From positions 62,001-126,000 of the forward strand of contig JACPPF010000018.1 in the NCBI GenBank assembly GCA_016191165.1: a stretch of DNA of 64,000 nucleotides. The letters are read 5' to 3'. Source of the DNA: Planctomycetota bacterium (GTDB taxonomy: Bacteria > Planctomycetota > Planctomycetia > Gemmatales > Gemmataceae). The notes below the pieces were generated by a model. It did no database searches. It was not told the origin of the DNA and was given only the letters and a program-made list of their open reading frames with translations. The translations under genes and the position numbers were made by a program. Each line of letters starts with the position of its first letter. Positions within the stretch are counted from its first letter, which is position 1. Below are positions 1 through 64,000 of this stretch, one piece after another.

Positions 1-1
1 G

Positions 2-23
2 GGAGAGGGGTTGGGGGTGAGGG
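2..23 (+). repeat. G-rich repeat fragment read in frame
   Basis: The bases ggagaggggttgggggtgag encode GEGLGVR inside the truncated LarA-like gene. A related C-rich word (cctcacccccagggggagag) lies inside recD2 at 20491-20510. Both interrupt otherwise normal protein sequence, so I read them as copies of a dispersed repeat. Only the edge of this copy is visible. Confidence 0.4.
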
Positions 24-625
24 GTGGATTGGTCACCCGCGGGCTCTACGCTGGCGACGACCGCGCCTGCTTCGAGCGCGGCGCCGAACTTTGTCGGCAA
101 GTCAACCTCGATCGGCTCGAGCGGGCGCCGAAGAAGGTCGTCGTCTATCTCGATCCGCTGGAATACAAATCGACCTGGCTGGGCAACAAGGCGATTTACA
201 GAACGCGCATGGCCATCGCTGACGAGGGCGAACTGATCGTCCTCGCACCGGGCGTGCGCACCTTCGGCGAGGACGCCGCCATCGACCGCCTGATCCGCCG
301 CTTCGGCTATCGCGGCACGCTGAACACTCTGGAGAAGGTCCGCACGGAACCCGACCTGGCCGCGAATCTCTCCGCCGCCGCTCATCTGATCCACGGCTCC
401 TCGGAAGGCCGATTCACGATTACCTACTGTCCCGGCCAACTGACGCGCGCCGAAATCGAAGGCGTCGGTTTTGGTTACGGCGTCCTCGAGGAAATGACGC
501 GCCGCTACGATCCCGCCAAATTGCAGGACGGCTGGAATCGCCTCGCGGATGGCGAGGACCTCTATTACATCTCGAATCCCGCCCTGGGCCTGTGGGGCAC
601 GGCGGAGCGGTTTGATGCCCAATAA
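2..625 (+). CDS. LarA-like (DUF2088) protein, 5' end outside window
   Basis: The frame is open from the first bases, so only the C-terminal part is seen; an in-window TTG at 11 is not a credible start. The segments LIVLAPGVRTFGED and IDRLIRRFGYRG resemble the C-terminal half of the LarA/DUF2088 family (nickel-pincer lactate racemase and relatives). The Ni-cofactor site and the N-terminal domain are not in the window, so racemase activity cannot be claimed. The stop overlaps the next gene's ATG at 615 by 11 bases, suggesting translational coupling. The first codons read GEGLGVRG, which matches a G-rich repeat rather than family sequence. Confidence 0.65.
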   Translation, partial: GEGLGVRGGLVTRGLYAGDDRACFERGAELCRQVNLDRLERAPKKVVVYLDPLEYKSTWLGNKAIYRTRMAIADEGELIVLAPGVRTFGEDAAIDRLIRRFGYRGTLNTLEKVRTEPDLAANLSAAAHLIHGSSEGRFTITYCPGQLTRAEIEGVGFGYGVLEEMTRRYDPAKLQDGWNRLADGEDLYYISNPALGLWGTAERFDAQ

Positions 626-2048
626 CCATATTCATTTAGCCGCGGGGCTTGCCCCGCGCGCCAATCCGGACGCGACAACGTGGGACGTGATCGTCGTCGG
701 CGCCGGCGCCGCGGGCCTGATGGCGGCGATTCACGCAGCCGAGCGCGGGCGGCGCGTGCTCATTCTGGAAAAAAATCGCAAGCCCGGCGTCAAAATCCTC
801 ATGTCCGGCGGCACACGCTGCAACATCACCCACGCCACCGACAACCGCGGCATCGTTGCCGCCTACGGGCAGCCTGGGAAGTTCCTTCACTCCGCCCTGG
901 CGGCCTTCACCGTGCAAGACACGATCGACTTCTTTGAATCCGAGGGGGTCGCGACCAAGGTCGAGGAGACGGGCAAGGTTTTTCCCGTGAGCAACAAGGC
1001 GCTCGATGTGCTCGACGCTCTCCTGGCGAGGCTCAATCGCAGCGGTGCGGTGTTGGCGGTTGGGGAAGGCGTGCTTGAGTTGGGCTTCGCAGATGAACGC
1101 CATGTGATTCGGACCACTTTGCGGGCGCTAAACGCGGGCCGGATTATTCTCACTACCGGCGGGCAATCCTATCCCGGGTCGGGCACGACTGGCGATGGTT
1201 ACCGCTTCGCGCAACAGCTCGGCCATCGCATCGTCCCGCCACGCCCCGCGCTCGTGCCCTTGACGACCAGCCTGCCCTGGGTCGCCGAGCTACGCGGCAT
1301 CACCCTGCCCGATGTTGCCGTGCGTATTCTCGACGGAGAGCGCGCCCTGATCCAGCGCCGCGGTTCACTGCTGTTCGCCCACTTCGGGCTGTCCGGCCCC
1401 GTCATCCTCGACGTGAGCCGGGTTGTCAGCGAGCATTTTCAACCCGACGTAGGTCAGGCTTTCCAGCCTGACACGGACGTGAGTCGGGGCCTCAGTGAGC
1501 ATTTTCACCCCGACGTAGGTCAGGCTTTCCAGCCTGACAGGCCGGTCCCCCCCGTCAGGCTGGAAAGCCTGACCTACCCGAGCCGTGAGGGGCATGCAAC
1601 GCTTGCCCTTGACCTCGACCTCGCGCCGCAAATGTCGGACGTGGATATGAATGAATGGTTGCGCCACGAATCCCAGGCATCCGGCAAAAAGCAGCTGGCC
1701 ATCGTCCTGACCCAGCACGCGCCGCGCCGGCTGGCGGACATCGTACTGGGCGAGGCCGGCTTGCCGATCGACCGCAAGGCCGCCGCGTTGACGAAGGAGG
1801 ATCGGCAGCGCATCGTTCATGCCATGAAGCATCTGCGAATCCCCATCACGGGCACGCTTGGCTTCAAGAAAGCCGAGGTCACCGCCGGCGGTGTCGCGCT
1901 TGACGAAGTCGATTCACGAACGATGGAGAGTAAGCTCGTGCCAGGCCTCTTTCTAGCGGGCGAGATTCTCGACCTCGATGGCCCGATCGGCGGCTACAAC
2001 TTTCAGGCCGCGTGGAGCACCGGCTGGCTCGCGGGGGGAGCGGTGTGA
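615..2048 (+). CDS. HI0933/YhiN-type FAD-dependent flavoprotein
   Basis: A 477-aa NAD(P)/FAD-dependent oxidoreductase of the HI0933 (BaiN/YhiN, 'aminoacetone oxidase') family. Near the N-terminus the dinucleotide-binding motif VVGAGAAGLMAA is followed by EKNRKPGVKILMSGGTRCN, the family signature. The C-terminus has GLFLAGEILDLDGPIGGYN, the second FAD contact region. The physiological substrate is unknown. I chose ATG 615 because it overlaps the preceding stop and puts the FAD motif close to the N-terminus; an upstream in-frame ATG at 549 lies deep in the previous gene. Residues about 266-321 are an insertion made of dispersed repeat DNA, which explains why the protein is longer than the roughly 400 aa usual for the family. 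Confidence 0.88.
   Translation: MPNNHIHLAAGLAPRANPDATTWDVIVVGAGAAGLMAAIHAAERGRRVLILEKNRKPGVKILMSGGTRCNITHATDNRGIVAAYGQPGKFLHSALAAFTVQDTIDFFESEGVATKVEETGKVFPVSNKALDVLDALLARLNRSGAVLAVGEGVLELGFADERHVIRTTLRALNAGRIILTTGGQSYPGSGTTGDGYRFAQQLGHRIVPPRPALVPLTTSLPWVAELRGITLPDVAVRILDGERALIQRRGSLLFAHFGLSGPVILDVSRVVSEHFQPDVGQAFQPDTDVSRGLSEHFHPDVGQAFQPDRPVPPVRLESLTYPSREGHATLALDLDLAPQMSDVDMNEWLRHESQASGKKQLAIVLTQHAPRRLADIVLGEAGLPIDRKAAALTKEDRQRIVHAMKHLRIPITGTLGFKKAEVTAGGVALDEVDSRTMESKLVPGLFLAGEILDLDGPIGGYNFQAAWSTGWLAGGAV
1410..1577 (+). repeat. Palindromic repeat array translated inside the flavoprotein gene
   Basis: Two tandem 66-bp units (1410-1475 and 1476-1541) each encode a 22-residue repeat ending VGQAFQPD(T/R). 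Each contains the word gtaggtcaggctttccagcc (from 1449 and from 1515). An inverted copy at 1554-1577 encodes PVRLESLTY. The copies at 1515-1538 and 1554-1577 form a 24-bp perfect stem with a 15-base loop. The same word occurs between genes at 30238. The whole array keeps the reading frame. Confidence 0.9.
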
Positions 2049-2061
2049 AACGCCGAACCAG

Positions 2062-3333
2062 TCAAATCACCGCCAGCGCTTCCGTGGCTGCCGCGAGGGT
2101 TTGCCGAATGTGGTCCTCGGTGTGGACGCTCATCAAGAACGCGGCCTCGAACTGGCTGCATGGTAAATAAATGCCGCGCTCCAGCATGGCCCAGAAGAAG
2201 CGGCCGAACTTGGCGGCGTCGCTTTTCTTGGCGCCATCGTAATCGACGACGGGATCGGGATTGAAGAACAGTGTCCACATGCTGCCGACGCGCTGGACTC
2301 TCGCGGTTTTGGCGACGGCGCCCAGCCCGGCTTCAAGCATCGCGCCAAGCTTTTCCAGGCGTTCATAGGGCGGCCGATCACGCAATTCTTCGAGCGTCGC
2401 CAGGCCGGCGGCCATCGCGAGCGGGTTGCCCGACAGCGTGCCAGCTTGAAATACGGGCCCCGCCGGCATGATCTTTTTCATGACGTCCGCCCGCCCGCCA
2501 TACGCGCCGACCGGTAAGCCGCCGCCGACGATCTTCCCCAGCACCGTCAGATCCGGTTTCATTTGGTGCAGCTGCTGTGCGCCTCCCGGCGCCAGGCGAA
2601 AGCCGGTCATCACCTCGTCGTAGATCAACAGCGCGCCGTGGTGCTGCGTGAGACGGCGCAGCTCGGATAAGAACTCATTCGTAGGCGTGACCAGCCCCAT
2701 GTTTCCGACGACCGGCTCCAGAATCACGCCCGCGATCTGGTCGCCCTTGCCCTTGAACGCCTCCTGCAGGGCGGCGACATCGTTGTAGCGCAAGACGAGC
2801 GTGTCCTGCGTGCAGCCCTTGGGAACGCCTGGGCTCGTCGGCACGCCAAGGGTCGTGGCGCTGGAACCGGCGGAAACGAGCAGGCTATCGACGTGGCCGT
2901 GATAGCAGCCGGCGAACTTGACGATGACATCGCGCCCGGTGTAGCCACGCGCCAGGCGGATGGCGCTCATCGCTGCCTCGGTGCCGCTGGAGACCATGCG
3001 GACCATTTCGATCGATGGCATCAGCCTGGTGATGAGTTCCGCGAGCTGCGTCTCCAGTTCGGTCGGTGCGCCGAAACTGGCGCCATTGGCCATTGCCTCG
3101 TTGACCGCTTTGACCACACGTGGATGGGCATGCCCGAGGATCAGCGGCCCCCACGAGCCACAGTAGTCGAGGTAGCGGTTGCCGTCAACGTCGATCAGAT
3201 GGGCGCCGTCTCCTTTGGCAATGAAGATCGGCTGCCCGCCGACGCCGCCGAAGGCGCGCGCCGGACTGTTGACGCCGCCAGGAATCAGTTGACAGGCCCT
3301 GGCGAAGGCCTGAATGCTCTTGGTGTGGTTCAT
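2062..3333 (-). CDS. hemL: Glutamate-1-semialdehyde 2,1-aminomutase
   Basis: A 423-aa class-III PLP-dependent aminomutase that converts glutamate-1-semialdehyde to 5-aminolevulinate in the C5 route to tetrapyrroles. Diagnostic segments are ARAFGGVGGQPIF near the N-terminus, DYCGSWGPLILGHAHP, MVSSGTEAAMSAIRLARG, the cofactor aspartate region LLIYDEVMTGFR, and the PLP-lysine region LGKIVGGGLPVGAYGG. Length is normal for the family. It is convergent with the flavoprotein, with 13 bases between the stops. It stands alone here, with no other heme genes nearby. Confidence 0.95.
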   Translation of the reverse strand: MNHTKSIQAFARACQLIPGGVNSPARAFGGVGGQPIFIAKGDGAHLIDVDGNRYLDYCGSWGPLILGHAHPRVVKAVNEAMANGASFGAPTELETQLAELITRLMPSIEMVRMVSSGTEAAMSAIRLARGYTGRDVIVKFAGCYHGHVDSLLVSAGSSATTLGVPTSPGVPKGCTQDTLVLRYNDVAALQEAFKGKGDQIAGVILEPVVGNMGLVTPTNEFLSELRRLTQHHGALLIYDEVMTGFRLAPGGAQQLHQMKPDLTVLGKIVGGGLPVGAYGGRADVMKKIMPAGPVFQAGTLSGNPLAMAAGLATLEELRDRPPYERLEKLGAMLEAGLGAVAKTARVQRVGSMWTLFFNPDPVVDYDGAKKSDAAKFGRFFWAMLERGIYLPCSQFEAAFLMSVHTEDHIRQTLAAATEALAVI

Positions 3334-3610
3334 GGCGGCATTATATCGATGGCAAATCGACTGACGCTGGCGTGCTGGAGTTCGCGAGAATCCCGCTTGG
3401 GAAGCCCGGAATTCCCGCGAATTCCGCTACCTGGAACTGCTCAGTGATTTTCTAGCGCGCCGCCCGTCGGTGATGCGTCACCTCTCGGCCGGCTTTCGCT
3501 GGCTGTTCGCCTTGAGACGGCGCGCCCCAGAAACCTGTCCGCGACCTGTTGCGCTCAGCGTTGGAAAACCCTCTCAGGTGACCGCGTTTGGCGATACGGC
3601 GGCACTCGCG

Positions 3611-4996
3611 TCAAGCAAGAATGCCGCGCACGACTTCGCCGCGCACATCGGTCAGGCGGAAGTCGCGGCCGGCGTAGCGGAATGTCAAGCGTTCGTGATC
3701 CAATCCCAGCAGATGCAGGATCGTGGCGTGCAGGTCGTGGAAGTGAACCTTGTCGCCCTCGGCGTAGTAGCCGTAGTCGTCCGTCGAGCCATGGGCGAGC
3801 CCAGGGCGCACACCGGCGCCGGCGAGCCACATCGTGAACCCTTGAGGATTATGATCGCGGCCATCGCGCCCCTGCGCCGTTGGAGTGCGGCCGAACTCGC
3901 CGCCCCAGACCAGAAGCGTGTCGTCAAGCAGGCCGCGGCTTTTCAGATCGGCGAGCAGGCCGGCGATCGGCTTATCGACTTCGAGCGCGTTCCTGGCGAC
4001 GTCGCGGCGCAGGTTGCCGTGCTGATCCCATTTGTAACTGTGCGTGACCTGAATGAAGCGAACGCCGCGCTCCGCGAACCGGCGTGCCATCAGGCATTGC
4101 CGGCCAAAGTTGCGCGTGGCTGCCTCGTCGAGACCGTAGAGCCTTTGGGTCGCGGGCGTTTCGCGCGAGATGTCCTGTAACTCCGGGGCGGCGGCCTGCA
4201 TGCGGAAGGCGAGTTCAAACGACGCGATGCGGCTCTCCAGCGCCGAGTCGGGGCCGGTGCGCGCCATGCGGGCGCGGTTTAGTTGGTTGAGGAAATCCAG
4301 TTCCATGCGCTGGATGCCGCGCGGCGTCGGACCGGCGATGAACGGGATGGTCGCGCGTTCAGCCGGCGTGGCGGCGTTGCCGATCGGCGTGCCATGATAG
4401 ACGGCGGGCAGAAACGCCGAGGCGTAGTTGTTGACACCGCCGTGCGTGAGGGTCGGGCAGATGGTGATGAAACCGGGCAGATTCTGGTTCTCGGTGCCAA
4501 GCCCATAAGTGATCCACGAGCCCATGCTGGGGCGCACAAACGTGTCGCTGCCAGTGTGCAATTCCAAAAGGGCGCCGCCGTGCCGGGAGTTGGAGCCGTG
4601 CATCGAACGGATGATGCACAGGTCATCGACCCGGCTGGCGACGTGCGGAAAGACCTCGCTGACCCATTGACCACTCTGTCCATACTGGGCGAAACGAAAC
4701 GGCGATTTGAGAAGGTTGCCGGTCGGGCTCGAGACGACGCGCGGCCTGGCGAACGGGAGCGGCCGACCGTCATCGCGCTGGAGGAGCGGTTTGTAGTCGA
4801 AGGTGTCAACCTGGGATGGCCCGCCGTGCATGAACAGGAAGATCACCCGTTTCGCCCTGGGCATAAAATGGGGCGCCCGGGGTTCCAGAGGATTGGCGCG
4901 GACCTCGTTGGCCCGCGCTTCCGCCAGCAAGCCGGCGAGCGCGAGGTTTCCGAAGCCCAGGGCGCTGGATTGCAGCATCTGGCGGCGGGTTAGCAT
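3611..4996 (-). CDS. DUF1501 domain-containing secreted protein
   Basis: A 461-aa planctomycete DUF1501 protein with the alkaline-phosphatase/sulfatase-like fold expected of the family; function is not established. The start at 4996 gives MLTRRQMLQSSALGF, a twin-arginine export signal; longer upstream starts (5032, 5137) would bury it. Internal family segments include VIFLFMHGGPSQVDTFDYKP, MHGSNSRHGGALLELHTG and LLVWGGEFGRTPTAQG. DUF1501 genes usually lie directly behind a DUF1549/DUF1553 gene and are presumed to work with it. Here that partner (5954-8194) is present in the same direction, but a toxin-antitoxin pair lies between them. Confidence 0.9.
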   Translation of the reverse strand: MLTRRQMLQSSALGFGNLALAGLLAEARANEVRANPLEPRAPHFMPRAKRVIFLFMHGGPSQVDTFDYKPLLQRDDGRPLPFARPRVVSSPTGNLLKSPFRFAQYGQSGQWVSEVFPHVASRVDDLCIIRSMHGSNSRHGGALLELHTGSDTFVRPSMGSWITYGLGTENQNLPGFITICPTLTHGGVNNYASAFLPAVYHGTPIGNAATPAERATIPFIAGPTPRGIQRMELDFLNQLNRARMARTGPDSALESRIASFELAFRMQAAAPELQDISRETPATQRLYGLDEAATRNFGRQCLMARRFAERGVRFIQVTHSYKWDQHGNLRRDVARNALEVDKPIAGLLADLKSRGLLDDTLLVWGGEFGRTPTAQGRDGRDHNPQGFTMWLAGAGVRPGLAHGSTDDYGYYAEGDKVHFHDLHATILHLLGLDHERLTFRYAGRDFRLTDVRGEVVRGILA

Positions 4997-5015
4997 GTGG
5001 AAACTCGCATGGAGA

Positions 5016-5393
5016 TTATTTGCTTGTCGCATGTTTTTTCGTTGGGCTCGCTCTTCCCGCGACGATCGATCGGAGACGCTTTTTCCAATAGGCCGGATCA
5101 ACTCGAATTTCATCCAGGAACCGACAGGCCATTTCATTGGGCGAATTCCGCCCGCTTTCCCAGGCCTGAACCGTCTTGGTGGAAACGCCGAGGAACCTTG
5201 CGAAGATCGCCTGGCTGGCGCCCAAAATTGCCCTCGTCTCCCTTACAGCTTTCGGCTTGAAATCGGTGTGGTCGAGGTTCAGGACAACGCGCCTACGGGT
5301 AAATCGCTCATCAAAGCCACCCTTCTTATCAAGTGCGTCGGCCAGTTCGCTTAAACCTTCGATAATGCTCTCACCAAATGTTTGTTTTTGCAT
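5016..5393 (-). CDS. HigA-type XRE antitoxin
   Basis: A 125-aa helix-turn-helix protein. The region ASQAIFARFLGVSTKTVQAW is a typical XRE/Cro HTH, followed by ESGRNSPNEMACRFLDEI. In this family the protein neutralises the toxin and represses its own operon. I use the ATG at 5393; an upstream in-frame start at 5423 adds ten residues without family support. It follows the toxin gene by 49 bases, giving the toxin-first order typical of higBA. Confidence 0.82.
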   Translation of the reverse strand: MQKQTFGESIIEGLSELADALDKKGGFDERFTRRRVVLNLDHTDFKPKAVRETRAILGASQAIFARFLGVSTKTVQAWESGRNSPNEMACRFLDEIRVDPAYWKKRLRSIVAGRASPTKKHATSK

Positions 5394-5442
5394 TGTAAAC
5401 TCCGGTCGTGCGCCACACACCACGGCTTTTCATTTTCCATTG

Positions 5443-5838
5443 TCAAGGCATGGTTTTTTTCGCCAAGTCCCCATTAATCTTCAGGATGAGTTTTCTGATG
5501 GCATCCTTTTCGGATTCATCCAGGTCATCTCTTTCATTCTTGGCATACGCCCGCAGCAAATAGATCACCGAGAATTCCTCGAAATAGACGTAACAGATTC
5601 TGGCGCCGCCGCTTTTGCCGGTCTTCCAGGACGCTGGTGCGAAACGTAGCTTACGAAGCCCTCCGGTGCCCTCGACGACCCGGCCGGCCTGGGGGTCGGA
5701 AATCATGGCGAGTTGCAGGGTCACCAGGGCTTCGTCGTCAAGGCGAAGGGTCTGCCAATCGCTTGGTGAATCGATTCCATTCGATGAAATCCAAGAGACG
5801 AACTCCACACTGGCCAGACGTACTTCCGTGGCCTCCAT
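5443..5838 (-). CDS. HigB/RelE-type toxin
   Basis: A 131-aa protein of the RelE/ParE superfamily, HigB-like (phage-derived Gp49-like type). The segments GLRKLRFAPAS, KSGGARICYVYF and IYLLRAYAKNERDDL match the central beta-sheet and the C-terminal helix leading to DAIRKLI. Members are usually ribosome-dependent mRNA endonucleases. It is transcribed ahead of the antitoxin at 5016-5393. The pair is inserted between the DUF1549/DUF1553 gene and the DUF1501 gene. Confidence 0.8.
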   Translation of the reverse strand: MEATEVRLASVEFVSWISSNGIDSPSDWQTLRLDDEALVTLQLAMISDPQAGRVVEGTGGLRKLRFAPASWKTGKSGGARICYVYFEEFSVIYLLRAYAKNERDDLDESEKDAIRKLILKINGDLAKKTMP

Positions 5839-5953
5839 TTCGACTCTGCCTTTGTCGTTCTCGTTTTTTCTTTGCCACGGATCGAATTCCGAACCAGCAT
5901 CGCTGGTCGCCGTTTTTTATTGTACCTTCCCCTGGGGCATCGCAAACCACATT

Positions 5954-8194
5954 TCACTCCACGTATACAAACTCATTCCCCGCCACGATCACCCGGCAAA
6001 AACTGCGCCAGGCCTGGGCACGCGAGTCGGCCACCTTCGAACGCGCCAGTTCGCTCTCGATGCGCTGGATAAATTCGAGCGAACGCGCAATCTCTTTTCC
6101 ATCTGGCGGCCGACCGAATGCCTGGGCGTAGATTCGCCGCACCCGGCCGGCGTCGTCGAACGCCTTATCATCGAGCAACTTCAGGGTCCAGAGCCGGGTT
6201 TGTTCATGGACGATGTTGCCATTCATCAGGAAAAGCGCCTGCGGCGCGACGGTGGTCGTGGCACGTTCGCCGCTGGCGAAGCTCGGGTCGGCGAAGTCGA
6301 ACGCTTGCAGCATGTCATAAAGCGCACTGCGGATTACCGGCAGATAAATCGACCGCCGCGGGAGGGCGTACTTGTCGTACTTCCCGTTCGGGTAGCCGGG
6401 CACATAGGCGCGATTCTTGGCGGCAAACAACGTGCCCCCGACCGTGTAGTCGAGGTTGCCGCCCAGGACGTAGAGCGCATCCCGCAACGCCTCCGCTTCG
6501 AGCCGGCGGCGCGTATGGCGCCAGTGAAAGCGATTGTCGGGATCCTTTTGAAACGCGGCTTCGTCATATTGGCCACTCATCTGGTAGGTGTTTGACAGCA
6601 CGATGGCGCGGTGCATGGCCTTGAGCGACCAGCCCGAGTCGACGAATTGTGCCGCCAGCCAATCGAGCAAATCCGGGTGCGACGGCGTCGCGCCCAGAAG
6701 GCCGAAGTTGTCCACGCTGCGCACCAACCCTGAGCCGAAATGTCCATGCCAGAGGCGATTGACCATGACGCGACTCGTGAGCGGATGCTGGGCCTGCGTC
6801 AACCACTCGGCAAGTTGGAGCCGGCCGCTTTGGCCAGGCGCGATCTTCGGCTGCTTGAGGCTCGCAAAGACGCTCGGGAACCGGCGCGGCGCCTCGCGGC
6901 CCAGAGTCAAATGATTGCCTCGCAGATGAATCCGCAACTCGGTCGCCTTGCCGTCGCTGGCCGCCATCGCCTCGGGTCGGCCCTTGGCCTTCTTGTCCTT
7001 CGAGACCGGACCGATCGGCCGTTCCTGCCAGCGGGCGACGACGCGGAAGTTGTCCATCGTCTTCGTGCTCTTGAAGATTCCCGCCAGCGCGTAATAATCG
7101 CTGGCCCGGATCGGGTCGAACTTGTGATCGTGGCAGCGCGCACAGCCCAGCGTCAGCCCCAGAAACGCCCGGCCCAGCGTATCGAGCTGTTCGTCGATGA
7201 TGTCCATCTCCATCTTGACCGGATCGTCCTCGGCCAACATTTTCGGACCGATACACAGGAAACCGGTCGCGACGATTTGCTCGTCCTTCAAGAGATCGCC
7301 CGCGATTTGCTCGCGCACGAACTGGTCGTACGGCTTGTCGGAATTGAAAGCGCTCACCACGTAATCGCGATAGCGCCAGGCATTGCCGAAGACGAGGTTC
7401 TCGTCCATGCCGTTGGAGTCGGCGTAGCGCACCACGTCAAGCCAGTGCCGAGCCCAGCGCTCGCCATAGCGCGGCGACGCGAGCAGACGATCGACGACTT
7501 TCGCAAACGCCGCTTGCGGCTTGGCGCCCGCACAATCCTTCACGAACGCCTCCACGTCCTCCGGGGTGGGCGGCAACCCAATCAGGTCGAAATAAACCCG
7601 GCGAATCAGCGTACGCGCATCAGCAGGCGGAGCCGGCTTCAGCCCGTTCCCTTCCAGCCTCGCCAGGATGAACGCATCGATCGGCGTCCGCGCCCAGACC
7701 GCGTTCTTCACGCGCGGCAGCGCCGGCTTGCGCATCGGTTGAAACGCCCAGTGGCTCGTTTGCTCTTTGGTGAATGGCCTTTCCTTGTCAGATGGGTTTT
7801 GTTTCACCGTGATGACTTTCGAATCGGGCCAAGGTGCGCCCATCGTCACCCACGTGGTCAGATCCGCAATCTCCTTCGCGGGCAGTTTCATCTTCGGCGG
7901 CATCTGCAACGATTCGCCGTGGCGGATCGCCTGGATCAGCAAACTGTCGTTTGGCTTGCCGGATTTGAATGCGGGTCCCGACCGTCCCCCTTGCAACAGC
8001 GCTGCCAGTGAATCGACGCGGAGCTTGCCCTTCTGTTCGCCCGGCCCGTGGCACTTGAAGCAACGGTTCACGAGGACGGGGCGCACGTTCTTCTCAAAAA
8101 AAATGCGTGCGGCATTATTGGCCGTCTGGTCCTGCCCACGCACGGCACAGGTGGTTGCCAACAGCAAACAAAAAGTGAGGCCCAGGCGTGTCAT
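5954..8194 (-). CDS. PSCyt1-DUF1549-DUF1553 (PSD1) secreted cytochrome-like protein
   Basis: A 746-aa planctomycete-type protein. The start at 8194 gives MTRLGLTFCLLLATTCAVRG, a secretion signal; the longer frame to 8311 adds unrelated residues. Next comes a PSCyt1 domain with a c-type heme motif (CFKCH) and MPPKMKLP. Then DUF1549 with PYDQFVREQIAGDLL, TGFLCIGPK and a second CxxCH (CARCHDHKFDPI), and DUF1553 with MVNRLWHGHFGSGLV, LDWLAAQFVDSGWSLK and RRLEAEALRDALYVLGG. The function is not known. Normally this gene is followed directly by a DUF1501 gene; here a higBA module intervenes. Confidence 0.9.
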   Translation of the reverse strand: MTRLGLTFCLLLATTCAVRGQDQTANNAARIFFEKNVRPVLVNRCFKCHGPGEQKGKLRVDSLAALLQGGRSGPAFKSGKPNDSLLIQAIRHGESLQMPPKMKLPAKEIADLTTWVTMGAPWPDSKVITVKQNPSDKERPFTKEQTSHWAFQPMRKPALPRVKNAVWARTPIDAFILARLEGNGLKPAPPADARTLIRRVYFDLIGLPPTPEDVEAFVKDCAGAKPQAAFAKVVDRLLASPRYGERWARHWLDVVRYADSNGMDENLVFGNAWRYRDYVVSAFNSDKPYDQFVREQIAGDLLKDEQIVATGFLCIGPKMLAEDDPVKMEMDIIDEQLDTLGRAFLGLTLGCARCHDHKFDPIRASDYYALAGIFKSTKTMDNFRVVARWQERPIGPVSKDKKAKGRPEAMAASDGKATELRIHLRGNHLTLGREAPRRFPSVFASLKQPKIAPGQSGRLQLAEWLTQAQHPLTSRVMVNRLWHGHFGSGLVRSVDNFGLLGATPSHPDLLDWLAAQFVDSGWSLKAMHRAIVLSNTYQMSGQYDEAAFQKDPDNRFHWRHTRRRLEAEALRDALYVLGGNLDYTVGGTLFAAKNRAYVPGYPNGKYDKYALPRRSIYLPVIRSALYDMLQAFDFADPSFASGERATTTVAPQALFLMNGNIVHEQTRLWTLKLLDDKAFDDAGRVRRIYAQAFGRPPDGKEIARSLEFIQRIESELARSKVADSRAQAWRSFCRVIVAGNEFVYVE

Positions 8195-9391
8195 GCAAAA
8201 GTGTCTCAAGGGGTAGGACAGCGTGCAGTGAATCTTAGACGATTCTCGCGGGTGAAGCAATGAAAGAATGCGAGGCGCCGGCTTTTTCGATCGCGGGGTC
8301 GATTTCGACATTTCTCGCCGGCGAACTTCATCGTCTTGTGTACAACATGTCGGTGGCTCATCGGCGAAAAAGTTTTTCTTGAATTTTGTTGCATTTATGA
8401 AATTGATTGCTTATTATTTCTTCAAATTCATGCGCAACTCCCCCAGGCCGGAACAGACGATGACCAAGAACTCGAATGGCCACCCTTCAGGCACTTCGTC
8501 GAACTTGAGGCACAGCGAGCGAGGTTTGTTGGGATACCGTAACGACGAATTGAAACTGGTCGATCCGCAGGGCCTACGCATTAAAACTTGCCAGGGTTCC
8601 GAAAAAATTCGGAATCGGCTGGCGCTGTTCAGTTGAAAACCAAGACGCCGGGCGCGTAAAATGCGGGCCCTCGAAAAGTGGCCGAAAAATGCCAGTCCTC
8701 CGTTGCTCTGCTCTGCTTACTCTATAAGAAAATTCTCGCACAGGAGCCAGGACATCCCGTCTTGCCTCGCTTGAACCTCGGACGTTGCTTTCTTGGGGTG
8801 CCGCATTTTACGCTTGGCTCGTTCTGTCGAACAAGTGAACGGCGAGGCGTTTACCGATAATTCTCGTCAAGGCCGGGAAACCTTAATGCGTAGGCCCTGG
8901 CTGGCGACTGAAGTGGCCTGTTTCGTTGGCTTGCGTCGGCCCGCATTTTATTTGCCGATTTGACGACGGAAGAGTTACTCATAATATCGAGGCCACTAGA
9001 ACCGGCGAGCACGGATTCCATTCCCATCCGGATGAATATTATTTACGTCAATATCGTTTACCGACCAAAGCTGTCACGTGTGGGTCCGATCTGCGAGCAT
9101 TGTCTCCAAGGGAAATGCTCGGAACGTTCTTCGGCCTTCGCGCACGCCATTTCGAGGATACTGGCCAACCGGAATGTTCTGAGCCGGATTATCTCTTGGC
9201 CCGGTTTCTCTTTCCTCGAAACCGGCATCTGCAGTTCGCGCAACTAATGGTAAGTATTCAAGGAGGCATGGATCTGTTTGAGCCGGATGAGGCTGGCCAC
9301 CCAATCGAGATGGCAACATGGTTGAACCAAGTCGTTCGAATGGAACCGTGGAAACGGCAACCGAAGCGAAACCATACGCTGGAGTCCGCAA
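8195..9391. other. 1.2-kb region without a convincing gene
   Basis: This stretch is more AT-rich than its flanks, especially near 8300-8430. Open frames exist on both strands (for example 8926-9447 forward and 9074-9466 reverse), but neither shows a recognisable domain or a good ribosome binding site, and they overlap on opposite strands. It contains the inverted-repeat pair at 8568/8883 and lies directly upstream of an orphan Rhs tip, so it may be decayed sequence left by loss of the rest of an Rhs gene or a mobile element. Confidence 0.5.
8568..8899. mobile_element. 332-bp segment bounded by 17-bp perfect inverted repeats
   Basis: cagggcctacgcattaa at 8568-8584 is repeated exactly in inverse orientation at 8883-8899. 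A second nested pair, gcgtaaaatgcgg at 8654-8666 and its inverse at 8801-8813, lies inside. The interior has no convincing transposase frame. The flanks (tcgatccg on the left, gctggcga on the right) are not direct repeats. Outer ends beginning CAGGG are also seen in ISAs1-family elements, but that link is only suggestive. It could be a decayed or non-autonomous element. Confidence 0.45.
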
Positions 9392-10042
9392 ATGCTGACG
9401 AGAAAAATGGGGCGTACACATACAACGAATCCGGACGCGAGGGATAGAAAAGCGAATCCTCGTCACGGCGGTATGCCGCTCGGATTTGAGGCGGGTGACG
9501 CCAATTTGTATCGATACGTTACCAACAACCCTGCGAATGACGCCGACCCTTCGGGTTTAGTGGGCGGCACGCGGCATCACGCGTATCCACTTTTCGTGGG
9601 TGGTTCTAATAATCAGCCGGCGTTCGTCCTTGAGTCGGTGGATGCGCACAACCGGGCTCACAATTTTCTTGCGCGAAATGGGATCGCTGTGCAAAACCCA
9701 CAGCGTGCCAGGGCAGTCTGGCTGGCACTTAGTGAAGCGCGAAGGCGTGAGTTAATTATTGGGTCGCTTCGGGCCGCGGGTGTTCCGGACAACCTGATCA
9801 GGTCTCATATTGACGCGGTCATGGCAGGCGCGAGGCCAGGGTTTGCGGTCAGAAGAATCGCAGGTTACCCTGGCGGTTTGATTCGGGTGGTTGCTGCTAC
9901 CGCGCGGCCAGGTTTGCGAATTGGGGGAATGGCGCTCCGAGCAGCCAGCGGCGTGTTACGCAACCCGTGGTTTATTGCAATATCAGAAATGGCGATATTT
10001 CCGCCCGCGCTCGCAGGAGGGGTACGCCTGTCCTATGAATAA
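9392..10042 (+). CDS. Orphan Rhs-repeat C-terminal toxin tip
   Basis: A 216-aa frame. Residues about 29-56 contain PLGFEAGDANLYRYV followed by NNPANDADPSGL, the conserved end of the Rhs core, after which Rhs proteins switch to a variable toxin domain. The remaining roughly 160 residues begin HHAYPLFVGG and continue with DAHNRAHNFL, a His-rich pattern like HNH-type nuclease tips; the nuclease assignment is a guess. The thousands of bases of Rhs repeats and export domain expected upstream are missing, and the start ATG lies in unrelated sequence. It is thus a displaced 3' end, possibly silent. Confidence 0.7.
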   Translation: MLTRKMGRTHTTNPDARDRKANPRHGGMPLGFEAGDANLYRYVTNNPANDADPSGLVGGTRHHAYPLFVGGSNNQPAFVLESVDAHNRAHNFLARNGIAVQNPQRARAVWLALSEARRRELIIGSLRAAGVPDNLIRSHIDAVMAGARPGFAVRRIAGYPGGLIRVVAATARPGLRIGGMALRAASGVLRNPWFIAISEMAIFPPALAGGVRLSYE

Positions 10043-10066
10043 CTCGAATTTCCACCTGGCGGCTCT

Positions 10067-10423
10067 GTGTATTATTTCTTGCCTCGCGGCACATTTATTA
10101 CGCCACGTGGACAAATCTATATCCCACTTCCGGAATCTGAATTCGGGCAGTCCGACTTCCAGCCACCGCCCGGTTCACTCGTAGTAGTTCGAAGTGATTC
10201 CGTGAGGGGGAGTTTAGTAAGGCCTGGCGCCACTTACCCTCCCGACTCTGTTCGCCCTGTTTCGCCGCTGGCGCTGTTAATTCCTATCGGGATGACTGAG
10301 GAGACAGCCAGGCTCGAATACAGCCGATATTTGCAGGGGGCAACCGGCAACTCAGCCGGCCAAACACCGAATTTCATGGATTGGTTGAGGCGAACATATC
10401 CAAATCCGGAACGACCGCGCTAG
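10067..10423 (+). CDS. Small hypothetical protein behind the Rhs tip
   Basis: A 118-aa frame from a GTG, 24 bases after the Rhs-tip stop, with no recognised family. The start reads MYYFLPRGTFITPRG and the end NFMDWLRRTYPNPERPR. The sequence is proline-rich and uses unremarkable codons. It may be a separate small gene, or the former C-terminus of the preceding toxin joined by a frameshift. The gene downstream is the better candidate for immunity. Confidence 0.4.
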   Translation: MYYFLPRGTFITPRGQIYIPLPESEFGQSDFQPPPGSLVVVRSDSVRGSLVRPGATYPPDSVRPVSPLALLIPIGMTEETARLEYSRYLQGATGNSAGQTPNFMDWLRRTYPNPERPR

Positions 10424-10485
10424 GAAGGAACGAAGGGCACGAGGATCGTGGAAATTCGTTCGGATATTTGGAGATTGGAGGTCGT

Positions 10486-11145
10486 ATGAACACATCCATA
10501 GGAATGCTTGCGCACCTGCCGGCTGAACTTCATTACCTCATCGATCCCGCAATGAAATATGGGATCTACCAAACCGATGACGACCAACTTGATTTTCTTG
10601 AGAACGCGAGCGATGAAGAAAGGGATGAGCTAGCCCGATTGGCTGAACGTTACCGTCTCAACGGGCACGCAGATTTTGTTTCAGATTTCTTTGACGATTG
10701 TCCGATTACTGACTATCCCGAATCCGCAAGGCTCTACTGGCTTTTCGGACTTATTGATCACTTGGGACTTCCGCTGTCTCCCGAGAATTGGGACACCGTT
10801 GAAAACCATATTGGCACACTGCGTAGATTTGGTTCATTTCGTCGAGCGTCGGAGCGAGCGGTGGCTGCGAAGTTTCTGGCAAACTTCGGCGAAAAGGCGC
10901 GATCAGCAATTCCAACTCTTCATCAGGCACTGCAAGACGAAGATTTGCGCGTCCGGGTCTGGACGCATTATGCCTTGGCACTTATCGAGGGTGATTCGGC
11001 GGGCCACGAAGACGCAGTGCGCCTAATCTATGCTGAACACAATGCTAAGGACGACTTAGGTTGCCATATAGACGACGTGGGTGCGGAGGCAAGTGAAGCA
11101 CTCGAAAAATTCCGCGAATCGGCTCCGAAATTGGGTAGCCATTGA
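10486..11145 (+). CDS. HEAT-like repeat protein, candidate Rhs immunity protein
   Basis: A 219-aa, acidic, predicted cytoplasmic protein. ATG 10486 is preceded by ggagattggaggtcgt, a good ribosome binding site, so I reject the longer frame from 10381. Residues about 120-165 (AVAAKFLANFGEKARSAIPT, then LHQALQDEDLRVRVWTHYAL) have the alternating helix pattern of HEAT repeats. Small acidic proteins directly downstream of Rhs tips are commonly the cognate immunity proteins; that role is inferred from position only. Confidence 0.6.
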   Translation: MNTSIGMLAHLPAELHYLIDPAMKYGIYQTDDDQLDFLENASDEERDELARLAERYRLNGHADFVSDFFDDCPITDYPESARLYWLFGLIDHLGLPLSPENWDTVENHIGTLRRFGSFRRASERAVAAKFLANFGEKARSAIPTLHQALQDEDLRVRVWTHYALALIEGDSAGHEDAVRLIYAEHNAKDDLGCHIDDVGAEASEALEKFRESAPKLGSH

Positions 11146-11217
11146 ACAGCTTTCAAAGTTCTCAATTGGTCAACCTCCGCGGCGACACCAGTATTGTAGG
11201 TTGCCTCGGTGTAGAAA

Positions 11218-11277
11218 CTCACGGCCGTGCGTTGTACGGCACCGCCGCTGACGCGATCCGCAGCGCGTTTATCCCGG
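11218..11277 (-). pseudogene. Duplicated 3' end of a DUF4159 gene
   Basis: On the reverse strand this segment reads ALRIASAAVPYNARP then a stop. The functional DUF4159 gene ends in a near-identical stretch (AMRIATAAVLYNARP) at 12877. The DNA matches at about 44 of 48 aligned bases. Nothing of the rest of the gene is present. The copies flank the hydrolase-thioesterase pair, which suggests a duplication and deletion event. Confidence 0.75.
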
Positions 11278-11309
11278 CGATCCGTGCCGGCGACGGCCGA
11301 CCAGGCCTC

Positions 11310-12266
11310 TTACTTGCGTTTGAGATGCACATCAAACCAGTCGGCAACCAGATTCAGGTCGCTGAAAATCGTGAACCAGCCGTGCCCGGCCCCTTTGCGG
11401 ATTACCAGCTTCGAGGGGACGTTTGCTTCTTGCAACCTGGCGAAGAACGTTTTGGCTTGCTGCACCGGAACCAGTTCATCCTTGTCGCCATGAAACAACA
11501 AGGTTGGCGCCGTCTTGGCTGTCACGTGGTAGATGGGCGAAATGTCCCGGTAGATTGCCCGCAACTTGACCTTGTCGCTGATGGCCTTGAACCGGCCCTC
11601 CTTGGCATCGAATTCGCGAAAATCGTGGGCCGCCCGAAAACGGACTTGATGGCTCTTGATGTCCATGAAGTCCTTGCCCTTGCCACCATAGTTCAGATAA
11701 TCCGTCGGCGGAAAGAAAGCGGCCACCGCCTGGACGTTGCTGTCAACGCGGTCCACTGGATCGCCGGCGTTGTCCTTAACTGACCGCGGCGACGTGCCCA
11801 CAAGCAGCGACAGTAGACCGCCCGACGACAAACCGCCCATGCCGATTCGGTTTGGTTCGACGCCATATTTCTTGGCATGGTACCGGACGAAGCGCACCGC
11901 GCGATTCACGTCGTCACGGATTTCCGGCACGGTGTAACGCGGCTGGCTACCATGAACCACCACGAAGCAGGTGTACCCGCGCTTGACGAACTCATGAGTG
12001 AAAAATGGTTGAATGTCCTTCGCCGCCGAATTGAAACCTCCGCTGGCGACCAGCACGACGGCTGCACCATTTGGCTTACCCGGTGGATGAAAGACATCAA
12101 GCGTTAGAGCAAGTCCGTCCTTTCGCCCATAGATCACATCTCGCATTCTTGCCGGCTTCTTCCCGGTGTCGCCGGCCTCCACAGCCGCGAACCCGGCGAA
12201 CAACAGGGCAACGATGGCGAGAGACCGAGCGACGCACTTTGATGGGATTCTGATTGTCTTTGCCAT
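11310..12266 (-). CDS. Secreted alpha/beta-hydrolase (esterase/lipase-like)
   Basis: A 318-aa alpha/beta hydrolase. ATG 12266 has an aaggtgg site 8 bases upstream and is followed by a signal peptide (AIVALLFAGFAAVEAG). The catalytic elements are visible: GGLSSGG (nucleophile elbow GxSxG), HGDKDELVP (acid) and GAGHGW (histidine). The segment DVFHPPGKPNGAAVVLVASGG places it with the BD-FAE-type esterases; the substrate is unknown. It is followed by a remnant of a DUF4159 gene and preceded by a thioesterase in the same direction. Confidence 0.82.
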   Translation of the reverse strand: MAKTIRIPSKCVARSLAIVALLFAGFAAVEAGDTGKKPARMRDVIYGRKDGLALTLDVFHPPGKPNGAAVVLVASGGFNSAAKDIQPFFTHEFVKRGYTCFVVVHGSQPRYTVPEIRDDVNRAVRFVRYHAKKYGVEPNRIGMGGLSSGGLLSLLVGTSPRSVKDNAGDPVDRVDSNVQAVAAFFPPTDYLNYGGKGKDFMDIKSHQVRFRAAHDFREFDAKEGRFKAISDKVKLRAIYRDISPIYHVTAKTAPTLLFHGDKDELVPVQQAKTFFARLQEANVPSKLVIRKGAGHGWFTIFSDLNLVADWFDVHLKRK

Positions 12267-12311
12267 GAGCCGACCCACCTTGGAAATGGTTCGTTATGCG
12301 AGCCGCAAGGG

Positions 12312-12755
12312 TCAATCGAGTTCGTGAAAATCGGGCGTCCTGGGGAGCATCTGAAAAACCGCGATGATCCGCTCCGGTGGTGCCGTCACCTTCCGGGCGG
12401 CCAGATCGATCCAGACGCCCTCACTCGTTATGGTAGCCCGTGGCGGTTCGGAAACCTCCAAGAAAAGGTCGTTGCGAAGGAGAAAACTCGCCCCGTCCTT
12501 CCCCAGGCCAGCGAGTTGGAGGTTCACTCGGATGAACGGAGCGATGCGAACCTCGCGACGGTACTCGAGAACATCCTTTCGGGTCACCGGCCCGATATTC
12601 AGCCGACGTAGCTCATCGACGGAAAAGCCCTGCTCGTCAAGGAAGGCCAGGCGAGTGTCGATGGCAAGCGTAAGGTAGGTCGCACTTTTCAGGTGCCCGT
12701 TGAAGTCGTAATCGCTGGACCGAATGTTCCAGGTTTTTTCGTAAGGCACTTGCAT
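12312..12755 (-). CDS. Hotdog-fold acyl-CoA thioesterase family protein
   Basis: A 147-aa protein of the 4-hydroxybenzoyl-CoA thioesterase-like hotdog superfamily. The N-terminal region YDFNGHLKSATYLTLAID corresponds to the D-x-NGH-x-N-x-x-Y active-site motif, with a serine/alanine pair in place of the usual asparagine. The ATG at 12755 has a gagg site seven bases upstream; the frame upstream to 12848 lacks family sequence. The substrate cannot be told from sequence. Confidence 0.75.
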   Translation of the reverse strand: MQVPYEKTWNIRSSDYDFNGHLKSATYLTLAIDTRLAFLDEQGFSVDELRRLNIGPVTRKDVLEYRREVRIAPFIRVNLQLAGLGKDGASFLLRNDLFLEVSEPPRATITSEGVWIDLAARKVTAPPERIIAVFQMLPRTPDFHELD

Positions 12756-12876
12756 GGCCGTCCTCACCGTGCTTTTCGCGGTCTGGTTGGAGACCTTTCC
12801 GAGCCTGAAACGTGAACGAAGGTGCGCATTCCCTCGCGTACCGCTCACCTACCATGTAGATTGATGTGCGCCCAAC

Positions 12877-15273
12877 TTACGGCCGCGCGTTGTACAGCAC
12901 CGCCGCTGTCGCGATCCGCATCGCGCTGGCGCGGTCGTAGCCAACGCAGTCGGGCGACGTGTTGCCCTCCAGGGCGCAGCCCAGGTCGTACTTGCTATAG
13001 AGCACTACCCAGCGGCCGTCCACCTTGATGCCCTCCAGATGAGGCTCCATTGCGAGCAGGTTGCCGTTCGTCTTGATTCGGCATTTGATATTCTCGGCCG
13101 TCAACGTCTTGCCGTTCAAGTCAACACCGAAAAGCGAATCACGGTCCTTCGGCCCGGTGGCGACGCGCACCAATTTTTGTTTAGGAAAAAGTCGCTCGAC
13201 GAACTGGCGGAACGACTTGTCAAACGTGGCGTTGCCGCAGCAGGCGTCGGCGAAGAGCAAGCCGCCGTTTTCGAGGTTGAAGCGCAGGTTGTCGATTTGC
13301 TTCTTGTCATCGACACGAAAAGGGTCGCGGCCATGCATGTAGAGGAACTTGAACTGCCGCACCGTTCCAAGATCGAAGAGACCAAGCTTTTCGGTTTTGA
13401 GCGAGACATCCAACCCGTGGAGCTTGTGAACGTGTTCGAGCAGATTGCGCATCGCCTTCGGCGCGGGCTGCCAGTCACCTGAATGCCGAATCTGCGCGGC
13501 CTGGAAGACGCCGCGCTTGCGCGTCGTGGTAATTTCCGTTTCCGTGCCGGCGATGTCGATCGGCGTCAATCGCGGCAGCGGCGGAGTGCGGCCGGTCCCG
13601 TAGGCGATGATGTTGGCGCCAAGCTCGAATGCGCGTTGCGAGATGTCCCCCTTGTCGTGCCGATTCGATTCCCAGTGGCACGATAAATCTTGCGGGCTGT
13701 AGATCATCACCGTTCGACAACCGACTTGCAGCCCCATCAACTTGAATGGATCGCCGGCCTTGATTTTGTTGTAGCAGGTCCAGACCGCATGCGTGCTTTC
13801 GAGATGGGTCAACTCCTGGTCCCAGATGTTCTTCACCCATTGCTTGAAGCCCCTGTCGAAGGCGGGTTTGCTGCAACAGGCCTCCGCGAACAGAAACCCG
13901 CCGCTCTCGACGAAGCGCTTGATGAGCTTGATCTCAACCTCCTGAAACCGGTTTGGCAACAACAGCGACTCGTGCCCGGTGATGTACAAAATGGGCGATT
14001 GCTTCATGTCCGCGACAATCGCGGCTTCGTCCGCTTCCGTGAGGACGTTGCGCTTGTCCAGTCGCGCCTCGATCGCCCGGCGAATGTCGTACGTCTGCCA
14101 GGCGAGCGGTTTCTTGCCAAAGAGGTCGCTGCGAGTGACATAGTCGGTCAGGTGGCGCAGGTCGCTGCGATCGTTGTTCCAGTCGGTGTCGTCCTCGCGG
14201 CGCGGCCAGTTGCCATGCACGACCTTGCTGATGACGACAGGCGTACGGCCCTTGGAGAGGAAGAGGAGCGCGAAGGCGGTGTTGACGTGGGCCCACCGGT
14301 CCCAGCCGCCTTGCGTTTTCCAGTCGCCGGCGGGTTCCTGGCGTTTGACGAGGTAGGCGGCGCCTTCGCGATACCAGTCGTGCTCGCCGAAGAAGCGCAT
14401 GCCGGACAGCCGGCCGGCGCGCTCCAGGCCATAGAGGTGGTAGTAGGTGCGCTGATCGAGCTCGATGTTGAACTTCTTGTTCAGCCAGGCGAAACCTTTG
14501 GCAAGCGGCGCGTTCTCGCGGTATTCGCCGCACTTTTGTTCCTGGCCGTCGTTGAGCTCGGAACCGGCGATCATCAATCCGCAGATGCCGGCGACGGTCA
14601 TGGTGACCGATGGTTTGTCCGTGCCGAAATAGTCGGTTGAATAAATCCAGTAGCCCTCCGGGGTTTGGTTGCGGGCGTAGTAGTCGCGAATCTCGGTCCA
14701 GACTTCGCGCTTGACCTGAACGCCGGCCTGCCGCGCGTACCAGAGGGCGAGCATGGCAAACTGAGAGTTCGAGGCGTCGCTGGCCTGGCCCGCGACGCTT
14801 GGCGTGTAATCCCAGCCAATGAATTTGCCCTTGCGATAGGCGCGCGCGGCAAGGAGCCACTGGACGTTGCGTTCAATGAGCAATCGATTTTCCTTGGAGC
14901 GTCCGGCCTCGGCGAAGACCATCGTCTGCAAGGCGCGGTCGTAGACCTTGTTCGATTCGATCTTTCGCAAACGCGCCAGGCCGCGCGCGATCGCCTGCTT
15001 GCGTGTGCTTTCCAGTTTGGGATCGTCGATGACGCCATCGCAGTTGAGGAGGGCTAGCAGCGTCAGGCCCGTGACGCCGCCGTTGTAGAAGCCGATTTCC
15101 TTTTCGCCGGTGATGTCGTCCCAGCCGCCGCTGGGTCGCTGGTGCTTGACGAGGTAGGCGACGCCGCGCGTGATGCTGTTTTTGACCTGCTGGACAAGAG
15201 GTTCGGCGGGCGCTTGCGCGTTCGCGGCGCCGGGGAGGCACAAGACAAGTACCAGCGAAGAAAACCGCAACAA
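12877..15273 (-). CDS. Squalene-cyclase-like repeat + DUF4159 protein
   Basis: A 798-aa secreted protein. I choose the TTG at 15273: it has GGAGG eight bases upstream and begins a clean signal peptide (FSSLVLVLCLPGAANAQ). The ATG at 15390 would add 39 unrelated residues. Residues about 30-350 hold prenyltransferase/squalene-oxidase-type repeats (VAYLVKHQRPSGGWDD, MLALWYARQAG). The C-terminal 400 residues contain two copies of the DUF4159 fold (LYITGHESLLLPNRF with FAEACCSKPAFDRGF; FLYMHGRDPF with FADACCGNATFDKSF). Proteins of this architecture are common in planctomycetes; no function is established. Confidence 0.85.
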   Translation of the reverse strand: MLRFSSLVLVLCLPGAANAQAPAEPLVQQVKNSITRGVAYLVKHQRPSGGWDDITGEKEIGFYNGGVTGLTLLALLNCDGVIDDPKLESTRKQAIARGLARLRKIESNKVYDRALQTMVFAEAGRSKENRLLIERNVQWLLAARAYRKGKFIGWDYTPSVAGQASDASNSQFAMLALWYARQAGVQVKREVWTEIRDYYARNQTPEGYWIYSTDYFGTDKPSVTMTVAGICGLMIAGSELNDGQEQKCGEYRENAPLAKGFAWLNKKFNIELDQRTYYHLYGLERAGRLSGMRFFGEHDWYREGAAYLVKRQEPAGDWKTQGGWDRWAHVNTAFALLFLSKGRTPVVISKVVHGNWPRREDDTDWNNDRSDLRHLTDYVTRSDLFGKKPLAWQTYDIRRAIEARLDKRNVLTEADEAAIVADMKQSPILYITGHESLLLPNRFQEVEIKLIKRFVESGGFLFAEACCSKPAFDRGFKQWVKNIWDQELTHLESTHAVWTCYNKIKAGDPFKLMGLQVGCRTVMIYSPQDLSCHWESNRHDKGDISQRAFELGANIIAYGTGRTPPLPRLTPIDIAGTETEITTTRKRGVFQAAQIRHSGDWQPAPKAMRNLLEHVHKLHGLDVSLKTEKLGLFDLGTVRQFKFLYMHGRDPFRVDDKKQIDNLRFNLENGGLLFADACCGNATFDKSFRQFVERLFPKQKLVRVATGPKDRDSLFGVDLNGKTLTAENIKCRIKTNGNLLAMEPHLEGIKVDGRWVVLYSKYDLGCALEGNTSPDCVGYDRASAMRIATAAVLYNARP

Positions 15274-15455
15274 GAGGGCGCCCTCCGGGAGACTCTTCCA
15301 GGGGTCATTGTGCCATGATCTGGACGGAAACGCAACGTGGTTGTGGGAATTGGGAGGGCTTGGCCGATCCCGGGGGTTCGCTTCGCTCACCCTCGGGCCT
15401 CAAGAATCACATGAAACCACTCACCATTTGCCGCTCATTCCACTACACTACCACC

Positions 15456-15541
15456 AATCGCTAGGGGTGCCCGCGCGCTGCCGCGGGCTGAGAGCAGACC
15501 CTGGGACCTGATCCGGATCATGCCGGCGTGGGAAAGCGATG
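15456..15541 (+). promoter_or_regulatory. TPP (THI-box) riboswitch
   Basis: The conserved TPP aptamer core is present in order: ctaggggtgcc, ggctgagag, accctgggacctgatccgg, atcatgccggcgtgggaaagcgat. P1 can pair atcgct (15457-15462) with agcgat (15535-15540). It lies 87 bases before a small membrane-protein gene and about 630 bases before thiC. Binding of thiamine pyrophosphate is expected to lower expression of the downstream operon. Confidence 0.95.
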
Positions 15542-15593
15542 CCACTCTTGAGACCGCGCATCGTTTCCTCCCTCTCTCATGTTGACCTCAACG

Positions 15594-15615
15594 CCCGCAG
15601 CCGAAAGGCTGCGGG
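15594..15615 (+). repeat. 9-bp hairpin with GAAA loop between riboswitch and first gene
   Basis: cccgcagcc-gaaa-ggctgcggg is a perfect stem closing a GNRA-type loop. It ends 12 bases before the start of the membrane protein. It could belong to the riboswitch expression platform or be one of the short intergenic palindromes of this genome. No U-run follows, so it is not an intrinsic terminator. Confidence 0.6.
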
Positions 15616-15627
15616 ATAGGCCGCGCC

Positions 15628-16089
15628 ATGGAAATCTACCTCTTCACCCGCAACATCTTCGCGTGGAGCGTCACGGTGGCCGTGTTGTTCCCGCTGACGA
15701 TCCCGTGGGCGATGCTCGCTTACAAGATCTGGCATGGCAATAAGGAGATCGAGGAGGAGATGGGCGAGGAACTCCTGTCGCGCAGCTGGCGCGCCACGCT
15801 CGTCCTTGGTGTCGCCTCGCCGGCGTTTGTCTTTCTCGATTACCTGATCGTCGAACAGATTGGCATGCCCTCAGGGCCGACCCATGTGGTGTTCTTGCTC
15901 AGTTTTCTCGCCTTCGCCGCCTGGATGATGTTTTTTTTCTTTGGCATGGAGGACTTCTTTCAAGGCTTGATGCTGTCGGTGATTTTCCTGTATTTGCCGA
16001 CCGCGGTCCTGTTTGTCCTGTGGCTGATAATCCGCTGGAATCCGTTGTTTACCTTCGTCCTCGGCTGGCTGTCCGAACCCAAGGTTTGA
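15628..16089 (+). CDS. Small membrane protein under the TPP riboswitch
   Basis: A 153-aa protein with four predicted membrane segments, at about residues 12-32, 53-75, 85-105 and 112-140. A charged cytoplasmic-type loop (NKEIEEEMGEELLSRSWR) separates the first two. I do not recognise the family. It is the first gene after the TPP riboswitch and is followed by thiC 78 bases later in the same direction, so it should be co-regulated with thiamine synthesis. A role in thiamine or precursor transport is possible, but it has no homology I can name to known thiamine transporters. Confidence 0.72.
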   Translation: MEIYLFTRNIFAWSVTVAVLFPLTIPWAMLAYKIWHGNKEIEEEMGEELLSRSWRATLVLGVASPAFVFLDYLIVEQIGMPSGPTHVVFLLSFLAFAAWMMFFFFGMEDFFQGLMLSVIFLYLPTAVLFVLWLIIRWNPLFTFVLGWLSEPKV

Positions 16090-16100
16090 CTGGTTTTGTG

Positions 16101-17478
<1,378 letters not shown>

Positions 17479-17484
17479 CCCAAG

Positions 17485-17538
17485 CCGCTTGCGGCTTAGC
17501 GTTCGCAAGATGCCCCGCGAACGCAAAGCCGCAGGCGG
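17485..17538 (+). repeat. Imperfect 22-bp palindrome after thiC
   Basis: The arms 17485-17506 and 17517-17538 match at 20 of 22 positions around a 10-base loop. It lies between the thiC stop and the next start. It lacks a U-run, so it is read as an intergenic repeat, although it could affect mRNA stability. Confidence 0.65.
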
Positions 17539-17556
17539 TGAACGTGAGAACTAACG

Positions 17557-18870
17557 ATGATGTTCGTCAACGTGGGCGACGCCGGCAACGCGATCCTCTT
17601 CGTGTGCGCCTTCGTCGGCTGGAGCATCGCCACCGCGCTGTTCCTCTTGTTCGCATCGCACTACTACCTGGTCACACTGATCGACTCCAGCGCGGGGCAC
17701 GAGGAAGTTCAGTTCCCCAGCGAGTCGGTCCTCGACTGGTGGTGGAAGCCGATCCTGTGCCTGTGGGTCCTGGCGTTCTGGGCGCTGGGCGGAGGGGTGC
17801 TGCTGTCTCCGCTCGTTTTGATCCAGCCGGAGATTTTCCTCGTCGCGTGGGTGCTGCTGCTGGTGCTCGCCTATCCTCTGAGCCTGGTGTCTGTTCTGCA
17901 TACCCAGAACTGGCTATTCGTCGTGCATCCCCTCCTTCTGTGGCGAATGCTTCGGCACGCCAGGGCGTTTGCCTATGTCCAGCTTGTGACCCTTTTGACC
18001 ATGGCGGCGTGCGCGGGGCTTTTATTTGTCACGCTTCGGTATGGCCTGTATTGGGTGATTCCCAGCGTGATCGTGATTCCGGCTGGTCTGTTGTTTTGCG
18101 CTCGCACCTGGGGCCGCTTCACCTGGTTGGCAGTCAACTTCGCGCCGCGCAAAGCAAAGCCCGCGCGATCCGAATACATGAATCCGATCGAGGCTGATCC
18201 GCGCTCGGAGCGTGTGCCGACGGTGGACGTGGAGGAACTGGACGAACCGGCCGACGGCGTGCGCGAGGGTCTGCCGCCGGGCTACAGCCACGCGATCCAG
18301 GCAGGAATCCCGGCGTCCCCCGATGGCGTGGTCGCGGGACTACCGCCAAGCGCTCTGGTGGCGCAAGAAGAGGATGAGTGGGCTCAGGCCAAGGCGCCCT
18401 ATCAGATCGTGGGGGAGCCTGGCCAACCAGGCCTTCAGGAGGCGAACTGCAAATCGCCGCATGTTTCCCCCAACGCAACACCCAACCCCTCCACGCCGAC
18501 GGTCGAAGAGGAAGAAGACGAATGGTCGCTCGACAAAAAACCGTACGGCCTGGCCGATGAACCAGCGCCGTCGGCAACGCATACCACGGCCACCGCCGCC
18601 ATCGACAAGCCGACCGCGGTTTCCGATTATTACGACAAGCGTGCCAAACGGGAGGCGGCGGCGAAACGAAAAGCGCAAGCCCAGGCCGAGTCGCGGCACG
18701 TGCCAACCTGGAGCAAAAAAACGCCCACCTTCTCCAGGGTGTTCCTTGTCGGCGTCGCCAAGTTCATGATTGGCGATTCCACACTGCGTGTCGCGGTGAA
18801 CCTGGCCCTGTTGACGCTGGTGGAACTGGTTTTCCTTTTCATGCTCGTGAAGTTTTTTCCCGGAATCTAA
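17557..18870 (+). CDS. Multi-pass membrane protein with long charged cytoplasmic region
   Basis: A 437-aa protein of no recognised family. The N-terminal 190 residues contain about five or six membrane segments (for example AILFVCAFVGWSIATALFLL and LLLVLAYPLSLVSVL). Residues 195-395 are hydrophilic, rich in E, P and A, with a repeated motif: EEDEWAQAKAPYQIVGEP near 264 and EEEDEWSLDKKPYGLADEP near 316. One more membrane segment lies at the C-terminus. The start is ATG 17557 or the adjacent ATG at 17560. It is 78 bases after thiC in the same direction, but a link to thiamine is unproven. Confidence 0.7.
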   Translation: MMFVNVGDAGNAILFVCAFVGWSIATALFLLFASHYYLVTLIDSSAGHEEVQFPSESVLDWWWKPILCLWVLAFWALGGGVLLSPLVLIQPEIFLVAWVLLLVLAYPLSLVSVLHTQNWLFVVHPLLLWRMLRHARAFAYVQLVTLLTMAACAGLLFVTLRYGLYWVIPSVIVIPAGLLFCARTWGRFTWLAVNFAPRKAKPARSEYMNPIEADPRSERVPTVDVEELDEPADGVREGLPPGYSHAIQAGIPASPDGVVAGLPPSALVAQEEDEWAQAKAPYQIVGEPGQPGLQEANCKSPHVSPNATPNPSTPTVEEEEDEWSLDKKPYGLADEPAPSATHTTATAAIDKPTAVSDYYDKRAKREAAAKRKAQAQAESRHVPTWSKKTPTFSRVFLVGVAKFMIGDSTLRVAVNLALLTLVELVFLFMLVKFFPGI

Positions 18871-18981
18871 AATTCCAGGATGAATCGTCTGCCAAGGCCT
18901 CGCGGCAACGTTTCCCTCGACGGTTCCATTAAGGTTGGCACACCGGCGGAGCGCCGCGCGAGCGCCCGGCGGCGATGAAAA

Positions 18982-21165
18982 ATGAGCGACCAGCTGTCCG
19001 GCACCATTGATCGCGTCACCTTCCACAATCCGGAGAATGGCTTCGTCGTGCTGCGCGTCGTGGCGCGCGGCGTGCGCGGGCCGGTCACCGTCGTGGGGCA
19101 GACGCCACGCGCCGTCGCCGGCGAGTTCGTCGAGGCCACCGGGAAATGGGCGGACGATCCCGATTTCGGCCGACAGTTCAAGGCCGACGGTCTGCGCATC
19201 CTTCCCCCGAGCACGCTCGAAGGCATCGAGAAGTATCTCGGCTCGGGCCTCGTCAAGGGCATCGGCCCGACCTACGCGCGCAAGATCGTCGAGGTCTTCG
19301 GCGAACGCACCCTCGACGTCATCGACGAAAGCCCCACCTTCCTCAAAGAGATCAAGGGCATCGGCGCCAAACGCATCCAGTGCATTCGCGAAAGCTGGCG
19401 TCAGCAAAAGGCCGTGCGCGACATCATGGTGTTCCTCCAATCCAATGGCCTGGGCACCGGGCACGCCTCGCGCATCTACAAGACCTACGGTGAGCGGGCC
19501 ATGGAGATCGTCAAGAGCAATCCCTATCGCCTCGCGGACGATGTCTGGGGCATCGGTTTTCAAACCGCCGACGAACTCGCGCTGAAACTTGGCTTTGATC
19601 GCCAGGCCGTGCCGCGCGCCCAGGCGGCCGTCCGCTACATCCTGCAAGAGGCAAGCGGCGACGGGCATTGCGCGCTGCCCGAGGAAACCGTCTGGCAGGA
19701 GGCGGCGCAACGCACCGGCATCGACCTGCCGATCCTGCAAGACGCGACCACCCGCCTCGTCGATTGCCACGACCTGGTGCGCGAAACTGATTTGACGCCC
19801 ACGCCCTGGCTTTATCTCCATCGACTTCACCAGGCGGAAACCGGCGTCGCCCGGGCGCTGCGCGACCTGATGCGCGGAACGCATCCGCTGCCCACGGTTC
19901 ACCTCGACGCCGCCATCGAATGGATCGAAAAAAAAATGAACCTCACCCTGGCGCCGTCCCAAAAAGATGCGATCGGCCAGGCCGTCGCGCATAAGGTTCT
20001 CGTGCTCACCGGCGGGCCGGGGGTTGGCAAGACGACGCTCGTGCGCGGCATTCTGGACATCTTTCTCGCCAAGAAGCTCCGCGCGGCCTTGTGTGCGCCG
20101 ACCGGGCGAGCCGCCAAACGTCTGAGCGAAACCACCGGGCAGTCGGCCAGGACGATTCATCGGCTGCTCGAATTCGATCAGCGTGGCCCGCAGCGCAACG
20201 CCGACCATCCGCTGGAGGTCGATTTCTTGATTGTCGATGAAACGTCGATGGTCGATATCGTGCTGATGAATCAACTGTTGCGCGCGCTGCCTTGGACCGC
20301 CGCGTTGCTGCTGGTCGGCGACGCCGATCAACTGCCATCCGTCGGGCCGGGTTGCGTGCTGGCGGACATCATCGCGTCGAAGGCGGTGCCCGTGGTGCGT
20401 TTGACCGAGATTTTTCGGCAAGCCCGGGAGAGTGGCATCGTGCGCGCCGCCTATCGCATCCACGACGGGGAGATGCCGGAGTCGGACGCCCCTCACCCCC
20501 AGGGGGAGAGCGAGGAACGCCGGCTTGGCGATTTCTATTTTGTTGAGGCCGAGGCGCCTGCCGCCATCCTCGAGCGCGTCGTCACGCTGATTCGCGAGCG
20601 CATTCCGAGGCGATTTCATCTCGATCCATTCCGGGACGTACAGGTCCTCACGCCGATGAATCGTGGCGAGCTGGGGGTCAAGAATCTGAACGTCCGCCTC
20701 CAGTCGGTGCTAAACCCGCCCGAGGCCCAGGAAGGACCGGAGGTCGCGCGTTTCGGCTGGTCGTTTCGCGTCGGCGACAAAGTGCTGCAAATGCGCAACA
20801 ACTACACCAAGGAAATCTTCAACGGCGACGTTGGCCGAATCAGGTCGATTGACGTCGATGATCAGGAATTGACGGTCGATTTCGATGGCCGGGCGGTTGG
20901 TTATGACTTCGACGAGTTGGACGAGCTGACTCTGGCCTACGCGTTGACAATCCACAAGTCGCAGGGGAGCGAGTATCCCGCGGTGATCGTACCGCTGCAC
21001 ACGCAGCATTATCTCCTTTTACAACGCAACTTGTTATACACTGCGGTGACCCGCGGTCGGAAGCTCGTGGTCCTCGTCGGCACGCGCAAGGCGCTGGCCC
21101 TGGCGGTACAAAGACACAACCCGGGCGAGCGGCATTCCGCGCTTCGGCAACGGTTGCAAGCTTGA
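18982..21165 (+). CDS. recD2: RecD2-type ATP-dependent DNA helicase
   Basis: A 727-aa SF1B 5'-3' helicase of the RecD2/RecD-like (YrrC) type, acting in DNA repair without RecBC. The N-terminus has an OB-like domain (LSGTIDRVTFHNPENGFVVL) and HhH repeats (VKGIGPTYARKIV, IKGIGAKRIQ). Walker A is LTGGPGVGKTTLV, Walker B is DFLIVDETSMVD, followed by LVGDADQLPSVGPG. The C-terminal motif YALTIHKSQGSEYPAVI and YTAVTRGRKLVVLVG complete the helicase core. An in-frame repeat insertion (APHPQGE) lies near residue 506. Confidence 0.93.
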   Translation: MSDQLSGTIDRVTFHNPENGFVVLRVVARGVRGPVTVVGQTPRAVAGEFVEATGKWADDPDFGRQFKADGLRILPPSTLEGIEKYLGSGLVKGIGPTYARKIVEVFGERTLDVIDESPTFLKEIKGIGAKRIQCIRESWRQQKAVRDIMVFLQSNGLGTGHASRIYKTYGERAMEIVKSNPYRLADDVWGIGFQTADELALKLGFDRQAVPRAQAAVRYILQEASGDGHCALPEETVWQEAAQRTGIDLPILQDATTRLVDCHDLVRETDLTPTPWLYLHRLHQAETGVARALRDLMRGTHPLPTVHLDAAIEWIEKKMNLTLAPSQKDAIGQAVAHKVLVLTGGPGVGKTTLVRGILDIFLAKKLRAALCAPTGRAAKRLSETTGQSARTIHRLLEFDQRGPQRNADHPLEVDFLIVDETSMVDIVLMNQLLRALPWTAALLLVGDADQLPSVGPGCVLADIIASKAVPVVRLTEIFRQARESGIVRAAYRIHDGEMPESDAPHPQGESEERRLGDFYFVEAEAPAAILERVVTLIRERIPRRFHLDPFRDVQVLTPMNRGELGVKNLNVRLQSVLNPPEAQEGPEVARFGWSFRVGDKVLQMRNNYTKEIFNGDVGRIRSIDVDDQELTVDFDGRAVGYDFDELDELTLAYALTIHKSQGSEYPAVIVPLHTQHYLLLQRNLLYTAVTRGRKLVVLVGTRKALALAVQRHNPGERHSALRQRLQA
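20489..20514 (+). repeat. C/G-rich repeat word inside recD2
   Basis: cccctcacccccagggggag encodes APHPQGE at a point in RecD2 where the family has a short variable loop (after GEMPES). It is the reverse-orientation counterpart of the G-rich word at the start of the window. The frame is preserved and the helicase motifs on both sides are intact. Confidence 0.5.
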
Positions 21166-21798
21166 CCCCGCCGGTGGCCGGCGTGATTACCGACGCAGCG
21201 TATCCCAACGCGGCCGAGCCGCAACCGGGAAACCGAGGGCACAGAACCTGAGTTCTCGCAAAGACGCCAAGGACGCAAAGGAATCCAAAGAGAGGGAATC
21301 ACCCGTAATTGCCCCCTCTCCGTTTGTGCTCCTCGTCGTCCGTTCTCTTGTCTTTCCTTGCGTCCTTTGCGTCTTTGCAAGACGCAAAGGCCCGATGTCG
21401 GCTGTTCCAAGAGTTCTTCGCGTGGTGCGCAGAGTTTGAGAGAAGAGAATCTACCTGCGGGATTTTCCGCGTATGCGGATCGCGCGGGCGCGATTCAATG
21501 CCGCGACCTCAATTTGGATGAAAAAGCGCTCAAGTCGGTGGGTCAACCTTGCCAGCTGGATCGACCTGGGGTTTTACGCGCACCATGCGTTTTTGCCTCA
21601 CGGCGCGACTTTGAGCAATAGTCCGAGAAATGCCTGTCGCGCCGTTCCCGTTACAGGAACTTTCGCTCAAGAATTCGAGTTTGGACTGGATTCTCTCCGT
21701 GCATGGGCAATGTTTAGGTGTCCGAAGGAAACGCAATCTCAAGTCGAGACTGAATTCGGACAAGCATGTCTTCCCCATATTTCTGAAGCGAGAACGCC
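21166..21798. other. 630-bp intergenic region with dispersed repeats
   Basis: There is no convincing gene here. It starts with a copy of the word aacgcggccgagccgcaac (about 21207-21225), which recurs with small changes near 23988 and 32204. It then contains the inverted repeat at 21253-21382. The remaining 400 bases up to the next start show no domain-bearing frame. The promoter of the secreted protein at 21799 must lie here. Confidence 0.6.
21253..21382. repeat. Imperfect inverted repeat of the 'cgcaaagacgc' type
   Basis: The arm at 21253-21282 contains tcgcaaagacgccaaggacg. It is repeated inversely at 21355-21382 (cttgcgtcctttgcgtcttt) with one-base differences. The 70-base spacer has no gene. 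The word is simple and A/G-skewed, so part of the match may come from low complexity. Confidence 0.6.
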
Positions 21799-22275
21799 AT
21801 GAAGAAACTCCTTTCGTTAGGGCTGCTCACGGTCTGCGCCCTGGCCGTCAGCGAACGCCAGGCTGATGCGTGGGTCAACGCCAAGTTCAGCGTGGGCTTG
21901 AACTGGCAGATCCAAAGCGGCAACAACAACGTCCTGTGGGGGCTGTGGAAGAATGGCCAGGTCCCCGGTCCCGAAGCATTCGGACAGCAGGGTCCTTTCC
22001 AGTACGGACCGCAAATGACTCCGCCGGGCGTGTTCCCCTATTTCGGCAGCGCCCCGCAGCAACAGATGCCGCCCACCGAAACTCAACCGCCGCCGCAAGC
22101 GGTGCTGCAAAAGCAACAGCAAGCCTATTACGGCAACATGCAGTACGGGGCCTACAATCCGTATCAAACCGTAAGCTATCAACCTAGCTCGTATTACTAT
22201 CCGAATTATTACTATCCGAGCTATTACCCAGCCTATTCGTACCAGGCGCCCTACTACTGGTACCAGGGCCGATAA
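21799..22275 (+). CDS. Secreted Gln/Pro/Tyr-rich protein
   Basis: A 158-aa protein with signal peptide KKLLSLGLLTVCALAVSERQADA. The mature part starts WVNAKFSVGLNWQIQSGNNN. It then becomes low-complexity: Q/P-rich at about residues 90-112 and dominated by Tyr/Pro/Ser repeats (YYYPNYYYPSYYPAYSY) at the end. Proteins like this are frequent in planctomycetes and probably belong to the cell surface; the function is unknown. An intrinsic terminator follows at 22329. Confidence 0.75.
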   Translation: MKKLLSLGLLTVCALAVSERQADAWVNAKFSVGLNWQIQSGNNNVLWGLWKNGQVPGPEAFGQQGPFQYGPQMTPPGVFPYFGSAPQQQMPPTETQPPPQAVLQKQQQAYYGNMQYGAYNPYQTVSYQPSSYYYPNYYYPSYYPAYSYQAPYYWYQGR

Positions 22276-22328
22276 CGCGACCCCAAAGATCGCCCGCCTC
22301 TCATGGGAAAGTTCGGGAACGAGAAGAG

Positions 22329-22366
22329 ACAGCCCGCGATGCGATTCGCGGGCTGTTTTGTTTGTT
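22329..22366 (+). terminator. Intrinsic terminator
   Basis: acagcccgcga (22329-22339) pairs with tcgcgggctgt (22346-22356) over a six-base loop and is followed by tttgtttgtttt. It ends the transcript of the secreted Tyr-rich protein. Confidence 0.9.
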
Positions 22367-22473
22367 TTGGCGTTTCGGACCAAGGGAAGAACTCGAAAGC
22401 GAAAGTGACGGCAATTTTTCCTGGCCATCGCTGACACCTCCGCCTGTTACCATAACCGCGGTCGGGTGCGCGT

Positions 22474-22833
22474 TCATGCGCTTGGCGGCATAGAAGCCAC
22501 CTTGGACAAGATGTCCTCAAGGATTTTCCCAGAAATCAGCCCCGCGATATTCTGAATGTCGGTCGTTTCAATTCGAGCAATCCAACCACAAACGGCAGCA
22601 CATTTGCGATTGAGTCCGGTCCGTGGATGACCCTGGGCATGCCAGGGCAAAAGTACGTGATCATCAGGAAGCGGATCGGAAACCCGACTGGTGATGGCGA
22701 CCAATTCAAGCGAACCGCCTTCCGTGATCCGCTCGTCTGGGGTGACCACGATGGCGGGGCGCGCTTTCTTGATACCGTTCGCGTCCGCAACCGCGGCCCA
22801 AACGATTTGTCCAGTTCGCAACGGGCTTGCCAA
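22474..22833 (-). CDS. MazF/PemK-family toxin
   Basis: A 119-aa protein. The N-terminus RTGQIVWAAVADANGIKKAR followed by PAIVVTPD matches the first strands of the MazF/PemK fold (usually G-x-[IV]-[VW] ... RPA-[IVL]-[VI]). The later segment VLLPWHAQGHPRTGLNRKCA fits the S/T-x-L-x-x-x-x-v region. Members cleave mRNA. It starts at a TTG (22833) with gagg upstream, 10 bases after the antitoxin stop. Confidence 0.78.
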   Translation of the reverse strand: MASPLRTGQIVWAAVADANGIKKARPAIVVTPDERITEGGSLELVAITSRVSDPLPDDHVLLPWHAQGHPRTGLNRKCAAVCGWIARIETTDIQNIAGLISGKILEDILSKVASMPPSA

Positions 22834-22843
22834 CTTATCTTCC

Positions 22844-23131
22844 TCAAAATGGCTTCACTTCATCCCCGTCAAACCACGCCTGAGGTGGCGGATTGTGCGT
22901 GACCAGGCGGTCCCAGTCAACCTTACGTGCGATCTCCACGGCGCGTTCGCGCGCCATGGCTTCCTCCAGGAGTTCCAGATACTCAAAAGGAATTATGGCC
23001 GCCACATCCGTGCCGTTTCGCTTCAGGACAACCGCCCTGCGCTCGGCAACGACACGAGTGACCGCGTCGGCATATTCTTTGGCCTTCAGTGGCTCATCCA
23101 AATGGGCTGATTCCTGCAATTGCGTGGACAT
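22844..23131 (-). CDS. Phd/YefM-like antitoxin
   Basis: A 95-aa protein. The segment DAVTRVVAERRAVVLKRNGT followed by DVAAIIPFEYLELLEE is typical of the Phd/YefM fold that binds DNA with its N-terminus. The C-terminal tail (NPPPQAWFDGDEVKPF) would bind the toxin. The start is ATG 23131; ten more in-frame residues upstream (to 23161) are not supported. It precedes the MazF-like toxin and presumably autoregulates the operon. Confidence 0.72.
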   Translation of the reverse strand: MSTQLQESAHLDEPLKAKEYADAVTRVVAERRAVVLKRNGTDVAAIIPFEYLELLEEAMARERAVEIARKVDWDRLVTHNPPPQAWFDGDEVKPF

Positions 23132-23191
23132 GGGCCATCTCCTTCTGCGCGATAAGGACATTGTACTCCGGGAGTAGGTGTCACGAAAAGC

Positions 23192-24142
23192 CTATTCGGA
23201 TTTCTTCGCCCGCCAGACCTCCCGGCACGCCAGCGGAAAGTCCGTCAACAGCGCATCGACGCCGACTTCGCGAGCCCGGCGCCAGTTCGCTGGCTCATTG
23301 CCGGCCACCAGCTTACCGACGAGGAAGACGCGCTTGCCCATGTCGTGGATCGTCTTCACTTGCTCGGCGGTCGGGATGAAACGCACGTAAATCCAGTCGG
23401 CGTTCTTTTCCGCCAGCGCCTTCGGCAGGTCTTCGCTTTTGTTCGCCAGCACCGCGATCGGCGTTTTCGCATCGGCCGCCTTCAATTTCGCGCGCAACTT
23501 CGGATCCTCGATGGCCAGGCCAATGCACATCACCTGAGGCAAGACGCCATGCTTCTTGGCAAGCGCGACGACCTCGCCCGCGAGCGTTTCGTCTTCAACT
23601 TTGATGTCGAGGCAGACGAGCCCCGTCGCTTGCGCTCCGGGCTGGTGATTTGCTTTCATGAGCGCGAACACAGCCTCCAGCGTTGGTACGCGTTCCGCTT
23701 TGAACTCGGGTGCGAACCAACCACCCGCGTCGAGCCGCTGCAACTCTGCCAGCGTGAAGTCGGCGACCTTGCCTTTGCCGTTGGTGGTGCGCTTCACGTC
23801 GTCATCGTGAACGCAGACGAGCACGCCATCCTTGGTGCGGCGAATGTCCAGCTCGAAGCCAAGACGCAGGTTGATGCACGCTGAAAACCCCGCGCGCGTG
23901 TTCTCAGGCGCGTGCCGCATCAGGCCGCGGTGTCCGACAAGACGCGGCGCTTGGGCGCGGGCGGGCGAAATCGAGATGGCGATTCCTAACGCGGCCAAGC
24001 CGCAAAGTAGACCGCTCACTCCGCGAGCGGTTCCGTCTCGCGGAGCGAGACGACTACTTTCCAGCTTCTCCGCGGCTTGCGGAGAAATTCCGAGGCAAGA
24101 GTCTATGAATGCAAGAAACAGTAAATGGTTTCGCGAGGTCAT
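23192..24142 (-). CDS. Glycerophosphodiester phosphodiesterase (secreted)
   Basis: A 316-aa GDPD-family TIM-barrel enzyme hydrolysing glycerophosphodiesters to glycerol-3-phosphate and an alcohol. The catalytic block LVGHRGLMRHAPENTRAGF supplies the HR and EN pairs; GFELDIRRTKDGVLVCVHDD supplies E-x-D and HD; LVCLDIKVED gives the downstream acid/lysine. ATG 24142 has ggag five bases upstream. The signal peptide is interrupted by repeat-derived sequence (about residues 18-52), and a second repeat word adds HQPGAQATG near residue 168. It sits between two toxin-antitoxin modules. Confidence 0.88.
   Translation of the reverse strand: MTSRNHLLFLAFIDSCLGISPQAAEKLESSRLAPRDGTARGVSGLLCGLAALGIAISISPARAQAPRLVGHRGLMRHAPENTRAGFSACINLRLGFELDIRRTKDGVLVCVHDDDVKRTTNGKGKVADFTLAELQRLDAGGWFAPEFKAERVPTLEAVFALMKANHQPGAQATGLVCLDIKVEDETLAGEVVALAKKHGVLPQVMCIGLAIEDPKLRAKLKAADAKTPIAVLANKSEDLPKALAEKNADWIYVRFIPTAEQVKTIHDMGKRVFLVGKLVAGNEPANWRRAREVGVDALLTDFPLACREVWRAKKSE
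23621..23646 (-). repeat. Half-palindrome word inside the phosphodiesterase gene
   Basis: ccccgtcgcttgcgctccgg and the following gctggt are identical to one arm of the intergenic palindrome at 50023-50048. On the coding strand it yields QPGAQATG, placed between family strands. The reading frame is intact. Confidence 0.8.
23986..24084 (-). repeat. Palindromic repeat inserted in the phosphodiesterase signal peptide
   Basis: The core runs from aaagtag (24004) to ctacttt (24060), with gctcactccgcgagcgg facing tctcgcggagcgagacg in imperfect inversion. It is framed by ggccaagccgca on the left and ccgcggcttgcgg on the right. Translated, it gives roughly SPQAAEKLESSRLAPRDG and the residues after it, splitting MTSRNHLLFLAFIDS from LAALGIAISISPARAQ. 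Confidence 0.75.
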
Positions 24143-24238
24143 GATTTCTCCAATCCGAAAAAGGGACACGTGGACTGCGCGACTCGCAATGGTTTTCTAT
24201 TGGCGTTTGGGGTAGAATGCGGGAGAAGGAGGCGACCC

Positions 24239-24460
24239 ATGAAACCAAACGACAGCGTCCATCCCATCCCGGAGACTCCCGCCGCTCTCAAAGCCGAAAT
24301 CGCCGAGGCGCTCGACAACCTGGCCAAGGGGATTCGCGATCCCGAGGCGGCGAAAATATCAAGGGAACGAATGGATCGCATGCGCGAAGCGAATCGCAAG
24401 CAGTTCGGTGAGCAGAACTGCATTGTCGAGATCATCCGCAAAATGCGTGACGGCCAATGA
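24239..24460 (+). CDS. VapB-type antitoxin partner
   Basis: A 73-aa charged protein: PETPAALKAEIAEALDNLAK then GIRDPEAAKISRERMDRMRE. It has no family I can name with certainty, but its size, its charge and the 4-base ATGA overlap with the PIN toxin mark it as the antitoxin. ATG 24239 has ggagg seven bases upstream. Confidence 0.72.
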   Translation: MKPNDSVHPIPETPAALKAEIAEALDNLAKGIRDPEAAKISRERMDRMREANRKQFGEQNCIVEIIRKMRDGQ

Positions 24461-24882
24461 AGTACGTTCTCGATTCCTCGGTGGCTCTCAAATGGGTTCT
24501 TCAGGAGGCCGCGTCCGGGCGCGCCATTCGTCTTCTCGACGAATACGCCAAATCAATTCACGACCTCGTGGCGCCTGACATTTTCATGTGCGAGGTCGCC
24601 AACGTCCTTGCCGTCACGGAACGGCAAGGTCGGATCAACCAAGGTGAGGCCGCCATTTTCTTTCTCGATATCACGCGGCAGTCACCCCTCATCCACGCGA
24701 CGTATCCGTTACTTCCTCGCGCGATGGAGATTTCGATAGTAACGCGCCAGGCCGTCTATGACTGCGTATACGTCGCGCTCGCCGAACTGGAACAATGCGA
24801 ACTGGTCACCGCGGATGATCTGCTCGTGCGCAACCTTCGGGCGACATTCCCGTTTCTGATTCGGCTTGCTGACCTTCCCTGA
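24457..24882 (+). CDS. VapC-type PIN-domain toxin
   Basis: A 141-aa PIN-domain ribonuclease. The acidic site residues are visible in YVLDSSVALKWVLQEAA, FMCEVANVLA, VYDCVYVALAE and LVTADDLLVRNL. It overlaps the upstream antitoxin by ATGA. PIN toxins usually cleave tRNA or rRNA. It is the third toxin-antitoxin module in the first 25 kb. Confidence 0.88.
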   Translation: MKYVLDSSVALKWVLQEAASGRAIRLLDEYAKSIHDLVAPDIFMCEVANVLAVTERQGRINQGEAAIFFLDITRQSPLIHATYPLLPRAMEISIVTRQAVYDCVYVALAELEQCELVTADDLLVRNLRATFPFLIRLADLP

Positions 24883-24987
24883 CCGGGAAATGCCGGCCGG
24901 CTCATTTTCCCAATAACTCCGTTCATTTCCCGCGCGGTTTATGGCACAACAGCCTCGCTGCCCGCCCCACCGAACCAGGACCGATCC

Positions 24988-25066
24988 ATGCGCACCACTC
25001 TCCGTATTGCCGTAGCATTCGTGATTTTCCTCGTCCTCGTATCGTCACGAAAACGCCGACGCCGAT
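24988..25066 (+). pseudogene. Orphan signal-peptide start
   Basis: From ATG 24988 the frame reads MRTTLRIAVAFVIFLVLVSS, a signal peptide, then runs into the convergent gene's antisense strand. The ATG context and first codons resemble the start of the PQQ protein at 25997 (MRAALRTALSFFILALL). It is probably a stranded 5' end of a secreted-protein gene, truncated by rearrangement. The remaining 100 bases back to vapC hold nothing I recognise. Confidence 0.4.
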
Positions 25067-25801
25067 TCACGGCCCCCGCACGGCGCGGTAATCCTCCGCG
25101 GCACGGAATACCGATCTCGGCACCCGTTTGCCGTTATAAAGAACCGAACTCAGCCCACTGTCATCGGTCCAGTGAATCTCAAAGGTCACGTTCTTGTCGC
25201 CAGCGTTTCTTGTGGCTTTTCGTATGACACTTGTTTTATAAAAGACGGTCCCGATTCCGGATTTGGGATCTCGCCGAACGGTTCCGATGATGAGTTGTTC
25301 CTCAATCTTACCCAGGTCGGTGTTGTAGATGGTAACATGGATGCCCGACGGAGCAGTAAATGGGTCGTCACGAACAGGATCCACGGTGTAGTAGGTGCGC
25401 GGACCAAGACCCGGCACGGCGAAGTAGGCCGTCAAGGCGACCCCCGCCACGATGACGATCGCCAGGAGAATACAGCCAGGCTTGATCCCCAGAATCGTCA
25501 TATCGCCGAACAAGGCCGATGGTGACAGCCACCCGAACCAGACGCCAATACCGCCCGACTTGCGGCGTTTCTTTTTCTTGCCCTGTTTTTCCTTCGACCG
25601 GCGTCTGTCTTTTTCTGTTTGCTCAGGTTTCTCGTCCTCCTCTGCTTCGTCCCGGTCGGCATCGACCACTTCCTCCGTGGCGCCCGACGCGGTGGGAACC
25701 ATGACCGGTTCATGGCAATAGGGACATTTCGCGCGTTTGCCGGCGAATTCATCCTTGAACCGCAGGCGTTTTCCGCAGGAACAAAGCACCGTGATCGCCA
25801 T
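25067..25801 (-). CDS. Zinc-ribbon membrane protein
   Basis: A 244-aa protein. The N-terminus has two CxxC-type pairs (LCSCGKRLRF and AKCPYCHEPV), a zinc ribbon common in planctomycete hypothetical proteins. An acidic then strongly basic linker (residues about 50-90, ending KKKKRRK) follows. One membrane segment (ILLAIVIVAGVALTAYFAVP) precedes a 110-residue outer domain of unknown function (VTFEIHWTDDSGLSSVLYNG). The start is ATG 25801. It is convergent with the stranded signal peptide. Confidence 0.7.
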   Translation of the reverse strand: MAITVLCSCGKRLRFKDEFAGKRAKCPYCHEPVMVPTASGATEEVVDADRDEAEEDEKPEQTEKDRRRSKEKQGKKKKRRKSGGIGVWFGWLSPSALFGDMTILGIKPGCILLAIVIVAGVALTAYFAVPGLGPRTYYTVDPVRDDPFTAPSGIHVTIYNTDLGKIEEQLIIGTVRRDPKSGIGTVFYKTSVIRKATRNAGDKNVTFEIHWTDDSGLSSVLYNGKRVPRSVFRAAEDYRAVRGP

Positions 25802-25996
25802 CGTAATTTTTCCCCGCGCAGCCATCTTGGGTTATCAGGTTGCCCCTTGGCCAAGGCCCACCCTACGAAAGTGGTTCCAGTTCACAAATTCGGTCTCGAT
25901 CATCATCAGGTTTTTTTTTGGGAATATTCAATTCAAATCCCAGGTCGATTGTGTCACAATAGGTTTGCCCCGATGGCATCTTTTCAGGAGTAACCC

Positions 25997-28993
25997 ATGC
26001 GCGCCGCTCTCCGCACTGCCCTGTCGTTCTTTATCCTGGCCTTGCTCGCGCCCTTCGCTGGCGCTCAGGCTCGGACCGGTGACCTCAAGCAAATCGTCAG
26101 CACCGGCAAGGGCATCATCCTGCTGGCCGGCGACGTCGGCATGACCGCGCCCGATCTGGCGAGAACGAGCCAGTGGACGTTTTTCGTCCAGCTACCCAAG
26201 GCAAAGGCGGACCAACTGCGGCGGCAACTTGATGACGCGGGCCTTTTGGGCCATCGCGTCCACGTGCAAGACGGGCTCAAGTCCCTGTACCTCGCCGACG
26301 ATTTGGCCGACGCGGTCGTGATCTCCGACGACGCCAAAATCGCCCAGGCCGAGGTGTTGCGCGTCCTGCGGCCCGAAGGCAAGGGATTCAACGGCAACAA
26401 GATGGTGACCAAGGGATTCCGCAAGGGCACCGACGAATGGTCGCACCCCTATCGCGCGCCGGACAACAACCCGCAATCGCAGGACACCGTCATGAAACGC
26501 CCCTACATGACGCACTACATGGCCGAGCCCTGGTACTGCCCGCTGCCGATGCAGTCGGTGATCTCCGCCGGCCGAATCTTCAAGGTGTTTGGCGACCGCT
26601 CCAGCGCCAGGCCGCAGGAACCGCTCGTCAACAAACTGCTGTGCATGAGCGCATTCAACGGCACGATTCTTTGGGAGCGCAAGCTGTCGCCGGGATTCAT
26701 GATCCACCGCAACACGCTGATCGCCACGCCCGATACGCTTTTTCTTGGTGACGACAAATCGTGCCAGCTGATCGACCCCATCACCGGCAAAGTCCGTGAC
26801 GAGATCGTCGTTCCCGCCAACAAATCCGACGGCCCGGTGTGGAAGTGGATGGCCCTCGACAACGGAATCCTCTACGCTCTGGTCGGCGAAAAGGAACTGC
26901 CCGATCAACCGCTCAAGAGCGATCGCATTCGCGGCGCCGGCTGGCCCTGGTGGAAGATCAACAACTACAAGTTTGGCTTCGGTAAAAATCTCTTGGCGTT
27001 CGATCCCAAATCGAAAAAGATCCTATGGCATCACAGCGAAAAAGATCCGATCGATAGCCGCGGCATGGCAATGCTCAAGGGTAAGCTCTACTACTACAGC
27101 GAAGGTAAATTCCTCGCTTGCCTGAATGCGAAGACGGGCAAAGTGATCTGGAAGAACTCGTCCAAGGACCTGCTCGACGCCATCGGCGGCACGAAAGGCG
27201 CGCAGCACTGGCTGCTCGGTTTCGCGTCCACGGCTTACCTCAAATGCACGGACGACGCCGTCTACTTCGCCGGTCCGAACCGACCGCTCCTCGTCGCCGC
27301 GTCGGCCAAGGACGGCAGGTTGCTCTGGAAGAAAGACTGTAGCGTCAAGACCAATGGCAAGTTTCCGACCGAGGGAGGCAACGTCCAACTCGTCATCCGC
27401 CCCGAGGGCGTCTACGCGCTGGGCCAGGCGGTTTACAACAATGTCAACACCAGCTTCAAACTCCATCCGCTCACGGGCGAAGTGCTCGCAACCTTTCCGG
27501 GTCGCGATCGCTGCACGCGCGCGACCGGTTGCTTCGACACGATCTTCACGCGCGGCGGCAAGGGCGGAAGCACCGCGGCGTTTGATGTCACGAGCACGGA
27601 GCCACGCATGGGCGTCATCACGCCGATGCGTCCCGCCTGCCAGGATGGCGTCGTCACAGCTCACGGCTACATGTTCTGGGGCCCGTGGATGTGTCGATGC
27701 GACATGACCCAGCTTGGCGTCATCAGCCTCGGCACGGGCGGGAAGTTTGACTACCTGGCCAAGGCGACGAATGCGGAGCGTTTGCAATCGTACCGGGCGA
27801 TCAGCGCCGCGGCAATTCACAAGGCGAAAGACGAATGGGCGTCCTATCGCCGCGATAACGGTCGCTCGGTTCGCATTGACGATTCGGTCCCCGAGCAAAT
27901 CAAAAAGGCCTGGACCTGGACCCCCAAGGCGCCCACGCTGCCGACGGCGCCGATCATTGTGGGTGACAACGTCTTCCTCGGCGGACAAGACGGCGTCGTC
28001 CGCGCGCTCTATCTCCACAATGGGAAACCCCACTGGTCTGCATACACGGGTGGTCCCATCCGCTATTCGCCGGCGTTCGCTCGAGTCGATGATCCAATCC
28101 TGAGGGACCGCCTCTTTGTCGGCTCGGGCGATGGCTACATTTACTGCTTCCACGCGCCGAGCGGTCAACTTCGATGGCGCTTCCGCGCCGCACCCATCGA
28201 ACGCACCATTCCCGTGTACGGCACGTTGACCTCCACCTGGCCGGTGCCCAGCGTGCTGGTCGAAGACGGCGTCGTCTATGGCGCCGCGGGCATCTCCAAC
28301 CACGATGGCACGCACGTTTACGCCCTGGATGCCGATACCGGCAAAATCCGATGGCAAAACCATAGCTCCGCCTACAAGGACGGCGATGAACTCCCCACCG
28401 GCGGCGTCAGCGTCCAGGGGCCGATGCTGCTGCACAAGAACGCCGTCCACTTCGCCTCCGGCAACACGCCGCCCATCGCGTCTTATGCACTCAAGGATGG
28501 CAAGTTCACCGGCTCGCAGGCGAGCCGCGGCAAGGACCTTTACATCCGCGACGGCCAGGTCCTCGGCGCTGGCTATCCACTCTACTGGCGACCCGAAGAC
28601 GATCAGTTCATCAGCACCATGAATCTCGAAACGCCCAATGGTGTCCTGCGTCTCGGCATGCCGCAGAACAACCCGGCCGGCGTCTCCGAGTTGCGCATGA
28701 CGACCCGCGACCGTAAGGGAGCGAGGACCGATTGGTCGAACCCGATCTTCCACGAGATCGCCGCGGTCGCCATCGCCAAAAACGCGATCGTCGTGACGGG
28801 GCTCAATCGCGACAAGAAGGATTACCAAAAGATCAGCGCCGGCCTGGTCGCACTCGACATCAACACTGGCAAGGTCCTCTGGCGACAACCCCTGCCCGCC
28901 GTCCCGACCGCATGGGGCCTGGCCATCGCCGGCGGCGGCAACAATATCGTTGTCACTTTGATGGATGGACGGGTGATGGCATTCGCAAAGTAA
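25997..28993 (+). CDS. Large secreted PQQ-like beta-propeller protein
   Basis: A 998-aa protein with signal peptide RTALSFFILALLAPFAGAQA. It contains many WD/PQQ-type blades, e.g. TGKVIWKNSS, DGRLLWKKD, NGKPHWSAYTGGP, SGQLRWRFRA, TGKIRWQNHS and TGKVLWRQPL. The residues needed to bind PQQ in true dehydrogenases are not obvious, so it is probably a structural or binding propeller. An N-terminal 110-residue region (GIILLAGDVGMTAPDLAR) precedes the propeller. The next gene, an oxidoreductase, is 88 bases downstream in the same direction. Confidence 0.85.
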   Translation: MRAALRTALSFFILALLAPFAGAQARTGDLKQIVSTGKGIILLAGDVGMTAPDLARTSQWTFFVQLPKAKADQLRRQLDDAGLLGHRVHVQDGLKSLYLADDLADAVVISDDAKIAQAEVLRVLRPEGKGFNGNKMVTKGFRKGTDEWSHPYRAPDNNPQSQDTVMKRPYMTHYMAEPWYCPLPMQSVISAGRIFKVFGDRSSARPQEPLVNKLLCMSAFNGTILWERKLSPGFMIHRNTLIATPDTLFLGDDKSCQLIDPITGKVRDEIVVPANKSDGPVWKWMALDNGILYALVGEKELPDQPLKSDRIRGAGWPWWKINNYKFGFGKNLLAFDPKSKKILWHHSEKDPIDSRGMAMLKGKLYYYSEGKFLACLNAKTGKVIWKNSSKDLLDAIGGTKGAQHWLLGFASTAYLKCTDDAVYFAGPNRPLLVAASAKDGRLLWKKDCSVKTNGKFPTEGGNVQLVIRPEGVYALGQAVYNNVNTSFKLHPLTGEVLATFPGRDRCTRATGCFDTIFTRGGKGGSTAAFDVTSTEPRMGVITPMRPACQDGVVTAHGYMFWGPWMCRCDMTQLGVISLGTGGKFDYLAKATNAERLQSYRAISAAAIHKAKDEWASYRRDNGRSVRIDDSVPEQIKKAWTWTPKAPTLPTAPIIVGDNVFLGGQDGVVRALYLHNGKPHWSAYTGGPIRYSPAFARVDDPILRDRLFVGSGDGYIYCFHAPSGQLRWRFRAAPIERTIPVYGTLTSTWPVPSVLVEDGVVYGAAGISNHDGTHVYALDADTGKIRWQNHSSAYKDGDELPTGGVSVQGPMLLHKNAVHFASGNTPPIASYALKDGKFTGSQASRGKDLYIRDGQVLGAGYPLYWRPEDDQFISTMNLETPNGVLRLGMPQNNPAGVSELRMTTRDRKGARTDWSNPIFHEIAAVAIAKNAIVVTGLNRDKKDYQKISAGLVALDINTGKVLWRQPLPAVPTAWGLAIAGGGNNIVVTLMDGRVMAFAK

Positions 28994-29081
28994 TCGTCGC
29001 TCAGTTTGCAGGCTCTCCGAAAGCCAAGCCACCGGGCTTCCCCTCGTTCTCGAACCAGAGCGCGGGAACGAGGAAATCGTC

Positions 29082-30182
29082 ATGTCCGATGACGTGCAAC
29101 TGGACTACCTTCCGCGCTTGCCGACCCGGCGCGACTGGCGCATCGGCTGCATCGGCGCGGGCTTCATCATGCGCGATTGCCATCTCGTCGCCTATCGGCA
29201 AGCGGGTTTCAATCCCGTCGCGATCACCTCGCGCAACCTCGAAAACGCCCGCGCGGTCGCCAGGCAGCATGCAATCCCGGCGGTCCATGCGTCGATTGAC
29301 GAGTTGCTCACGGACCAGTCGATCGAGATCCTCGATGTCGCCGTGCCGCCCGATTTGCAGCCGGACGTTTTGCGCAAGGCCGCCGAGCATGGCGATCATT
29401 TGCGTGGCATCCTGGCGCAGAAGCCGCTGGCGATGTCGGTTCGCGATGCCAGGGACGTGGTCGAGCGCTGCCAGGCGGCAGGCATCGCCCTGGCCGTCAA
29501 TCAGAACATGCGCTATGACCAATCGGTCCGCGCCATGAAGGACCTTCTCAAGCGTGGCTGGCTCGGCGACCCGGTGCTGGCCACGATCGACATGCGCGCC
29601 ATCCCGCACTGGATGCCCTGGAGCGAACATCTGCATTCGCTGTCCACCTTCGTGATGAGCATCCACCATCTCGACACATTCCGCTACTGGCTCGGCACGC
29701 CCGAGCGCGTGCTCGCCAGCACGCGCCCCGATCCGCGCACGAAGTTCCCTCACACCGATGGCATCAACCTCTACATCCTCGAATACGATTCCGGCACTCG
29801 CGCCATGAGCTGCGACGACGTCTGGACCGGCCCGGCCCGCGAAGGCGCCGGCAGCGACATCGCCATTCGTTGGCGCGTCGAGGGCACCGACGGCCTGGCC
29901 CGCGGCACGATCGGCTGGCCCAGCTACCCCGCCCGGACGCCAAGCACGCTCGATTTCAGCACCACGCAACAGGCCGGATCTTGGTTGTCGCCCCGCTGGT
30001 CGGAAGTCTGGTTTCCCGACGCCTTCGTCGGCACGATGGCGCAGCTACTTTGCGCGGTGGAGGACGGCGCGGAGCCGGAAATCGGCGGCCGCGACAACCT
30101 CGAAACAATCGCGCTTTGCGAGGCGGTTTACGCGGCGGCGCAGGAACATCGGGTGACGACGGTGGCCGAGTTTCTCGTTTAG
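29082..30182 (+). CDS. Gfo/Idh/MocA-family oxidoreductase
   Basis: A 366-aa NAD(P)-dependent sugar/cyclitol dehydrogenase-type protein. The Rossmann motif IGCIGAGFIMRDCH lies near residue 20. The family lysine motif appears as AQKPLAMSVRDA (Q replaces the usual E of EKP). Next come AVNQNMRYDQSVRAMK and SIHHLDTFRYWLG, which holds the conserved histidine. The substrate is unknown. A gagg site precedes ATG 29082. Its downstream intergenic space holds a MITE-like element. Confidence 0.88.
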   Translation: MSDDVQLDYLPRLPTRRDWRIGCIGAGFIMRDCHLVAYRQAGFNPVAITSRNLENARAVARQHAIPAVHASIDELLTDQSIEILDVAVPPDLQPDVLRKAAEHGDHLRGILAQKPLAMSVRDARDVVERCQAAGIALAVNQNMRYDQSVRAMKDLLKRGWLGDPVLATIDMRAIPHWMPWSEHLHSLSTFVMSIHHLDTFRYWLGTPERVLASTRPDPRTKFPHTDGINLYILEYDSGTRAMSCDDVWTGPAREGAGSDIAIRWRVEGTDGLARGTIGWPSYPARTPSTLDFSTTQQAGSWLSPRWSEVWFPDAFVGTMAQLLCAVEDGAEPEIGGRDNLETIALCEAVYAAAQEHRVTTVAEFLV

Positions 30183-30218
30183 CGCTCGCCTGGCGCCAGG
30201 CGGACTGGGCCAAGTTTC

Positions 30219-30318
30219 GGTGGTGGTACCGTTTGCCGTAGGTCAGGCTTTCCAGCCTGACATTTCGCGGCTGCTGTCAGGCAAGAATGCCTGACCTACC
30301 TCAGACGGTACCACTACC
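30219..30318. mobile_element. MITE-like element with 8-bp target duplication (copy 1)
   Basis: A 100-bp non-coding element. It starts ggtggtggtaccgt and ends acggtaccactacc, so the terminal inverted repeats match at 13 of 14 positions. It is flanked by caagtttc at 30211-30218 and again at 30319-30326, an exact 8-bp direct repeat. The interior carries the palindrome gtaggtcagg...cctgacctac (30238-30299), the same word as in the flavoprotein gene. It has no coding capacity, so movement would depend on a transposase elsewhere. Confidence 0.85.
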
Positions 30319-30431
30319 CAAGTTTCCCACTGCTCGCCGGATGCCGGGTTTGCATAATATCGCTATCCGCCACGGGGCGCCGCCGCGCGGGCGCTAGACG
30401 AATACATCAAACCACCACTTGGACCCATCCC

Positions 30432-31313
30432 ATGAAAATCGAAGGCATTATCCCTCCCGTCGCCACGCCGATGAAAGACAATGAGGATCTCGACCTGCCC
30501 CGCCTCAAGTGGTTTCTCGACCACCTCATCACCAGCGGCGTGCATGGCATATTCGTCCTTGGCACCAACAGCGAATTCTATGCGCTCGACGAACGCGAAA
30601 AGCAAGAAGTCATCGCCACGGCCGTGGAACATGTGCGGGGCCGCGTTCCCGTGTATGCCGGCACCGGCGCCGAGACGACCCGCGAAGCCGTGCGCTTGAC
30701 CAAAATGGCCGAGAAGGAAGGCGCTGACGGCGTCTCCGTGATCACGCCCTACTTCGTCCTGCCCAATCAGCAGGAGATTTTCGATCACTATCGCCGCATC
30801 GCCGAGGCGACGAAATTGCCCGTCGTGCTGTACAACAACCCGGCCACGTGCGGCGGCGTCAAGATTGACGTGGACACCGTTGCCCGTCTGGCCGCGATTC
30901 CGAACATCCTTGGGGTGAAGGATTCCTCGGGCGATTTGCAAAACACCATCGAGTACCTGCGCGTGGTTCCGGATCGCTTCAGCGTGATGATGGGACGCGA
31001 CACGCTGATCTTTTCCGCGCTGGTCTACGGCGCGCGCGGCGCTGTACCGGCGACGGGCAACATCGCGCCCAAACTGCTCGTCGAAATCTACGAGAAATTC
31101 GTCCGCGGCGATCAGGCAGGTTCGCAGGCCGCCCAGCGCAAACTGCACCCCGTGCGCATGGCGCTGACCCTGGGCACCGCGCCCGGGGGGGTCAAGGCGG
31201 CGTTGCAGGTGCTGGGCCTGTCCATCGGCCCCAGCCGGGCGCCCGTCGCGCAGCTGCCACCGGACAAGTTGGTCAAGATGAAGGCCGCCCTGCAAGCAGC
31301 CGGGCTGCTCTGA
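30432..31313 (+). CDS. Dihydrodipicolinate synthase (DapA/NAL) family protein
   Basis: A 293-aa TIM-barrel class-I lyase/aldolase. IEGIIPPVATPMKDNEDLDL begins the fold. The phosphate/pyruvate-binding loop reads GTNSEF instead of the DapA GTTGE. LPVVLYNNPATCG holds the catalytic tyrosine, and NILGVKDSSGD holds the Schiff-base lysine. The altered loop suggests a 2-keto acid other than the DapA substrates, for example a sugar-acid-derived aldol. It follows an oxidoreductase, which fits a catabolic pair, but the substrate is not known. There is no clear ribosome binding site before ATG 30432. Confidence 0.88.
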   Translation: MKIEGIIPPVATPMKDNEDLDLPRLKWFLDHLITSGVHGIFVLGTNSEFYALDEREKQEVIATAVEHVRGRVPVYAGTGAETTREAVRLTKMAEKEGADGVSVITPYFVLPNQQEIFDHYRRIAEATKLPVVLYNNPATCGGVKIDVDTVARLAAIPNILGVKDSSGDLQNTIEYLRVVPDRFSVMMGRDTLIFSALVYGARGAVPATGNIAPKLLVEIYEKFVRGDQAGSQAAQRKLHPVRMALTLGTAPGGVKAALQVLGLSIGPSRAPVAQLPPDKLVKMKAALQAAGLL

Positions 31314-31377
31314 TCGTGGGGATTAATCCGTGCGACCTGCGAAAGGCTGTGAACGCAAATTGGTGGTTTGAAAAACG

Positions 31378-31488
31378 GCGAAACGCACGATCGGAATCGC
31401 ACGCCACGTTGTCGCGCGGCGTAGGATTCCAATCGTGCGTTTTCGCAGACCGCCAGGCCGAGGCGTGGGATCGGAATCGCACGCCACG
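31378..31488. repeat. Inverted plus direct repeat downstream of the DapA-family gene
   Basis: gcgaaacgcacgatcggaat (from 31378) is inverted imperfectly at 31418-31446 (gattccaatcgtgcgttttc). The 20-bp word gatcggaatcgcacgccacg occurs directly at 31389-31408 and 31469-31488, 80 bases apart. The region lies between two convergent genes and has no frame of interest. Confidence 0.75.
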
Positions 31489-31506
31489 AAAGGCCCGGCC
31501 TTCCGG

Positions 31507-31695
31507 TCAGGACGAAGCGCTGCCGACCGCGGTGCCCACGGTGCCGAACGTGCTGTTGGCGTTCTGCCCGAGGGTCGTGATCGCGGCGAGGCAAACCACG
31601 ATGATCAACGCCAGCATCACGGCGTACTCGACCGCGGTGGGGCCATCTTCCTTCTGGAGGAAATTCACGGCGGCTTTCTGAAGACGTGCGAACAT
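31507..31695 (-). CDS. Flp-family type IVb pilin
   Basis: A 62-aa pilin. MFARLQKAAVNFLQKEDGP is the leader with the prepilin peptidase site, followed by TAVEYAVMLALIIVVCLAAI, the conserved hydrophobic helix with the invariant Glu at position 5 after processing (AVEY). The tail is short, as in Flp pilins made by Tad machinery. ATG 31695 is chosen because the upstream frame to 31827 contains leader RNA. No tad genes are in the window. A c-di-GMP riboswitch lies about 160 bases upstream. Confidence 0.9.
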   Translation of the reverse strand: MFARLQKAAVNFLQKEDGPTAVEYAVMLALIIVVCLAAITTLGQNANSTFGTVGTAVGSASS

Positions 31696-31854
31696 GGGAA
31701 ACCCTTTCTGGTCCAGAAAAAGTAAGTGCGACCGGGACCCTCTGGAAGGTGACCCGCGAAGGCTCCGCGACACCAGCGCGGAGCAAACTTCGGACCTCCA
31801 CGCATCGTCGGGCAAGAAGACGCTCACTCACGTGAACGCTGACCGTGGGACCAC

Positions 31855-31940
31855 TCCGTTCGGTAGCCTGGCAGTCCGCCTTTGATGAAGCGGATCCATG
31901 GCTTTGCGTCCCACCCTCACGGATGGTTTGCCGTTGTCGT
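31855..31940 (-). promoter_or_regulatory. Cyclic di-GMP-I (GEMM) riboswitch
   Basis: Read on the reverse strand, the segment contains the GEMM-I core: ggcaaaccatccgtgagggt, then gggacgcaaagcc, and at the 3' side gactgccaggctaccg. These match the conserved GGCAAACC, GGGACGCAAAGCC and GCUACCG blocks of the aptamer, with a GNRA-like gtga loop between the first two. It precedes the flp pilin in the same direction, so pilin expression should respond to c-di-GMP. An 8-bp stem (gctccgcg/cgcggagc, 31762-31784) lies between switch and gene. Confidence 0.9.
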
Positions 31941-32170
31941 GGATTCACGGTCACGGACGTTGCGCGGACACCCTTGAAAAAAGACCCAAGAAAAACGCGG
32001 GCGAACGATTCCTTTCGATGGAAGGCCCGGGCCCGAACACCCGTTCGCCGTGGCCTTCACTTCACGACAAACCTAGGTCGGATTTTAACGTCTGTCAAAT
32101 TGAAAGGGATTATTCCTGATATTCCGGCCGCACGACGAGGCGGTGCTCGCCTTGAGTCATAAAAATGAGT

Positions 32171-32722
32171 CTCAGTAGTTCCAAGAATTAGCCACGGAAG
32201 AAACCCAGCGCGGCCAAGCCGCAACCAAATGTGACCGCCAAATCTTGGCCACGGATCGAACACAGATGAAACGCGGATAAAATCCAGCCACGGAATCACA
32301 CGGAAAAGCACAGAAGAATTCAAAAGTCTTACCTTTTTCCGTGTTTTTCCGTGTGATTCCGTGGCTAAAAATCTTCGCAGGGTGCGCAGTTTTGGATCAT
32401 TAGTAGAACGGAAAACTGGAGGTCACAATGACTTTTCCGCGTTCTTTCCGTGTGATTCCGTGGCTGATTTTTTCCGTGTTCGATCGCTGGCCAAGGCTTT
32501 ACAGTTTCATCTGGCTGCGGCTTGGCCGCGCTGGGTTTCTTCCTTGGTTGATTGAATTTTGGGGCCTGGTTCAAATGAAAGTCACAGCGAGCCGCCGGGC
32601 TTGTCCCGGCGGTGTGTCCCGATCCGCCTTGGTTCACCGCCGGGACAAGCCCGGCGGCTCGCGGATTGTTTGTTACCCTAAATTCAATCGATTTGAACCA
32701 GGCCAATTTTGGAACTACTGAG
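32171..32722. repeat. Cluster of nested inverted repeats
   Basis: The outermost pair is ctcagtagttccaa (32171-32184) and its inverse (32709-32722). Inside lies a long imperfect inverted repeat with arms near 32191-32310 and 32430-32547; the best part, cggaagaaacccagcgcggc onward, matches at about 36 of 39 bases. The word cacggaatcacacggaaa appears in both arms, with an extra inverted copy near 32343-32363. The element at 32563-32704 is nested at the right side. The stretch has no gene and fills most of the gap between the riboswitch and the NHL gene. Confidence 0.8.
32563..32704. mobile_element. MITE-like element with 8-bp target duplication (different ends)
   Basis: A 142-bp element with perfect 14-bp terminal inverted repeats: ggcctggttcaaat at 32563-32576 and its inverse at 32691-32704. 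It is flanked by aattttgg on both sides (32555-32562 and 32705-32712). The centre is a strong palindrome (gagccgccgggcttgtccc ... gggacaagcccggcggctc). A further copy of the end word, ggcctggttcaaa, stands alone near 35495. Confidence 0.88.
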
Positions 32723-32792
32723 TCTGCTTTTCCGCCAGGATTTCGCGAGGATTCCCGGCGTCACTTTTTTTTCATTCGCCTCGGGAGACCAC

Positions 32793-33869
32793 ATGTTCAA
32801 TTGCAAACTCATCGCCCTGGCCGTTTTGATCTTCGCCGCGTCGATGGCGCGCGCCGACAAGCTGGTTGTCATCGTCGGCGGCGGCACGGGAACGGACAAC
32901 GTGCCCGCCATCAGGGCCAGGCTCATTCAGCCATTCGGCATCGATTTCGACAGGGCGGGCAACTTCTACCTTGCCGAGCTTCAGGGGCAGCGTATCCTCA
33001 AGGTCAACACGAACGGCACACTCCACATCGTTGCCGGCGCCGCGCTCAAGAAAGGCAACGCCGGCGACAGCGGCCCGGCGCGCCTGGCGACCTTCAACGG
33101 CATGCACAGCCTCGCGGTCACGCCCGACGGCACGATCTACGCCGCCGACACCTGGAACAACCGCGTACGCAAGATCGATTCGAAATCAGGCCTCATCACC
33201 GCCTTCGCCGGCACTGGCGCCAAGGGTGATTCCGGCACGAACGGCCCCGCCTCCCAAGCCAGACTCGGTGGCATCTACTGCGTTGCCTTCAATCACAACT
33301 TCTCGCGCCTTTATCTGACCGATCTCGACAATCGCAAGATTCATTTTGTCGACATGAAAACCGGCATCCTGCACCATGTCGCCGGCAACGGCAAGCGGGG
33401 CGTTCCCGAAAACGGCGCCGACGCCAGGAACGCCCCGCTCGTCGATCCACGGGCCGCCTGCGTCGATCGAAAAGGCAATGTCTACATCCTCGAGCGCGGC
33501 GGCCATGCCCTGCGCGTCGTCACGCCGGGCGGGAAGATTCGCACCGTCGCAGGCACCGGAAAAAAGGGCAACACCGGCGATGGCGGCAACGCCCTCACGG
33601 CAACCCTCAACGGCCCCAAACACCTCTGCGTCGATCTCGACGACAACGTCATCATCGCCGACACGGCCAATCACGTCATTCGAAAATTCAACCCCAAGGA
33701 CGGCACGATCGTGCGCCTGGCGGGAACCGGGAAAAAGGGGGATTCCGGCGCCGGCGGTCCGCCGCTTGAGGTCTCCCTGTACGAACCCCATGGAGTGTTC
33801 GTGCATCCGTCCGGGACGATGTATATCGTTGACAGTTACAACCACCGGGTTTTTCGCTGGCAGAAATGA
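32793..33869 (+). CDS. Secreted NHL-repeat protein
   Basis: A 358-aa six-bladed NHL beta-propeller. The start at 32793 gives a signal peptide (KLIALAVLIFAASMARA), and gggag precedes it; the longer frame from 32709 runs through a repeat element. NHL blades are recognisable as PFGIDFDRAGNFYLAELQGQ, SLAVTPDGTIYAADTWNNRV, AACVDRKGNVYILERGGHAL, HLCVDLDDNVIIADTANHVI and GVFVHPSGTMYIVDSYNHRV. There is no catalytic domain. It is probably a periplasmic or surface binding protein. Confidence 0.88.
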   Translation: MFNCKLIALAVLIFAASMARADKLVVIVGGGTGTDNVPAIRARLIQPFGIDFDRAGNFYLAELQGQRILKVNTNGTLHIVAGAALKKGNAGDSGPARLATFNGMHSLAVTPDGTIYAADTWNNRVRKIDSKSGLITAFAGTGAKGDSGTNGPASQARLGGIYCVAFNHNFSRLYLTDLDNRKIHFVDMKTGILHHVAGNGKRGVPENGADARNAPLVDPRAACVDRKGNVYILERGGHALRVVTPGGKIRTVAGTGKKGNTGDGGNALTATLNGPKHLCVDLDDNVIIADTANHVIRKFNPKDGTIVRLAGTGKKGDSGAGGPPLEVSLYEPHGVFVHPSGTMYIVDSYNHRVFRWQK

Positions 33870-33976
33870 GGTCCCGGTCGAGGAGCCGGAGCGCACCGTT
33901 TTACAGATCAAAAGTAACAGGCCGGCTCCGCTGACGGAGTCGGCCTTTGTTGTTTGTTGGGTCGCAGCTGGCGAGA

Positions 33977-34945
33977 CTACCCTCGCATGCCCATTCCCAT
34001 CATGCCCATGCCTTGCATGCCCATCATACCGCCCATGCCCATGCCTTGCATACCCATCATGCCTCCACCCATGCCCATCATGCCCATGCCTTGCATGCCC
34101 ATCATGCCGCCCATGCCCATGCCTCCCATGCCTTGCATGCCCATCATGCCGCCCATGCCCATACCGCCCATGCCTTGCATGCCCATCATGCCGCCCATGC
34201 CTTGCATGCCCATCATGCCGCCCATGCCTTGCATGCCCATCATGCCGCCACCCATGCCCATCATTTGCCCGCCCATCATGCCGCCACCCATGCCCATCAT
34301 TTGCCCGCCCATCATGCCGCCCATGCCTTGCATGCCCATCATGCCGCCACCCATGCCCATCATTTGCCCGCCCATCATGCCGCCACCCATGCCCATCATA
34401 CCCATGCCGCCCATGCCCATCCCCATCATACCGCGGCGTACCGACATGCCAGTCGGCGTGGGTCGGCGGAGGTTTAGGGTGCGATAGAGATTGGGGTTAA
34501 TGCCTGGCAGGACCCCACCGCCATTTCCAACATTTCCGCCATTTCCAACATTTCCGCCATTTCCAACATTTCCGCCATTTCCAACATTTCCGCCATTTCC
34601 AACGTTCCCGCCATTTCCAACATTTCCACCATTTCCAACGTTTCCGCCGTTCATCATGCCGCCGCCATTCATCATGCCGCCGCCATTCATCATGCCGCCG
34701 CCATTCATCATGCCGCCGCCATTCATCATGCCGCCCATGCCCTGCATGCCCATCATTTGCCCGCCCATCATGCCGCCACCCATGCCCATCATTTGCCCGC
34801 CCATCATGCCGCCACCCATGCCCATCATGCTCATTCCGCCCATGCCTTGCATGCCCATCATGCCGCCACCCATACCCATCATGCCACCGCCCATACCCAT
34901 CATGCCGCCGCCCATACCCATCATGCCGCCGCCCATACCCATCAT
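33977..34945 (-). CDS. Met/Gly-rich repeat protein, downstream part after frameshift
   Basis: A 322-aa frame made almost entirely of short repeats: MMGMGGG units, five MMNGGG units, seven NVGNGG units, and MGMQGMGG units. One short non-repeat stretch (GVLPGINPNLYRTLNLRRPT) lies in the middle. It starts with an ATG overlapping the preceding stop (ATGA), but has no signal peptide of its own. The preceding frame (34942-35175) ends in the same kind of repeat. I read both as one secreted protein of about 400 residues broken by a single-base change in a G-rich tract. Confidence 0.65.
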   Translation of the reverse strand: MMGMGGGMMGMGGGMMGMGGGMMGMGGGMMGMQGMGGMSMMGMGGGMMGGQMMGMGGGMMGGQMMGMQGMGGMMNGGGMMNGGGMMNGGGMMNGGGMMNGGNVGNGGNVGNGGNVGNGGNVGNGGNVGNGGNVGNGGNVGNGGGVLPGINPNLYRTLNLRRPTPTGMSVRRGMMGMGMGGMGMMGMGGGMMGGQMMGMGGGMMGMQGMGGMMGGQMMGMGGGMMGGQMMGMGGGMMGMQGMGGMMGMQGMGGMMGMQGMGGMGMGGMMGMQGMGGMGMGGMMGMQGMGMMGMGGGMMGMQGMGMGGMMGMQGMGMMGMGMRG

Positions 34946-35175
34946 GCCCCCGCCCCGCCCCCACCAGCCGCCGTACCCATCATGCCACCGCCCATACCCA
35001 TCATGCCACCGCCCATGCCACCGAAGCCTCCCATGCCACCGAAGCCTCCCATGCCATTAAATCCACCTCCAAAGCCACCCATGCCGAACTGGGCCTGGGA
35101 CGCCGCAGGGGTCAGCAGGAAGAAGGCAACCGTCAGCACACTGGCCAGGATCCCGTGTTTGCGAGTGATCTTCAT
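34942..35175 (-). CDS. Met/Gly-rich secreted protein, upstream part
   Basis: A 77-aa frame. KITRKHGILASVLTVAFFLL and TPAASQA form a clear signal peptide, followed by QFGMGGFGGGFNGMGGFGG and MMGMGGGMMG. It ends GTAAGGGGAGA and then stops inside a G-rich run (34950-34967), while a second frame continues the same repeats. ATG 35175 is preferred over the in-frame 35304. Met-rich exported proteins can bind Cu(I), but that is speculation here. Confidence 0.7.
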   Translation of the reverse strand: MKITRKHGILASVLTVAFFLLTPAASQAQFGMGGFGGGFNGMGGFGGMGGFGGMGGGMMGMGGGMMGTAAGGGGAGA

Positions 35176-36002
35176 AACATTTCCCTCATGGACCCGGAGT
35201 CCGGCTCCGGCCAAATGAATGAGAACAAGAACGGCGCGTGAAATCTTTTTCCCTGGGCCAGCTGGCGGAACCCTTCGTGGAGGTTTCCCTGGAAATTGGT
35301 CCATCCTCTCATTCTCTGATGGGAGGGGGCGGCTGTCAAGGATAACTTTGCAATATCGCCACGGAAATTATCCGATTCGGTCCTTCCAGTCCGTTGCTCG
35401 CCTGGCTGAACCAAGACCTCACCGAAACGCAGACGAGGAACGCAGGAGTTTTCCTCCCTTGCGCATTTTTTTTCGAACGGCGTTTTTTTTTTGGCCTGGT
35501 TCAAACCGAGGTGACAATCCAAATCTACCTGACTTGCCCAAACTTCCCGGCCGGGATACCCCCCGCGCCCCGTGAGAAGTCCTCAAAAAAAACCGCTGTA
35601 ACGTTTTGCCAATTTATAGGTTATGGAGCAAAGGGGACTTCTCACATCAGTCGATGTCAGCAACGGCGTGTTCGCCTTCTTTCGGCAATCCTTGGGTTAC
35701 TCGAACCCGACGCCTTTTGAACCACGCCTTTTTTTTGGGATCACGTGGCGATCCCGAATCCGAAGGGTTGGAGGAGGGAGTCGAACGTTTGCCCACGCCA
35801 CAGGCTCGGACGTGCCTGGCGGGCGGATTTTCCTTCGTTTCCTCTTGACGGCATTTCAAAAGTCATTATCTTCCCCCACCCTTGCCATAGATCGAACGAG
35901 CGTGCCGGCGCATCCGGGAGCGGGTTTCTCGGGGGAGAGGCCTCCCGGCGCGAGTCAGGCTCGAAGGTGGAAACGCCTTCGGCTCCGAAGGAGATGCCAG
36001 TT
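35176..36002. other. 830-bp region without a gene
   Basis: Divergent upstream region of the Met/Gly protein (reverse) and the outer-membrane barrel (forward). It holds several T- or A-runs (around 35466, 35486 and 35585), the stray end word ggcctggttcaaa near 35495, and an inverted repeat gtgagaagtcc/ggacttctcac at 35572-35582 and 35635-35645. Frames on both strands lack domains. Promoters for both flanking genes must lie here, but I cannot place them. Confidence 0.55.
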
Positions 36003-37181
36003 ATGCGCATGCGTATCCGTTGGATATTGCTCTTCCTGGGACTCATGCTGATTCCGGGCGGCGCCAGCGCCCAGACCGACGTGGCCCCCGTGATCTTCAC
36101 AGGGCCCCTGAGCCACATCCCCTATGACGGACCAGGCGTTTACGTCGCGTTCCAGATGCTCTACATGAAAACCAACCGCCCCCTGGGGGCGCAACAAATC
36201 GCCACGCGCGGCTGGTACGACCTCGACGGCAGCGTAACCGGGACCGTGGGCGGATACGTCGGCAGCAAGGAGGAAGCCCTCACCACCAACATGGTCCGCG
36301 GTCCGGGCAATTATCAACCCGGCTGGGACTTCCGCCTCGGATACAAGTTCCAAAACAACATCACCGTCGAGATCGGCTGGCGCCATCTGGTGCAGGCGGA
36401 ATATAGCGCCGTGGCCTCGCTCATTCCGCCGACTTTCAACTCCGGAATCCAATTCGAGAACACGTTTCTCAGCGCCCCGGTGTCGAATTTCACGAACGAC
36501 TGGGCCGGTGCGCCGCAGAATATCCCAGGCATCTCGGGCGCTTCGACGTATGGCATCTTCAACGCCGCCTCGATCATGAAGATCGATTTCACCCAGCGCT
36601 ACGACATTTATGAGATTAACGCCCGGTTGCCGATCTGGCAGACCGCGAATCATCGCAGTTATGGTTTGCTCGGTCCGCGCATCACCTGGATCTGGGATCG
36701 GTTCCGCTGGAAAAGCGTCGATACCGATGCGGCCGGCGATTCCGGTCCGTTCAATCAAGCAACCTACTCCAACACGATTTCCAATCGCATGTACGGCATT
36801 CATGCCGGCTTTGGCAACGACTGGTTCCTCGGCTCGACGCCGATCGGCGGATTCGCCTTCAATCTCGATGTCGAAGGCGGGCTCTACCTCAACCTGGTCA
36901 AGGCTCGAGCCGCGTGGGAACGCGGCGACCGCGGTGTCGGCGCCTCGCGCGGCCGGCGCTTTAGTTCGCTGGTTCCCGGAGCGGAGCTCCGCGCGGGATT
37001 CAAGTGGTATCCCTGGGAGGCCATTTCCATCGAGGTCGCCTACGACATTCAGACCTACTTCAACACCATCGCCTCGCATGAGCCGGTTGACTTCAACATG
37101 GGCTCGGTCGATCCGCAGTACGACGCGCAGTTCTTCCGCTGGTTCTACGGCCTGCGCATCGGCATCGGGTTCGTGTTCTGA
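36003..37181 (+). CDS. Planctomycete outer-membrane beta-barrel (BBP7/Lpg1974-like)
   Basis: A 392-aa protein. The signal peptide RIRWILLFLGLMLIPGGASA is followed by alternating hydrophobic/polar strands typical of a beta-barrel: GWDFRLGYKFQNNITVEIGW, YDIYEINARLP, SYGLLGPRITWIWDRFRW and ISIEVAYDIQTYFNTI. It ends with FYGLRIGIGFVF, an aromatic C-terminus as in outer-membrane proteins. ATG 36003 sits nine bases behind gaaggag; the earlier ATG at 35994 abuts that site. Its role is unknown, probably a pore or surface protein. Confidence 0.82.
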   Translation: MRMRIRWILLFLGLMLIPGGASAQTDVAPVIFTGPLSHIPYDGPGVYVAFQMLYMKTNRPLGAQQIATRGWYDLDGSVTGTVGGYVGSKEEALTTNMVRGPGNYQPGWDFRLGYKFQNNITVEIGWRHLVQAEYSAVASLIPPTFNSGIQFENTFLSAPVSNFTNDWAGAPQNIPGISGASTYGIFNAASIMKIDFTQRYDIYEINARLPIWQTANHRSYGLLGPRITWIWDRFRWKSVDTDAAGDSGPFNQATYSNTISNRMYGIHAGFGNDWFLGSTPIGGFAFNLDVEGGLYLNLVKARAAWERGDRGVGASRGRRFSSLVPGAELRAGFKWYPWEAISIEVAYDIQTYFNTIASHEPVDFNMGSVDPQYDAQFFRWFYGLRIGIGFVF

Positions 37182-37198
37182 GCAGCGCGCCCGCCCAA

Positions 37199-37505
37199 TC
37201 AGGCGCAAGTCGGATTCCAGCCAATGCCGACTTTGCGCTTTTTGGTGAGCCGACGAGTGCGAGCGTGGAGGTGGTTCCAAGCCGCATCGGCGGTCATCTG
37301 TTTGGGTTGCGTGGTGGAGTTTCTCTTGCCCGAGGCCAGCGTGTGTTGACTCCAACCACCGCGTTCCAAATCTGAAACGCGCGGATTCCTCCCGCCGGTT
37401 TGCCATCTTCGGCAAGCGTCCGCGCGCGACGGCGGGCATCAAGAACGGCACCCGCGCCGCTTGCAAATAACGAATCACCTCGACACAGTAATACCCGCGA
37501 TCCGC
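37199..37505 (-). pseudogene. Frameshifted remnant of a DDE transposase (ISH3/IS1634-like)
   Basis: Three consecutive pieces in three frames together read like the C-terminal half of a DDE transposase: ADRGYYCVEVIRYLQAARVP then FLMPAVARGR, next EDGKPAGGIRAFQIWN, then GGWSQHTLASGKRNST. The order ADRG-x-Y...VIRYLQ...P-x-V-x-RG...GG-x-RAF-x-x-W...GW is the pattern I associate with ISH3-type transposases of planctomycetes and cyanobacteria. There is no intact frame, no upstream half and no recognisable terminal repeats. It overlaps the 3' end of a truncated methyltransferase. Confidence 0.6.
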
Positions 37506-37744
37506 TCCGCTGCTTTCTGTTTCGCTCGGCTGATCGGCTCTGCCAGAAAGTCGATGCCTGTGACCCTGTGGCCTCGGCTGGCCAAGAATAGGGCGTTGTC
37601 CCCCGTGCCGCAACCTGCGTCGAGAATCGAGCCGGTGATCTGGTCGGCTACGTCGATGAACGGCTTCTGCATTCTGCCAATGTCCCAAGGGGGTTGGCCG
37701 GAATAAAGTGATGCAAAGGTGTTCTTGTTCGGTACGTCGCTCAT
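37475..37744 (-). pseudogene. Truncated class-I SAM methyltransferase
   Basis: An 89-aa frame from ATG 37744 with a strong aaggagg site. FASLYSGQPPWDIGRMQ and ITGSILDAGCGTGDNALFLA are the N-terminus and SAM-binding motif I of a class-I methyltransferase, followed by HRVTGIDFLAEPI. The protein stops after motif II; a full enzyme needs at least 100 more residues. The 3' part merges into transposase remnants, so insertion followed by decay removed the rest. It is divergent from the GNAT gene, with 28 bases between starts. Confidence 0.75.
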
Positions 37745-37772
37745 GATGGTCCTCCTTGGTTCATTCTAGGGT

Positions 37773-38288
37773 ATGACAATGACGGAACAGGCCATGCAAG
37801 TTCGTTTGGACGCGCCTGCTGATGCAGCAGCAATCGCCGAGATTTACAACCAGGGCATCGAAGATCGTGTGGCGACATTTGAGACGAGGTTGCGAAACGC
37901 TGAGGACGTTGCTGCCTGGTTCGATGGTGTTCACCCTGTTGTCGTTGCCGAGGATGAGGGGCGGGTAATCGCATTCGCCGCCACGTCGTCCTACCGGCCT
38001 CGTGCTTGTTACAAAGGAATCGGCGAGGTATCGGTGTACGTCGCAAGGAAAGCACGACGCCGTGGGGCTGGTCGCTTGGTACTCCAGACTCTCATCACTG
38101 CCTGCGAAGAGGCCGGATACTGGAAGCTCGTGTCTCGTGTCTTTCTCGACAACACGGCAAGCCGCCATCTGATTCGCTCACTTGGTTTCCGTGAAGTCGG
38201 CGTCTATGAAAAGCATGGGCAGCTTGACGGCGTGTGGCGGGACGTGCTGATCGTTGAGCGGCTGATCCAGGGTAACATCGAGCCATGA
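37773..38288 (+). CDS. GNAT acetyltransferase (phosphinothricin/arsinothricin type)
   Basis: A 171-aa GNAT protein. VRLDAPADAAAIAEIYNQGI, VATFET, FAATSSYRPRACYKGIGEVS and YVARKARRRGAGRLVL (the acetyl-CoA loop) match the PAT/ArsN1 group. LDNTASRHLIRSLGFREVGVYEKHG and VWRDVLIVERLI close the fold. Members acetylate phosphinothricin, arsinothricin or methionine sulfoximine. It is followed after 94 bases by the phosphatase-SUI1 fusion in the same direction. Confidence 0.85.
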   Translation: MTMTEQAMQVRLDAPADAAAIAEIYNQGIEDRVATFETRLRNAEDVAAWFDGVHPVVVAEDEGRVIAFAATSSYRPRACYKGIGEVSVYVARKARRRGAGRLVLQTLITACEEAGYWKLVSRVFLDNTASRHLIRSLGFREVGVYEKHGQLDGVWRDVLIVERLIQGNIEP

Positions 38289-38382
38289 CCAAAAATCTCT
38301 GCGAGTCATGCCGGTGGATGCGTGAAGGGAGCCCAGGTCACGCTTCTTGCTTTGCGAGTTGACGACCAAGAAGAATTGAACG

Positions 38383-39117
38383 ATGGTGAAACGGAAGACA
38401 ATCCTGTTCCTTTGCACCGGCAATTACTATCGCAGCCGGTTCGCCGAGGTTCTCTTCGTCTCCGTGGTGAAGAAGGTAGGCTTGCCGTGGGATGCGTCGT
38501 CCAGAGCTTTGGCGATTGAGCGTGGCATCAACAATGTCGGCCCTATGGCGATGACGGCGATCAAAGCACTCGAAGCAATGGGCATTCGTGAGGTCGAGCG
38601 ATGCGGTCGGCTTCCTGCCCAGGTGACAATGGGCGAGCTTGAACAAGCCGATGTGATCGTTGCCCTCAAACACGCCGAGCATCTGCCGCTGTTGCAAGAG
38701 AGGTTTCCTGCCTTCGCTGAGAAGGTCGAGTTTTGGCATGTTGACGATGCACCCGACGCCTTGCCGATCATCGAGAGCAAGATCAATGACCTTTTGGCTC
38801 GTCTCCTCGGAGGCGGTGGTGAATCTCCACCACAACCAGAGCCGGAAAAGAAGCCTGCTACGGTAACTCCCAAGAAAGCGATGACGGCCAAGGTCGGCAG
38901 AGAAACAGCAGGACGGCGTGGCAAAGGCGTAACCACGGTATTCGACTTGCCGCTGGATGAAGAATCCCTGCGGGAACTTGCGGCCAAGCTCAAGCAACGG
39001 TGCGGCACTGGAGGCACAGTCAAGGATAGGCGCATCGAAATCCAGGGCGATCAGCGAGAACGCATTGTGGCCGAGCTTGAGAAGCTCGGGTTCAAGGTCA
39101 AGCGGGTCGGTGGGTGA
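38383..39117 (+). CDS. Low-molecular-weight phosphatase fused to SUI1/YciH domain
   Basis: A 244-aa fusion. Residues 1-145 are an LMW protein-phosphatase/arsenate-reductase fold: ILFLCTGNYYRSRFAEVLF carries the CX5R loop, and VDDAPDALPIIESKIND supplies a D-containing late motif. A proline/lysine linker (about 146-180) follows. Residues 180-244 are a SUI1 (eIF1/YciH) domain: GKGVTTVFDLPLDEESLREL, then GTGGTVKDRRIEIQGDQRER and LEKLGFKVKRVGG. Each half is normal by itself; I do not know this fusion from the literature. It could target dephosphorylation to ribosomes or RNA. Base composition looks lower in GC than the flanking housekeeping genes. Confidence 0.85.
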   Translation: MVKRKTILFLCTGNYYRSRFAEVLFVSVVKKVGLPWDASSRALAIERGINNVGPMAMTAIKALEAMGIREVERCGRLPAQVTMGELEQADVIVALKHAEHLPLLQERFPAFAEKVEFWHVDDAPDALPIIESKINDLLARLLGGGGESPPQPEPEKKPATVTPKKAMTAKVGRETAGRRGKGVTTVFDLPLDEESLRELAAKLKQRCGTGGTVKDRRIEIQGDQRERIVAELEKLGFKVKRVGG

Positions 39118-39120
39118 GCC

Positions 39121-39354
39121 ATGACAATCGACTCTCTCCTCGATGCCTGCGAGCTTGTCTTGCAAGAGCAAGGTGAACCGCAGAGCAGCTACTGGCTGGC
39201 ATCGCAGGTCATGGAAATGGAACTGTGGCGAGCGAGTGAGGCGGACGTGCGAGACGCCCTCGGCAAAGACATTGCGAAGCTGGGCCAGTCGTCCCGCTTT
39301 GTCGCCTTGCCGGACGACGAATTCGCCCTGCGTTCATGGAGTGAGGAAAAATGA
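39121..39354 (+). CDS. Small HARE-HTH-like winged-helix protein
   Basis: A 77-aa protein, 3 bases after the phosphatase-SUI1 stop. The pattern ACELVLQEQGEPQSSYWLAS, ELWRASEADVRDALGKDIAK and SRFVALPDDEFALRSW resembles the HARE-HTH domain (seen in ASXL proteins, RpoE-delta and restriction enzymes), including the terminal SRFV...FALR strand-turn-strand. Assignment rests on pattern only. The tight spacing suggests co-translation with the fusion protein, so it may be a regulator or partner. Confidence 0.6.
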   Translation: MTIDSLLDACELVLQEQGEPQSSYWLASQVMEMELWRASEADVRDALGKDIAKLGQSSRFVALPDDEFALRSWSEEK

Positions 39355-39599
39355 AGCGACCGTTGCCCAAATCGCCTGCCCAATTCCTTGCGCCTTTTTG
39401 CCTCGGTCTGCGTCTGTATGGTCGGGACGGCTGATGGTCAACGTCGGCCAGGCATCGAGAACGCGTTGCTGCTCGGCGTTGAAAGATTCGGTTTCCGGCG
39501 TTTTGCGCAAACCGGCGTCAAACGGAATTGCATCGTTGCCGAACGTTGTTTTGGCGCGCAGGTTGTGTCGAGGCGTGATCCCGTTTTGGCTCTCATGGT

Positions 39600-39624
39600 C
39601 CTGGTTCGAATCCAGGCGGGGTAG
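39600..39624 (+). other. tRNA 3'-end-like relic (T-arm and acceptor strand)
   Basis: cctgg-ttcgaat-ccagg (39600-39616) is a perfect T-arm with the canonical TTCGAAT loop, followed by cggggta and g, as in an acceptor strand. I find no matching 5' acceptor strand (taccccg), D-arm or anticodon arm upstream, so this is not a complete tRNA. A terminator follows within 10 bases. It may be an attachment-site remnant. Confidence 0.5.
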
Positions 39625-39632
39625 TTGAAAGT

Positions 39633-39666
39633 AAAAGCCGCAAACATTAGGGTTCGCGGCTTTTTT
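39633..39666 (+). terminator. Intrinsic terminator behind the tRNA-like relic
   Basis: aaaagccgc (39633-39641) pairs with gcggctttt (39656-39664) and is followed by further T residues. It can act on a forward transcript ending at the tRNA-like segment; its A-run makes it potentially bidirectional. Confidence 0.75.
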
Positions 39667-39767
39667 CATTTTCGGGGCCGAGGTGTAAAATCCGGCATAG
39701 GAGCCTCCACGAAAAGGGCTATCGACCGTCATACACAAATTTACCTACGCCCCAGCGGGCAGGCGGC

Positions 39768-40568
39768 TCAACGCCCGGTGGCCAGCCATTTCACGCCGTC
39801 GGCGACCCATCCAGCATGCCAGGTGTGCGGGGTCTTTTTCTCGTCGCGGTATTCGTGCGGGATGCCCAGGCTTTTCATCAACGTGTGCGCTTGCTGGTGC
39901 TGCGTGCGAAAATTCTCGTAGCCGACAATTGCCAGCCGCGGTTCTTTGCCGAGCGTCTTCGCCCGCATTTCCAATAGTTTGGTGAGTTGGTACTTCTCGA
40001 AGTTCGCCTGGGTTCCGAAGATCTCGCCCATGCCGAAGCGATTCGGCATCGCCATCATGAGCGGCGCATCCCACGCGACTGCTTTCGCAAACAGGTCAGG
40101 ATGCCGCAAAAGCAGCGAAAACGCCCCCCAGCCCGATTTGCTGAACCCCAGGAGCCAGCGCACCACCGAGACGGGGTAGTGCTTTTCGATGAATGGCAAA
40201 ACGACCTTGAGGAAAAACGCTTCTTGCCGAATCTTGGCGTCGGTCGGATGATCCGCATACCAGGGCATGTGGCTGAACCGCATTTCGACGCAGATGACGT
40301 GGTATTTGTTGTGCAGGTTGTGCTTCTTGATTTCGGCCAGGCCATCGCCCCAGCGTCGCGAGTTCTTCGCATCGACCGGCAAGACATAGAGAACGGGGTA
40401 GCGCTTGCCCTTTTCCATGCGATCGGGCAAGAGGACACGAATCTCGCTGGCGCCGGCCTGGTATTCGGATTCGATACGGTGGGTGCGGATGCCAGCGACC
40501 TGGGCAGATGCGTTGCCGAATGTAAGCAACAGGGCCGAGATCAGGAGGACGGGATTTTTAATGCACAT
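39768..40568 (-). CDS. Secreted esterase (alpha/beta hydrolase, esterase-D-like)
   Basis: A 266-aa hydrolase. ATG 40568 starts a signal peptide (NPVLLISALLLTFGNASAQ); the longer frame to 40622 is not supported. IRVLLPDRMEKGKRYPVLYV is the typical N-terminal strand of the esterase-D/S-formylglutathione-hydrolase group. LLGFSKSGWGAFSLLL holds the nucleophile (GFSKSG), and HTWHAGW near the end holds the histidine. The substrate is unknown. Confidence 0.8.
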   Translation of the reverse strand: MCIKNPVLLISALLLTFGNASAQVAGIRTHRIESEYQAGASEIRVLLPDRMEKGKRYPVLYVLPVDAKNSRRWGDGLAEIKKHNLHNKYHVICVEMRFSHMPWYADHPTDAKIRQEAFFLKVVLPFIEKHYPVSVVRWLLGFSKSGWGAFSLLLRHPDLFAKAVAWDAPLMMAMPNRFGMGEIFGTQANFEKYQLTKLLEMRAKTLGKEPRLAIVGYENFRTQHQQAHTLMKSLGIPHEYRDEKKTPHTWHAGWVADGVKWLATGR

Positions 40569-40757
40569 GGCACACCCCTGCAGTTGACGTTGATGGTTGA
40601 TTTTGTCGGACCAGCATGTCACAATGAAAGGAAATATAATAAAAATCGGCGTGCGGCGGAGCCGACGAGGTTTTGGCTCACCTGCCCAACCGCTGCCGAA
40701 GGGTCATTCTAATCGAGTTGGTTTACCTCGCTACCTTTGGAGCAAGGAGATGGTCGG

Positions 40758-40967
40758 ATGAATATCGATTCGATTGTGCCCCATTCGATTCCTGTAACGG
40801 CGCCTGGCGGCCAGATCAAGGAATCCACCGTTGAGCCGGAAGCGGAGCGGGACGCCGACTATGAGCCAATCCCAGGGCAAGGCTCGGTCACCGTGACCGT
40901 CCGCTATCGCTTCCGGGGTCGTGGACAGCCCCTGCCTTATGACCTGGACGAGGAGGATGGCGAATGA
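40758..40967 (+). CDS. Small acidic hypothetical protein, first gene of a pair
   Basis: A 69-aa protein from ATG 40758 with aaggag 8 bases upstream. NIDSIVPHSIPVTAPGG is followed by an acidic stretch (EPEAERDADYEP) and VTVTVRYRFRGRGQPLPYDL. No family is recognised. Its stop overlaps the next start by four bases (ATGA), as in coupled pairs. The pair might be a phage- or defence-related unit, but nothing in the sequence proves it. Confidence 0.7.
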   Translation: MNIDSIVPHSIPVTAPGGQIKESTVEPEAERDADYEPIPGQGSVTVTVRYRFRGRGQPLPYDLDEEDGE

Positions 40968-41485
40968 CGTTGGAGCCATTCTGGATTCATGTTGACGAGC
41001 GGACCTTGCGTCAGGGCGACCTGCTTCCTGGCTGCATGGTGCCAATCTTCAGCAATATGTCGCCAGCTACCGTTGTTCAGGAAATCGTAACTGATGAATT
41101 TGACCTCATCACCCTGACACAAAGTTGCGATCTGGAACAGCGCAAGGTTCGCTTGATTGCAACCTGTCCCGTCTTCTCGGTGTCGCAGTTTGAAAGCGTA
41201 AACCCTGGATTCGCCAAGAAAGGACGCTGGAACGAAGTTCTCAAAGGCAGGATCGAAGGACTGCACCTTCTTGCCTCTCCAACGAATCCGCCAAACAACC
41301 GGGAAGCGTTGGTTGTCGATTTCCGCGAAATATACAGCCTGCCTTTTGAATACCTTGAAACGCACCGGGGAACAATCAATCCGCGTTGGCGCCTGCGGTC
41401 ACCATTCCTCGAACATTTTTCCCAGGCCTTCGCACGCTTCTTCATGCGGGTTGGGCTACCCTCGACGATTCCGGCATTTCCATGA
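40964..41485 (+). CDS. Hypothetical protein, second gene of a pair
   Basis: A 173-aa cytoplasmic protein. It has RTLRQGDLLPGCMVPIF, DLITLTQSCDLEQRKVRLI and a conserved-looking end SPFLEHFSQAFARFFMRVGL. The 'RQGD-[LI]' start and 'LTQSCDLE' core recur in a family I have seen only as uncharacterised proteins. Its overlap with the small acidic protein indicates co-translation. It is convergent with a methyltransferase (15 bases between stops). Confidence 0.7.
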   Translation: MTLEPFWIHVDERTLRQGDLLPGCMVPIFSNMSPATVVQEIVTDEFDLITLTQSCDLEQRKVRLIATCPVFSVSQFESVNPGFAKKGRWNEVLKGRIEGLHLLASPTNPPNNREALVVDFREIYSLPFEYLETHRGTINPRWRLRSPFLEHFSQAFARFFMRVGLPSTIPAFP

Positions 41486-41500
41486 TTGGCCTCGGCTCAA

Positions 41501-42295
41501 TCAAGGTCGGACTCGCGAAGCTTGTTTTCGTCCCGCCACCAGATACCCATAACTTCTTAGCCGCCCGAACCACCAGGGGCAAGCCACCCTGCCGTCGGCG
41601 CGAAGGCTCACGGGCCGTACTTCCGTGATCTCGAAGCCCGCCGCGTGCATCAGACTCGCGAGTTCGCGGCGTGTGAACAGGTGCATGGTCAGCCGGCCGA
41701 TGCCGTCGTGCGCGGGCATTTCATAGTCGCCGGTCGCGCCGCGGCCGAGCCACGCATTCCACATCTCCCGGAACAGCAAGCGCCGCCCATGCCGGGTCCA
41801 GATGTTAAACCAGCGGTTGTGCACATGAACCACGAACACGCCGCCGGGCCGCAGAACCCGAAAGACGTGCGCAAGACATCGGCGCCGCGCATCGGCGCCG
41901 ACGATCAGGCCGAGCGTGCTGAACAGACACGCGGCGTGATCGAACGACGCGTCCGGGAACCCATCCAACTCCACGAGGTTGGCGCAGACGGATGGGATGT
42001 CAAGCCGCAGCGAGGCTGATTTCTCACCCAGCACCTTCAGCATCTCCGGTGAAAGGTCGACGGCAACCGGTCGATATCCATGCTGGGCGAGCGTGATAGC
42101 CAGGCGCCCCGTGCCGCAGCCGAGGTCGAGGATGCGTCCCACGGGTTGGCATTTTTCGAGGACAAATGCCTGATCGATTTGAAGGAGCGGCGTGTCGGCG
42201 AGGGATTGATCGTAGGCGCGCGCGACGGCGGGATCGTGGAAATAATCCCACAGGGCGCGCGAAACACCGGGCGGAAGTTGCCAGTCGGCAGGCAT
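41501..42295 (-). CDS. Class-I SAM-dependent methyltransferase
   Basis: A 264-aa methyltransferase. Motif I is RILDLGCGTGRLAITLAQHG, with the acidic loop VAVDLSPEML. Post-I DGFPDASFDHAACLFSTLG and motif III VLRPGGVFVVHVHN follow. The C-terminal part LFTRRELASLMHAAGFEITE is the usual lid region. The target is unknown. It starts 4 bases after the stop of another methyltransferase in the same direction, so the two form an operon. Confidence 0.88.
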   Translation of the reverse strand: MPADWQLPPGVSRALWDYFHDPAVARAYDQSLADTPLLQIDQAFVLEKCQPVGRILDLGCGTGRLAITLAQHGYRPVAVDLSPEMLKVLGEKSASLRLDIPSVCANLVELDGFPDASFDHAACLFSTLGLIVGADARRRCLAHVFRVLRPGGVFVVHVHNRWFNIWTRHGRRLLFREMWNAWLGRGATGDYEMPAHDGIGRLTMHLFTRRELASLMHAAGFEITEVRPVSLRADGRVACPWWFGRLRSYGYLVAGRKQASRVRP

Positions 42296-42298
42296 GGG

Positions 42299-43279
42299 CT
42301 ATTGTTTGCGAATGCGAAAGCTGCCGCCGACGCCGGCGGCCTTGCCCTGGAAGTACGGCAAGCCGCTGGCGTCCCAGTCGAGTTGCTTGAGGAACGACTT
42401 GTGCGGCTCACCGAGCCGGGCGTCGCGCAAGGCTTTTGCGCCGTGCTGGTCCCACAGGTCCAGCTCGTTGCAGGCCACGAAACCGCCCAGATATTCCGTG
42501 TCAAAGCCCGCGTGCTGGCAGATCTCGGCAAACTCGGCGCCCCGGTAACTTCGCGAGATCGGACAGCTCGCCCCATCCGTGGAGCGCGTGAATATCTCCT
42601 CGACCGAAAGCCCCGCGCAGTCGCTGTCCACAAAGCGTTTCACGTAGGCGATGTAGAGATGCACGAACAGACTATCCGTGTTGTAGATCATCAACATGCC
42701 CTTGCCGCCCGGCTTCAGGATGCGGTGAAATTCCTTCAGGATCACTTCCGGCGCGGTGGTGTGATGCAAGACGCCGCAGCAATGAACGTAATCGACGCAC
42801 CCGTCCGAAAGCGGGATGCGATCGGACAGATCGCCGGTCTGAATCAACTCGATGCGCTCGGCCGGGATGTTGTGCAACGCGGAATTGTGACCCGCCAGCG
42901 ACAGCGCCTTGTGGCTGATGTCGATGCCATAAACCTTCGCAGGCCGGCTGAACACCTGAAAGCCCATCAAATCGTGGCCTGGGCCGCACCCGTAATCGAC
43001 GAGGACTTTGCCCTGATGGTCGTCCCAGAGGCCCTTGAACTGGAACGAGAGGGGATAAATCTTGGAGCGGTATTTGAGCCAATCGAGCCCATCCTGGGCG
43101 GTCGCGAACGGCTCGCTCTTGATGGTGTGCTCCCCCCAGTATTCATCCACGTGCGAACGCGAGGATTGACTGGAGGTCCGGATCGGATACGGGTTCCGCA
43201 GCGGCACCGCCTTCGCAGCCGGCGGGGGAACCAGGATCGTATGTAACTTGCGAGCTAAACGTTTGGCCAACACCTTCAT
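42299..43279 (-). CDS. Class-I SAM-dependent methyltransferase
   Basis: A 326-aa methyltransferase. VLVDYGCGPGHDLMGF is motif I, followed by VYGIDISHKALSLAG. VDYVHCCGVLHHTTAPEVIL and HRILKPGGKGMLMIYN follow. The N-terminus contains YPLSFQFKGLWDDHQGK, and the C-terminus a lid (GAEFAEICQHAGFDTEYLGG). This arrangement resembles sugar- or lipid-linked small-molecule methyltransferases, but the substrate is not known. It is the first gene of a two-methyltransferase operon. Confidence 0.86.
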   Translation of the reverse strand: MKVLAKRLARKLHTILVPPPAAKAVPLRNPYPIRTSSQSSRSHVDEYWGEHTIKSEPFATAQDGLDWLKYRSKIYPLSFQFKGLWDDHQGKVLVDYGCGPGHDLMGFQVFSRPAKVYGIDISHKALSLAGHNSALHNIPAERIELIQTGDLSDRIPLSDGCVDYVHCCGVLHHTTAPEVILKEFHRILKPGGKGMLMIYNTDSLFVHLYIAYVKRFVDSDCAGLSVEEIFTRSTDGASCPISRSYRGAEFAEICQHAGFDTEYLGGFVACNELDLWDQHGAKALRDARLGEPHKSFLKQLDWDASGLPYFQGKAAGVGGSFRIRKQ

Positions 43280-43385
43280 CGCGGAACTCCTGGGAAAGAG
43301 CGGGGCAGCGGGCTTCGCGCCAGCCGGCTGCTGGTTCTTCCAGCAACGGGTTTTTTACGCGGTACCGTTCGTCAAGCGGAGGAAT

Positions 43386-43454
43386 ACCAGCCCCACGCGC
43401 AAGCGTGGGGGTTGGGCCGCCTCCCAAAACCCCCAGCTTGCGCTGGGGGCTGGT
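43386..43454. repeat. Intergenic palindrome with 'accagcccc...gcgcaagc' word
   Basis: accagccccacgcgcaagcg at 43386 faces an inverted copy at 43430-43454 (agcttgcgctgggggctggt) with a few mismatches; each arm also folds on itself. It shares the accagccc and gcaagc words with the palindromes at 47461 and 49983. The 285-bp gap it occupies holds no gene. Confidence 0.8.
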
Positions 43455-43564
43455 CAAGTGCTCTTCGACGAACGTTATTGGGCTTAGACGATCCACTTGA
43501 TTTTTGCAATACGGAATGGGTTTGGCAGTCAGGCGCGGCGCAAGCGCTGAAAGACCAGCGAATA

Positions 43565-44368
43565 TCACGGAATCCGGAACGTCAGCGTTGTCCAGAACGA
43601 TTCCCACTCGTAAGCGGCCAGCTTGGGGCGCGTCATGTGCGTCAGGCGGATCGTCATCAGGCCGGTCTGCGCGATCGGAATCAGGGCTTCGCCCTTGGCG
43701 TCGGTGCGGACGTAGCCGATGGGTGTGTCGCCGTCGCCGGGCCGCTGCCAGCCCAGGTTGGCGCGGGCGAGGGGTTTCTTCTGAAAGAGAACCCGAACCC
43801 GCAGCGTCGCGCCGATCTTCGCGTCGAACGGATTCTGCATCGGCACGATTTGCAACGGCAGGTCCAGCACTTTGCCCCAATCTCCCGTCTTGCTCGCTCC
43901 CACGGCGATCACAGCGGTCGGCGACTTGCTATAGCGCTCCTTCGCGGGCTGGTTTAACGTTTTCTCTTTGGCGCGGAGCCGATAGATGTGCGGCAACCCG
44001 TCCGTGACGAGGTAGTCGTTGAAGCGATCGGCATCGAGTTCGAGCACCTTGGGCGTGGTTTGCACGGCGAGGAGGTGAATGCCGGGGACACTTGGTTCGA
44101 ATTCCAGAAACGAGACCAGGCCTTTCTTACCCGCTGAACTGAGCGGCAAAGTCGCGCCGTCGGGTCCGAGGACGAATTTGCGCGGATACCGGTCCGTCGC
44201 CGACGCGAACACGCTGACGGGAAAGTCCATGCCGACACTTGCGGCGATTTGTATCTTTTGCTTGGGTTCGGCCTTGCCGGGGGGAACGAGCCAAAGGTCA
44301 TGGCCTGCCGATTTGAGCGCAAAAAGAAAAGCACACAGAACCACGGCGGTAAAGTTGCGGCATCCCAT
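43565..44368 (-). CDS. DUF4198 (NikM-like) secreted protein
   Basis: A 267-aa protein with signal peptide FTAVVLCAFLFALKSAG followed by HDLWLVPPGKAEPKQKI, the HDxW start of DUF4198 proteins, where the histidine can bind a metal after signal cleavage. The beta-rich middle ends with LRVRVLFQKKPLARANLGWQ and YVRTDAKGEALIPIAQTGL. Members occur with metal transporters, but none is near. ATG 44368 has ggag upstream. Confidence 0.82.
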   Translation of the reverse strand: MGCRNFTAVVLCAFLFALKSAGHDLWLVPPGKAEPKQKIQIAASVGMDFPVSVFASATDRYPRKFVLGPDGATLPLSSAGKKGLVSFLEFEPSVPGIHLLAVQTTPKVLELDADRFNDYLVTDGLPHIYRLRAKEKTLNQPAKERYSKSPTAVIAVGASKTGDWGKVLDLPLQIVPMQNPFDAKIGATLRVRVLFQKKPLARANLGWQRPGDGDTPIGYVRTDAKGEALIPIAQTGLMTIRLTHMTRPKLAAYEWESFWTTLTFRIP

Positions 44369-44402
44369 ATATAAACTCCGGCGCTGGTCCGATGTTGTTT
44401 CG

Positions 44403-44503
44403 GTGGTGTCTCACTTTGCTTTGGCGCTTGGTAGACCTCACGCTCCGCGTGAGGAATTCCTCACGCGGAGCGTGAGGTCTACCATCAAACTGAGACACTA
44501 CCG
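44403..44503. mobile_element. MITE-like element with 8-bp target duplication (copy 2)
   Basis: A 101-bp element that begins ggtggtgtctcac and ends ctgagacactacc, so the inverted ends match at 11 of 13 positions. It is flanked by gttgtttc at 44395-44402 and at 44504-44511. The centre is a perfect 25-bp stem (44431-44484; ggtagacctcacgctccgcg on the left arm). The ends share GGTRGTG with the element at 30219, and both have 8-bp duplications ending in tttc. Confidence 0.88.
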
Positions 44504-44625
44504 TTGTTTCAAAACCCTTGGGCCTTGCCCAAAGTGGATGCGAAGAACGTCTCTCGTTGGCACTTCGGGCTAGGATTGAACCATTCCGTCGCTTGCGCGT
44601 CTGGCTAACTTGTCGGCATTGTAAG

Positions 44626-44672
44626 AAAAAAAACCGGCCAGGCGAATCCGCTCGCGCGGAGGCCTGGCCGAT
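44626..44672 (-). terminator. Intrinsic terminator of the HTH-receiver gene
   Basis: Read on the reverse strand: ggccaggc, an 18-base loop, then gcctggccgg followed by eight T residues. It ends the transcript of the regulator gene 35 bases after its stop. Confidence 0.9.
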
Positions 44673-44706
44673 CAGCAGGGTTGACGTGCAAGTTTCAAGA
44701 GCCCCT

Positions 44707-45285
44707 TTACATGTTGGCCCGTTTTTCCTCGACGAGGGTTTGAATTCGTTCACCCAGAAGGGCGACGTCGAACGGTTTCTTGAAGGCCTCATTGAAGCCG
44801 AAGTTCGAAAGCGATTCGAGGGCGGCCTCGTCCTCGCTGGCGAGGGCGACGATCAGCGTTTGTTCGTAGTCGGGCTTTTTGCGAAGATTGGAGGCGATTT
44901 GCAGCGCGTCCGAGCGGCCCATGGCCATGTCGATGACGATCGTGTCCGGATGGAAGCTCTCGGCCTGGATGCCGGCCTCGAATCCGCTGTTGGCCAGTTC
45001 GTACTTGAAATCCTCTCGTTCGGGCAGGATTTCCTTGATCCGGTCAATGAAGAGCTTGTCGGCCCCGATGACGAGAATCTTGTGCAGGCCCTCTTCCTCG
45101 AGCTCTCCCAGCGGCATCCCATGTTCCTTGAGGAACTTGATGAGATGCTCACGCGGGATGCGGCGATCCTGGCTGCCGGGGATGCGGTAGCCGCGCAATC
45201 GCCCCGAGTCGAACCATTTACTCACCGTCCGCGGCGCGACTTTACAGATTTTCGCGACCTGTCCGGTGGTAAAGACTTTTTTCAT
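44707..45285 (-). CDS. HTH (excisionase/BldC-like) + receiver-domain regulator
   Basis: A 192-aa protein with DNA-binding domain first: VFTTGQVAKICKVAPRTVSK then WFDSGRLRGYRIPGSQDRRI is an excisionase/MerR-like winged HTH. Residues about 68-190 form a receiver-like domain with ILVIGADK, the phospho-acceptor strand TIVIDMAMGRSDAL, LIVALASEDE and FKKPFDV. The usual acidic pair after strand 1 is reduced to one Asp, so phosphorylation is uncertain. ATG 45285 has ggag eight bases upstream. Confidence 0.83.
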   Translation of the reverse strand: MKKVFTTGQVAKICKVAPRTVSKWFDSGRLRGYRIPGSQDRRIPREHLIKFLKEHGMPLGELEEEGLHKILVIGADKLFIDRIKEILPEREDFKYELANSGFEAGIQAESFHPDTIVIDMAMGRSDALQIASNLRKKPDYEQTLIVALASEDEAALESLSNFGFNEAFKKPFDVALLGERIQTLVEEKRANM

Positions 45286-45886
45286 GGCAGGCACTCCGTA
45301 AATTTGTTTGTGCATCATCCCCAGCTTGGGAGGGGGACAACGGGGGGAACCACGCCCCACCCTGAGAAACGCGCGAAGTCTGGACGGACCGGGGGTTCCG
45401 CACAGGGCATCCTGCCGGGGGACAGTGCCATTGCATGGTTTCAGGGGGGACCAACTACTCGTGTCGGCAGGGGAGGTCCTTTCCTTCACCGCCAACTTCT
45501 TCCAATACCACGGTTGCTGGTAATATCGGCACGGAACGCAGCCAAGATGAGAAAAAGCCCACAATCTAAGAAACCTCTACACTTCGTCCTTTCCGCGCCA
45601 TCCCACTGTCTTGCCGAGGTGGTGCGCGGCGCTGGTTTTCGTGCCAACTTACCGGCCTTGCGTGGGGTGCATGGAGTGCCAGTCCTGCGAAGGCGGATGA
45701 TAGGTGACATGCAGCCCTTCTCGTCCGCTCCATTCTAAGGGCGCTGACAAGGGGACACGCGGTTTCTTTTTTTCTGGGAAGGGTTTTGAAAAACAGACTT
45801 GAATCACTGGCCCGCGCCAGCCACGCCATTCGAGCGTTTGGCCTTGCGGACACCGCAGTGCGTTGCAACGTTGAAATACGTCGCGG
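45286..45886. other. 600-bp region without a gene
   Basis: Leader of the HTH-receiver gene (reverse) and the tail end of the upstream transcript. It contains G-runs (45340-45356 and 45445-45450) and many small frames without domains. I see no riboswitch or repeat that I can name. Confidence 0.5.
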
Positions 45887-47257
45887 TTACGATTTCTTTT
45901 CCTTGAGCGGGGCCAGTTTCTTGATTTCGGGCGGCCTCACGGGGTTGACATTGACGAAGTCAAGGCCGATGAGGTTCCATTCCGGTCGAGGCGAGGCGTC
46001 CGTGAACCGTTCCAGGTCGATGGCTTGCCGGGTTTCAACGATGGCGTAGGCATCAACGGTGTGGCTGGGCTTTTCGTGGCCGAGCACTTCGGGAATATGG
46101 AACCGGAACATCAGGTTGAGGCGGACCTTGCCTTCCACCTGCTCCCAGGCGCCGAGGTCCTCGGCTCGGGTGACAACCTGCGGCGAGGAAAAGCGTTTTT
46201 TTTCGTGGCCCAGGAAGGTCCGGTATACCGCGGCCTGCCCCGCGGTCCTGTCTGCGTCGGTCAGACCAAGTTGATTCCAGTTGGTCCGGTCGGCCTCCTT
46301 GACGTTGGGGAACGCGGCGCCGTCATTCCACGTCCGAATCTTCTCGTCGAGCCAATCGCGCGCGCTGCCGCGGAGGCGGCGTACCCCTTCCCCCACGGGC
46401 GTCAAGATGGGCTTGCCCACCGGACCGGAGGCGTCCAGTTTGACGAACCATTTGCGCACCTGACCCGCGCTTTCCGGTTCGTTGCTGAACACAGCCATGA
46501 CCAGGTCAAGCTCCGCGATTTCCTTGGTCTTGATGCGGTAGGCGCGAAATATCTTGTAACTGCGCAGCTCGTACGTCCAGTTTCGGACCGACAACGGAAT
46601 GACCTCGGCGCTGTCGTTGAGGTGTTTGAAAAAAACCCGGCCAAAGAAGCCTTCCCGAAAACGGGTCAACTGTCCGGGATTGCCATCCCCGGAGAGCGAA
46701 TCGTGGCGTTTGCGCATACCGAATTCATCGTCGGGGCGACCGCTGCGGGTGGGGGCGGGGATCGTGAGCAAAAAGGCGGCGTTGAACCCGGAGGGATTCT
46801 GGGATCCTTCACGCAAGAGCGGAAAAAATCCGGCGTCCTCGCCCTTTTCCATCATGAACGCATTCGCCTGGCTTTGCACGGTGAAGGCGGAGACAAAATA
46901 ATAGGCGAAATAGGTCAAGCCACTGATGAGGCTGAGCCGAAAGCCCCAGCGGGCAAGGGGGATACCGGCGCGGGTTCCCTCGGAGGTCTGAATTTGCCAC
47001 TGTCCGAACCAGGACAGGGCCAGGCCGAGGATTGGTATGATGACGATCCAGACCGGAAAGAAAACCGGCGCGCCCTGGATCATGGCCAACACCGTCGAAG
47101 CGGCGACCGCAAGGGCGAACAATCCGCCCGTCGCCAGACCGGCGACCGCCCAACCCGAGATGGGCCGATAGACAACCGGCGCGTCCGTTGCCGGCGGCGC
47201 CGACAACACTCCGGGTTGAATGCCGGTGGGTTCAGGTTTCGGTGATTGCTCATTCAT
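45887..47257 (-). CDS. Hypothetical membrane protein with soluble C-terminal domain
   Basis: A 456-aa protein, starting at ATG 47257 (M-N-E-Q). Three hydrophobic segments lie at about residues 36-60 (GLATGGLFALAVAASTVLAM), 67-85 and 103-120. A 330-residue hydrophilic part follows with VIPLSVRNWTYELRSYKIFR and LMFRFHIPEVLGHEKPSHTV. No family is recognised. The C-terminus is highly charged (KKLAPLKEKKS). It lies at the end of the housekeeping cluster, but two large palindromes separate it from rpoZ. Confidence 0.7.
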   Translation of the reverse strand: MNEQSPKPEPTGIQPGVLSAPPATDAPVVYRPISGWAVAGLATGGLFALAVAASTVLAMIQGAPVFFPVWIVIIPILGLALSWFGQWQIQTSEGTRAGIPLARWGFRLSLISGLTYFAYYFVSAFTVQSQANAFMMEKGEDAGFFPLLREGSQNPSGFNAAFLLTIPAPTRSGRPDDEFGMRKRHDSLSGDGNPGQLTRFREGFFGRVFFKHLNDSAEVIPLSVRNWTYELRSYKIFRAYRIKTKEIAELDLVMAVFSNEPESAGQVRKWFVKLDASGPVGKPILTPVGEGVRRLRGSARDWLDEKIRTWNDGAAFPNVKEADRTNWNQLGLTDADRTAGQAAVYRTFLGHEKKRFSSPQVVTRAEDLGAWEQVEGKVRLNLMFRFHIPEVLGHEKPSHTVDAYAIVETRQAIDLERFTDASPRPEWNLIGLDFVNVNPVRPPEIKKLAPLKEKKS

Positions 47258-47369
47258 GGCAAGCATTCTTCGTGAGTTCTGAGCCTGAAGCGCGAGTAAA
47301 CCTGGCACGGGCAGGTTTGACACAATGGGATTCATACCGTAGGTGCCACGAAATGACACATTCTCATTA

Positions 47370-47430
47370 ACGAGCCGCGACCGTAAGGAGGCGTTGGGCT
47401 CGGTCCCGCTCCCTTACGGTCGCGGCTCGT
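47370..47430. repeat. Perfect 19-bp palindrome
   Basis: acgagccgcgaccgtaagg (47370-47388) and its exact inverse (47412-47430), with a 23-base loop. It lies between the membrane protein start and rpoZ, 31 bases before another large palindrome. The core gccgcgacc also occurs in the palindrome at 57045. Confidence 0.9.
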
Positions 47431-47460
47431 AACGAAAGTGCCAATCTCGAGCGCATGCGG

Positions 47461-47527
47461 TATACCAGCCCGCAGCGTAAGCAAGGGCAATGTGAGCAGA
47501 CCCTTGCTTACGCTGCGGGCTGGTATA
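47461..47527. repeat. Perfect 27-bp palindrome
   Basis: The arms 47461-47487 and 47501-47527 are exact inverses around 13 bases. Each arm contains ataccagcccgcagcgtaag. The last 18 bases before the rpoZ stop separate it from coding sequence; it could act as a strong RNA hairpin at the end of the rpoZ transcript. Confidence 0.9.
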
Positions 47528-47545
47528 TGTGTCAATCCCGGTAAC

Positions 47546-47830
47546 TCAATCGTCCCCGCCACCGACATCGGAGATATCAGTCAGCATGGCTCGGCGAACA
47601 GCATCACCGGCACTGCCGCCGCGCATCACCAGGTTGCCGGACTGGTCGAGAAAAATCTTATCTTGCAAGATTTCCTGGACCACGATGGTCAGCTTATCGT
47701 TGGTCTTCAGGTCAACCAAAGGCCGCGCGCCGGTGTTGAGGGCGACCATGCGTTTTTGAATCAAAGTGGAGAGCTTGAAACGCCCACCGACTTTGTTGAC
47801 GATGCCTTCTTCTTTCAATTCATCCAACAT
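47546..47830 (-). CDS. rpoZ: RNA polymerase omega subunit
   Basis: A 94-aa protein. [20 protein letters not shown] and [20 protein letters not shown] are the omega-subunit core that wraps the beta' C-terminus. ATG 47830 agrees with family starts; GTG 47857 is possible. Position directly after gmk is the common gmk-rpoZ arrangement. The function is in assembly and ppGpp response of RNA polymerase. Confidence 0.85.
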
Positions 47831-47876
47831 GCTTTTGCCTTTCAGAGGAATGGACACGAGGCACCCACATCCGCAC

Positions 47877-48434
47877 CTAGCCGAACAAATGATTCAGGAT
47901 CGCACGCATCGATGCCAGGGCGGTATCCAGATCGTCGTTGATTACCTGGTAATCATATTCGTCGGCCCGCGAAATTTCCGCCCGGGCGGCGGCGAGCCTG
48001 CGCTGAATGACCTCCTCGCGTTCGGTGCCGCGCGATCGCAAGCGTTTTTCCAGCGTCTCGATGGTCGTGGTTCGAACAAAGATCGACACGGCGTCAGGGC
48101 AGCGTTTGCGCACTTGCTCGGCGCCTTGCACGTCGATGTCGAGCAATACGCCGACCCCTTTTTCGCGAAACGGGGTCACCTCGTCCACGAGTGTGCCGTA
48201 GTGATTGCCGTGAACTTCAGCCCACTCCAGGAAGGCGTCAAGTTCTTTGCTCCGGGCAAACTCGGCCGGGGTCCAAAAGTGGTAATGGACGCCATCGACC
48301 TCGCCGGTCCGGGGTTGACGTGTGGTCGCCGACACGGACAACCGCAGAGGCCAGACGCCCTCGTCAAGCAAGCGGCGAATGAGGGTCGATTTACCGCACC
48401 CGCTTGGGCCCGAAACCAGGATGAGTGGGGCCAT
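47877..48434 (-). CDS. gmk: Guanylate kinase
   Basis: A 185-aa enzyme phosphorylating GMP to GDP. The P-loop is [20 protein letters not shown]. The GMP-binding region [34 protein letters not shown] and [20 protein letters not shown] are all present, as is the lid [17 protein letters not shown]. It is part of yicC-gmk-rpoZ. Confidence 0.96.
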
Positions 48435-48536
48435 GAACCACCCTTCCTTCCAATTTCAGAATTCGGATTGAGGATTTCAGATTGAATTCCCGCTCTGCAA
48501 TCCGAGATCGCCAATCGGAACGCCAAGATCTTGGAA

Positions 48537-49427
48537 TTACTCCACGTTCTGAATCAGTTCGCGAATTTTCTCCAGCGTGCCCTTGATTTCGACAACCTGT
48601 CGGGAGATTTCGACGTCGCTCGCCTTGGAGCCGATGGTATTGGTTTCGCGGGACATCTCCTGCGTGAGAAACTCGAGTTTTCGTCCCGGGCTTTCATCTT
48701 CGTTCATGATTCCTTGAAAGTGGTCCAGATGGGTCGCCAGTCGGACGACTTCCTCGGCGATATCGCTGCGTTCGGAGAAGATCGACACCTCGCGAATAAG
48801 GTCATTACGGTCGATCTTGACATCCAGTTCGCTGAGCAGGGCCCGGACCTTTTCGTAAAGCCGATCGCGGAACGTTGTCACGACCTGGGGGATCATCTTG
48901 CGAATGACGTCGAGATGCCGGGCAATGGTGTCGCGATGGCTCAGGAGTTCCTGCGCCATGGCCGCGCCTTCGTCTTTGCGCATTGCCTGGAGGCGGTCGA
49001 TCGCGTCGTGCAAAACCTTTTCGATGATAGCCCAGTCTTCGTGGAGTTGATAGGTGCGGCTGCCGCCCTCCGGGACCACGCCGGGCAACATGACGACCTG
49101 GCTCAGGATTGCTTGCTCCTGATCGCCCAGGCCGAGTTTGGCACAGGCCTCATGGATTTGCTGGACGTAGCTGGCCAGGGCGACCTGATTGATGCGGAAG
49201 TCCTCGGTGGCCGCCTGGTGTTCACAGCGCAGATGAACCTGGATCGTACCGCGCTTGACCGACTTGCGGATGACTTTTTCGAATTCGGCTTCGAGCAAGT
49301 GGTAAGGATCGGGTGCGCGCAGAGTCACCTTGAGATACCGGTTGTTCAGGGCCCGCAGTTCGACGGATAGGGTAAGCTGCTCACTCTGGCAGCGTGCTTC
49401 CCCGTACCCGGTCATACTTAAAAGCAC
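48537..49427 (-). CDS. yicC: YicC-family endoribonuclease
   Basis: A 296-aa protein. MTGYGEARCQSEQLTLSVEL then RALNNRYLKVTLRAPD is the YicC N-terminal signature. The C-terminal domain ends with RETNTIGSKASDVEISRQVV and EIKGTLEKIRELIQNVE, as in the family. Members are endoribonucleases acting in RNA turnover. Its position before gmk is conserved in many bacteria. Confidence 0.94.
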   Translation of the reverse strand: MLLSMTGYGEARCQSEQLTLSVELRALNNRYLKVTLRAPDPYHLLEAEFEKVIRKSVKRGTIQVHLRCEHQAATEDFRINQVALASYVQQIHEACAKLGLGDQEQAILSQVVMLPGVVPEGGSRTYQLHEDWAIIEKVLHDAIDRLQAMRKDEGAAMAQELLSHRDTIARHLDVIRKMIPQVVTTFRDRLYEKVRALLSELDVKIDRNDLIREVSIFSERSDIAEEVVRLATHLDHFQGIMNEDESPGRKLEFLTQEMSRETNTIGSKASDVEISRQVVEIKGTLEKIRELIQNVE

Positions 49428-49490
49428 GCAAACCTCACGGCTGGAAGAGGAAAGTCGCCCGCGGCAGGCACTCGCGCGGGCCGAAATAAA

Positions 49491-49793
49491 TCACTCACCT
49501 TGATTGCCCATATTCATGGCGCCGCGATTGCCGCCCTCAAGCCGATAGGCGTATTGAATTGTTTTGACCTGAATCATGGTGAGCAGAAGCCAGACGATGG
49601 CGACGTAGATGGTCAGGCGGGTAAACTGGTCGCCGGCGCGCGAGCCGAACGGACTCGACCCGCCCGCGCCGCCCAGAGCGCCGATCAAGCCACCGCCTTT
49701 GCCACGCTGGATCAAGATCAGCAAAATCATGAAAGCCGCCAGCGGTAGCAGGATGAAATTCAGAACCCAGGAGATTGTCGTCCAAACCAGCAT
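49491..49793 (-). CDS. secG: Protein-export membrane protein SecG
   Basis: A 100-aa protein with two membrane segments (FILLPLAAFMILLILIQRGK and LTIYVAIVWLLLTMIQV). Between them lies the SecG loop GGGLIGALGGAGGSSPFGSR. It forms the SecYEG accessory subunit. It is the first gene of the reverse secG-yicC-gmk-rpoZ cluster. Confidence 0.92.
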   Translation of the reverse strand: MLVWTTISWVLNFILLPLAAFMILLILIQRGKGGGLIGALGGAGGSSPFGSRAGDQFTRLTIYVAIVWLLLTMIQVKTIQYAYRLEGGNRGAMNMGNQGE

Positions 49794-50234
49794 GACCAGA
49801 ACCTCAAGTGGAGGATTCGCCGCACATGTGCAAATCCTATTATAGGATGGGCAAATTTCTTTGGAAAGGTGTGTTTGCTTTCAACTCTGGTCCCTGGTCC
49901 CTGGGTGTTTGCCATTTCATGGGACGAATTAACCCCGGGATCTCGCCATGCTGATGGTTGGGCGAGCGGTCGGTCTTACCTTACCAGCCCGGAGCGCAAG
50001 CGACGGGGCAGATGTCCGCTGGCCCCGTCGCTTGCGCTCCGGGCTGGTGGGGATATTTTTTCCTGCCTCTCGCCTTGGGAAATGGTTTTCCGCGAGTCGT
50101 CCCGCGGCAGGCGCGGCCCAGGGGGCATCAGAAATCGCGAAATCGTAACAATCCATAGATCTTTCCAAATCTGTTCAATTTCACAGACCGCCGATGCCGA
50201 TTTATCCTGGGTAGTCCATCGTCCATGAGGTGCC
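49794..50234. other. Divergent intergenic region with a large palindrome
   Basis: Between secG (reverse) and the lipoprotein (forward). The region contains the palindrome at 49983-50048 and no gene. The promoters of both transcripts should lie on the two sides of the palindrome, but I do not see unambiguous boxes. Confidence 0.55.
49983..50048. repeat. Perfect 27-bp palindrome
   Basis: The arms 49983-50009 and 50022-50048 are exact inverses around a 12-base loop; each arm begins or ends with accagcccggagcgcaagcg or its inverse. One arm is identical to the word inside the phosphodiesterase gene at 23621-23646. Confidence 0.92.
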
Positions 50235-51491
50235 ATGATGGTGGTTCGCTGGTTGCCCTGGATTGCCGCCGTCTGTTGCATGGTATTTTCGGGCTGTACG
50301 ATTGGCCCGCGCGCGTTGGAGAACAGTCGGCCTCGCTACAACGAGGCAATCAAGAAGACCACGGAGGAACAACTGCTGCTCAACATTGTGCGCCTGCGCT
50401 ATACGGATACACCAAGCAGCCTCGCCGTCACGTCGATCGCGGCGCAACACGAGCTGGTCAAGAATCTGAAGTTGGTGCCCTTCTTCTCGGCTTCCCAGAA
50501 CTCCATGCCTGGCCCATTTTCCGCACTTCTGCCCCAGGCAGAGTTGAACGCAGCCGATCGGCCGACCTATAGCCTGACGCCGCAGGACGATCAGGACTTC
50601 ACGAAACGGCTCTTCACGCCGATTCCCCTTGAAGGCATCCTTTACTTGAGCAAGACGACCTGGCCAACGGCCACCGTGTTTCGCCTGTGGCTGGAAAACC
50701 TCAACTGGGTATCCAACGCGGAGACCGCGAGCGGGCCGACGCCGAGAATGCCCCCTGATTACGCCGATTTTCTCACCGGCATGGATGCGTTCCAGCGGCT
50801 TCAGGACCGCAAGGTCGTTGCTTTCGTCTCCGAGGAGCGCGATGAAAAGGCTGGCGAAGGGCTTCCGACGGCGCAGATGTCGGGCAGCTCCCTCGTCGAG
50901 GCCGCCAAGGCCGGATTTGAATTTCGCAAGCACGACAAGAAGGACGCCTGGACGCTTTTCAAGAAAAAGCACGTGGCGCAGCTACGGATTCGCCCGGATG
51001 CGCTCAAGGATCCTGATCTTTTAACATTCTGTGGGATCTTTCGCCTCAAACCTGGGGAAACTTCCTACGAGTTGACTTCCGACAAGGAAGATCCGTTCCT
51101 GACCGGTGCCCCAAAGGGGGGCCTGGTAAAACTGGATTTGGAGCCACGCTCGCTGTTGCAGGTCCTCTTTTACCTTTCCCATGCCGTGCAGGTTCCGCCG
51201 GAGCACGCGCGTAGCGGCCTGGCGCCCTTGACTCTGGAACCGGACGGTCGGGTGTTCGCCTGGGATCAGGTGCTGCGAGGCCTGTTCAAGGTCTGCTCGG
51301 CGCGGGGTCATCGTCCGCCAGCGCACGCTTACGTTGCCGTGCGGTATCACGACCACTGGTACTACATCGACCAGCGCGATCGCGATTCGAAGGCGACCTT
51401 CTCTCTCGTGCTGGCCATGACGCGAATAGAACTCTCAGGCAAGATGGGGGCATCGACGCCCGTGCTGACCTTGCCGCTAGGTGGACGGTAG
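50235..51491 (+). CDS. Putative lipoprotein of unknown function
   Basis: A 418-aa protein. The signal ends with MVFSGC, a lipobox (modified Cys at about residue 21). TTEEQLLLNIVRLRYTDTPS and SLAVTSIAAQHELVK open the mature part. Later segments are TVFRLWLENLNWVSN, LLQVLFYLSHAVQVPPEHA and HAYVAVRYHDHWYYIDQRD. There is no recognised catalytic domain. I have the impression of a conserved bacterial lipoprotein family, but cannot name it. Confidence 0.75.
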   Translation: MMVVRWLPWIAAVCCMVFSGCTIGPRALENSRPRYNEAIKKTTEEQLLLNIVRLRYTDTPSSLAVTSIAAQHELVKNLKLVPFFSASQNSMPGPFSALLPQAELNAADRPTYSLTPQDDQDFTKRLFTPIPLEGILYLSKTTWPTATVFRLWLENLNWVSNAETASGPTPRMPPDYADFLTGMDAFQRLQDRKVVAFVSEERDEKAGEGLPTAQMSGSSLVEAAKAGFEFRKHDKKDAWTLFKKKHVAQLRIRPDALKDPDLLTFCGIFRLKPGETSYELTSDKEDPFLTGAPKGGLVKLDLEPRSLLQVLFYLSHAVQVPPEHARSGLAPLTLEPDGRVFAWDQVLRGLFKVCSARGHRPPAHAYVAVRYHDHWYYIDQRDRDSKATFSLVLAMTRIELSGKMGASTPVLTLPLGGR

Positions 51492-51507
51492 CGGTTCGCA
51501 TCAACGC

Positions 51508-51906
51508 TCACGGCGCCACCGCCACGACCTCAATTTCGACGAGCCAATCCGGCCCGACCAGCTTCTCGACGCCGACCAGCGTGCTGGCGGGCGGTTGTTG
51601 CATGTTGAAATATTGGCTGCGCACCTCGCGGATGACCGGAACCTGTTCCGGTTTGAGGCCGACAATATAGAGGTTTGACTTGACGACATCGTTGAGTGTC
51701 GCGCCGGCGGCGGCGAGGGCGTGCTTGAGGTTCTCGAAAGTCTGCACGAGCTGGGCGCGGAGGTCGCCCTTGCCGACGACCTCCCCTTTTTCGTTGACGC
51801 TGACCTGCCCGGAAACGTAGATCGTCTTGCCGCCCGACGCGGTGACGACGTGCGACCAGCCGGAGGTCGGGCACAGGGTGGATGGGTTGAGGAACCGGAC
51901 TTGCAT
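51508..51906 (-). CDS. RidA-family protein (YjgF/UK114)
   Basis: A 132-aa protein. VVTASGGKTIYVSGQVSVNE, LVQTFENLKHALAAAGATLN, DVVKSNLYIVGL and PPASTLVGVEKLVGPDWLVE (with the conserved arginine replaced by a Ser/Thr-containing loop) match the RidA fold. Classical members hydrolyse enamine/imine intermediates; without the arginine, deaminase activity is doubtful. It follows the hydroxylase gene by 35 bases in the same direction. ATG 51906 is chosen. Confidence 0.85.
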   Translation of the reverse strand: MQVRFLNPSTLCPTSGWSHVVTASGGKTIYVSGQVSVNEKGEVVGKGDLRAQLVQTFENLKHALAAAGATLNDVVKSNLYIVGLKPEQVPVIREVRSQYFNMQQPPASTLVGVEKLVGPDWLVEIEVVAVAP

Positions 51907-51941
51907 CGTGATTTCCTCTTCTGGGCCTGGCATTCCGGCTT

Positions 51942-52607
51942 TCAATTCTTGGCCGGGATTTCGTCCACGTAGTTGCGTGGCTTGCGCCAGAAGTTGGTGA
52001 CACGCCAGGCCATGAAGCCGAGCTTTTCCTTGAAGCTCAGGTGCGGCCAGCGCTGGCTGATGAAGTTGGCCATGTCGGGAGTGAGTTCGGGGTTGAGGAG
52101 CCGCCAGCGGAATTCGGGATTGCGGAAATCCAGGAGCAGGACCACGCGCTCGGTGTCGCCGCGATTCCAGACTTCGTGTTCGGTGGCATCGCAGAAGACG
52201 GTCACTTTTCCCTCTTCCCAGCTGCGGGTCTCATTACCGACGCGCATCTCGCAACCCTTGGGCACGATCAGGCCGAGGTGGCAGCGCAGGACGTAGTGCG
52301 CCCAGCCGCCATAGCCAACGTGCGGCTTGATGTGCGTGCCTGGCGCCAGACGCGAAAAGCCGGCCATCACCATGCCGGGAATCTGCTCGACCACCTTGGT
52401 CGTGATCGGGCAACGCGCGCAGTTTTCGTGCTGCTTCATGCCGAATCCGTACAGGCCGAACGTGTCCCAGCGGCCATCGTAGAGCTTCCCTTCGGGCCAG
52501 GCGTGCATCTCGGGCTCGGCGGCGACGGCCTTGTATTCGGCCAGAATCGCTTGCCAGTTGTCTTCAAGGACTTTGATGCAGGGGTGCTTCGCGGGGTCTT
52601 GATACAT
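51942..52607 (-). CDS. Aspartyl/asparaginyl beta-hydroxylase-like 2-oxoglutarate oxygenase
   Basis: A 221-aa protein. GTHIKPHVGYGGWAHYVLRC and HLGLIVPKGCEMRVGNETRS, then WEEGKVTVFCDATEHEVWN are the cupin strands with the first histidine (PH), the 2-oxoglutarate arginine (RC-HLGL) and the second histidine (EHEVWN). The usual FDD reads FCD. ATG 52607 has ggag eight bases upstream; the frame to 52658 is not supported. The substrate is unknown. It is in an operon with the RidA-like gene. Confidence 0.83.
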   Translation of the reverse strand: MYQDPAKHPCIKVLEDNWQAILAEYKAVAAEPEMHAWPEGKLYDGRWDTFGLYGFGMKQHENCARCPITTKVVEQIPGMVMAGFSRLAPGTHIKPHVGYGGWAHYVLRCHLGLIVPKGCEMRVGNETRSWEEGKVTVFCDATEHEVWNRGDTERVVLLLDFRNPEFRWRLLNPELTPDMANFISQRWPHLSFKEKLGFMAWRVTNFWRKPRNYVDEIPAKN

Positions 52608-52791
52608 GAGGGATACTCCGAAAAACTGATGGGGCGCTGTCCTGGGCTGATTTATCAAGCCGGCTGTTGGAGGGCCAATGATTTTTTTCCCAGACCGCGG
52701 CGCCAGGATCTGACGTTGTTTTTTTTCTCGATTTCCCCATTTTCGCCGTTATGATGATGCTTCGTCCGACCGCGCCACCACGGAGATCCTC

Positions 52792-53907
52792 ATGGGCACC
52801 GAACGCACCTTCCTCACCGACCCCGCGCGCTTTCGCGATGTCAGCCGGGGCAACCCCAGACCGCACACGCTCAAAGGCGACGCTCTCGTCCGCGCCAGGC
52901 TCACGCCGCAGACCTGGCGGCTGGAGATCATGGCGGAAGGAGGCTGCACCATCCAGACGCCCCTGACGTTGGAGAAGCGCAACGCCCTCGATCTGCCCAC
53001 GCTGGAAAAGCTGGGTCGGCAACACAATCGCAAGTTCCTCAAGGCGATGCAATGCCTCAACATCCCTCAACCGCTCGGCCAGGGGCTGTGGGAAGGCGTC
53101 CCGCTGCGCAACGTGCTTCAGCAGGTCGGCCGCATCAACAACATTCGCCGCATTTATTATTGGGGCTTTCACAACAACGATCCGAAGCAAATCTTCCAGT
53201 CGTCGTTGAGCTACACGCAGGCAATGGACACCGCGCCGGGCGATCTGTGTCCCCTGGTGTGTTATCGGCTTAACGGCCATCCGATCCCGCTCGAGCGCGG
53301 CGGGCCGGTGCGGATGGTCATTCCGTGGTCCTACGGGTTCAAGTCAATCAAGTGGCTCCAGCGCATCGTCCTCACCAACGAGTACCGGGCGATGGACACC
53401 TATGCCCAGGGCAACAACGATCCCGACTCGTTCCTGAAGACGGCCGCGTATATCGACGGCAACGACGTGAACGCGCGCGTCGGCCAGCCGATCACGATGA
53501 CCGGCACGGTGATGGTCGGCCTGCCGGGCTTGCGGCGCGTCGAATACTGGATTCGCCCGGACGCTGGCGCGCATGGCCGCATCGCGGACGACGACGCCGC
53601 CTGGCGCACGGCGCGCTGGCAGCCCTGCACGATTCAGCCGGCGCCCAAGGACTGGGGCGGCACGCTGCCGCAGGGCGTCTTGCCGCGCGATGTGTGGGGC
53701 TTCGATCCCAAAACCGGCCGCCCGCGCGAATGGCCCATGCGCTACAGCTGGGGCCTGTGGTCCGCCAACCTCGGCAAACTGGCGGCGGGCAACTACGAAT
53801 TCCGCGTCCGCTCCGTCGATGCCAATGACATGCCTCAGCCCGAACCCCGGCCCTATCCGAAGGCGGGGCGGAATGACATTCAGGTCAAGCTGATTGCGGT
53901 GACGTGA
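52792..53907 (+). CDS. Molybdopterin-dependent (sulfite-oxidase-like) oxidoreductase
   Basis: A 371-aa protein with the sulfite-oxidase fold. Residues 30-190 form the molybdopterin domain: KAMQCLNIPQPLGQGLWEGV holds the cysteine expected to ligate Mo, then PLRNVLQQVG and YTQAMDTAPGDLCPLVCYRL. PVRMVIPWSYGFKSIKWLQR is the family's P-x-x-x-G-x-K-x-x-K-W motif. The C-terminal 150 residues are the Ig-like dimerisation domain. No signal peptide is evident, so it seems to be cytoplasmic, which is unusual for the family. The substrate is unknown. Confidence 0.85.
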   Translation: MGTERTFLTDPARFRDVSRGNPRPHTLKGDALVRARLTPQTWRLEIMAEGGCTIQTPLTLEKRNALDLPTLEKLGRQHNRKFLKAMQCLNIPQPLGQGLWEGVPLRNVLQQVGRINNIRRIYYWGFHNNDPKQIFQSSLSYTQAMDTAPGDLCPLVCYRLNGHPIPLERGGPVRMVIPWSYGFKSIKWLQRIVLTNEYRAMDTYAQGNNDPDSFLKTAAYIDGNDVNARVGQPITMTGTVMVGLPGLRRVEYWIRPDAGAHGRIADDDAAWRTARWQPCTIQPAPKDWGGTLPQGVLPRDVWGFDPKTGRPREWPMRYSWGLWSANLGKLAAGNYEFRVRSVDANDMPQPEPRPYPKAGRNDIQVKLIAVT

Positions 53908-53969
53908 GCATGAACCGCGCCGCGGCTCATGTTGGCAATGGCGACAAATCTGGCCTGACTGCGGACACG

Positions 53970-56924
53970 TCAGGCCCCTTCCAACGCCTGCGCCAGCACT
54001 TCCAGCGGATGCAGGGCCCGGCGTCCAGTCAAGTCGTGAATCTGATGTCGGCAGGATGTTCCCGGCGCGACGACCAGAGCATCGGGCAGTCGCGCCAGCG
54101 CGGGAAGCAGATCGAGCTCGGCGATGGCGACGCTCAAATCGTAATGATCCGTCTCGTAACCGAACGAGCCTGCCATCCCGCAGCAGCCGGTGTCGAGTAA
54201 GCGCACGTCCAGCCCGGGAATGAGTTGCAGGAGAGAAGTCGTGCCAGCAGCGCCGACCAGCGCTTTCTGGTGACAGTGTCCATGCACGAGGGCCGGCTTG
54301 CCCGAATGGGAAGGAACGGAGCGCAGATCGAGCTTGCTTATACCGCCGCGAATCTGCTGGGCCAACCAGGCGTCCACCAGGTAGGCCGACTTCGCGATCT
54401 GTGCCGTCGCTGGCCCGGGGACCAGCTCGGGCCATTCATCGACGAGCGTGAGCAAGCAACTCGGCTCCATGCCCAGGATTGGCGCGCCCTGCGCAAGCCG
54501 GGCCGCCAGGCGCGGCGCCTGCTCCTGGATGAGTTTTTTCGCCTCGGTCAGGTAGCCCTTGCTAATCAGGGTTCGGCCGCAGCAGGTGAGGCCCGCCAGT
54601 TCAACACCGTACCCGGCGGCTTCGACCACGCGGACCGTCGCCTGGCCGATGGCGGGTTCGTTGAATGTCGTGAAGCAATCGTCCAGCAATAGAACGCTCC
54701 CAAGCCGGGAGAGCCTCGCTGCCTCGCCGCGTTTCTGCCGCCGCGCGAACCAGCGGCGGAAGTGATTGAACCAGAGCGCAGGCAGGCCGCGGCGGCGATC
54801 GATGCCGCACAGGTGATGCATCGCCCAGCGCAGCAATCCGTTTTGCTGCGTCCAGTTCACGAGCGGGGCCGCCAGCGCTCCCCAGCGGTTCATCTGATGC
54901 AGGCGACTCATCATACGATGGACCAGCGGTCGTGGTCGATCCTGGTAACGCAGATGCAAGGCCTCGGCCTTGAGCTTGGCGAGATCGACGTTGCTTGGGC
55001 ATTCCGACTTGCACGCCTTGCACATCAAACAAAGATCCAGGACGGAATGCACATCATCGCTGGCCAGCGCCTCCAGCGGTTTCTCGGCCACGAGGGCCAA
55101 GCGAAGGACGTTGGCGCGGCCGCGCGTGCTGTCCTTCTCGTCGCGGGTCGCGCGAAACGACGGGCACATCGTGCCGCCTTGCAGTTTGCGGCACACGCCG
55201 GAGCCGTTGCACATCTCGATGGAGCGGCCGAAGCCTTCCTGCCTGGCATAATCGAAAATGGTCGTGGGTTGCGCTGGTTGATAGGTCGGCCCGTAGCGCA
55301 GGTTCTCGGTCATGCGCGGCGCATGGACGATCTTGCCGGGGTTGAATAAGTGGTGCGGATCGAACGCGTCCTTGATCTGGCAGAAGGCGTTGTAGACGGT
55401 GTCGCCGAACATTTTGCGATTCCATTCGCTGCGCGCCAGTCCGTCGCCATGCTCGCCTGACAGGCTGCCGCCGAATTCCAGCACCACGTCCGTGATGTCC
55501 TCGGAGATGCGGCGCATGGTCGCCACGTCGCTTTGATCCTTGAGGTTGAGCAGCGGCCGAATGTGCAGGCAGCCGACGCTGGCGTGGCCGTAAAAGGCGC
55601 CCTCGGTGCCATGCTTTTTGAGCGTCTCGCGAAACCGGGCCACGAAGCGAGGCAGGTGCTCGGGCGAAACGGCGGCGTCCTCGATGAACGTCACCGGCTT
55701 GCGGTCCCCCTTCAAGCCGAGCAAGAGCGGCATGGCGGCGTTGCGCAGGTTCCAGAGGGCCTGGCGCTGCGTCGCTTCGATCGCGGGCAGCGTCGCGATC
55801 AGTCCCGGGTGTCCCTGCAGTTGGTCTTGCAGTTTTTTGATGCGATCGGTGACGTAGCCGAAATCGTTGCCACTGAACTCGACCATGAACAGCGCTTCGG
55901 GGATGCCGGTCAGCGCGTCGGTGGTTTGATGTAGTGAAAGATTGGTCTTGGCCAGCTGAATGAGGAGATGGTCCATCAACTCAATGGCACTGGGCTGCAT
56001 GTCAAGGCAGATGGCCAAGGCGTCCATCGCGGCCGACAGGCTGGAAAACTGCGGGATCAGCAGGCCAACGACCTTGGGCTTCGGGACCAGGTTGAGCTCC
56101 GCTTCCAAAACCACGCCCAGCGTGCCCTCGCTGCCGACGAGAAGCTGATGCAAGCCCGCCAGTGTGGCACACCTTTCCAATCGTGCCGGCGGCGCGGCCT
56201 GTTTGGAATCGTGCCCCAGCAGGGCGTCCAGGTTGTACCCGCTGACGCGACGGAGGATGCGCGGGAAGCGCCGGCGTATCTCGTCCGCGTTCTGAACAAC
56301 GATTTGCTCGACGCGCCGGTGCAGCGCGCCGGCAAACGTGCGCTCGTCCTGGCGTTGCCAATCAGCGGGCGCGAGCGGTCCAAGGTCGTGTACCCTGGCG
56401 TCGCTGAGGATGGCTTGCAGCCGGCGCACGTGGTCGATGGTCTTGCCATGCACGATGGAATGCGAGCCCGCCGAATTGTTGCCAATCATCCCGCCCAGGT
56501 TCGCCCGGCTGGCGGTGGCGACATCCGGGCCAAATTGCAGGTTGTGCGGGGCCAGCGCGCAATTAAACTGATCGAGCACGACGCCGGGTTGCACCCGTGC
56601 GATTTGCAGGGTCGGGTCAATATCGATGATGTGGTTGAGGTACTTGCTGCAATCGAGGACGATGCCGGCGCCGATCGACTGCCCGGACAGGCTGGTGCCA
56701 CCGCCGCGCGCGATGATCGGGATGTGCATCTCCAGCGCGATCCGCACGGCCGTTTCCAGCGCCGCCGTGGTTTTCGGCAGGACGACGCCGACGGGCTCGA
56801 TCTGGTAAATGCTGGCGTCGGTCGAATAAAGCTGGCGCGTGACGCGGTCGAAACGCACTTCGCCATCGACGTGCCGGCGCAGGTAGTCCAGAAGGGCAGC
56901 GTGTTTTTGCGCGGTGAAATCCAT
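53970..56924 (-). CDS. Fused FAD-linked oxidase / Fe-S (CCG) oxidoreductase
   Basis: A 984-aa protein. Residues 1-540 are a GlcD-type FAD oxidase: IPIIARGGGTSLSGQSIGAG (FAD site), ANLGGMIGNNSAGSHSIVHG, and HASVGCLHIRPLL with GSLSGEHGDGLARSEW. Residues about 590-690 carry two 4Fe-4S motifs (CNGSGVCRKLQGGTMCP and CLMCKACKSECPSNVD). The C-terminal part has two CCG-type sites (LTCCGRTLISKG and DTGCCGMAGSFGYE). This architecture matches the D-lactate or other D-2-hydroxyacid dehydrogenases (YdiJ-type). It is convergent with the molybdopterin oxidoreductase. Confidence 0.9.
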   Translation of the reverse strand: MDFTAQKHAALLDYLRRHVDGEVRFDRVTRQLYSTDASIYQIEPVGVVLPKTTAALETAVRIALEMHIPIIARGGGTSLSGQSIGAGIVLDCSKYLNHIIDIDPTLQIARVQPGVVLDQFNCALAPHNLQFGPDVATASRANLGGMIGNNSAGSHSIVHGKTIDHVRRLQAILSDARVHDLGPLAPADWQRQDERTFAGALHRRVEQIVVQNADEIRRRFPRILRRVSGYNLDALLGHDSKQAAPPARLERCATLAGLHQLLVGSEGTLGVVLEAELNLVPKPKVVGLLIPQFSSLSAAMDALAICLDMQPSAIELMDHLLIQLAKTNLSLHQTTDALTGIPEALFMVEFSGNDFGYVTDRIKKLQDQLQGHPGLIATLPAIEATQRQALWNLRNAAMPLLLGLKGDRKPVTFIEDAAVSPEHLPRFVARFRETLKKHGTEGAFYGHASVGCLHIRPLLNLKDQSDVATMRRISEDITDVVLEFGGSLSGEHGDGLARSEWNRKMFGDTVYNAFCQIKDAFDPHHLFNPGKIVHAPRMTENLRYGPTYQPAQPTTIFDYARQEGFGRSIEMCNGSGVCRKLQGGTMCPSFRATRDEKDSTRGRANVLRLALVAEKPLEALASDDVHSVLDLCLMCKACKSECPSNVDLAKLKAEALHLRYQDRPRPLVHRMMSRLHQMNRWGALAAPLVNWTQQNGLLRWAMHHLCGIDRRRGLPALWFNHFRRWFARRQKRGEAARLSRLGSVLLLDDCFTTFNEPAIGQATVRVVEAAGYGVELAGLTCCGRTLISKGYLTEAKKLIQEQAPRLAARLAQGAPILGMEPSCLLTLVDEWPELVPGPATAQIAKSAYLVDAWLAQQIRGGISKLDLRSVPSHSGKPALVHGHCHQKALVGAAGTTSLLQLIPGLDVRLLDTGCCGMAGSFGYETDHYDLSVAIAELDLLPALARLPDALVVAPGTSCRHQIHDLTGRRALHPLEVLAQALEGA

Positions 56925-57044
56925 CGATTCGTTTTTCCCTTGCTTGGCGACCTGCTCGCGCCGCGGCGAAACCGTGAGAATAGTTTATTCATCCCTCCCC
57001 ACGGACTGATAAAATATCCAAGGTGCGGGAAAATCCACCCTTGC

Positions 57045-57109
57045 GTTTAGCCGCGACCCTCAGGGGAGCGCGAGCTCAACCCCGCGCTCCCTGAGGGTCG
57101 CGGCTAAAC
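57045..57109. repeat. Perfect 21-bp palindrome before hppD
   Basis: gtttagccgcgaccctcagg plus g (57045-57065) and its exact inverse (57089-57109), with an inner gcgcg/cgcgc stem. It occupies the space between the divergent oxidase gene and hppD. It lacks flanking duplications. Confidence 0.88.
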
Positions 57110-57136
57110 ATCGCAAACCCGGTTCGGAGCAAAGCC

Positions 57137-58243
57137 ATGACCAAGGACACGCTACCCCTTCGCCGGATCGATCACGTTCGCTTTTTCGTTGGCAACGCCC
57201 GGCAGTCGGCGTACTTTTATCGCAATGCCTTCGGATTCGACGTCGTCGCTTACGCCGGGCTGGAAACCAGACAGAAGAACGAGGCCGGCTATGTCCTGCG
57301 CCAGGGGCATATCACCTTCGTTCTCATGTCCGCGCTCTCGTGGCGGCATCCCGATTCGCAGCGCCTGATCCAGCACGGCGACGGCGTGCAGGACATCGCC
57401 CTCGATGTTGAAGACGTCGCCTATAGCTACAACGAGGCCGTGCGCCGCGGCGCCGAGGGGGTCTTGCCCCCGCGCGCTCTGGAGGACGAGTTCGGCGTTT
57501 ACGAATGCGCCACCATCCGCACCTACGGCGACACCACCCACACCTTCATCAACCGCGATCGCTACAAGGGCGTGTTCGCCCCCGGCTTCAAGCCCCTTGA
57601 CCCGGAACGCTACAGCCCCGCGACCTTTCGCGCCGTCGGCCTCAAGGCGATCGACCACATCGTGGGCAACGTCGAGGAAGGAAAGATGAACGAGTGGGTT
57701 AAATTCTACCAGGACGTGCTCGGCTTCCATCAGCTCGTCCATTTCGATGACAAGGATATCTCGACCGAATATTCCGCGCTGATGTCCAAGGTCGTCGAGA
57801 ACGGCACGGGCCGAATCAAGTTTCCGATCAACGAACCCGCCAAGGCCAAGCGCCGCTCGCAGATCGATGAGTTCTTGCAGTTTTACGGCGGCCCCGGCGT
57901 GCAGCACATCGCGATGGCGACGGACAACATCGTGGGCACGGTCCGCGCCATGCGCCACAACGACGTGTCGTTCCTGCGCGTACCCCAGAGTTACTACGAC
58001 ATGTTGCCGGGCCGGGTCGGCGCGATCAAGGAAGACCTCGCTGAACTCGCGGAGCTTGGCATCCTGGTCGATCGCGACGACGAGGGCTACATGCTGCAAA
58101 TCTTCACCAAGCCCGTCGCCGATCGGCCCACGCTGTTCTTCGAGGTCATCCAGCGGCGCGGCTCGCGCAGCTTCGGCAAGGGCAACTTCAAGGCCCTCTT
58201 CGAGGCCATCGAACGCGAACAGGCGACGCGCGGGACGCTCTGA
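57137..58243 (+). CDS. hppD: 4-hydroxyphenylpyruvate dioxygenase
   Basis: A 368-aa non-heme Fe(II) dioxygenase converting 4-hydroxyphenylpyruvate to homogentisate in tyrosine breakdown. The three iron ligands lie in KAIDHIVGNVEEGKMNEWVK, GPGVQHIAMATDNIVGTVRA and TLFFEVIQRRGSRSFGKGNF. The first VOC domain (DHVRFFVGNARQSAYFYRNA) is the structural half. ggag precedes ATG 57137. No homogentisate pathway genes follow. Confidence 0.95.
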   Translation: MTKDTLPLRRIDHVRFFVGNARQSAYFYRNAFGFDVVAYAGLETRQKNEAGYVLRQGHITFVLMSALSWRHPDSQRLIQHGDGVQDIALDVEDVAYSYNEAVRRGAEGVLPPRALEDEFGVYECATIRTYGDTTHTFINRDRYKGVFAPGFKPLDPERYSPATFRAVGLKAIDHIVGNVEEGKMNEWVKFYQDVLGFHQLVHFDDKDISTEYSALMSKVVENGTGRIKFPINEPAKAKRRSQIDEFLQFYGGPGVQHIAMATDNIVGTVRAMRHNDVSFLRVPQSYYDMLPGRVGAIKEDLAELAELGILVDRDDEGYMLQIFTKPVADRPTLFFEVIQRRGSRSFGKGNFKALFEAIEREQATRGTL

Positions 58244-58394
58244 CTGTTCGCTGCCAGGCTCGCGAAAAAAAAACATCGCGCGTCCCAAAGTTGGCGAAGG
58301 AGCTTGGCAAATGCTCACGCGCTCGCAGTTTGAGAACCAGGGCAGACGGCAAGCGGACGATTCATTGCATACCGCACGGCGGCAGGGGGCTTCC

Positions 58395-59090
58395 ATGATT
58401 CTGGATCTGAACAGCGATTTGGGGGAGGGGTGCAGCCTCGATGCCGAGCTGATGCCGCTGGTCACGTCGGCGAACATCTGCTGTGGATTCCACGCCGGCG
58501 ATAGTTCCACCAGTCATGCCGTATTGAAACTCGCGGCGACTCACGGCGTGCACGTCGGGGCGCATCCGGGCTATGCCGATCGCGAAAACTTCGGCCGGCG
58601 CGAACAGACCCTGAGCGAGGACGCCGTGGTGGAGTTGTGCTTGTATCAGGTTGGCGCCCTGGCGAGTCTGGCGAAAGCGGTCGGTGTGCCGGTGCGGTAC
58701 ATCAAGCCGCACGGCGCGCTCTACAATCAGGCCTATCAGGAAGAATGCGTAGCCCGGCCAATCGCCAGGGCGGCGGAAATTCTGGGCTTGCCCGTGCTGG
58801 GCTTGCCGGGCTCGCGGCTGTCGGCGTTTTGCCAGGCGGGAGCGGGCTTCATTGCCGAGGGGTTCGCCGACCGCCGTTATCGCCCCGACGGGACCCTCGT
58901 TCCGCGCGGCGAGCCCGATGCGTTTGTGCATGACGTGGCTGATGCGGTTGACCAGGCCGACTGGTTGCTGCGCGAGCGCGGCATTCGCAGCCTGTGCGTG
59001 CATGGCGACAATCCGCGGGCGCTCGACTTCGTGCGAGGGCTGCACGCCGCCTTTGCGCAGCGAGGCATCACGGTGAAACCTTTTGCATGA
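58395..59090 (+). CDS. pxpA: 5-oxoprolinase subunit A (LamB/YcsF family)
   Basis: A 231-aa protein: MILDLNSDLGEGCSLDAEL, ITSANICCGFHAGD-like segment LVTSANICCGFHAGDSSTSH, VHVGAHPGYADRENFGRRE and VRYIKPHGALYNQAY are the LamB/YcsF signatures. PxpA forms part of the ATP-dependent 5-oxoproline hydrolase PxpABC. ATG 58395 fits family starts; the frame upstream runs antisense to nothing useful. It overlaps the next gene by ATGA. No pxpB is in the window. Confidence 0.92.
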   Translation: MILDLNSDLGEGCSLDAELMPLVTSANICCGFHAGDSSTSHAVLKLAATHGVHVGAHPGYADRENFGRREQTLSEDAVVELCLYQVGALASLAKAVGVPVRYIKPHGALYNQAYQEECVARPIARAAEILGLPVLGLPGSRLSAFCQAGAGFIAEGFADRRYRPDGTLVPRGEPDAFVHDVADAVDQADWLLRERGIRSLCVHGDNPRALDFVRGLHAAFAQRGITVKPFA

Positions 59091-60019
59091 GCCTTTTCGT
59101 TCTCGAATCCGGTCTGGAAACGCGCATCGTCGACCGGGGACGACCCGGCACGCGCAGCCTCGGCGTTCCCGTCGGCGGCGCCGCGGATCGGCGCTCGCTC
59201 ATGCTGGGCAATGCTCTCGTGGGCAACTCTCCCGATGCGGCCGCGTTGGAAATTGCGTTGAAAGGCCCGCGCCTGCGCGCGGACGTCAACGTTGGCTGCA
59301 TCCTGTTCGGGGCGCCGTTTGAAGCGACACGCGATGGCTACCCAATTGAGCCGGGCCATTCGTTCACGTTACGCGCTGGTGAAGAACTCCGCATCGCCGG
59401 AACCAGGCGAGGCGCTCGCGCCTACCTGTGTGTGCGCGGCGGGCTGGATGTTCCGGTCGTGCTCGCCAGTCGGTCCGGTCTGGAGCCGATTCGCACGGGC
59501 GATCGCCTGGCCTGCGCGGCGAGCGAATTGATCACGAGGTTTTGCCCGGAGTTGGAATGGTCCGAGCCGGAAAGGGTGGTGGTGTCCGCCCTGCCGGGTT
59601 TACAGGCTGACTGGTTTTCGGCGGCCGAGTTTTTCGAGCAGACTTTTACGGTCGCGCCCGAGAGCAATCGGATGGGCTTGCGTTTGCGAGGCCAGCCGAT
59701 TTCGTTGCCCGGGCGCGAGATGATTTCCGAGCCGGTCTGCCCGGGGTCGGTGCAGGTTGCCAACGATGGGCAGTGCATCGTGCTGGGCGTGGATGGCCAG
59801 ACCATCGGCGGGTATCCGAAGATCGCGCAGGTCATTCAGGCGGACCTCGACGCACTCGGCCAGCTCCGCCCGGGGCAAACGCTGCGTTTTGCGAAAGTCA
59901 CGCTGGAAGAAGCGACTCGGCGTGAGCGCGAACGCCTGGCGTTCCTACGCGAATGGACCCTGCGCCTGCGGTTGTCCCTGGACGCTTTTTCCGGGGAACG
60001 TAGATTTGCTTCATCATGA
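59087..60019 (+). CDS. pxpC: 5-oxoprolinase subunit C / biotin-dependent carboxyltransferase family
   Basis: A 310-aa protein. RIVDRGRPGTRSLGVPVGGA, MLGNALVGNSPDAAALEIAL, RLRADVNVGCILFGA and AYLCVRGGLDVPVVL are the PxpC/KipA/AHS2 hallmarks. SNRMGLRLRGQPISLPGREM and EPVCPGSVQVANDGQCIVLG complete the fold. It starts in a 4-base overlap with pxpA. Normally pxpB lies between them; its absence here is notable. Confidence 0.92.
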   Translation: MSLFVLESGLETRIVDRGRPGTRSLGVPVGGAADRRSLMLGNALVGNSPDAAALEIALKGPRLRADVNVGCILFGAPFEATRDGYPIEPGHSFTLRAGEELRIAGTRRGARAYLCVRGGLDVPVVLASRSGLEPIRTGDRLACAASELITRFCPELEWSEPERVVVSALPGLQADWFSAAEFFEQTFTVAPESNRMGLRLRGQPISLPGREMISEPVCPGSVQVANDGQCIVLGVDGQTIGGYPKIAQVIQADLDALGQLRPGQTLRFAKVTLEEATRRERERLAFLREWTLRLRLSLDAFSGERRFASS

Positions 60020-60061
60020 ACGCACGAGCGGGGATGACCCGCCCACGGATTTGAGGATTCC

Positions 60062-61042
60062 ATGAACAAAGTATTGATCGCGCCTGCGACCCTCGCCGGC
60101 ATTGACGGAGAGTTTTTGACAGCCCTGAAGAACGCCGGCTTTGAAATTGTCTTCCCGAAATCGAAAGTGCAACTCCTGGAACATGAACTGCTGGCCGAGC
60201 TCGTCGGCGTCAAGGCGACCGTTGCCGGGTCGGAGCCCTATACGATAAAAGTCTTACAGTCCAATCCGCAGTTGCGGGTCATCGCCCGGGCCGGCGTTGG
60301 CTTCGACGCGGTCGATACGGTTGCCGCCAGCGAACTCGGCATGGCCGTCACGATCACGCCGGGCACGAATCAGGATGCCGTCGCCGAGCATACCTTCGCC
60401 CTGATCCTGGCGCTGGCCAAGAACCTCGTGCGCCAACACCTGGGAACCTGCGCCTTGCAATGGCCGCGCCAGGCCAATCTTCCCTTGCGTGGTCGCACGC
60501 TTGGTATCGCGGGGTTGGGGCGCATCGGCAAGGCGGTCGCGATCCGCGGCGAGTGCTTTGGTATGAAGCTGCTCGCCTACGAGCCATTTCCGGATCACGC
60601 GTTTGCCAGGCAGCATGGCGTCACGTTGGTGAGTTTCGACGATCTGCTGGCGCAGTCCGATTTCCTCAGCCTGCACCTGCCTTCGACGAAAGAATCGCGT
60701 CACACCATCAACCGCAACACCCTGGCAAAGATGAAGCCGGGCGCCTACCTCATCAACACGGCCCGCGGCGGTCTCGTCAACGAGGCCGATCTGATCGAGG
60801 CACTGCAAGCCAAGAAGATCGCCGGCGCCGGTCTGGATGTGTTCGAGGAGGAACCGCCGCTGGACAGTCCGCTCTTTCGGATGGAGAACGTGACGGTGAC
60901 GCCGCACGCCGCCGGTGTCGATCTGCAATCGCGCGACGACATGGCGCTCTCGGCGGCCCAGGCGATCGTGTCGCTATCCCGCGGCGAATGGCCCACGGAG
61001 AAGGTCGTCAATCCGGAGGTGAAAGCGAAATTCCGCTGGTGA
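60062..61042 (+). CDS. D-isomer-specific 2-hydroxyacid dehydrogenase (SerA-like)
   Basis: A 326-aa NAD-dependent dehydrogenase. The N-terminal half includes RVIARAGVGFDAVDTVAASE and ITPGTNQDAVAEHTFALILA. The Rossmann motif is GRTLGIAGLGRIGKAVAIRG. The catalytic arginine lies in LINTARGGLVNEADLIEALQ, the glutamate in AGLDVFEEEPPLDSPLF, and the histidine in VTVTPHAAGVD. It is phosphoglycerate-dehydrogenase-like but without the ACT regulatory domain. It is 42 bases after pxpC. Confidence 0.9.
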   Translation: MNKVLIAPATLAGIDGEFLTALKNAGFEIVFPKSKVQLLEHELLAELVGVKATVAGSEPYTIKVLQSNPQLRVIARAGVGFDAVDTVAASELGMAVTITPGTNQDAVAEHTFALILALAKNLVRQHLGTCALQWPRQANLPLRGRTLGIAGLGRIGKAVAIRGECFGMKLLAYEPFPDHAFARQHGVTLVSFDDLLAQSDFLSLHLPSTKESRHTINRNTLAKMKPGAYLINTARGGLVNEADLIEALQAKKIAGAGLDVFEEEPPLDSPLFRMENVTVTPHAAGVDLQSRDDMALSAAQAIVSLSRGEWPTEKVVNPEVKAKFRW

Positions 61043-61175
61043 GCCGGCTGGCGAACGTGGAGCTGAAAAATTGCGGGCCAACTTTTTCGTTCTTGACACG
61101 GTTCCGTAGCCAGGTACGCTTAAGATTAGCTCCCCGCCTTGATCCCGCCGTTTGCTTCTTTTCAGGAGTCCAGGG

Positions 61176-62807
61176 ATGTCCCACCTTCGTCCCATGTGGT
61201 TCGCTTGGCTTGCCTGTTTGGTTTGGTCTGCCCTAACCAACCTGGCTCACGGGCAGGCGCCACTTTATCAGCGCATCGATCAGCACATTCAGAAAGCCCA
61301 AAAGGAATCCCCCGCGCCGCGTTCCGGTGACGCGGAATTCGTGCGCCGCATTTACCTTAACCTGACTGGCATCGTGCCGTCCGCGGACGAGGCTCGCGCT
61401 TTCCTTGCCGACAAGACCGCCGACAAGCGCGTGAAGCTGATCGACCGCCTGCTGGCAAGCGACGGCTACGCAAGGCACATGACCGATCTGTTCGACGTGC
61501 TGCTGATGGACCGCCGACACGACAAGCATGTGAACCGCCCGCAGTGGCGCACTTTCCTGCAAACCTCGTTTGCCAAGGACAAGCCGTATGATTTGCTGGT
61601 CCGCGAAATTCTTTCCGCGGATGGCAGCGATCCAAAGTCCCGCGCCGCCGCCAAGTTTTACCTCGACCGCAATGCCGAGCCAAATGTCGTGACCAAGGAC
61701 ATCAGTCGGTTGTTCCTGGGCATGAATCTGAACTGCGCCCAGTGCCACGATCATCCGCTCGTCGAGGCGTACAAGCAGGACTTTTACTACGGCGTGATGG
61801 CGTTCGTCAACCGCGGCTACCTGTTCGCGGACAAGGGAACGAAAATGTCCGTCTACGCGGAGAAGGCGGAAGGCGACGTGACCTTCCAGTCGGTCTTCGT
61901 CCCCAAGGTGACCAAGAACACCGGGCCGCGACTGCCCGACGGCAAGGAGGTCAAGGATCCGAAATTCGACAAGGGACAGGCGTATGTCGCGCCGGTCGCC
62001 AAGGGCCAGCGCGGCATTCCGAAATACAGCCGACGCGCCATTCTGGCGCAGCAGATCACCAGCAAGGACAATCCCCGTTTTGCTCGCGCCGCGGTCAATC
62101 GGCTCTGGTTTTTCATGATGGGGCGCGGCATCGTCGATCCGGTCGAGTACGATCATCCGGCCAACCCGCCGTCCCATCCCGAACTTTTGCAGATGCTGAG
62201 CGAGGAGTTCGTGGCCAGCAAGTACAACGTCAAGGCGATGATCCGCGGCATCGTGATGAGCGAGACCTACCAGCGCACGAGTGAAACTCCCAAGGGCAAA
62301 GAGGTGGATCCGAAGGCATTCGCGGTCGCGTCGTTGAAAGCGATGACGCCGGAGCAGTTCGCGCGCAGCATGATGCAGGCGACCGGTCTCATTGACGCGG
62401 ACCTGAAGGCGCAGGGCAAGAAGCGAAACGAACCCGCGGTCTACGCGAAACTGTCCGCGCAGGTGGCGCCTTTCGTGAAGCTCTTCGGCGCCCAACCGGG
62501 CGACGCGGCGTTTGCTCAAGACTTCGAGGCGACACTCGATCAAACGCTTTTCCTAACCAACGGTGCTACCCTGCGAACCTGGCTCGCCCCGCGCCCGGGG
62601 AACCTGACCGCCCGCGCCGGCGCGCTCAAGGACGACTCCCAGGTTGCTGACGAATTGTACCTGACCATTCTGACGCGCACGCCGACGGCCGAGGAACGCA
62701 AGGAAGTCGCCGATTACCTGACCCGGCAGCAGGCCAACCGCGCCGCCGCGCTGCAGGACCTGGCCTGGGCACTCCTGACCTCGGCGGAATTCCGGTTCAA
62801 TCATTGA
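61176..62807 (+). CDS. DUF1549/DUF1553 secreted protein
   Basis: A 543-aa planctomycete protein without the N-terminal PSCyt1 heme domain. The start at 61176 is preceded by caggagtccaggg, and the signal peptide is WFAWLACLVWSALTNLAHG. DUF1549 spans AEFVRRIYLNLTGIVPSADE, FLADKTADKRVKLIDRLLAS and LNCAQCHDHPLVEAY (CxxCH). DUF1553 spans AAVNRLWFFMMGRGIVDPVE and FVASKYNVKAMIRGIVMSET. It ends with ILTRTPTAEERKEVADYL. No DUF1501 gene follows; a histidine kinase does. Confidence 0.88.
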   Translation: MSHLRPMWFAWLACLVWSALTNLAHGQAPLYQRIDQHIQKAQKESPAPRSGDAEFVRRIYLNLTGIVPSADEARAFLADKTADKRVKLIDRLLASDGYARHMTDLFDVLLMDRRHDKHVNRPQWRTFLQTSFAKDKPYDLLVREILSADGSDPKSRAAAKFYLDRNAEPNVVTKDISRLFLGMNLNCAQCHDHPLVEAYKQDFYYGVMAFVNRGYLFADKGTKMSVYAEKAEGDVTFQSVFVPKVTKNTGPRLPDGKEVKDPKFDKGQAYVAPVAKGQRGIPKYSRRAILAQQITSKDNPRFARAAVNRLWFFMMGRGIVDPVEYDHPANPPSHPELLQMLSEEFVASKYNVKAMIRGIVMSETYQRTSETPKGKEVDPKAFAVASLKAMTPEQFARSMMQATGLIDADLKAQGKKRNEPAVYAKLSAQVAPFVKLFGAQPGDAAFAQDFEATLDQTLFLTNGATLRTWLAPRPGNLTARAGALKDDSQVADELYLTILTRTPTAEERKEVADYLTRQQANRAAALQDLAWALLTSAEFRFNH

Positions 62808-62884
62808 GCCGTGCGCGGCGTCGGCGTTTGCAAGGCGGCTGGGGAACGCTGCGCCGCAAGCGGCGAACGACTGAAGACACCTCC

Positions 62885-64000
62885 ATGCGATTCAGCATCC
62901 GCTATCAACTTCTCGTGCCGTTGCTTGCGCTCATGCTGGGTCTGGTCGGGGCAAGCACCTGGAGCGCCTACTCGAGCGGACAGCGCGCCCGCCGACAGAT
63001 CGAGACGCAGATCGACGACATCGCGACGACCGTCAACGAGGTGTCCTTTCCCCTGACGGCGCAGACGCTTCATCTGATGAAGGGGCTTTCCGGCGCCGAT
63101 TTCCTGCTGTGCGATGAGAAACGCGTGCCGATCCGCGACGACGACGGCAAGATCATCACCACGCTGACCGAGTCGCCCGATGCGCTGCCCTCTCCGAGCA
63201 GATCCCCGGCGCAGCACTTCGACACGCCGGTGCGCGTGGGCGAGCAGTCCTTCCTGTGTGGCGGCATGCCGCTTCAGCACAGCCCCAGGCCCGGCGTCAT
63301 TCTCTACATTTTCTATCCCGAATCGCTCTGGCAGGAGGCCGCGTGGCAGGCGTTGCGCCCGGCTCTGATGCTGGGCATCGGCGGCGGGGTTGTCGCCGTC
63401 GTTCTGAGCGTTCTGCTGGCGCAGATGCTCAGCCGCCGCATTCAGGACCTGGAACGCCGCACGCGCCTGATCGCCGAGGGGGACTTCAGTCCCATGCCGA
63501 TGCCGCCGCTTGACGACGAGCTGCGCGACCTGGCACGTTCGGTCAACGACATGGCCCAGCGGCTGGCGCAGTTTCAGGACACGATTCGCCAGACCGAGCG
63601 CTTGCGCCTCCTGGGTCAGGTCTCCGGCGGCCTGGCGCATCAGCTTCGCAACGGCGTCGCCGGCGCTCGCCTGGCCGTGCAATTGCACGCGCGCGAATGT
63701 CCTTCGGCTCTCCAGGCGAAAGAAAAAGGCGCCGACGACGGCGAGGAGTTGGCCGTCGCACTGAGGCAGTTATCCCTGGTCGAGATGCACCTCAAGCGCT
63801 TCCTCGATCTGGGCAAGGCGGTCGAGTTGCAGCGCCGGCCCTGTTTGCTCGATGAACTGGTCCGCGACACCGTTCAACTGCTGGGTCCGCAGTGTCGCCA
63901 TGCCAAGATCGACCTGCGTCTGACGCCGCCGCCGGAACAAGGGATTTCTCTTACAGCCGATCCCGAACAGCTTGGCCATGTCTTCCTGAATATTTTCACC
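62885..64000 (+). CDS. Sensor histidine kinase, 3' end outside window
   Basis: From ATG 62885 the frame stays open to the window end (372 codons). Membrane segment 1 is LLVPLLALMLGLVGASTWSA. A roughly 130-residue periplasmic region follows, then a second segment (LMLGIGGGVVAVVLSVLLAQ). A HAMP-like linker comes next (RRIQDLERRTRLIAEGDFSP). The HisKA helix carries the phospho-acceptor in SGGLAHQLRNGVAGARLAVQ. The start of the ATPase domain (DPEQLGHVFLNIFT, N-box) is cut by the edge. The cognate regulator is not in the window. Confidence 0.9.
   Translation, partial: MRFSIRYQLLVPLLALMLGLVGASTWSAYSSGQRARRQIETQIDDIATTVNEVSFPLTAQTLHLMKGLSGADFLLCDEKRVPIRDDDGKIITTLTESPDALPSPSRSPAQHFDTPVRVGEQSFLCGGMPLQHSPRPGVILYIFYPESLWQEAAWQALRPALMLGIGGGVVAVVLSVLLAQMLSRRIQDLERRTRLIAEGDFSPMPMPPLDDELRDLARSVNDMAQRLAQFQDTIRQTERLRLLGQVSGGLAHQLRNGVAGARLAVQLHARECPSALQAKEKGADDGEELAVALRQLSLVEMHLKRFLDLGKAVELQRRPCLLDELVRDTVQLLGPQCRHAKIDLRLTPPPEQGISLTADPEQLGHVFLNIFT

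Follow-up and report, generated by a model that had tools for sequence, protein, structure and literature searches.

The tips of Rhs and CDI proteins are toxins that are blocked by the product of the next gene (PMC3150448), and CDI orphans, as that source describes them, mostly lack translation start signals. In polymorphic toxins, inactive transglutaminase-fold domains have been found fused before RHS arrays (Zhang et al, 2012; PMC3482391). As that study describes it, such a domain is part of the toxin protein itself, where it follows a signal peptide or transmembrane helix, has lost at least one of its Cys, His and Asp residues and is followed by the RHS array.

Here, we describe a locus at positions 8400-11145 of a 64,000-nucleotide window (the whole stretch of DNA that was analysed, G000:C122:62001-126000) from a planctomycete genome available as a 7.23-Mb draft (183 contigs, 95% complete). 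Like the toxins described in PMC3482391, it ties a transglutaminase fold to Rhs toxins with varied C-terminal domains; in contrast to the domain described there, the transglutaminase-like gene (TG) is a separate upstream gene, its family keeps the Cys-His-Glu/Asp residues and the Rhs array is absent. The locus also resembles orphan or standalone CT cassettes in having a short core end, a tip and an immunity gene with no large body (PMC3150448, PMC3482391). It differs from them by a constant upstream partner gene, by a start codon and SD sequence that are often present and in that this genome shows no main Rhs gene of matching core to which it is linked. On the immunity side, a HEAT repeat protein beside a polymorphic toxin recalls Imm-HEAT, which occurs in planctomycetes among others and is linked to Tox-REase-7 in the table of PMC3482391, whereas the gene found here has an extra N-terminal domain that is the part common to tip-adjacent genes. 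The tip carries a pattern, H..PL..GG...QP.........H...H, that resembles the HH...H...H listed for Tox-ColE7 (PMC3482391). A further parallel, with Tde5 and the HNH/EndoVII (bba-metal) toxin nucleases, is that a single family of nucleases can be countered by immunity proteins that are not related to one another (PMC13392607). Compared with colicin/pyocin-type and other HNH/EndoVII nucleases, the tip in the window gave no significant profile or PDB match, and compared with Transglut_core2 (PF13369), TG has an N-terminal part and a genomic setting of its own. At the sequence level, the locus is best described as a polymorphic toxin/immunity-like pair with a short Rhs core, in which the Rhs body is absent and a separate TG gene is added. 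In the open-access literature that was searched, no paper turned up in which short Rhs toxins are preceded by a TG gene.

We consider it probable that the locus is a decayed planctomycete cassette of TG, mini-Rhs toxin and immunity gene. Such a cassette would consist of TG, a mini-Rhs toxin gene with a variable domain directly downstream, and then the immunity gene.

Organization of the locus

The predicted gene order is a TG remnant, an interrupted mini-Rhs toxin gene and an intact, likely immunity gene. The features are:

8430-8615, + strand: possible N-terminal remnant of TG (weak), in another frame than the C-terminal part, found by tblastn
8887-9447, + strand: C-terminal half of TG, a pseudogene with its stop at 9445-9447, 49-63% identical to TGs and matched by the TG profile
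9392-10042, + strand: mini-Rhs toxin ORF of 216 aa, ending in TAA 10040-10042, with ATG 9392 or 9473 as start
9482-9559, + strand: Rhs core end (LGFEAGDANLYRYV...DPSGL), TIGR03696 at aa 31-56, E 1.2e-4
9563-9955, + strand: conserved tip module with the HNH/bba-metal-like pattern, without Pfam or NCBIfam match
10043-10423, + strand: toxin tail in the same frame, behind the TAA, 44% identical to the C-terminal part of the G026 tip
10486-11145, + strand: likely immunity gene, intact, 219 aa, with GGAGG 5 nt before the ATG
~10510-10770 and ~10852-11004, + strand: N-terminal family domain and HEAT part of the likely immunity gene

The third-position GC of 8400-11145 is low (0.49-0.55) relative to that of the flanking genes (0.69-0.81), which fits acquired DNA. 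Elsewhere in the window, an HTH protein (HTH_3, 1.0e-4) and a RelE-like protein (1.1e-4), both just below cut-offs, lie at 5016-5838 on the - strand and are a possible toxin-antitoxin pair; a TPP riboswitch (15453-15551, +) and a c-di-GMP-I-GGC riboswitch (31858-31941, -) score above the Rfam gathering thresholds.

The toxin gene and its interrupted frame

In the ORF at 9392-10042, the final ~26-28 residues of an Rhs core precede a His-containing tip. The core end is matched by TIGR03696 (profile positions 52-76 of 76) with 22.6 bits, under the curated cut-off of 32.5. A homologous tip is present in a relative, G026 (tblastn 2.1e-60; 57% identity over 190 aa), so the tip in the window is not a chance ORF; the original prediction of an Rhs core end with a toxin-like tip is borne out by both matches. 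Of the two possible start codons, ATG 9392 has a GGAG 7 nt upstream. The break at 'PLGF', in the window and in other tips, had been read as a truncation, a reading that was dropped on finding that the cores of five relatives (G075, G089, G090, G082:C232 and G115:C780) also begin there.

No match to the window tip was found in Pfam, NCBIfam or PADLOC, a profile search of the tip module against the PDB found no nuclease (best 0.21), and folding the G026 tip gave a model too poor to search with (pLDDT 39.7). In a six-row alignment, nine residues of the module are invariant (H6, P9, L10, G13, G14, Q18, P19, H29 and H33), and all of them precede the TAA at 10040-10042. The tip may be a nuclease of the HNH/bba-metal type, with a spacing in its pattern that we take to resemble that of colicin DNases.

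The frame at 10067-10423 had been listed as a small unknown frame. It is in frame with the tip and divided from it by the TAA, and G026:C382 encodes tip and tail as a single 329-aa ORF, with 57% identity before the stop site and 44% after it; compared with the C-terminal part of that one protein, the frame at 10067-10423 gives E 3e-32. A separate gene at this position was therefore ruled out. Differences between the window and G026 at codon positions 1/2/3 number 62/45/125 over 182 codons of the tip, 51/46/87 over 124 codons of the tail and 88/70/145 over 211 codons of the immunity gene. This third-position excess indicates that selection had acted on the tail as coding sequence, and on this comparison the stop accordingly looks recent; it may also be an assembly error.

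A transglutaminase-like gene upstream of short-core Rhs genes

Directly upstream of the toxin, at 8887-9447, lies a TG remnant that the original prediction had not noticed. The frame is similar to genes that immediately precede other Rhs tips with short cores, and the TG profile matches the window at G000:C122:70887-71234 (E 3.7e-14, positions 152-266 of 369). This C-terminal half is 49-63% identical over 119-149 aa to the TGs of G075, G089, G090, G082:C232 and G115:C780, relatives that represent a second TG type. These matches also ruled out that frame 8926-9447 is an unrelated gene. Further upstream, 8430-8615 matches the G075 TG at 29% over 73 aa (tblastn, E 7e-4 against a 1.4-kb subject) and the G082:C232 TG at 41% over 32 aa (E 0.02), a possible trace of the N-terminal part. 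The His and the Asn-Ile-Glu of the signature are present in the window; the Cys stretch is not recognisable in the remnant.

Intact TGs have the Cys-His-Asp/Glu signature and profile match of the transglutaminase-like superfamily. Transglut_core2 matches the G026 TG copy at 1.4e-7 and four of the six profile-seed TGs at E <= 0.01, and the TGs share the positions of the Cys, the His and the Asn-x-Glu. The Cys motif occurs in all 35 TGs that cover it (33 by pattern and two by eye; four fragments do not extend to it) and Asn-x-Glu/Asp in 34 (32 with Glu, two with Asp), with one further TG cut by a contig end. A search of the PDB with the TG profile returned TPR-like and chance matches and no transglutaminase.

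Among 95 genomes of the family, the TG profile found 33 places in 17 genomes. Together with G056 these make 34 places, and at 29 of them a core-end match follows within 300 bp on the same strand. Seven family places and G056 had been met through tips or the window and were excluded from an independent count; the remaining 26 comprise 21 with a short-core Rhs gene within 300 bp downstream, two without and three on contigs that end inside the TG gene (G026:C317, G023:C647 and G000:C46). The core-end HMM had been built from 14 sequences, some of them TG-linked tips, none of which is among the 21. The two places with no Rhs core end behind TG are G114:C785 (556 bp checked) and G000:C58 (3170 bp checked), the latter an intact TG of the source genome at 748-1866.

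The TG search was extended to the phylum, with up to five candidates scored per genome; matches were found in 81 of 392 genomes and 29 loci were examined. Beyond the family, short-core Rhs genes also follow the top full-profile TGs that were not seeds (G375, G461, G253 and G155) (TIGR03696 E <= 0.01), and at G190 the core match is only borderline (0.03). Twenty-three lower-scoring matches, confined to the catalytic region, had no Rhs neighbour in the 337-1500 bp behind the match, of which the truly downstream DNA is less, since the gene extends beyond the match.

The partner genes keep the last ~26-41 residues of the Rhs core before a variable toxin domain, hence mini-Rhs. From TG stop to toxin start the distance is mostly 8-33 nt, or the genes overlap, often with an SD-like stretch; on C122, where the TG gene likewise ends next to the toxin start, a search of the source genome gave no RHS_repeat match. 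Thirty-four tips were extracted, of which two had no recognised boundary and six had fewer than 60 aa behind it. BLAST sorted the other 26, which extend 60 aa or more past the core, into 24 clusters, the only pairs being the window with G026:C382 and G017 with G081. In comparison, all 561 pairs among the 34 TGs of at least 250 aa link, with a median identity of 36%.

A set of 27 mini-Rhs genes, which left out seven short or borderline tips, was compared with Pfam and TIGR03696. All 27 have TIGR03696 at E <= 0.01. WHH, Colicin-DNase, AHH, TGL and Dehydratase_hem each occur in one of the 27 tips, the first four being known toxin domains, and most tips, including that of the window, have no Pfam match, so that the case for a toxin function is one of architecture. 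In TG loci, many of the downstream genes either resemble no known immunity protein or could not be recognised. By eye, the mini-Rhs proteins of G190, G253 and G155 seem to start with a signal peptide, and the products of several downstream genes appear to be membrane-anchored, a hint that some members act outside the cytoplasm.

The likely immunity gene

The downstream gene (10486-11145) is likely an immunity gene. Its earlier description as HEAT-type holds: HEAT_2 matches at 1.8e-5 (25.4 bits, below the 27.7 cut-off), and when the product and three relatives were combined in a profile, it hit chains of designed HEAT proteins (alphaRep) with values as low as 2.9e-10. A fold model of the protein alone was too poor for use (pLDDT 53.2). 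Relatives of the product occur in G026 (8.2e-51) and G023 (5.7e-7), both adjoining a tip. Among the 95 family genomes, five hold the tip module, and a relative of this gene adjoins it at four of these loci (window, G026, G013 and G023); the proposed pairing of toxin tip and immunity gene is supported by this linkage. At G026:C382 (44834-46797), there are three tandem copies of the immunity gene, of which the first is intact while a frameshift breaks each of the other two.

The HEAT part is absent from the G013 and G023 versions, and the shared part is the N-terminal domain. An HMM of this domain built without G013 recognised the gene that follows the tip in G013 (1.1e-12) as well as a two-domain protein at the G304 locus (1.8e-8), and one built without the window and G026 recognised the window protein (7e-18), with E-values scaled to a nominal million sequences. 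At G029, the neighbour of the tip is instead a SUKH-1-like gene (PF09346 4e-4, below cut-off); at G304 and G192, LRR genes adjoin the tip, the one of G192 below cut-offs. The N-domain also occurs at nine more family loci with no Rhs core recognised nearby (a DPTGL string in a 128-aa frame was taken as chance), which indicates that the domain is not immunity-specific. In the locus described here, the N-domain/HEAT protein would bind and block the tip.

Distribution of the tip module

In 59 relatives, a search with the whole ORF gave clear homologues of the tip only in G026 (2.1e-60), G029 (6.7e-35), G013 (9.7e-27) and G023 (1.0e-9); the many other matches to the toxin ORF are Rhs core ends. A profile of the tip module (threshold E <= 1e-4, with no more than 43 candidates evaluated in each genome) detected it in five of 95 family genomes, namely these four and that of the window, and a coarser scan of 392 genomes of the phylum added G304, with two, and G192. 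Several copies lie on longer Rhs frames: 3608 codons in G192, 594 and 479 in G304 and 461 in G029. The module therefore moves between long and short formats. Searches for related tips in plasmids and viral contigs, and in genome contigs with the whole tip, gave nothing useful. At G304:C60, several Rhs ends have near-identical cores and differing tips, with LRR and other small genes between them, an arrangement that looks like a tip array.

Rhs ends elsewhere in the genome

Rhs genes occur elsewhere in the genome, as the original prediction requires, with 13 core ends, two of which lie in long frames of 4516 codons (C174c, on C174) and 1362 codons (C178a, on C178). Six of the 13 lack most of the core. 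Both long genes end in core types different from that of the window, and the longest exact match between the core end of the window and 11 fetched Rhs loci of the same genome is 11 bp, where shuffled sequence gives 9-15 bp (20 shuffles). A complete Rhs gene with a matching core was thus not found, an absence that in a draft of 183 contigs is provisional.

These results bear on the claim that the large Rhs body is missing. No long Rhs body lies upstream, as stated; a short core is nevertheless the normal form downstream of TG, so the locus reads less as a tip newly severed from a long Rhs gene than as a toxin gene whose core is short by nature. The further claim, that orphan tips serve as a reservoir for exchange by recombination, likewise holds in part. 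Exchange on an evolutionary scale is supported by the module on the long Rhs frames of G192, G304 and G029. For present homologous exchange, an 11-bp match at the level of shuffles and the other core types give no support, and with the toxin frame also interrupted, a recombination reservoir at this locus is not supported.

Two truncated tips of the source genome (G000:C144 and G000:C174, the latter C174b) have 427 bp in common upstream at 89% identity, including the 3' end of a tyrosine recombinase gene. Further upstream on C144 are genes for a DnaG-like primase and an IS91-type transposase (profile matches on C144: Phage_integrase 3.5e-37, DNAG_N 8.5e-9, Y2_Tnp 2.4e-52), and a mobile element may be carrying or cutting Rhs tips at these places. 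On G000:C177, two standalone tips lie in tandem with an ATG start ('MYDPTIGRW') and a GGAG SD. These M[YF]DP tips (C177a,b) have FabF or another tip upstream and no TG, and one of them carries Ntox50 (7.5e-10, above cut-off).

Discussion

The TG/mini-Rhs order, the constancy of TG and core end beside polymorphic tips and the state of the frames in the window are all read from sequence. How far they favour a decayed cassette depends on the alternatives. That the locus is a displaced Rhs tip, stored for recombination onto a full-length Rhs gene, seems quite unlikely to us. Both CDI and Rhs systems are well known to contain orphan CT/immunity pairs (PMC3150448), almost stripped core ends make up six of the 13 in this genome, and tips have moved between formats, as the longer frames in G192, G304 and G029 attest; yet the core end shares no more with the 11 other loci than shuffled sequence does, C174c and C178a end in different cores, and many genomes have such short cores behind TG, often with the SD and start codon that CDI orphans are described as mostly lacking (PMC3150448). 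The proximity of TG might itself be a hitchhiking or insertion-site effect, with TG belonging to a mobile segment that inserts into rhs cores and taking no part in toxin function. The mobile genes upstream of other truncated tips (the IS91-type transposase, integrase and primase of C144), the segment common to C144 and C174b and the three contigs that end inside TG would all suit such an element, to which we nevertheless give little credence: the spacing between TG stop and toxin start is that of a translation-coupled operon, the Cys-His-Glu/Asp signature is kept, the TGs are all related while the tips are not, and the same order is found outside the family.

A different question is whether the 216-aa short toxin is still made and active, the cassette working without TG. 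The invariant module residues before the stop, the GGAG upstream of ATG 9392 and a third-position excess that gives no strong sign of long decay would allow for this. Against them stand the loss of 127 conserved codons relative to the single 329-aa frame of the G026 homologue and the broken TG, and we think an active short toxin unlikely. The toxin side is probably inactive or crippled, even though the nuclease-like module precedes the stop; the likeliest present role of the locus would then be immunity against relatives that still carry the toxin. Read as a decayed cassette, the locus appears as one whose offensive half is decaying while its immunity gene is intact.

In intact cassettes, TG would cleave, release or transfer the toxin by acting on the Rhs core end, because this is the only constant part of its partners. 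We tentatively propose, as a possibility that we hold at rather less than even, that planctomycetes have shell-less Rhs toxins in which, in place of an Rhs cocoon that surrounds the toxin and cleaves itself, a core-end tag of ~26-41 residues is recognised by a dedicated and catalytically equipped TG partner that cleaves, attaches or hands over a broad range of interchangeable toxins, the window being a relic with only the immunity gene intact.

Should TG and mini-Rhs prove to be a functional pair, some Rhs-type toxins would do without the large shell, and the short core end would act as a signal for sorting or processing, which is directly testable with two small proteins. As a constant gene, TG could then serve as bait in the search for further polymorphic toxins of planctomycetes and their immunity genes, and some annotated 'orphan Rhs tips' may be complete genes of TG/mini-Rhs cassettes. 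The copy in the window would then exemplify the expected fate of such a cassette, in which partner and toxin decay and immunity stays.

Follow-up and report, generated by a model that had tools for sequence, protein, structure and literature searches.

The window, a 64,000-nucleotide stretch of DNA from a bacterium of the Planctomycetota (family Gemmataceae), contains between two genes a 100-bp palindromic unit that is flanked by identical octamers. The question raised by this locus is whether the unit is a passive intergenic palindrome or a transposed element. A previous reading, made from the sequence alone, proposed a transposition-like signature. The unit is very probably a non-autonomous mini-transposon (MITE) of IS1 type that carries a REPIN core. 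It is short and multi-copy, has inverted ends and a constant 8-bp duplication, encodes no transposase, and is absent from its locus in a relative. Because the middle of the MITE is an abundant palindrome of a kind moved by a different enzyme, the locus is a repeat nested in a repeat, one mobile repeat inside another.

Structure of the Focal Element

The focal unit lies between two plus-strand ORFs, one upstream (29082-30182) and one downstream (30432-31313). Their translations read as a GFO/IDH-type oxidoreductase-like protein and a DapA-like protein, respectively. The reading order is ...GGC-CAAGTTTC-( GGTGGTGGTACCGTTTGCC GTAGGTCAGGCTTTCCAGCCTGAC ATTTCGCGGCTGCT GTCAGGCAAGAATGCCTGACCTAC CTCAGACGGTACCACTACC )-CAAGTTTC-CC..., where the part in parentheses is the 100-bp unit. 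The exact duplication on both sides that had been reported was matched base for base (Table 1). Inverted ends are also present, and they match over about 17 bp rather than over only the 14 bp given in the sequence-only reading. Their consensus is GGTRGTG-NNN-CAGTTTG. Perfect matches to the end motif GGTRGTGGTACCGT are found at only two sites in the window, the two ends of the focal unit. The core word GTAGGTCAGGCTTTCCAGCCTGAC has an inverted partner with 3 mismatches, so that the core is a pair of inverted REPs, each with GTAG at its foot, arranged as in a REPIN. The whole unit folds as a single end-to-end hairpin (-71 kcal/mol, z -11.8).

Table 1. Positions of the two MITEs, their parts, and the end-less REP-A copies in the window.
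Feature	Positions	Strand	Remarks
Left 8-bp target-site duplication of the focal unit	30211..30218	.	CAAGTTTC
Sub-family A MITE (focal unit)	30219..30318	+	100 bp; no coding capacity of note
Left terminal inverted repeat	30219..30235	+	GGTGGTGGTACCGTTTG
Right terminal inverted repeat	30302..30318	-	GGTAGTGGTACCGTCTG (reverse-complemented)
REPIN-A core	30238..30299	.	62 bp; inverted GTAG-tagged REPs 30238-30261 (+) and 30276-30299 (-)
Right 8-bp target-site duplication of the focal unit	30319..30326	.	CAAGTTTC
Three REP-A copies in flavoprotein-like ORF	1449..1577	.	exact GTAGGTCAGGCTTTCCAGCCTGAC matches; no MITE ends
Left 8-bp target-site duplication of the second MITE	44394..44401	.	GTTGTTTC
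Sub-family B MITE	44402..44502	+	101 bp; ends GGTGGTGTCTCACTTTG / GGTAGTGTCTCAGTTTG
REPIN-B core	44431..44482	.	52 bp; GTAGACCTCACGCTCCGCGTGAGG-aatt-inverse
Right 8-bp target-site duplication of the second MITE	44503..44510	.	GTTGTTTC

A second MITE in the window belongs to sub-family B. It is bounded by a perfect duplication and folds at -77.3 kcal/mol (z -15.4). Its REPIN core is unlike that of the focal unit.

Several other features of the window were recorded. The end of the oxidoreductase ORF contains a palindromic repeat, GTTTAGCGC..CTGGCGCCAG.., at 30175-30202, and this 28-bp stretch has identical matches elsewhere in sister genomes. A small pilin-like ORF at 31507-31827 (-) has a c-di-GMP-I-GGC riboswitch aptamer (31858-31941, -) immediately upstream, and a TPP riboswitch aptamer is located at 15453-15551 (+). 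The 322-aa ORF at 33977-34945 (-) is made up almost entirely of MMGMGG/GNGGNV repeats, and similar repeats adjoin it.

Copies in the Host Genome

The host assembly that was searched comprises 7.23 Mb in 183 contigs, is 95% complete, and is GC-rich. With the focal unit as query, about 15 full-length or near-full-length relatives with unrelated flanks were found. A relaxed end pattern, GGTRGTGNNNCARTTTGC, revealed sub-family B, whose members end in GGTGGTGTCTCACTTTG / GGTAGTGTCTCAGTTTG and are either 101-103 or 78 bp long. Together, the two sub-families number at least 43 copies in the host genome, and further GGTRGTG-ended copies of about 100 bp with 8-bp duplications, which the sequence-only reading had advised looking for, are plentiful.

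Duplication statistics were taken on the 43 copies that had been identified through their ends, 13 belonging to sub-family A and 30 to sub-family B. Identical flanking 8-mers are observed in 26/43 copies, and octamers with at most one mismatch in 36/43. When left and right flanks of different copies were paired as a swapped-flank control, 0/1,806 pairings were exact and 6/1,806 had at most one mismatch; the 8-bp duplication is therefore not a product of chance. Extended to 9 bp, flank identity is found in 0/43 host copies. The duplicated octamers show a preference for about GAANNTTC, and the ends are conserved among the copies whereas the flanks are not. A constant 8-bp duplication across copies is a signature of transposition with a fixed stagger of 8, and with dozens of copies of this kind the signature suggested for the single focal unit holds. 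The host copies differ by several per cent, so the activity that spread them may be past.

Sister-Species Loci Lacking the Elements

In the sister species G006 (contig C143), both neighbor genes of the focal unit are adjacent, each with 82% identity, and the element is absent. The gap between the aligned parts of the genes is 108 bp in this species and 224 bp at the focal locus. The difference of 116 bp is near the 108 bp expected of one insertion (100 + 8). Neighbors of the sub-family B copy are found on contig C90 of G006, where the alignment passes through the insertion point without the unit. Because the spacers have diverged, these are loci that lack the element and not base-perfect empty sites, and for the same reason the pre-insertion target is unreadable base for base. 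The sequence-only reading had advised looking for an element-free locus with one caagtttc copy; the element-free locus exists on C143, where a lone copy of the target cannot be read cleanly. Matches to the focal neighbor genes lie on different contigs in G001, G002, and G003, and no strong match to one or both genes was found in G004 or G005.

REP and REPIN Cores

The core palindrome is an independent REP/REPIN and not merely the middle of a MITE. The 62-bp REPIN-A unit also occurs without MITE ends in the host and in sister genomes. In the host, REP-A units without ends are also found as tandem arrays of 68-77 bp. Such arrays were noted at loci L010, L014, L023, and L028; those in L010 and L014 are inside MITE ends or at their edge, and those in L010, L014, and L028 are at contig ends of the assembly.

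REPIN-B (52 bp) is unrelated to REPIN-A. It is abundant without MITE ends in four sister genomes, where the matches stop at the borders of the core.

The core word had also been reported inside a flavoprotein-like gene, and this was borne out. Three exact copies of GTAGGTCAGGCTTTCCAGCCTGAC are present, against a chance expectation of 0, and the reading frame of the 499-aa ORF (549-2048) is open across all three. The copies insert segments such as VGQAFQPD into the protein. In this they resemble the in-frame palindromic elements of Rickettsia.

A gene of the Y1 type (RAYT-like; L055:1189-1857) on host contig C14 has about a dozen REP-A copies around it. Its product matches the Y1_Tnp Pfam model above cut-off, and its best NCBIfam model is RAYT, with 65.6 bits against a cut-off of 80. 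This locus is a candidate source of the REP-A family. Several of the surrounding REP-A copies form a 30-bp tandem series.

Other elements with the same ends and 8-bp duplications contain other hairpins, or DNA that forms no hairpin, e.g., a 201-bp unit (L161). A nearly core-less 47-bp unit (L243) has the same ends, and its duplication has one mismatch. Since the same ends bound various cores or none, they form a single module, and the palindromes are contents that can be exchanged for one another. A core C (TGTCGCCTTTCGC...) was considered as a third captured REP and rejected; most of its copies in G004 and G006 are within ends that are sometimes decayed, and its independence is unsupported. 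A core D was seen in one element only.

IS1-Type Ends and the Presumed Mobilizing Enzyme

IS1 elements in ISfinder have GGnnnTG-type ends and 8-9-bp duplications. Searches of the host assembly gave no IS1-family gene (PF03400), but such genes occur in other genera of the family. The IS1 elements of those genera are 786-791 bp long, start with GGTAGTGG, and have exact 8-bp duplications. GGTRGTG with 8 bp is thus common to the MITEs, the long elements described below, and bona fide IS1. The end pattern GGTRGTGNCTCARTTTG occurs in 17/95 genomes of the family, and the reversed control pattern gave 0 matches.

The exact end GGTAGTGTCTCAGTTTG is found in many phyla, including Bacteroidota, Acidobacteria, Proteobacteria, and Nitrospirae. 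Paired ends of this type bound elements of 0.9-7.3 kb, which occur in many phyla and in the family of the host as well. Among the 18 long elements examined, the 8-bp duplication is exact in 17 and has a single mismatch in 1. The same IS1-like DDE transposase or a remnant of it is present in 16 of them, and a small KGGKAR-type protein or a similar fragment in 17. These long elements look like a widespread transposon family. Four tested transposases (L345, L239, L253, and L358) score above the gathering score of PF03400. The best NCBIfam model for the long-element transposases is IS1, at 52-93 bits and hence below the cut-off of 100. For L344 the top match is IS701 because its frame also runs into an IS701-type transposase.

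A set of these elements (L231, L239, L242, L253, L259, L263, L265, L279, L281, L293, L296, L344, L345, and L346) measures 2.4-7.3 kb, with exact 8-bp duplications. The transposase of L279 is a remnant, and the rest have an IS1-like transposase. The KGGKAR-type protein is conserved in the set, with a weak match only in L293. The cargo is variable, e.g., an AAA ATPase in L345 and an HTH protein in L344.

The focal unit is best called a non-autonomous IS1-type MITE because nearly all same-ended long elements have this transposase or its remnant. The ends of sub-family B are exactly those of an autonomous transposon, and their IS1-type attribution is well supported. In sub-family A an internal triplet differs (GTA in place of TCT). 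No long element with the GTA triplet was found, the long elements having the TCT variant. The exact autonomous partner of sub-family A is one that we can only infer, because GTA replaces TCT after GGTRGTG and such a long element was not found. An autonomous element with the same ends had also been named as a thing to look for; IS1-like elements ending in GGTAGTGTCTCAGTTTG do occur, both across many phyla and within the host's own family, but the searches found none in the host assembly and none with GTA.

When a long-element transposase was used as query across the genus, none was found in the host. An intact 333-aa IS1-type gene is present in G006 (contig C104), with no matching end pair within the stretch read. 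Weak transposase matches in G003 and G001 were discarded, as they have no MITE-type ends. Two GGTTGTGGTACGGTT sites in the host (C122:44953 and C153:9269) were considered as ends of an autonomous element and rejected; their sequences are otherwise unlike, and neither has a partner end. The sole other perfect GGTRGTGGTAC site outside the host MITEs (C34:4368) is in coding-like DNA with no MITE sequence around it.

Alternative Explanations

The existence of REP-A units without ends, including those in the flavoprotein-like ORF, would suit a passive intergenic palindrome, a REP pair with coincidental 8-bp repeats at its flanks. Coincidence is refuted by the swapped-flank control (26/43 exact against 0/1,806) and by conserved ends beside unconserved flanks, and the probability left to this explanation is negligible. 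A REPIN moved by its RAYT only, with GGTRGTG as an extension of the REP and not a transposon end, would account for the GTAG-tagged core and for the Y1/RAYT gene flanked by the same REPs. Yet these ends are also found around non-REP cores, long cargo elements, and the core-less 47-bp unit, and around no fewer than two REPINs that are unrelated to each other. RAYT/IS200-type transposition is not known to give a target duplication, unlike the event recorded at the focal unit, and REPINs are not known to have inverted ends outside GTAG or target-site duplications. We regard movement by RAYT only as very improbable. The exact 8-bp duplications and the GGTRGTG ends set the whole element apart from the REPINs, and the term applies to its core alone.

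Two further explanations accept a MITE. It could belong to another DDE family with 8-bp duplications, e.g., IS1595 or IS256, the match to IS1 being merely distant; the scores against NCBIfam IS1 do not reach the cut-off, and IS1595 turns up as a weak further match. However, IS1 is the best model for every tested transposase whose frame is not fused to another, IS1595 scores far lower, and GGTAGTG with 8-bp duplications is common to bona fide IS1 elements of the same family, which makes another DDE family distinctly unlikely. It is also unlikely that the unit, a MITE by origin, owes its present retention between the two genes chiefly to a role as a transcription terminator or as a hairpin at mRNA ends. 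The genes are on the same strand and the fold is strong, but G006 has no hairpin at this locus despite the presence of both genes, and the hairpin is a consequence of the inverted repeats. It would affect transcripts running through it.

Proposed Origin and Significance

An IS1-type MITE with a REPIN core could arise as follows. An IS1-like DDE transposase, supplied in trans by an element with ends of the same type elsewhere, would bind the ends of the MITE. It would join them to a cut staggered by 8 bp in a preferred target of about GAANNTTC, and repair would yield the duplication. A REPIN, normally moved by RAYT, would enter between two minimal ends, and the composite would then be multiplied by the IS1-type transposase. 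Sub-family B would have followed the same course with an unrelated REPIN. As to the order of nesting, either a minimal unit would have received the REPIN by transposition, or the ends would have closed in around the REPIN. The former route has a possible substrate, since a core-less 47-bp unit exists.

A broader proposal, for and against which we are evenly balanced, is that IS1-like cargo transposons with GGTAGTGTCTCAGTTTG ends, 8-bp duplications, and the conserved small KGG protein make up a widespread branch that has been little described. This branch would repeatedly spawn mini-elements with REP-type palindromes of the host, DDE and HUH/RAYT systems would both spread the same DNA, and a hairpin core would be favored rather than accidental.

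MITEs and REPINs are known kinds of repeats, and what is unusual here is to find them nested repeatedly between the same ends. No description of REPIN-in-MITE nesting, with exchangeable REPINs between IS1-type ends and the RAYT of the REP in the same genome, was found in the literature searched, which was mainly open-access. Intergenic palindromes that look like a single family can spread by two routes, and a census of REPs or MITEs that is blind to the nesting would misread both. For such palindromes, the ends, the target length, and a candidate transposase are now supplied. The mobilizing enzyme is testable because the ends are common to many phyla, and the nested cases can serve to probe REPIN dispersal. 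The long IS1-like cargo elements are a candidate transposon family that merits its own description.

Comparison with Known Systems

The focal unit is like the IS1 family (PF03400) in its GGTRGTG ends, its exact 8-bp duplications, and the IS1-like transposase of long elements with ends of the same type. It differs in having no transposase. Its long relatives also differ. They measure 0.9-7.3 kb, carry cargo together with a conserved small KGG protein, and do not reach the cut-off of the NCBIfam IS1 model.

REPINs or BIMEs with RAYT (PMC3116915, PMC3733652, PMC2817692) are multi-copy, have two inverted GTAG-tagged palindromes, as does the focal core, and have REPs flanking the RAYT gene. The focal unit departs from them in its inverted ends outside GTAG and its target-site duplication.

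QMITE2 of Coxiella burnetii is a MITE reported with a GTAG repetitive extragenic palindrome (PMC10969869), and it is a precedent for a GTAG REP inside a MITE. QMITE2 belongs to another organism, its REP is described there as a target of IS1111, and the passage on it describes no series of different REP cores that share their ends.

Bacterial MITEs include NEMIS, ERIC, RUP, Chunjie, and others (PMC3733652, PMC10969869). Like them, the focal unit falls within 70-300 bp, has inverted ends, is non-coding and multi-copy, and has a target-site duplication where intact. Unlike them, it has as its core a complete and independent REPIN, and various REPINs occur under its one set of ends.

Follow-up and report, generated by a model that had tools for sequence, protein, structure and literature searches.

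The 101-bp unit at 44402-44502 of the window (the whole stretch of 64,000 nucleotides that was analysed) is best explained, at a probability of roughly 0.86, as a MITE that carries the ends of an IS1-like DDE transposon, is moved by a transposase supplied in trans and holds a captured REPIN as its interior. The best-supported statement, put most cautiously, is that the unit is a selfish MITE that has captured a REPIN. Contig C122 of a Gemmataceae MAG of 7.23 Mb in 183 contigs, estimated to be 95% complete (hereafter G000), contains the window, and the copy counts given below rest on pattern searches of this genome together with fetched loci, from which duplicates were removed. In the mechanism that we propose, the 17-bp ends would be recognised by an IS1-family-like DDE transposase acting in trans, and 8 bp of target would be duplicated at each insertion. 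The interior would be a captured REPIN, a GTAG-tagged pair of REP hairpins such as are elsewhere linked to RAYT (HUH tyrosine) transposases; insertion or recombination may have brought it into the frame. The DDE ends would have spread the unit to intergenic sites, with the captured REPIN adding only a very stable hairpin, and the transposase would since have been lost from G000 or be missing from its assembly.

The element measures exactly 101 bp, starting ggtggtgtctcac and ending ctgagacactacc, and its parts are listed in Table 1. Read inwards, its right TIR has exactly the sequence that bounds IS1-like transposons of Gemmataceae and that forms the left end of an element on an Acidiphilium plasmid. 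An uninserted target site would read ccgatgttgtttcaaaac and contain gttgtttc once. When GGTRG...CYACC pairs lying 30-3000 bp apart and flanked by a 7-9-bp repeat were sought throughout the window, only two were returned, this element and the one that starts at 30219. The sequence-only reading had recognised a 101-bp unit between two gttgtttc copies, and both copies are indeed exact 8-bp target duplications (TSDs); it had found the right site, with coordinates (44395-44511) that are one base too high. Its observation that the duplications at both elements are 8 bp long and end in tttc also stands, while the equal length that it ascribed to the 30.2-kb element does not, that element being 100 bp long.

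Table 1. Features of the 101-bp element, its neighbouring genes and its family B relative, in window coordinates
Feature	Position	Strand	Description	Basis
Family B relative	30219-30318 (with TSDs 30211..30326)		100 bp; TSD caagtttc at 30211-30218 and 30319-30326	
REPIN of the family B relative	30238-30299		GTAGGTCAGGC type	
DUF4198 gene	43565..44368	-	start codon 33 bp from the element edge; element in the 5' region of the gene	
Left TSD copy	44394..44401	no strand	gttgtttc, 8 bp	sequence
Left TIR	44402..44418	+	GGTGGTGTCTCACTTTG, 17 bp; 15/17 positions identical to the IS1-like transposon end GGTAGTGTCTCAGTTTG	sequence comparison
Left spacer between TIR and REPIN	44419..44430	+	12 bp, constant in family A	family A copies
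REP 1	44431..44454	+	GTAGACCTCACGCTCCGCGTGAGG; GTAG tag and hairpin	
REP 2	44459..44482	-	REP 1 inverted, with an AATT linker between them; REP 1 and REP 2 form the REPIN	
Right TIR	44486..44502	-	inward reading GGTAGTGTCTCAGTTTG	
Right TSD copy	44503..44510	no strand	gttgtttc, 8 bp	sequence
HTH and response-regulator receiver gene	44707..45564	-	upstream of the element; strand shared with the DUF4198 gene	

Across G000, 44 strict copies were counted, falling into two families. Family A, with GGTRGTGTCTCA ends, has 33 members (23 of 101 bp, among them the element at 44402-44502, nine of 78 bp and one of 103 bp), and family B, with GGTRGTGGTAC ends, has 11 members of 100 bp, including the 30.2-kb element. 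Reversed patterns, searched in G000 as a control, gave 0 matches against 9 for the true pattern, and 7 against 67 where a single end was sought. Throughout the 101-, 100- and 78-bp forms the TIRs are 17-19 bp long and no transposase gene lies inside. The association of GGTRGTG ends with 8-bp duplications, which had been proposed as a genome-wide check, proved consistent: 28 of the strict copies have perfect 8-bp TSDs, nine have one mismatch and seven are worse, set against about 3 in 10,000 random places at which two 8-mers at equal spacing match by chance. Most 101-bp copies of family A are 95-100% identical to their consensus in an ungapped comparison (one copy, at 45%, was left as it is), and about half of the palindrome is missing from the 78-bp forms, which nevertheless have their own, mostly intact, TSDs; this implies either that the shorter form also moves or that the deletions came after insertion.

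The insertion sites show a partial target preference. Nine of the 28 perfect TSDs end in TTTC or start with GAAA, against 0.7% of flanking 8-mers, and TSDs are richer in A+T than their flanks (0.53 versus 0.43). Since the preference is seen in both orientations, it describes a weak dyad, GAA..TTC, and not a directional rule; the tttc preference suspected from the two elements in the window is thus genuine, albeit partial, and amounts to one half of this symmetric motif. Scored by codon usage, insertion sites look coding in 14% of cases and random places within those loci in 76%. The search for an exact empty site in sister species yielded none; the orthologous intergenic region of one of them (G062) lacks the element and has diverged at the target.

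The candidate mover comes from transposons that share these ends. The A-type end is present in 17 of the 95 genomes of the family, and GGTAGTGTCTCAGTTTG ends bound transposons of 2996 bp in G045, 7278 bp in G010 and 5492 bp in G009, each with a perfect 8-bp TSD (TCAATTCG, AAGAGAGC and GACTTTTT, respectively) and each encoding a transposase of about 288 aa, the gene in G009 being broken by IS701. Beyond the family, a 2634-bp element on the Acidiphilium plasmid has GGTAGTGTCTCAGTTTG ends or ends one base different (TSD AAGCCGAG), and in a Verrucomicrobia MAG a variant end bounds an element of 2540 bp (TSD TGAAACTG). Most relatives of the transposase at 50-100% identity carry GGTAGTGTCTCAGTTTG or a close variant where the contig extends far enough; in several at about 40% identity the letters that follow GGTAGTG differ, which indicates that the end sequence varies by transposase clade. 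Two further observations concern transposons with passenger genes. The G010 transposon (L085, 1990-5961) carries an AAA ATPase gene, downstream of which an apparent subtilisin-like ORF is split by an inserted transposase gene. A 1778-bp element (L094, 1986-3763) has matching ends, an 8-bp TSD with one mismatch and passenger ORFs, and no recognised transposase.

The transposase may lie near, and not squarely within, the IS1 family. Residues D69, D141 and E205 are invariant in 11 transposase proteins, and the protein P0001 matches the NCBIfam IS1 model NF033558 at E 3e-14, with 53.5 bits under a curated cut-off of 100. For the Pfam DDE_Tnp_IS1 model P0001 scores 23.0 against a cut-off of 24.1, and the proteins of L173 and L135 lie above it. 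Plasmid homologues, 50% identical, are annotated in RefSeq as IS1 family transposases, and a sequence search of the PDB found no relative. In L086, L085, L141 and L173 the transposase is a single ORF, lacking the two overlapping ORFs with programmed frameshift of classical IS1, and we therefore name it IS1-like, not IS1.

In the host itself, no homologue of P0001 was detected at E <= 1e-3 in the 183 contigs of the 95% complete assembly, and we infer mobilisation in G000 from the relatives. Long elements with matching ends in this genome amount to two single ends (L040 and L053) with no transposase ORF recognised nearby. A transposase of the IS1595 type, whose TSD is also 8 bp, was considered as the mover, and none was found in G000. 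Because the A ends match those of transposase-encoding transposons of other bacteria and no such gene was found in G000, the copies are regarded as MITEs. For family B, the end GGTAGTGGTACCGTTTGAA in G199 adjoins a C-terminal remnant of the same transposase class, beside which lies a complete relative of 2808 bp with an intact gene, GGTAGTGGTGCATTTTGAA ends and the TSD gggcaggg. The two IS1-like elements stand in tandem (L173, 6900-9730) with one 8-bp gggcaggg between them, as if the second had inserted at the exact edge of the first. In a phylum-scale search for an autonomous family B element, this locus was the only one with a transposase beside a related end, and there only as the remnant. 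Of the other candidates, L165 was unconvincing, and L147 (1501-2403) is a 903-bp B-type frame with matching ends, an 8-bp TSD and a passenger DUF6941 gene, in which no transposase was recognised.

The interiors of the elements have a different affiliation. Core B consists of two inverted copies of GTAGGTCAGGCnTTCnnGCCTGAC, a REP that occurs 283 times in G000, mostly unframed, as single copies, inverted pairs and arrays. Twelve B-type REPs surround a RAYT gene of 222 aa (L231, 727-1862, corresponding to about 5240-6380 of contig C14), which matches the REP-associated tyrosine transposase model NF047646 at E 4e-18, and together they form a complete REPtron. B-type REPs also lie beside RAYT genes in G064 (L293) and, as a single REP, in G065 (L299). 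Core A consists of GTAGACCTCACGCTCCGCGTGAGG twice, inverted, and is mostly framed in G000; when 15 leftover core A loci of this genome were read, about half were unframed. Elsewhere in the genus (G061, G064 and G065), 31 of the 36 A-type REPIN loci read are unframed, and the remaining five all belong to G061 and either have a frame or run into the end of a contig. Four of the G061 frames could be read completely, and each has an 8-bp TSD, perfect in three and with a single mismatch in the fourth. The genomes searched yielded no RAYT accompanied by unambiguous A-type REPs. The nearest candidate is a RAYT-like gene in G064 (L307), 7 bp downstream of which lies an A-like variant pair, a proximity that is no more than suggestive.

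Several other repeats were noted in the window. Three unframed B-type REPs (GTAGGTCAGGCTTTCCAGCCTGAC) form an array at 1449-1577, two direct and one inverted, and an unframed REPIN of the core A class with a different stem (GTAGACCGCTCACTCCGCGAGCGG...GTCTCGCGGAGCGAGACGACTAC) lies at 24007-24057. A further class of inverted repeat (ACCAGCCC...GGGCTGGT) occurs three times near the element (43386-43454, 47461-47527 and 49983-50048), with no GTAG tag and no frame seen. At 32587-32662 the arms of an inverted repeat, GCGAGCCGCCGGGCTTGTCCCGGCGGTG, match perfectly over 28 bp around a loop of 20 nt.

Frame and core are combined differently in different species. A-type ends surround core A in G000 and G061, and a B-like REPIN in G062 (perfect TSD AACCCGAA) and G066 (TSD with 3 mismatches); in more distant Gemmataceae, matching ends surround palindromes of other kinds, interiors that lack a REP, or passenger genes with no transposase recognised among them. 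Among the G000 copies read, core B never lies within A ends, nor core A within B ends, and the A and B ends of this genome have little in common beyond GGTRGTG and a few further positions. As judged from sequence, a frame with exchangeable payloads thus holds at the level of the genus, and in G000 each type of end keeps its own core. The idea of one mobile frame carrying different palindromic payloads, raised by the sequence-only reading, is accordingly borne out across species and gives way in G000 to two families with fixed cores. Its extension, that such a frame explains how hairpins in general spread in this genome, is contradicted by the counts, with roughly 22-32 of the 283 B-type REPs inside frames and the rest unframed, near the RAYT or in arrays.

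Within the explanation by a MITE with a captured REPIN, the order of events may be read in two ways. We lean slightly towards an IS1-like transposon having been reduced by deletion to a MITE before a REPIN was inserted into it, over two transposon ends having closed around an existing REPIN. REP-free small frames of 70-80 bp exist in relatives, and the left and right spacing between frame and REPIN is nearly equal in G000 (29/20 bp) and G061 (28/21 bp), which fits a single capture before the species split. At L185 one B-like end adjoins a REPIN whose linker differs, which points the other way, or to decay. A broader version of the same explanation, possible and decidedly tentative, is a dual-system element, in which IS1-type ends repeatedly capture the REPINs of RAYTs in Gemmataceae and the hairpin moves either as a bare REPIN, by HUH single-strand transposition, or as a framed MITE, by DDE double-strand transposition. 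Under this reading framed copies may seed tandem REP arrays. Such arrays are found at four loci of G000 (L222-L225, on contigs C56, C61, C33 and C37), and their linkers, GGGAA and TTCACC, resemble collapsed TIR edges of family B, so that these arrays may derive from framed copies.

A functional reading would have the frame repeatedly capture REPINs as advantageous cargo, for example as terminators or stabilisers of transcripts, with the elements being domesticated regulatory units under selection beside genes. As RNA, the element folds very stably (-75.6 kcal/mol, z -14), and several independent REP-like cores are found in one type of frame. From its place just before the start codon of the DUF4198 gene, downstream of the HTH and response-regulator gene, we conjecture that the element might serve as a terminator or as a leader hairpin. 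The intergenic bias of the insertion sites would fit such a function, but it would also follow from the purging of gene-disrupting insertions; the identity or near-identity of many copies fits recent spread over selected function, and a search of the element against Rfam gave no family above its cut-off. We regard domestication as unlikely.

Far less probable still is that a RAYT moves the entire unit as one long REPIN; the TIR-like flanks would then be no more than an extension of the palindrome, or a target that the RAYT prefers, as for the GTAG dimers in the long palindromes of Anabaena variabilis. The cores are REPINs, a RAYT flanked by the B-type REP is present in G000, and REP dimers within longer palindromes have been reported, in the portion of the source available here, without a transposase or TSD (PMC3733652). 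Against this stand the 8-bp TSDs, exact or with one mismatch, at the outer ends of 37 of the 44 copies, the identical ends of transposons that encode DDE transposases, and the existence of REP-free frames. Duplications of 8 bp of target are, to our knowledge, not expected from HUH single-strand transposition. A chance palindrome is ruled out by the TSDs, the copy number and the z-score of the fold.

The MITE with a captured REPIN shares features with several described systems and coincides with none of them. With the bacterial IS MITEs RUP, Nemis/Correia, ERIC and Nezha, which are listed in PMC3733652, it has in common a non-coding length of 70-300 bp, TIRs, TSDs, intergenic locations and movement in trans by a TIR-recognising transposase; unlike these, it has IS1-like ends with an 8-bp TSD and an interior that consists wholly of a REPIN from another mobile family. 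The autonomous partner in the same genome that is usual for MITEs, and not strictly defining of them, was not found in G000. REPINs are REP doublets that are probably moved by RAYTs, according to Bertels and Rainey (PMC3116915), and GTAG REPs have been described in Planctomycetes by Di Nocera et al. (PMC3733652). Like the GTAG REPs and REPINs associated with RAYTs in these two sources, the core places two GTAG-tagged hairpins in inverted orientation, and the B-type occurs in many copies, in arrays and around a RAYT. Plain REPINs, which are not reported to have TSDs, differ from the REPIN described here, which lies within DDE-transposon TIRs and 8-bp TSDs. Further parallels are Anabaena variabilis GTAG-15 and Halothiobacillus neapolitanus CGTC-1, in which, in the part of Di Nocera et al. 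used here, a REP dimer is central in a larger conserved palindrome and the REP-free palindrome was not found in the same genome (PMC3733652); no transposase or TSD is assigned to them there, whereas here the frame has been identified, and TSDs and transposase have been tested. The transposons that share the ends resemble the IS1 family and IS1-like transposons with passengers in their GGT-type ends, their 8-bp TSD (8-9 bp in IS1) and a DDE transposase with an N-terminal HTH, and depart from the IS1 family in having a single long ORF of about 288 aa, a length of 2.5-7.3 kb with other ORFs and an NCBIfam IS1 score under the cut-off. A search of the open-access literature found no description of REPINs inside IS1-type MITEs.

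The element joins MITEs and REPINs, which are usually studied separately, in a single unit, and a likely class of transposase can be named for it. It offers an explanation for REP dimers within larger palindromes, which the consulted portion of PMC3733652 notes and leaves unassigned, and allows frame and payload to be tracked separately across the species of one genus. In these bacteria, one mobile DNA would pick up and spread another, a REP hairpin pair carried within IS1-type ends.
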